A stretch of DNA of 8,131 nucleotides, taken from positions 1-8,131 of the forward strand of contig DAYL01000010.1 of assembly GCA_002508705.1 (NCBI GenBank), given 5' to 3'. This DNA is from Methanoculleus sp. UBA374 (lineage in GTDB: Archaea; Halobacteriota; Methanomicrobia; Methanomicrobiales; Methanoculleaceae). The notes beneath the pieces were generated by a model. The model was given only the letters and a program-made list of their open reading frames with translations. It searched no databases and had not been told where the DNA came from. The translations under genes and the position numbers were made by a program. Of the stretch, positions 1-8,131 are shown piece by piece; position 1 is the first letter of the stretch, and each line of letters opens with the position of its first letter.

Positions 1-1
1 G

Positions 2-199
2 TTGTGCCGTGCCATCCCCACCCCGAAGGGTGGGGTCTTCCCGCTCCACCCCCTTCACCCCCGCAAGATCAATAAAACCGGAGAAGATGGAGTTAAACTA
101 CTTGTCGTCATTCCCCGGCGCGACCCCATTCCCCGCGGGACGCTCCTCTCTATTCTGAAACAGGCCCGCCTTACAAAGGAAGAATTTCTTGATCTGTGA
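2..199 (+). pseudogene. HicA-like toxin, C-terminal remnant
   Basis: The last ~45 codons resemble the C-terminal half of HicA (YcfA-type) mRNA interferase toxins: a beta strand reading VKLLVVIP, then the helix-start pattern PRGTLLSILKQA, then LTKEEFLDL and a stop. HicA proteins are usually 60-85 residues, form a small dsRBD-like fold, cleave mRNA, and rely on a histidine in an N-terminal G-S-H motif. Here the first ~18 codons are proline- and histidine-rich, do not look like HicA, and overlap a GC hairpin. No G-S-H motif is visible in any plus frame. The only start in view is TTG at position 2, at the window edge. No HicB antitoxin follows in the next 160 bases. I read this as a decayed or 5'-truncated toxin, probably inactive. 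Family assignment is fairly confident; gene status is less so because upstream sequence is missing. Confidence 0.6.
16..35. other. Perfect 8-bp GC inverted repeat with CGAA loop
   Basis: CCCCACCC and GGGTGGGG pair perfectly around a four-base CGAA loop, giving a very stable hairpin, followed by a short pyrimidine run (TCTTCCC). It lies inside the apparently non-HicA start of the toxin remnant. It could be the transcription terminator of an upstream gene or a relic of a rearrangement. Only one copy is seen, so it is not a repeat array. Confidence 0.5.
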
Positions 200-266
200 G
201 GGGCCCGCTATCGCGGCGAGGAATTACCCCGAAACGCCGATGAGGCCGTATCAGCAACAGGCTCGA

Positions 267-288
267 CTGATGAGTTCGGTCTCGTCAG
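267..288. other. 8-bp imperfect hairpin in intergenic gap
   Basis: CTGATGAG and CTCGTCAG pair over eight positions with one G-U wobble around a TTCGGT loop. It lies in the gap at 200-387, downstream of the HicA-like remnant. A terminator-like or decayed RNA role is possible, but no T-run follows. Nothing else recognisable is present in 200-310. Confidence 0.3.
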
Positions 289-313
289 AGGAAAAATCCT
301 GAACGGATACAGT

Positions 314-355
314 AATTTTAAATACATAGTTTCCAAAATAGGCTTGTTATAAGAT
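314..355 (+). promoter_or_regulatory. Probable archaeal promoter for the ATPase-led cluster
   Basis: An AT-rich stretch in otherwise GC-rich sequence carries a TATA-like element TTTTAAATACA (316-326) and a second one, TTATAAG, near 347-353. Either would put the transcription start some 25 bases downstream, giving a short or nearly absent leader before the ATG at 388. This fits the absence of a Shine-Dalgarno sequence ahead of that gene. The choice between the two elements cannot be made by eye. Confidence 0.45.
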
Positions 356-387
356 CAGATTATTTGAATAATCGCGCGCTGATACTC

Positions 388-1446
388 ATGAGTGAAATTT
401 ACATTCTGGCCTCTGTCCCCGAACAGGGAAAGACCACCACGGCGATCCTTCTCTCCCGCTACTTCGAGAAAAAGGGGAAAAAAGTTGCATGCCTGCAGTC
501 TGAAAAAGGGCTCTTTGATGTGCATACCTACCTTCAGGAAGATCGTTATCACTATTCCATCCCGCTTGAAACGGCGAAGAGCCGAAAATCCTTTGAAGAG
601 TGGCTCACGGTGGGCTATGATGTCTATATCTTCGAGGTATCCTTCCCGTATTCCCCGCCGGGGTCGGCGTTTATCGATCTCTTCGAGAACGTAAACGAAC
701 TCGTTTCCTATGATCTCAGGGACCGTTGGAAGGAGTATCGCCGCCAGCGGGTCACCGAACACTGGGAGCTGCCGTCGGATTCCAACAGTCATCTTACATT
801 TTTCTTGGACCTGTTCAACGACAGAAACGTCCGGAAGGTCTTTACCAAAACGAGGGGGAAGATTGACGCCCCCTCGGTCGATGACCGGTTCAACCTTGTC
901 AATCCCGGCGATTTTGTTTGCGACAGCATCAATCCCCGCTATTCCTTCCCGAAAAGTGGGAAAAAAGCAATAGCGGTCGGGGCGTTTCCTGCCGAGTACC
1001 GGGACATCTATGCCGATCTGAAATGGTACGGGTTCGACTATGCTGAATTTATGGAACGGTTCAGAAAGGAGGATTACGATCTCGCTATCATCGGCGCATG
1101 TATGAACCAGAACCTTAAGTTCCGTGACAGACCGGTGGAACCTGATATCATCTGCTATCAGCCGTCTGTATACCGTAGGGGGATTATCCAGGGTCATAGC
1201 GGAGTCAAGAAACACAGGCAGGTGACGGATGATCTCATGGAAGTTCACGGGACAATAAAGAACGAACCGGTCGGAACGCCTGTGGGGAAGGAAGGCGGCG
1301 TATTCGCCGGCCACAATAACAGGTACTGGATTTACAGGATGCACCCTGATTTTGATCTGATTAAAAAGGAGGGGAACATCCTCTTCTGCAACGGCTGGGT
1401 GCTCCCGCAGTACCTTATCCGCGACGGATTTCTGGAGGTGGGGTGA
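388..1446 (+). CDS. P-loop ATPase, CobQ/CobB-like (deviant Walker A), function unknown
   Basis: A 352-residue soluble protein. The N-terminus is a hydrophobic strand followed by a nucleotide-binding loop, SVPEQGKTTTA (residues 9-19). The G-K-T core is intact but the usual leading glycine of G-x-x-x-x-G-K-T is serine. Strand, loop and following helix, with a basic turn before a second strand (KKVACLQ), match the cobyrinic acid a,c-diamide synthase / dethiobiotin synthetase / MinD-like class of P-loop proteins. The rest, including a later strand DLAIIGACMNQ around residues 232-242, is not assigned to a known enzyme, and glutamine-amidotransferase residues were not recognised. ATG 388 is preferred because the fold begins right after it; an in-frame TTG at 364 would add only eight residues. 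It leads the cluster, and its stop TGA is followed at once by the next gene's ATG in the same frame, implying coupled translation. It may power or switch the membrane and Ig-domain proteins downstream, which is inference. Confidence 0.75.
   Translation: MSEIYILASVPEQGKTTTAILLSRYFEKKGKKVACLQSEKGLFDVHTYLQEDRYHYSIPLETAKSRKSFEEWLTVGYDVYIFEVSFPYSPPGSAFIDLFENVNELVSYDLRDRWKEYRRQRVTEHWELPSDSNSHLTFFLDLFNDRNVRKVFTKTRGKIDAPSVDDRFNLVNPGDFVCDSINPRYSFPKSGKKAIAVGAFPAEYRDIYADLKWYGFDYAEFMERFRKEDYDLAIIGACMNQNLKFRDRPVEPDIICYQPSVYRRGIIQGHSGVKKHRQVTDDLMEVHGTIKNEPVGTPVGKEGGVFAGHNNRYWIYRMHPDFDLIKKEGNILFCNGWVLPQYLIRDGFLEVG
1434..1440 (+). promoter_or_regulatory. Strong Shine-Dalgarno for the Ig-like repeat gene
   Basis: GGAGGTG lies six bases before the ATG at 1447, inside the last codons of the ATPase gene. 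It supports independent or coupled initiation at 1447 and fixes the start of the Ig-like protein, even though the two reading frames are the same. Confidence 0.75.
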
Positions 1447-3015
1447 ATGGGAGAAGGAGTCAGCCCGCCGGTGGTGACTCTGGTCGAACCGGAAGACCCG
1501 GACATCGGCGATCCCGTCGGGGCTGAGCGGCCGTTCACGGCATCGTGCGACCAGCCGGCCACGCTGACGGTTTACCTGGACGACAATCTGGTGCATACGA
1601 GCGCTTCCGGCGTCCGGGAAGTGTCCTATACCTTCCCGAGTGCGCCGCTGGGGCAGCATATGGTCCGGGTAGTCGCGGCGAACGCCAACGGGACGGGGGA
1701 GAATTACTGGACCTGGAACGTGGTCTCGACGCCGCCGGTAGTGATACGCGTCGCTCCGCTCGAACAGGCGATCTCCGACGATTCACCGGATGCGACGAGA
1801 GTTTTTGAGATCGCGGTGGATCAATCCGCCCGCATCATCTTCTACCACAACGGGGACGTGATTTACGACTCCGGCAGCCAGACCCTGACCTCCTGCTCGG
1901 TACCGTTTTCAGCGCACAGGTACGGCGAGCATGTCATTACCGCTGTTGCTCTGAACGCAAACGGCCGGGGGACGCTTCACTGGACGTGGACCATCAGCAG
2001 ACCTCTACCTCCCCCGGAACCTCCGGAAATAACCCTCATCTGGCCGAACACAACAACGCCCTCATCCTACGCCGGGGCACGAGTGGTATTCGCGGTTCAG
2101 GTCACCCCCCCGGCTCAGGTGAAGTTCTACCTGGATGAGGAAGAGGTGTTATCGATCGATCAATTAACGGGTTTCGCCAATTATGTCGATGATTCCGCAC
2201 TGGTTGGCCCTCATATTATCAGGATCACCGCGCACAATACCGAAGGTTCGGACCAGCTGCTAGTACATTGGACCGTCCATGAACCGGACACTCCGCCGGC
2301 CCTTTCTCTCAGTGTACCGGATACCATAAGCAACCTGCAGGGAGAGGTGAGGATTATCCTGGCACACGTAACTACCCCGTGCACGATACCGTGGTTCATC
2401 GATGGGGTGTGTGTCGCGGAAATGCGGGGCGATCCATTGACTTTTGCATATTTCGGCTACAATACTTCCAAACTAAGTGTTGGCCAGCATTCTCTAACCG
2501 TAACCGCAGGAAATCAACAGGGTTCGGATTCGAAGACTGTAACCTGGACTATCAGCGACCCGTACGATATCGTTCGCCAGGTTCATGGCGAGGATGTAGA
2601 TATCGAGGTCGGTGGCGTACTGAAGACAACTGCCACCCTTAACGAAAGAGGGGACGGATCTCGGTTTATCGAAATTGCGTACAATACAGGCATTGGCTTG
2701 GATCTTATGAAAGATCAACACACGGGAGATCTAATCCCCATTTCAGGCAACTTCGATATCGAAGTAACCGTCAGCTGGCCGATTCTCACGATACCAAATA
2801 CAGTTGTCAATTATCCAAAAACGAAGATTCATAGCGATACTCCTTCAAACCACGGCTCATTGAGCATCGAAGTACCGAATTCAAGTTATTATTATATTGA
2901 TGTAAATTTGGCTGGAACGTGCAAATTTTTCCCGAAGTTAGAGGGGGTGCCCATTCCTATCCTTGGGTTTACAAATTACAATTATCATTGCAATGTCTAT
3001 CTATCGCTGCAATAA
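1447..3015 (+). CDS. Ig-like repeat protein with four domains and a unique C-terminal domain
   Basis: A 522-residue protein with four tandem beta-sandwich repeats at about residues 6-93, 96-184, 193-278 and 283-370. Each opens with a P-P-x-I/V strand, has a Y-L-D or F-Y-H-N type hairpin in the middle, then a G-x-H motif before two strands, an A-x-N-x-x-G turn and, in most copies, a closing W-T-W or W-T-V strand. This is an Ig-like/PKD-like architecture typical of adhesion or scaffold modules. Residues 371-522 are a separate, beta-rich, Asn/Tyr/Ser-rich region of unknown family. No signal peptide or membrane segment is visible: the first repeat starts within ten residues of the Met. The 3' half is noticeably more AT-rich than the 5' half. 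It is translationally coupled to the ATPase upstream and followed 17 bases later by a membrane protein gene. Close relatives of its repeats occur at 3731-3785, 5870-6150 and 6231-6401. The partner and role are unknown. Confidence 0.8.
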   Translation: MGEGVSPPVVTLVEPEDPDIGDPVGAERPFTASCDQPATLTVYLDDNLVHTSASGVREVSYTFPSAPLGQHMVRVVAANANGTGENYWTWNVVSTPPVVIRVAPLEQAISDDSPDATRVFEIAVDQSARIIFYHNGDVIYDSGSQTLTSCSVPFSAHRYGEHVITAVALNANGRGTLHWTWTISRPLPPPEPPEITLIWPNTTTPSSYAGARVVFAVQVTPPAQVKFYLDEEEVLSIDQLTGFANYVDDSALVGPHIIRITAHNTEGSDQLLVHWTVHEPDTPPALSLSVPDTISNLQGEVRIILAHVTTPCTIPWFIDGVCVAEMRGDPLTFAYFGYNTSKLSVGQHSLTVTAGNQQGSDSKTVTWTISDPYDIVRQVHGEDVDIEVGGVLKTTATLNERGDGSRFIEIAYNTGIGLDLMKDQHTGDLIPISGNFDIEVTVSWPILTIPNTVVNYPKTKIHSDTPSNHGSLSIEVPNSSYYYIDVNLAGTCKFFPKLEGVPIPILGFTNYNYHCNVYLSLQ

Positions 3016-3023
3016 GGGAAGGA
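3016..3023 (+). promoter_or_regulatory. Shine-Dalgarno deciding the Yip1-like start
   Basis: GGGAAGGA directly follows the stop of the Ig-like gene and sits nine bases before ATG 3033. It favours this start over the in-frame ATG at 2919, which lies inside the preceding gene and would add a non-hydrophobic extension. Confidence 0.6.
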
Positions 3024-3032
3024 ACAACCAGT

Positions 3033-3677
3033 ATGAGGATGAATGAATTGCGATCGAGTTTCACCCACTCGATACCCGGCTATCTGGTGAAACCAGCAGA
3101 GATGTTCGATCTTGACAGAGACAAAGGATATTCCTTCGCAATCACATTTTTTGCGGCGATCTCGGTCACGCTTGTAGTCATTTATTATTGTTTTCTTTAC
3201 GCCGGCATCGGAGGAGGCATGTCAGTCAGTCGGCTCCTTGGGTCGATCATGAACGATATATTGTTCATATCCGGATACTTCCTCCTTCAAATACTCGTAC
3301 TGTTAACCATCATCCATTTGGCTGCAAGATACGTTAATCGAGATGCACAATTCATTCATTCTTTTACCATTACGTTTATTAGCTATACGTATATGAGCTC
3401 GCTCTTGATGGCGCCGTTCATGATAGTACAAATCGTTGACTCCTATATATTGAACGGATCTCTGCCCATACTCAAAGTAATGGACTATGTGTTAGGACCG
3501 TCTTTTATCGCCGCCATCCTCATTTTTGTCTGGGTTGCCGCAAACGGCATACAAATGCTGCACGGACCATCTACCCTGAAATCGTATGCAATCGCGATTG
3601 TTGCGATAGCCGCAGCATTCGCTGCCATCTATCTCTATGGTCTGGTGTATTTCAGCCAGTTTACTCCCTGGGGGTGA
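3033..3677 (+). CDS. Yip1-like five-helix membrane protein (first copy)
   Basis: A 214-residue integral membrane protein. A short amphipathic N-terminus (GYLVKPAEMFDLDRDKGYS) precedes five hydrophobic segments at about residues 33-59, 76-98, 108-136, 150-176 and 184-208. The 'x-x-P-x-x-x-F-D' N-terminal segment followed by five helices is the pattern of archaeal and bacterial Yip1-domain proteins, whose prokaryotic roles are largely unknown. The start is set by the Shine-Dalgarno at 3016-3023; a second ATG two codons later is also possible. The gene is AT-rich compared with its neighbours, like the end of the gene before it. A GTG-initiated Ig-like remnant overlaps its stop codon by four bases. 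It likely partners with the similarly sized protein at 3842-4483. The family call rests on topology and the N-terminal motif, not on catalytic residues. Confidence 0.7.
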   Translation: MRMNELRSSFTHSIPGYLVKPAEMFDLDRDKGYSFAITFFAAISVTLVVIYYCFLYAGIGGGMSVSRLLGSIMNDILFISGYFLLQILVLLTIIHLAARYVNRDAQFIHSFTITFISYTYMSSLLMAPFMIVQIVDSYILNGSLPILKVMDYVLGPSFIAAILIFVWVAANGIQMLHGPSTLKSYAIAIVAIAAAFAAIYLYGLVYFSQFTPWG

Positions 3678-3835
3678 ATCCGATATCCGATCGTCGCGGT
3701 GAAGCGGGTGGTGGCGAGGTTGTAATTTCTGCCGATCCTGACGTCGGCGACCCCGTCGGGGCGGATGAGTCTTACTTCACCGTGGCAGGCAAAATGAATT
3801 GGGACCCTGTCTGGGGACCCTGTCTGGAAGAGTAG
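3674..3835 (+). pseudogene. Truncated Ig-like domain remnant
   Basis: A 53-codon frame starts with GTG overlapping the TGA of the Yip1-like gene (GTGA) and ends at TAG. Its middle reads DPDVGDPVGADESYFTVA, almost the same as DPDIGDPVGAERPFTA in the first repeat of the large Ig-like protein (residues 17-32). The DNA at 3734-3767 is likewise close to 1495-1525. Homology stops after about 3785 and the frame ends within a 13-bp tandem duplication. Only the first strands of one domain remain, so a folded product is unlikely. It appears to be the 5' stub of an Ig-like gene that once stood, translationally coupled, between the two membrane protein genes. Expression as a small peptide cannot be excluded. 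Confidence 0.65.
3801..3826 (+). repeat. Perfect 13-bp tandem duplication
   Basis: Two adjacent exact copies of GGGACCCTGTCTG (3801-3813 and 3814-3826). The unit is not a multiple of three, so the duplication shifts the frame near the 3' end of the Ig-like remnant. Removing one copy does not restore Ig homology, so it probably arose after the truncation. Confidence 0.85.
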
Positions 3836-3841
3836 TACCTC

Positions 3842-4483
3842 ATGGCCTTTGTATTCATTCAAAAGGTAGTGAGAAAGACCTTCCTGCTTTTTGTATCGCC
3901 CGTACGGACTGCAGAGATCGTTCAGGACGAGAGCCTGAGAGAATCGATCCTCTACTGGCTCATCGTCGGATTTTTGGCATTCGGGATCTTCATCTCTGCT
4001 GTCTGTTGTTTACTATATCTTGATCTTGATGGAGCAAATGTGCATCAGATAGGGTTTGTTTTCCGTATGTTTGTCTCCTCCCACCTGGGATTTCTGGTAG
4101 GTTCTGCCGTACTCCCGGCGATTCTTTACGGACTGAGCAGAGCGTCGGGCACAAGCCTGGGCTGGGAAGAATCGGTAAAGATCTCCTGCACCGCCTTTCC
4201 GGCCCTTGTCATCCCGCTGTATGTGGGAGGCACTACCACACTCCTTATCACATATGCCGAGGGGTGGCTATCTCTCGAGGCCATAGGCTTTACATTGCTT
4301 TGCCTGCTGTATGGAATCATATGGTCGGGTTTCGTCGCGTCGTACCTGGTACGGAGTTACTCGAAACGGAGCATGCTCTTTTCGATCGGACTGGTCGTTC
4401 TGTCGGTTCTGATACTCTATGCTCTGAACATGGCTGTTGCACTATCAGGGTGCTTCAGGATCGTGGGGTATGGTTTATTTTGA
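3842..4483 (+). CDS. Yip1-like five-helix membrane protein (second copy)
   Basis: A 213-residue membrane protein with the same plan as the protein encoded at 3033-3677: an N-terminal segment with a phenylalanine-rich stretch and proline (FLLFVSPVRTAEIVQDE), then five hydrophobic segments at about residues 35-60, 73-98, 113-138, 146-171 and 176-201. Length, topology and the N-terminal 'F-V-x-P' motif suggest a distant paralogue, also Yip1-like, although residue identity is low. The ATG at 3842 has no clear Shine-Dalgarno, only GAAGAG 3827-3832. It follows the Ig-like remnant by six bases, which suggests the remnant's original gene and this one were once tightly linked. A small frame at 4470 overlaps its end by 14 bases. 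The function is unknown; pairing with the first copy in one membrane complex is plausible. Confidence 0.7.
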   Translation: MAFVFIQKVVRKTFLLFVSPVRTAEIVQDESLRESILYWLIVGFLAFGIFISAVCCLLYLDLDGANVHQIGFVFRMFVSSHLGFLVGSAVLPAILYGLSRASGTSLGWEESVKISCTAFPALVIPLYVGGTTTLLITYAEGWLSLEAIGFTLLCLLYGIIWSGFVASYLVRSYSKRSMLFSIGLVVLSVLILYALNMAVALSGCFRIVGYGLF

Positions 4484-4751
4484 TTCTCCTGGGGAGTACT
4501 GCCGCGAGGTCTGGCACGTGAGCCGCGACGGCAACCCACCTGTGGGAACGCCGATCGATCCCGGCGAATCGGAGGTGACGGATACGGAGGAGGCATGTAA
4601 ATGGATTCCTTGTACCCGTAGGGCTGAGTGCCGCACAGAATGCCGTCGACCTCGTGAGGGAACCCTTCCCGGTATCAGGACATCGATGGAGTCAATCGGC
4701 CGTACGGTTCAGGATCACCCGTTCAGTCGTGCTCACATGACGAAGCGGTAA
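4470..4751 (+). pseudogene. Small broken ORF, possibly PEGA-like at its start
   Basis: From ATG 4470, overlapping the previous stop, the frame reads VYFDSPGEYCREVWHVSRDG and continues with VGTPIDPGESEVTDTEEA. This vaguely resembles a PEGA-type surface beta domain (FDSP, then V-x-x-DG, then GTP, then PGE). After about residue 45 the frame turns arginine- and cysteine-rich and loses protein character. A neighbouring frame (open 4579-4740, +1 relative) then gives protein-like sequence, VPVGLSAAQNAVDLVREPFP, up to a TGA at 4738. The simplest reading is one gene of about 85-90 codons broken by a frameshift near 4600. Neither half is confidently recognised. It occupies the whole gap before the propeller gene; nothing else is visible there. 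Confidence 0.35.
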
Positions 4752-4769
4752 CAGAAGGAACGAAAACAA

Positions 4770-6209
4770 ATGGAACGAAACCACCGTATCATCGGAATCG
4801 CGCTCGTTGTTCTCGCCGCGGGGGTGGCTGTCCTCTGGGCGGGCGGCCACGTCGACTCCCTCCCGGGGAATTACTTCCTCTACGAACTTGGCGGGGAGTA
4901 CGACTGCATGTACCCTTCCATCAGCCCGGACGGGACGAAGATCGTCTATGTTGCCACGATTTACCCCGACCGGCATTCATCCAATCTCTGGATCGTGGAT
5001 ACCCGTACCTGGCATACCCGGCAGCTCACCTCCTGCGGGGACGTAGCACTTCGTCCGTACTGGAACCCGTCGGGCGACACCATTGCCTTCTTAGCCGACC
5101 GGGACATCTGGACGATCGAACGCGACGGAAACAACCTCACCCGCCTCACGGCTGACCGGTCACTCGAACTGTGCCGCGGGTGGAGCCCTGACGGGAAACG
5201 GATCGCCTACCTGTTAAACCGCTCCCTCTGGGTGATGGACACCGACGGAAGGAACACACAACTGGCCATTAACGGAACATCGGTGATATTTGATAACTTC
5301 CCAGTCTGGAGCCCGGACAGCGGGAGGATCGCCGTTTCATGCCCAGATCAAGTGACGACGACCGTCGACGGTGAGTTGATCGCGTACCAAAACCCAAATG
5401 AAGGATTACTGATCGTCGAGGTCGACGGAGGGGCGCACACCCTGCTTGAGGTCGGAGATTGCAGTCTGCCGGCATGGAGTCCCGATGGCAGCCGGATTGC
5501 ATACGCTTCCACTGACGGTATCCGGACGGTTCACCCCGACGGCAGCGGGAACCGTAAAATCATCGATGAACGCATCTTCCCCTCCGAAAGCCCAGCATGG
5601 TTGGCCTCAGGCGACAAGATCGCCTACCTCACATGGGACAAGGAGATCAAGGTGGTAAACGCTGACGGAACCGGCAGGCGGACGGTGACATCGATAGGAG
5701 ACGGCATCTCCCTCTCTATCAGCAGGGATGGAAAACGGGTCGCATACAGTACTCTCGGCACGGTACGGCTGTCACGCATGGACGGCATCGAGTGGTGTAA
5801 GCCGGTTGCTGCGGTTCTGGATATGGTGCGCCTGAAAAACCTGCATAAGAGGCCTGCGATATTCACGGACCCCCCACAGATAACGTTCGTCGAACCTGCA
5901 GAGCGCGTCGTCAACGATACAGTGGGAGAAAACCGGACGTTTACCGTTGCTTCCGATGAACCGGTCACGATGACGTTCTACTTAGATAGCGACGAACGGG
6001 TGTACCTGCGTGACGAGGGCATCCGGCAGGCGTCGTATACGTTTGAAAACGTCCCACTGGGTACGCATACGGTAACGGTGTCTGTTGTCAACGAGAGCTG
6101 GACACGCATGGGGACGACATGGCATTCATGGACGTGGCATGTGCTCCCCGAACAGCCAATCGAACCGAGCGCCGCATGGGACGAAGAGCCTGCAGACATG
6201 CCAATCTAG
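4770..6209 (+). CDS. Membrane-anchored TolB-like propeller with C-terminal Ig-like domain
   Basis: A 479-residue exported protein. Residues 6-25 form a hydrophobic signal or anchor (IIGIALVVLAAGVAVLWAG) after a basic start. Residues ~45-340 carry seven PD40/TolB-type propeller repeats of the form P-x-W-S-P-D-G-x-x-I-A-Y, starting near residues 49, 97, 137, 178, 234, 275 and 315, consistent with a complete seven-bladed propeller. Residues ~367-459 are an Ig-like domain (PPQITFVEPAE ... TMTFYLD ... PLGTHTVTV ... WHSWTWHVL) clearly related to the first repeat of the protein at 1447-3015. An acidic, proline-rich tail follows. AGAAGGAA at 4753-4760 is a fair Shine-Dalgarno nine bases before the ATG. 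Propellers of this class bind proteins or glycans; no catalytic residues are evident. It probably sits outside the membrane, tethered by its N-terminus, possibly contacting the Yip1-like or Ig-like proteins. The fold is confident; the role is inferred. Confidence 0.85.
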   Translation: MERNHRIIGIALVVLAAGVAVLWAGGHVDSLPGNYFLYELGGEYDCMYPSISPDGTKIVYVATIYPDRHSSNLWIVDTRTWHTRQLTSCGDVALRPYWNPSGDTIAFLADRDIWTIERDGNNLTRLTADRSLELCRGWSPDGKRIAYLLNRSLWVMDTDGRNTQLAINGTSVIFDNFPVWSPDSGRIAVSCPDQVTTTVDGELIAYQNPNEGLLIVEVDGGAHTLLEVGDCSLPAWSPDGSRIAYASTDGIRTVHPDGSGNRKIIDERIFPSESPAWLASGDKIAYLTWDKEIKVVNADGTGRRTVTSIGDGISLSISRDGKRVAYSTLGTVRLSRMDGIEWCKPVAAVLDMVRLKNLHKRPAIFTDPPQITFVEPAERVVNDTVGENRTFTVASDEPVTMTFYLDSDERVYLRDEGIRQASYTFENVPLGTHTVTVSVVNESWTRMGTTWHSWTWHVLPEQPIEPSAAWDEEPADMPI

Positions 6210-6230
6210 TAAGGGCGTTCGATCGAAGAA

Positions 6231-6401
6231 GCCCCCAGCTCAGGTAAATTTTCACCAGAATGAGGAGTAGGCACTATTGATTGAGCAATTAACGAGTTTT
6301 CCCAACTATGGCGATGATTCCGTACTGGTTGCGCACTGGACCTTGCATGAGCCGGATGCCACAAACAACCTGTAGAGAGAAGGGAGGGATGTCCTAGCAT
6401 C
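6231..6401 (+). pseudogene. Decayed, deleted duplicate of Ig-like repeat gene (third/fourth repeat)
   Basis: This stretch aligns with about 2107-2370 of the large Ig-like gene. Matching runs include CAATTAACG, GATGATTCCG, ACTGGTTG and CAACCTG. In translation AQVNFHQNEE-stop, EQLTSFPNYGDDSVLV, HWTLHEPDA and TNNL-stop correspond to AQVKFYLDEE, DQLTGFANYVDDSALV, HWTVHEPDT and SNLQ of the intact protein. The copy carries in-frame TAG stops and two internal deletions of roughly 58 and 35 bases (the A-x-N-x-x-G region and the linker to repeat four). It ends where glutamyl-tRNA synthetase homology begins. It has no start and is surely non-coding now. It shows that part of the Ig-like gene was duplicated some 4 kb downstream, or that a second such gene existed here. 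Confidence 0.8.
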
Positions 6402-6626
6402 TCATTCGAGGACTCCCGGCGCGAGAAGGCGCCGATCATCCAGTGGCTGCCGGCGGACGCGAAACTCCCCTGCACCCTCCTCCGGCAGGAGGGGAGCCTC
6501 GAAGGGTTCTGCGAACCCCTGGTCGCCGGTGAGGTGGACAACGTCGTCCAGTTCGAGCGGGTCGGGTTTGCCCGGATCGATTCGGCGGACGGCGGCCGGG
6601 TGAGCGCGTATTTTGCGCACCGGTAG
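6402..6626 (+). pseudogene. gltX: Glutamyl-tRNA synthetase, C-terminal remnant
   Basis: The frame encodes about 75 residues that match the end of archaeal-type glutamyl-tRNA synthetases: KAPIIQWLPAD, a variable insert, then EPLVAGEVDNVVQFERVGFA, R-I-D-S and a final A-Y-F-A-H-R before TAG. In the full enzyme (about 560-570 residues), which charges tRNA-Glu, this is the last part of the beta-barrel anticodon-binding region. The catalytic Rossmann domain with its HIGH and KMSKS-type motifs is absent. There is no start codon in frame; the open frame begins after TGA 6348-6350, inside the decayed Ig-like copy. Codon use is strongly GC-rich and the reading frame is clean, so the fragment is young or a conserved 3' end. 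The functional gene must be elsewhere in the genome. Recognition of the family is confident. Confidence 0.85.
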
Positions 6627-6635
6627 GACAATTCA

Positions 6636-6644
6636 TCTTTTTTC
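6636..6644 (+). terminator. T-run terminator after gltX remnant
   Basis: Six consecutive T residues (6638-6643) within TCTTTTTTC, ten bases after the gltX stop. Oligo-T is the typical archaeal termination signal. It is likely the original gltX terminator carried along with the fragment, and it now lies between convergent genes. Confidence 0.5.
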
Positions 6645-6677
6645 GGGAGAGGGAAGCCGGTGTGCCGGTCCGGAACG

Positions 6678-7931
6678 CTACGGCCGCGCGACGCCCCCAC
6701 CTTCGCGTGAGAACTCTGTGTGATCTCCCTCACCCATCTTCTCGATTTCAGACCCGAGATGCCGACAGTCATACGATAACGCGCCGGCGGCTGCGGGTTT
6801 GCCCGGGGATAGATCCGTTCGCAGCACAACGTGCAGGAACCCCGGCAGCGGATCGGCGGACCGACAGCAACCGGCATACAAGAAATCCCCCCTCACCTCG
6901 ATTGAGCGGCGAAACTGAGGATCGGCACGGAGATCCTGCCGCGCAATCGTTCGTTCGCACGACTGCAGGTGCGACCTTGCCGGAATGTCCCGGCGGATAT
7001 CGATCTCCACCCTCGCCTCGATGTCGCGGAAGACCAGAGAGACACACTCGTGGTTCAGGAGATCGGGATATTTCAACAGAACGCCGAATTCGTAGAGACT
7101 CCGGGCGCCGTCGGGACCGGTGGAGAGAGTATTGCAATGCGACCGTTCCACAATCAAATCCAGAAACTCAGGATTGTCGAGAGCATACTCCAGGGAGAAG
7201 AGGTACCTTTCGCCGGGGACAAGGCGGTTCAGCTTGATCTTATATGCACTGTCGGCCGTTACAACCGCTTCGGGCACCGGAACCAGTTTCGGCAGCCGGG
7301 CGATGGCGACCCGTGACGGGACGACATGCATATATTTCACCGTTTTGGGAAGGAGATACGTCTTTTTGGGTATCAGGACCATGTCGTATCGCTGTACTCG
7401 CTCGCTGCAGGAGATCGTCATCTGCCGACCTTCGATCCTGAACTCCTCCTGCAATTCGGCATCGATAACACCCATGGTGCGGTAGATACGCTCTATTGCG
7501 GCAGAGACCAGGTCCCGTTCGTTATGAACCCGGGCACCCCCGGTTACGGACGGGGCCGAACCGGGGGAATCGCCGGCGGGACGATGGCCGTGTACCGGCG
7601 AGCCGATCAGGTTCATCCGTTTTGTACGCACCTCGCTGAGGCCGTTTTCATCCTCAAGGACATATGTCAACTGCACGGTCTCCGATGCGGCATCCAGCAC
7701 CGGGGTTTTGAACACCACGCCCAGGTATCCGTTCACCCCAAACCGCGAAAACATCAGTTCGTCCTCCCCGGCACCCGGCTCCCGCACCGCATTGAAGATC
7801 TCCTCAACGGCAAAACACTCCGGTTTCGTGATCCGGACGATAACCTCCCGATCTTCCGGCCAGAGAACGTATGTGGCTATCCTGCCGCCCGGAAGACAGG
7901 AGGAGGGGACAAAGAGGTTTCTTACCAGCAT
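6678..7931 (-). CDS. Uncharacterised protein, probably beta-rich
   Basis: A 417-residue protein read leftward. It has no signal peptide or membrane helix. Residues ~1-108 are beta-rich with a compact domain (RIATYVLWPE, GYLGVVFKTPV, VQLTYVLEDENG). Residues ~112-140 are a Gly/Pro/His-rich linker. Residues ~141-325 form a second alternating hydrophobic/charged region (YDMVLIPKKTYLLPKTVKY, RYLFSLEYALDNPEFLDLIV, EFGVLLKYPDLLN). Beyond ~325 the sequence is arginine- and glycine-rich and less convincing; the other two minus frames offer no better continuation, so the end at 6678 is uncertain and a frameshift is possible. The start ATG is preceded directly by an in-frame TGA, which fixes the limit; GGGGGA five bases upstream may serve as ribosome site. 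No known family was recognised. It is convergent with the Ig-like cluster and gltX remnant and probably independent of them. Confidence 0.65.
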   Translation of the reverse strand: MLVRNLFVPSSCLPGGRIATYVLWPEDREVIVRITKPECFAVEEIFNAVREPGAGEDELMFSRFGVNGYLGVVFKTPVLDAASETVQLTYVLEDENGLSEVRTKRMNLIGSPVHGHRPAGDSPGSAPSVTGGARVHNERDLVSAAIERIYRTMGVIDAELQEEFRIEGRQMTISCSERVQRYDMVLIPKKTYLLPKTVKYMHVVPSRVAIARLPKLVPVPEAVVTADSAYKIKLNRLVPGERYLFSLEYALDNPEFLDLIVERSHCNTLSTGPDGARSLYEFGVLLKYPDLLNHECVSLVFRDIEARVEIDIRRDIPARSHLQSCERTIARQDLRADPQFRRSIEVRGDFLYAGCCRSADPLPGFLHVVLRTDLSPGKPAAAGALSYDCRHLGSEIEKMGEGDHTEFSREGGGVARP

Positions 7932-8074
7932 TCAATCCCCCGCCCGCTCGTCCCGGAGGGAAAACAGCATAACCTTCCATGCAGTGCAGCATCCTGCCGC
8001 ACCCGGTTCTCGATCCGCGTGCCTGCCGAGTATCCTCCTGGAAGGGGTGCGGGAAGAGCACCGGGTTTCATGGG

Positions 8075-8131
8075 CATTAATAAATGTTTATCTATTAACA
8101 AATGACATATATTGAGTTCTTTTATTTAACA
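8075..8131 (-). promoter_or_regulatory. AT-rich promoter region for the minus-strand gene
   Basis: On the minus strand this 57-base AT-rich block contains three TATA-like elements: TTAAATAAAAG (about 8129-8119), CAATATATG (8114-8106) and TTTATTAATG (8084-8075). Any of them would give a GC-rich leader of roughly 120-170 bases before the ATG at 7931. Within 8071-7922 a 49-codon frame beginning ATGAAACCC overlaps the start of the main gene; it has no recognisable homology and could be a leader peptide or chance. Confidence 0.45.

Follow-up and report, generated by a model that had tools for sequence, protein, structure and literature searches.

CDI and Rhs are polymorphic toxin systems, and such systems (PTS) occur in archaea too. 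A hypervariable Ig-protein locus of Thermococcales has been described under the name of its variable Ig module, VARTIG; in the search made by its authors, nothing closely similar turned up in other archaea (PMC8416519). The large Ig protein of that locus belongs to family arCOG07710, reported from Thermococcales only, and carries a signal peptide in 19 of 30 cases; recombining PKD loci in methanogens were noted in the same work (PMC8416519).

The window analyzed here, a Methanoculleus-like stretch of 8,131 nucleotides, contains one copy of a two-gene cassette. At its head, a gene for a constant P-loop NTPase of about 350 aa (positions 388 to 1446; all features are on the forward strand) is followed by a gene for a protein starting with Met-Gly (1447 to 3015), whose ATG abuts the NTPase stop codon with a spacing of 0 nt. 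The same arrangement, with the ATG 0-3 nt past the NTPase stop, was seen in all 18 loci examined. The Met-Gly protein of the window is composed of a short leader, four Ig-like modules and a tail of type C (2563 to 3012, by iterative profile grouping); more generally, the Met-Gly start is followed by 0 to 4 modules and by a tail belonging to one of five or more unrelated types. The pair was found beyond Methanomicrobiales too, and also where the Ig module is absent. By hydropathy alone, no signal peptide could be recognized in the F2/F3 proteins (n = 19), L076 showing a borderline N-terminal segment. Long open frames in L003 (977) and G088 (895) had suggested an NTPase-Ig fusion via stop-codon read-through; as a rule, this is excluded by spacings of 1-2 nt and by TAA or TAG stops at other loci. 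The explanation that we favour, with confidence slightly better than even, is that the NTPase and the signal-less Met-Gly protein form a cassette whose tails are apparently exchanged by recombination; the tail is predicted to work on the outside of the cell, together with a partner encoded by the adjoining gene.

The repeated Ig-like domain noticed in the initial annotation is real: four copies lie in tandem within the Met-Gly protein (1465 to 1731, 1732 to 2004, 2020 to 2286 and 2293 to 2562), and a fifth is found at the C-end of a PD40 propeller protein (5871 to 6152). The respective profile E-values were 4.5e-42, 3.5e-30, 1.2e-29, 7.1e-25 and 9.6e-30, with a profile built with these same five copies included (E 7e-25 to 5e-42 on the window copies); independently of the profile, all 10 pairs among the five modules exceed 1000 out of 1000 residue shuffles (z 7.1 to 37.9). 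The modules show the beta-sandwich expected of an Ig-like/PKD domain. The motif list given earlier for every copy is not universal, module 4 having no D-P-V-G, but the modules themselves were confirmed. They are also optional, since 9 of the 29 locus proteins show none (two of these nine have doubtful starts), and the neighbour gene tracks the tail type, not the presence of modules, so that the proposed binding of a shared partner by the modules is unsupported. As to active domain shuffling, exchange within the family is supported, but module 5 on the propeller is an older fusion and not a recent one; the propellers of L023 and L073 share it. The module was detected in 13 of 232 Methanomicrobiales genomes; 11 of the 13 also contain the NTPase, and in these the distance from the modules to an NTPase gene or remnant is at most about 9 kb (Fisher p 4e-13 for co-occurrence, relatedness ignored). 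The suggested check on rarity and linkage to neighbours found the domain rare and NTPase-linked, and so did not refute the initial proposal.

Tail groups were assigned by iterative profile. The type-C tail of the window groups with those of L001, L026, L074, L107, L109, L111, L112 and three P proteins; the tail A profile also caught L026 and L113, probably via the shared leader, and neither was counted as A. As a whole, tail type does not follow the NTPase tree: over 24 rows, omitting L027, L086, L087 and L113 (chimeric or broken) and keeping L074, L084, L108 and L112 though partial, tail type changes 14 times, against a shuffled mean of 14.3, and 104 of 200 shuffles need no more changes than that. 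Taken by itself, tail C shows weak clustering, 42 of 500 shuffles reaching a value as low as the observed one. Nine pairs of NTPases share at least 67% identity. Five of them (96, 91, 88, 75 and 72%) are followed by unrelated tails, and their continuous DNA homology stops at +144, +36, +275, +43 and +604 nt past the NTPase stop; the other four share tail C and all come from one clade of four loci. Short patches of homology return after the break in L073/L074 and L026/L085. We infer tail swapping because unrelated tails stand behind close NTPase heads, homology ends sharply and the tree carries no overall signal; apparently, tails were swapped between loci by recombination within the constant part.

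Relics of further copies were located by tblastn and DNA matches. Relic 1 (3674 to 3835) consists of a short module start of 14-18 residues (best E 4e-4) fused to the final 24 residues of a type-D paralogue resembling P0004, 22 of 24 being identical to P0004 (tblastn, E 1.3e-11). It is a gene shrunk to its two ends, because the module start runs directly into the C-end of a different paralogue; the earlier description of a 5' stub between membrane protein genes was correct for the module start, to which this C-end has to be added. Relic 2 (4512 to 4714), which sits just 5' of the propeller gene and had been overlooked, contains a module start (4512 to 4583, E 1e-3) and the C-end of a type-D paralogue (4609 to 4714) in two frames, with 68% and 71% identity and E 3e-6 (tblastn against the L073 protein). 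Relic 3 (6232 to 6399) is a decayed copy of modules 3 and 4, by DNA matches of 79% over 100 nt (E 8e-19) and 77% over 48 nt (E 4e-4), and derives from the Met-Gly protein of the window itself or from a closely related paralogue. A decayed copy had indeed been placed near gltX, but gltX is present as a 3' fragment only, at the distal edge (6372 to 6626; profile E 8.8e-41 for positions 527-600 of 600, at 6372-6623; NCBIfam PRK04156, E 3e-18). The fragment marks a duplication or rearrangement; for the gltX 3' pieces of the window and of L023, integration into gltX and tandem duplication fit equally well as origin. Elsewhere, downstream Met-Gly genes lie behind truncated NTPase pieces (two in L082, one in L073, a decayed one in L083), and seven NTPase remnants retain the 5' end and not the 3' end, so that simple duplication followed by decay may account for many copies. 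An apparent NTPase 3' end before the second Met-Gly gene of L023 turned out, on inspection, to be a ribosome-binding-site-like match and was dropped. Truncated copies and deletion relics, three of them within the window, show the turnover of these genes.

The next gene 3' of the tail (3033 to 3677) encodes a Yip1-like membrane protein of family F10, which with 26.0 bits misses the Pfam Yip1 cut-off of 28.6 (ORF taken from 2919); the cut-off is passed by the Yip1-like proteins of L001 and L023, and F10 also adjoins the type-C tail in L074. A second membrane protein, of family F25 (3842 to 4483), is predicted to be polytopic and has no Pfam match at E<=1. Two Yip1-like proteins had been suggested as possible parts of an undescribed membrane-associated system; they are not fixed members, since relatives of the first were found in 5 of 232 genomes, with only 2 of 7 matches at an NTPase locus. 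The PD40 beta-propeller protein (4770 to 6209; Pfam PD40, E 6e-20) has an N-terminal hydrophobic segment by hydropathy and module 5 at its C-terminus; PD40 propellers are the commonest next gene behind non-A tails.

Residues 1-175 of the NTPase are predicted to adopt a SIMIBI-class, SRP/ParA-like fold, both P-loop and SIMIBI fold being present in the model. In this part the protein resembles SRP54/FtsY, ParA and GPN-loop NTPases, with SRP, GPN and ParA scores close together, which speaks of fold and not of function; however, none of these accounts for the C-terminal half (residues 176-352), and comparison by sequence with solved structures gave no relative at E<0.1, an SRP54 match with E 0.15 being chance-level. 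No PADLOC match below E 0.01 was obtained for nine proteins. A role as cobalamin-type amidase, hinted at by a weak CbiA match and by nearby CobN-like genes (family F7), was considered and set aside. F7 lies near 8 of 24 loci and also near L109 and L111, one member being confirmed by Pfam, and is possibly a neighbour effect, because the same pair occurs at other loci without F7 in the fetched stretch.

According to the explanation favoured here, recombination through the head would exchange the tail and whatever follows it. The NTPase, with its SRP/ParA-like fold, would target or power the export of the Met-Gly protein; since a signal peptide is lacking, export would need another, unproven route. 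The Ig modules would be a stem spacing the tail, and the next gene would encode the partner, inhibitor or anchor of the tail: F4 in the case of tail A, and with most other tails a PD40 propeller or a Yip1-like protein. Such a device would most likely be used in cell-cell contact, either for antagonism or to distinguish self from non-self, in keeping with what has been suggested for VARTIG and for polymorphic toxin systems.

A special case of this explanation, possible though doubtful, would be a polymorphic toxin-immunity system, in which a papain/NlpC-like cysteine hydrolase, namely tail A, would be delivered to neighbours, with F4 as an outward-facing immunity protein and the other tails as other toxins. 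Over 23 tail-A rows, C134, N137, L155 and H196 alone are invariant and Q217 nearly so; in the model a helix begins at C134, H196 and Q217 lie on the following strands, with Cys and His in the right order, and a relative has Asn at the place of Q217, all of which is consistent with such a hydrolase. The membrane-anchored family F4 follows tail A at a distance of up to 250 nt in 15 of 18 places, excluding module-only hits and a truncated third copy in G159, and counting two places where half of A and F4 share one reading frame; six of the 15 are in genomes without a strong NTPase match. At the level of loci, F4 occurs at 7 of 9 A loci against 0 of 15 others, one of the seven, the first F4 of L082, being not BLAST-linked, assigned by eye and included as an F4 profile row. 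Pairing with F4 is limited to tail A. N-terminally hydrophobic proteins fuse half of tail A to F4 in L114 and L116 and carry the full tail A behind Kelch and PKD domains in L115, which hints at a site of action outside the cell. Delivery of a hydrolase is less easily reconciled with the presence of the His half without the Cys half, as in the F4 fusion, or with PDB sequence matches to the Cys/His part of tail A at chance level, the structure comparison having covered the Ig module alone. Moreover, no catalytic pattern was recognized in tails B-E, toxicity is a prediction, and Pfam searches of the window protein and of ten more Met-Gly proteins revealed neither a known toxin domain nor a known delivery domain.

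It is rather unlikely that the locus represents an ordinary Ig-repeat surface or adhesion family, duplicating, recombining and decaying beside an unrelated housekeeping NTPase, with no dedicated system. Archaeal surface proteins often contain Ig/PKD and PD40 domains, methanogen PKD loci recombine (PMC8416519), duplication and deletion relics are plentiful and the gltX fragments fit tandem duplication; yet the constant 0-3 nt spacing of the pair, kept beyond the order and also without any Ig module, and the lack of an ordinary signal peptide by hydropathy argue against this reading. Even less probable is a peptide-modification system, in which the NTPase and, at some loci, a radical SAM enzyme would modify the N-terminal leader, akin to a ribosomal peptide product carried on a protein. 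At loci without a following Ig module, the leader holds a Trp-x-Asp/Asn/Glu repeat, and family F20, radical SAM enzymes by Pfam (E 1.2e-18 and 1.5e-18 for two members), is found close to the NTPase at 5 of 8 Trp-leader loci against 0 of 17 others, from hand-compiled lists; three-residue cyclophane enzymes are described as linking Trp to residue i+2, Asn or Asp included (PMC11002830). However, three of the eight Trp-leader loci are without it in the fetched stretch, and enzyme and motif are both absent from the window and the other listed Ig-start loci. Spread of the pair by a mobile element or provirus is very improbable: the distribution is patchy (17 of 232 genomes), with varied neighbourhoods and two loci in some genomes, but the NTPase had no match in 50,697 phage and 72,556 plasmid records, two viral-contig scans gave no relative, and in the PHROGs search of nine proteins the only matches were of Ig type and concerned the Ig protein and the propeller protein of the window, with none significant for the NTPase.

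A further-reaching form of the cassette explanation is unlikely to hold as a whole: a dedicated SRP-like NTPase, its translation coupled to that of its client, would export a signal-less protein with an antibody-like stem and swappable effector tails, and at Ig-less loci a radical SAM enzyme would cross-link the Trp-x-Asp/Asn/Glu leader. If true, archaea would possess an export route not yet described, and a recognition or weapon system of the VARTIG kind would for the first time be known from outside Thermococcales. A tail-swapping Ig locus in methanogens would mean that hypervariable systems arose or spread more widely in archaea, and the locus offers a tractable entry to the study of neighbour discrimination or attack among archaea, and to the question whether a dedicated NTPase can replace the signal peptide in export.

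Among known proteins, archaeal surface-layer proteins also join a propeller to an Ig-like domain, as does the window protein at 4770-6209; a low-ranking Foldseek match of a module-bearing model was 1l0q, a surface-layer protein with beta-propeller and PKD domains. The window propeller is PD40 and not YVTN, and archaeal surface-layer propeller-PKD proteins are not known to come with an NTPase/Met-Gly pair. With polymorphic toxin systems (general features as in PMC8416519) the locus shares a constant head, unrelated C-terminal domains, an adjoining gene for a putative partner and extra truncated-head copies downstream (L082, L073 and, decayed, L083); it differs in that no toxin or delivery domain is recognized, the head consists of the NTPase and the short Met-Gly leader, and immunity is at most predicted. 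VARTIG, by its published description (PMC8416519), is likewise a patchy, hypervariable Ig-protein locus resembling polymorphic toxin loci, with a changing C-end, signs of recombination in the hypervariable C-terminal part, downstream copies that are related but smaller, and membrane proteins whose kind goes with the subfamily, the last feature being seen here for tail A with F4 only. In VARTIG, however, one Ig domain varies and the Ig protein comes first in the array, whereas here a whole unrelated tail varies, the NTPase comes first and the Met-Gly protein second, without a signal peptide (by hydropathy) and with optional Ig modules. By analogy, the locus would be a newly recognized variable system, of a kind already known from VARTIG and polymorphic toxin systems.

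On the forward strand, the window carries the 3' end of a HicA-like toxin gene (2-199; Pfam HicA at 22.5 bits, below the cut-off of 27), located 5' of the NTPase gene (388-1446), which is followed by the genes for the Ig protein (1447-3015) and a Yip1-like protein (3033-3677), relic 1 (3674-3835), a second membrane protein (3842-4483), relic 2 (4512-4714), a PD40 propeller with module 5 (4770-6209), relic 3 (6232-6399) and the 3' end of gltX (6372-6626). Distal to the gltX fragment, a 417-aa ORF occupies the reverse strand (6678-7931), with no match in Pfam or NCBIfam. Named homologues of the window Ig protein come from Methanoculleus, suggesting a Methanoculleus-like archaeon as the source. 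The Ig-like copies had been described in the initial annotation as a single scattered module, and all five are indeed mutually related. Relics 1 and 2 retain both ends of type-D paralogues, D being one of the unrelated C-terminal tails (A to E) of Met-Gly proteins, with the middle missing; relic 3 corresponds to modules 3-4 in a decayed copy. All three look like former Ig genes, so that four Ig genes were probably once present at this locus. In locus L028 (genome G005, contig C32, near 38222-38415), a 47-residue remnant of the 417-aa ORF (71% identity) is found about 60 nt past an intact gltX; the adjacency of gltX and this ORF may thus be the older gene order.

In each of the 18 loci examined, 0-3 nt separate the NTPase stop from the ATG of the following gene, whose protein starts with Met-Gly (16 loci) or Met-Cys-Gly (2 loci). 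The conserved C-end of the NTPase, Leu-Glu-Val, reads ctggaggtg in the window (within 1429-1446), and includes the ribosome-binding-site-like GGAGGTG; the putative site of the next gene is thus inside the NTPase gene, and may couple translation of the two. Ig modules are optional: 9 of the 29 locus proteins have none that could be detected (the starts of L073b and L087 are doubtful), and a Trp-rich leader, such as MGWSDWGDW, opens several module-less proteins. As judged by hydropathy, which also served to assess signal peptides, 18 of 19 Met-Gly proteins lack an N-terminal hydrophobic segment, L076 being borderline. A radical SAM gene (family F20) is found near the NTPase at 5 of 8 loci with Trp-x-Asp/Asn/Glu leaders (L025, L026, L081, L110, L113), versus 0 of 17 others; the motif suits three-residue cyclophane cross-linking (PMC11002830).

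A profile built from 17 module copies detected the module in 3 of 35 genomes of the genus and 13 of 232 of the order, where each species is represented by one genome, which may be incomplete. Strong NTPase matches (E<1e-20) were obtained in 17 of the 232, while 11 others match the N-terminus only (E from 3e-4 to 1e-3, frames of 443-489 aa). The NTPase is carried by 11 of the 13 module genomes, the other two being weak cases (G062, E 8e-4; G067, E 3e-6), and in these 11 the listed modules are within about 9 kb of the NTPase gene or a remnant. The module is therefore rare and linked to the NTPase, in keeping with the association with an ATPase put forward in the initial annotation (Fisher p 4e-13, relatedness ignored; several of the lists used for Fisher testing had been put together manually). 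In 6 of the 17 NTPase genomes no module was detected by profile, and the partner, where fetched, is module-less or damaged. In a phylum sample, the NTPase profile matched 14 of 392 genomes; five of them, outside the 232 (G276, G406, G408, G453, G457), show the NTPase/Met-Gly pair (loci L107-L111), and two further loci from the phylum search, L112 and L113, are damaged.

Tails were grouped by iterative profiles into A (30 rows, 28 once L026 and L113 are removed), B (11), C (11, including the window), D (5) and E (2), with L081, L084 and L110 ungrouped; rows do not equal events, several being the same gene twice (e.g. P0003 and L023b). Mapped onto an NTPase tree of 24 rows, tail type requires 14 changes, where shuffles average 14.3 and 104 of 200 need no more; no tail group of at least two rows forms one side of a branch. 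Tail C, taken by itself, shows weak clustering (5 changes, a value reached or undercut in 42 of 500 shuffles). Among nine NTPase pairs with at least 67% identity, five have unrelated tails. Continuous DNA homology spans the NTPase in all five, and ends 144 nt past its stop in L024/L077 (96% NTPase identity), 36 nt in L073/L074 (91%), 275 nt in L001/L023 (88%), 43 nt in L026/L085 (75%) and 604 nt in L078/L079 (72%), the last two loci belonging to the same genome. Short homology patches reappear past the break in L073/L074 (72-74%) and L026/L085 (69%). The other four pairs, all within one four-locus clade, have tail C in common. Close heads with unrelated tails, and homology ending past the NTPase stop, are the pattern expected from tail exchange via the shared head, which we infer.

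Two extra Met-Gly genes are found in L082 behind NTPase residues 316-349 and 233-349 only, the reading frame of the second breaking down further on; L073 has one behind residues 80-348, and L083 a decayed one behind residues 323-348. About 3.2 kb downstream in L024, a small gene shows 84% identity over 243 nt to the L077 module. NTPase remnants retaining the 5' end, at seven loci (L023, L024, L028, L029, L078, L086, L087), speak against reading the copies purely as cassettes. L023 joins a module start in frame to the gltX C-end, and an NTPase start follows about 290 nt beyond; the intact gltX-NTPase junction of this locus has the same spacing, which fits a tandem duplication. The distal ends of L023, L024 and L029 share a boundary, made up of an NTPase start of 31 residues, a gene for a 98-aa protein that matches zinc ribbons weakly, and one for a Yip1-like protein. 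At L027 (8684-10096), the NTPase, up to about profile residue 285, continues in frame into tail A minus its first part, and is a natural head-tail chimera; P0032, an additional protein, resembles it by NTPase start and tail-A match.

Locus genes were called as simple ORF picks, some being missed. Family F4, with one N-terminal hydrophobic segment followed by about 150 residues, comes next after the tail at 7 of 9 A loci (one assigned by eye) versus 0 of 15 others; a PD40 propeller (F1) or Yip1-like protein follows most non-A tails. In order-wide searches, 15 of 18 places with tail A have F4 no more than 250 nt downstream, two of the 15 as a single reading frame; seven of the 18 are in genomes without a strong NTPase match, and six of these seven have the A-F4 pair. 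The second half of A is fused to F4 in L114 and L116, with N-terminal hydrophobic segments, and L115 combines an N-terminal hydrophobic segment, Kelch and PKD domains and a full A at the end. These architectures argue for contact between A and F4 and for action of A outside the cell; export and partner roles are inferred. Over 23 rows of tail A, only C134, N137, L155 and H196 are invariant, Q217 nearly so. In the tail-A model (pLDDT 90.4), for which structure comparison covered only the Ig part, one reading of the conserved residues is a papain-like hydrolase order; the His half is found also without the Cys half. CobN-like chelatase genes (F7, one member Pfam-confirmed) occur near the NTPase at L025, L026, L027, L029, L073, L076, L082, L084, L109 and L111, accompanied in some cases by genes for binding proteins and ABC transporters.

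Among the open-licence papers listed for Methanoculleus or Methanomicrobiales in connection with polymorphic toxins or Ig-like domains, no description of the NTPase/Met-Gly pair was found. The closest description found is VARTIG, the variable Thermococcales Ig module, whose authors report nothing closely similar from a three-way search of other archaea and mention recombining PKD loci in methanogens (PMC8416519). Compared by layout, the pair differs from VARTIG in gene order and signal peptide. No known toxin or delivery domain was found by Pfam in the window protein or in ten further Met-Gly proteins, and membership among polymorphic toxin systems is not established, but the cassette has the layout of these systems and, by analogy, may work like them.
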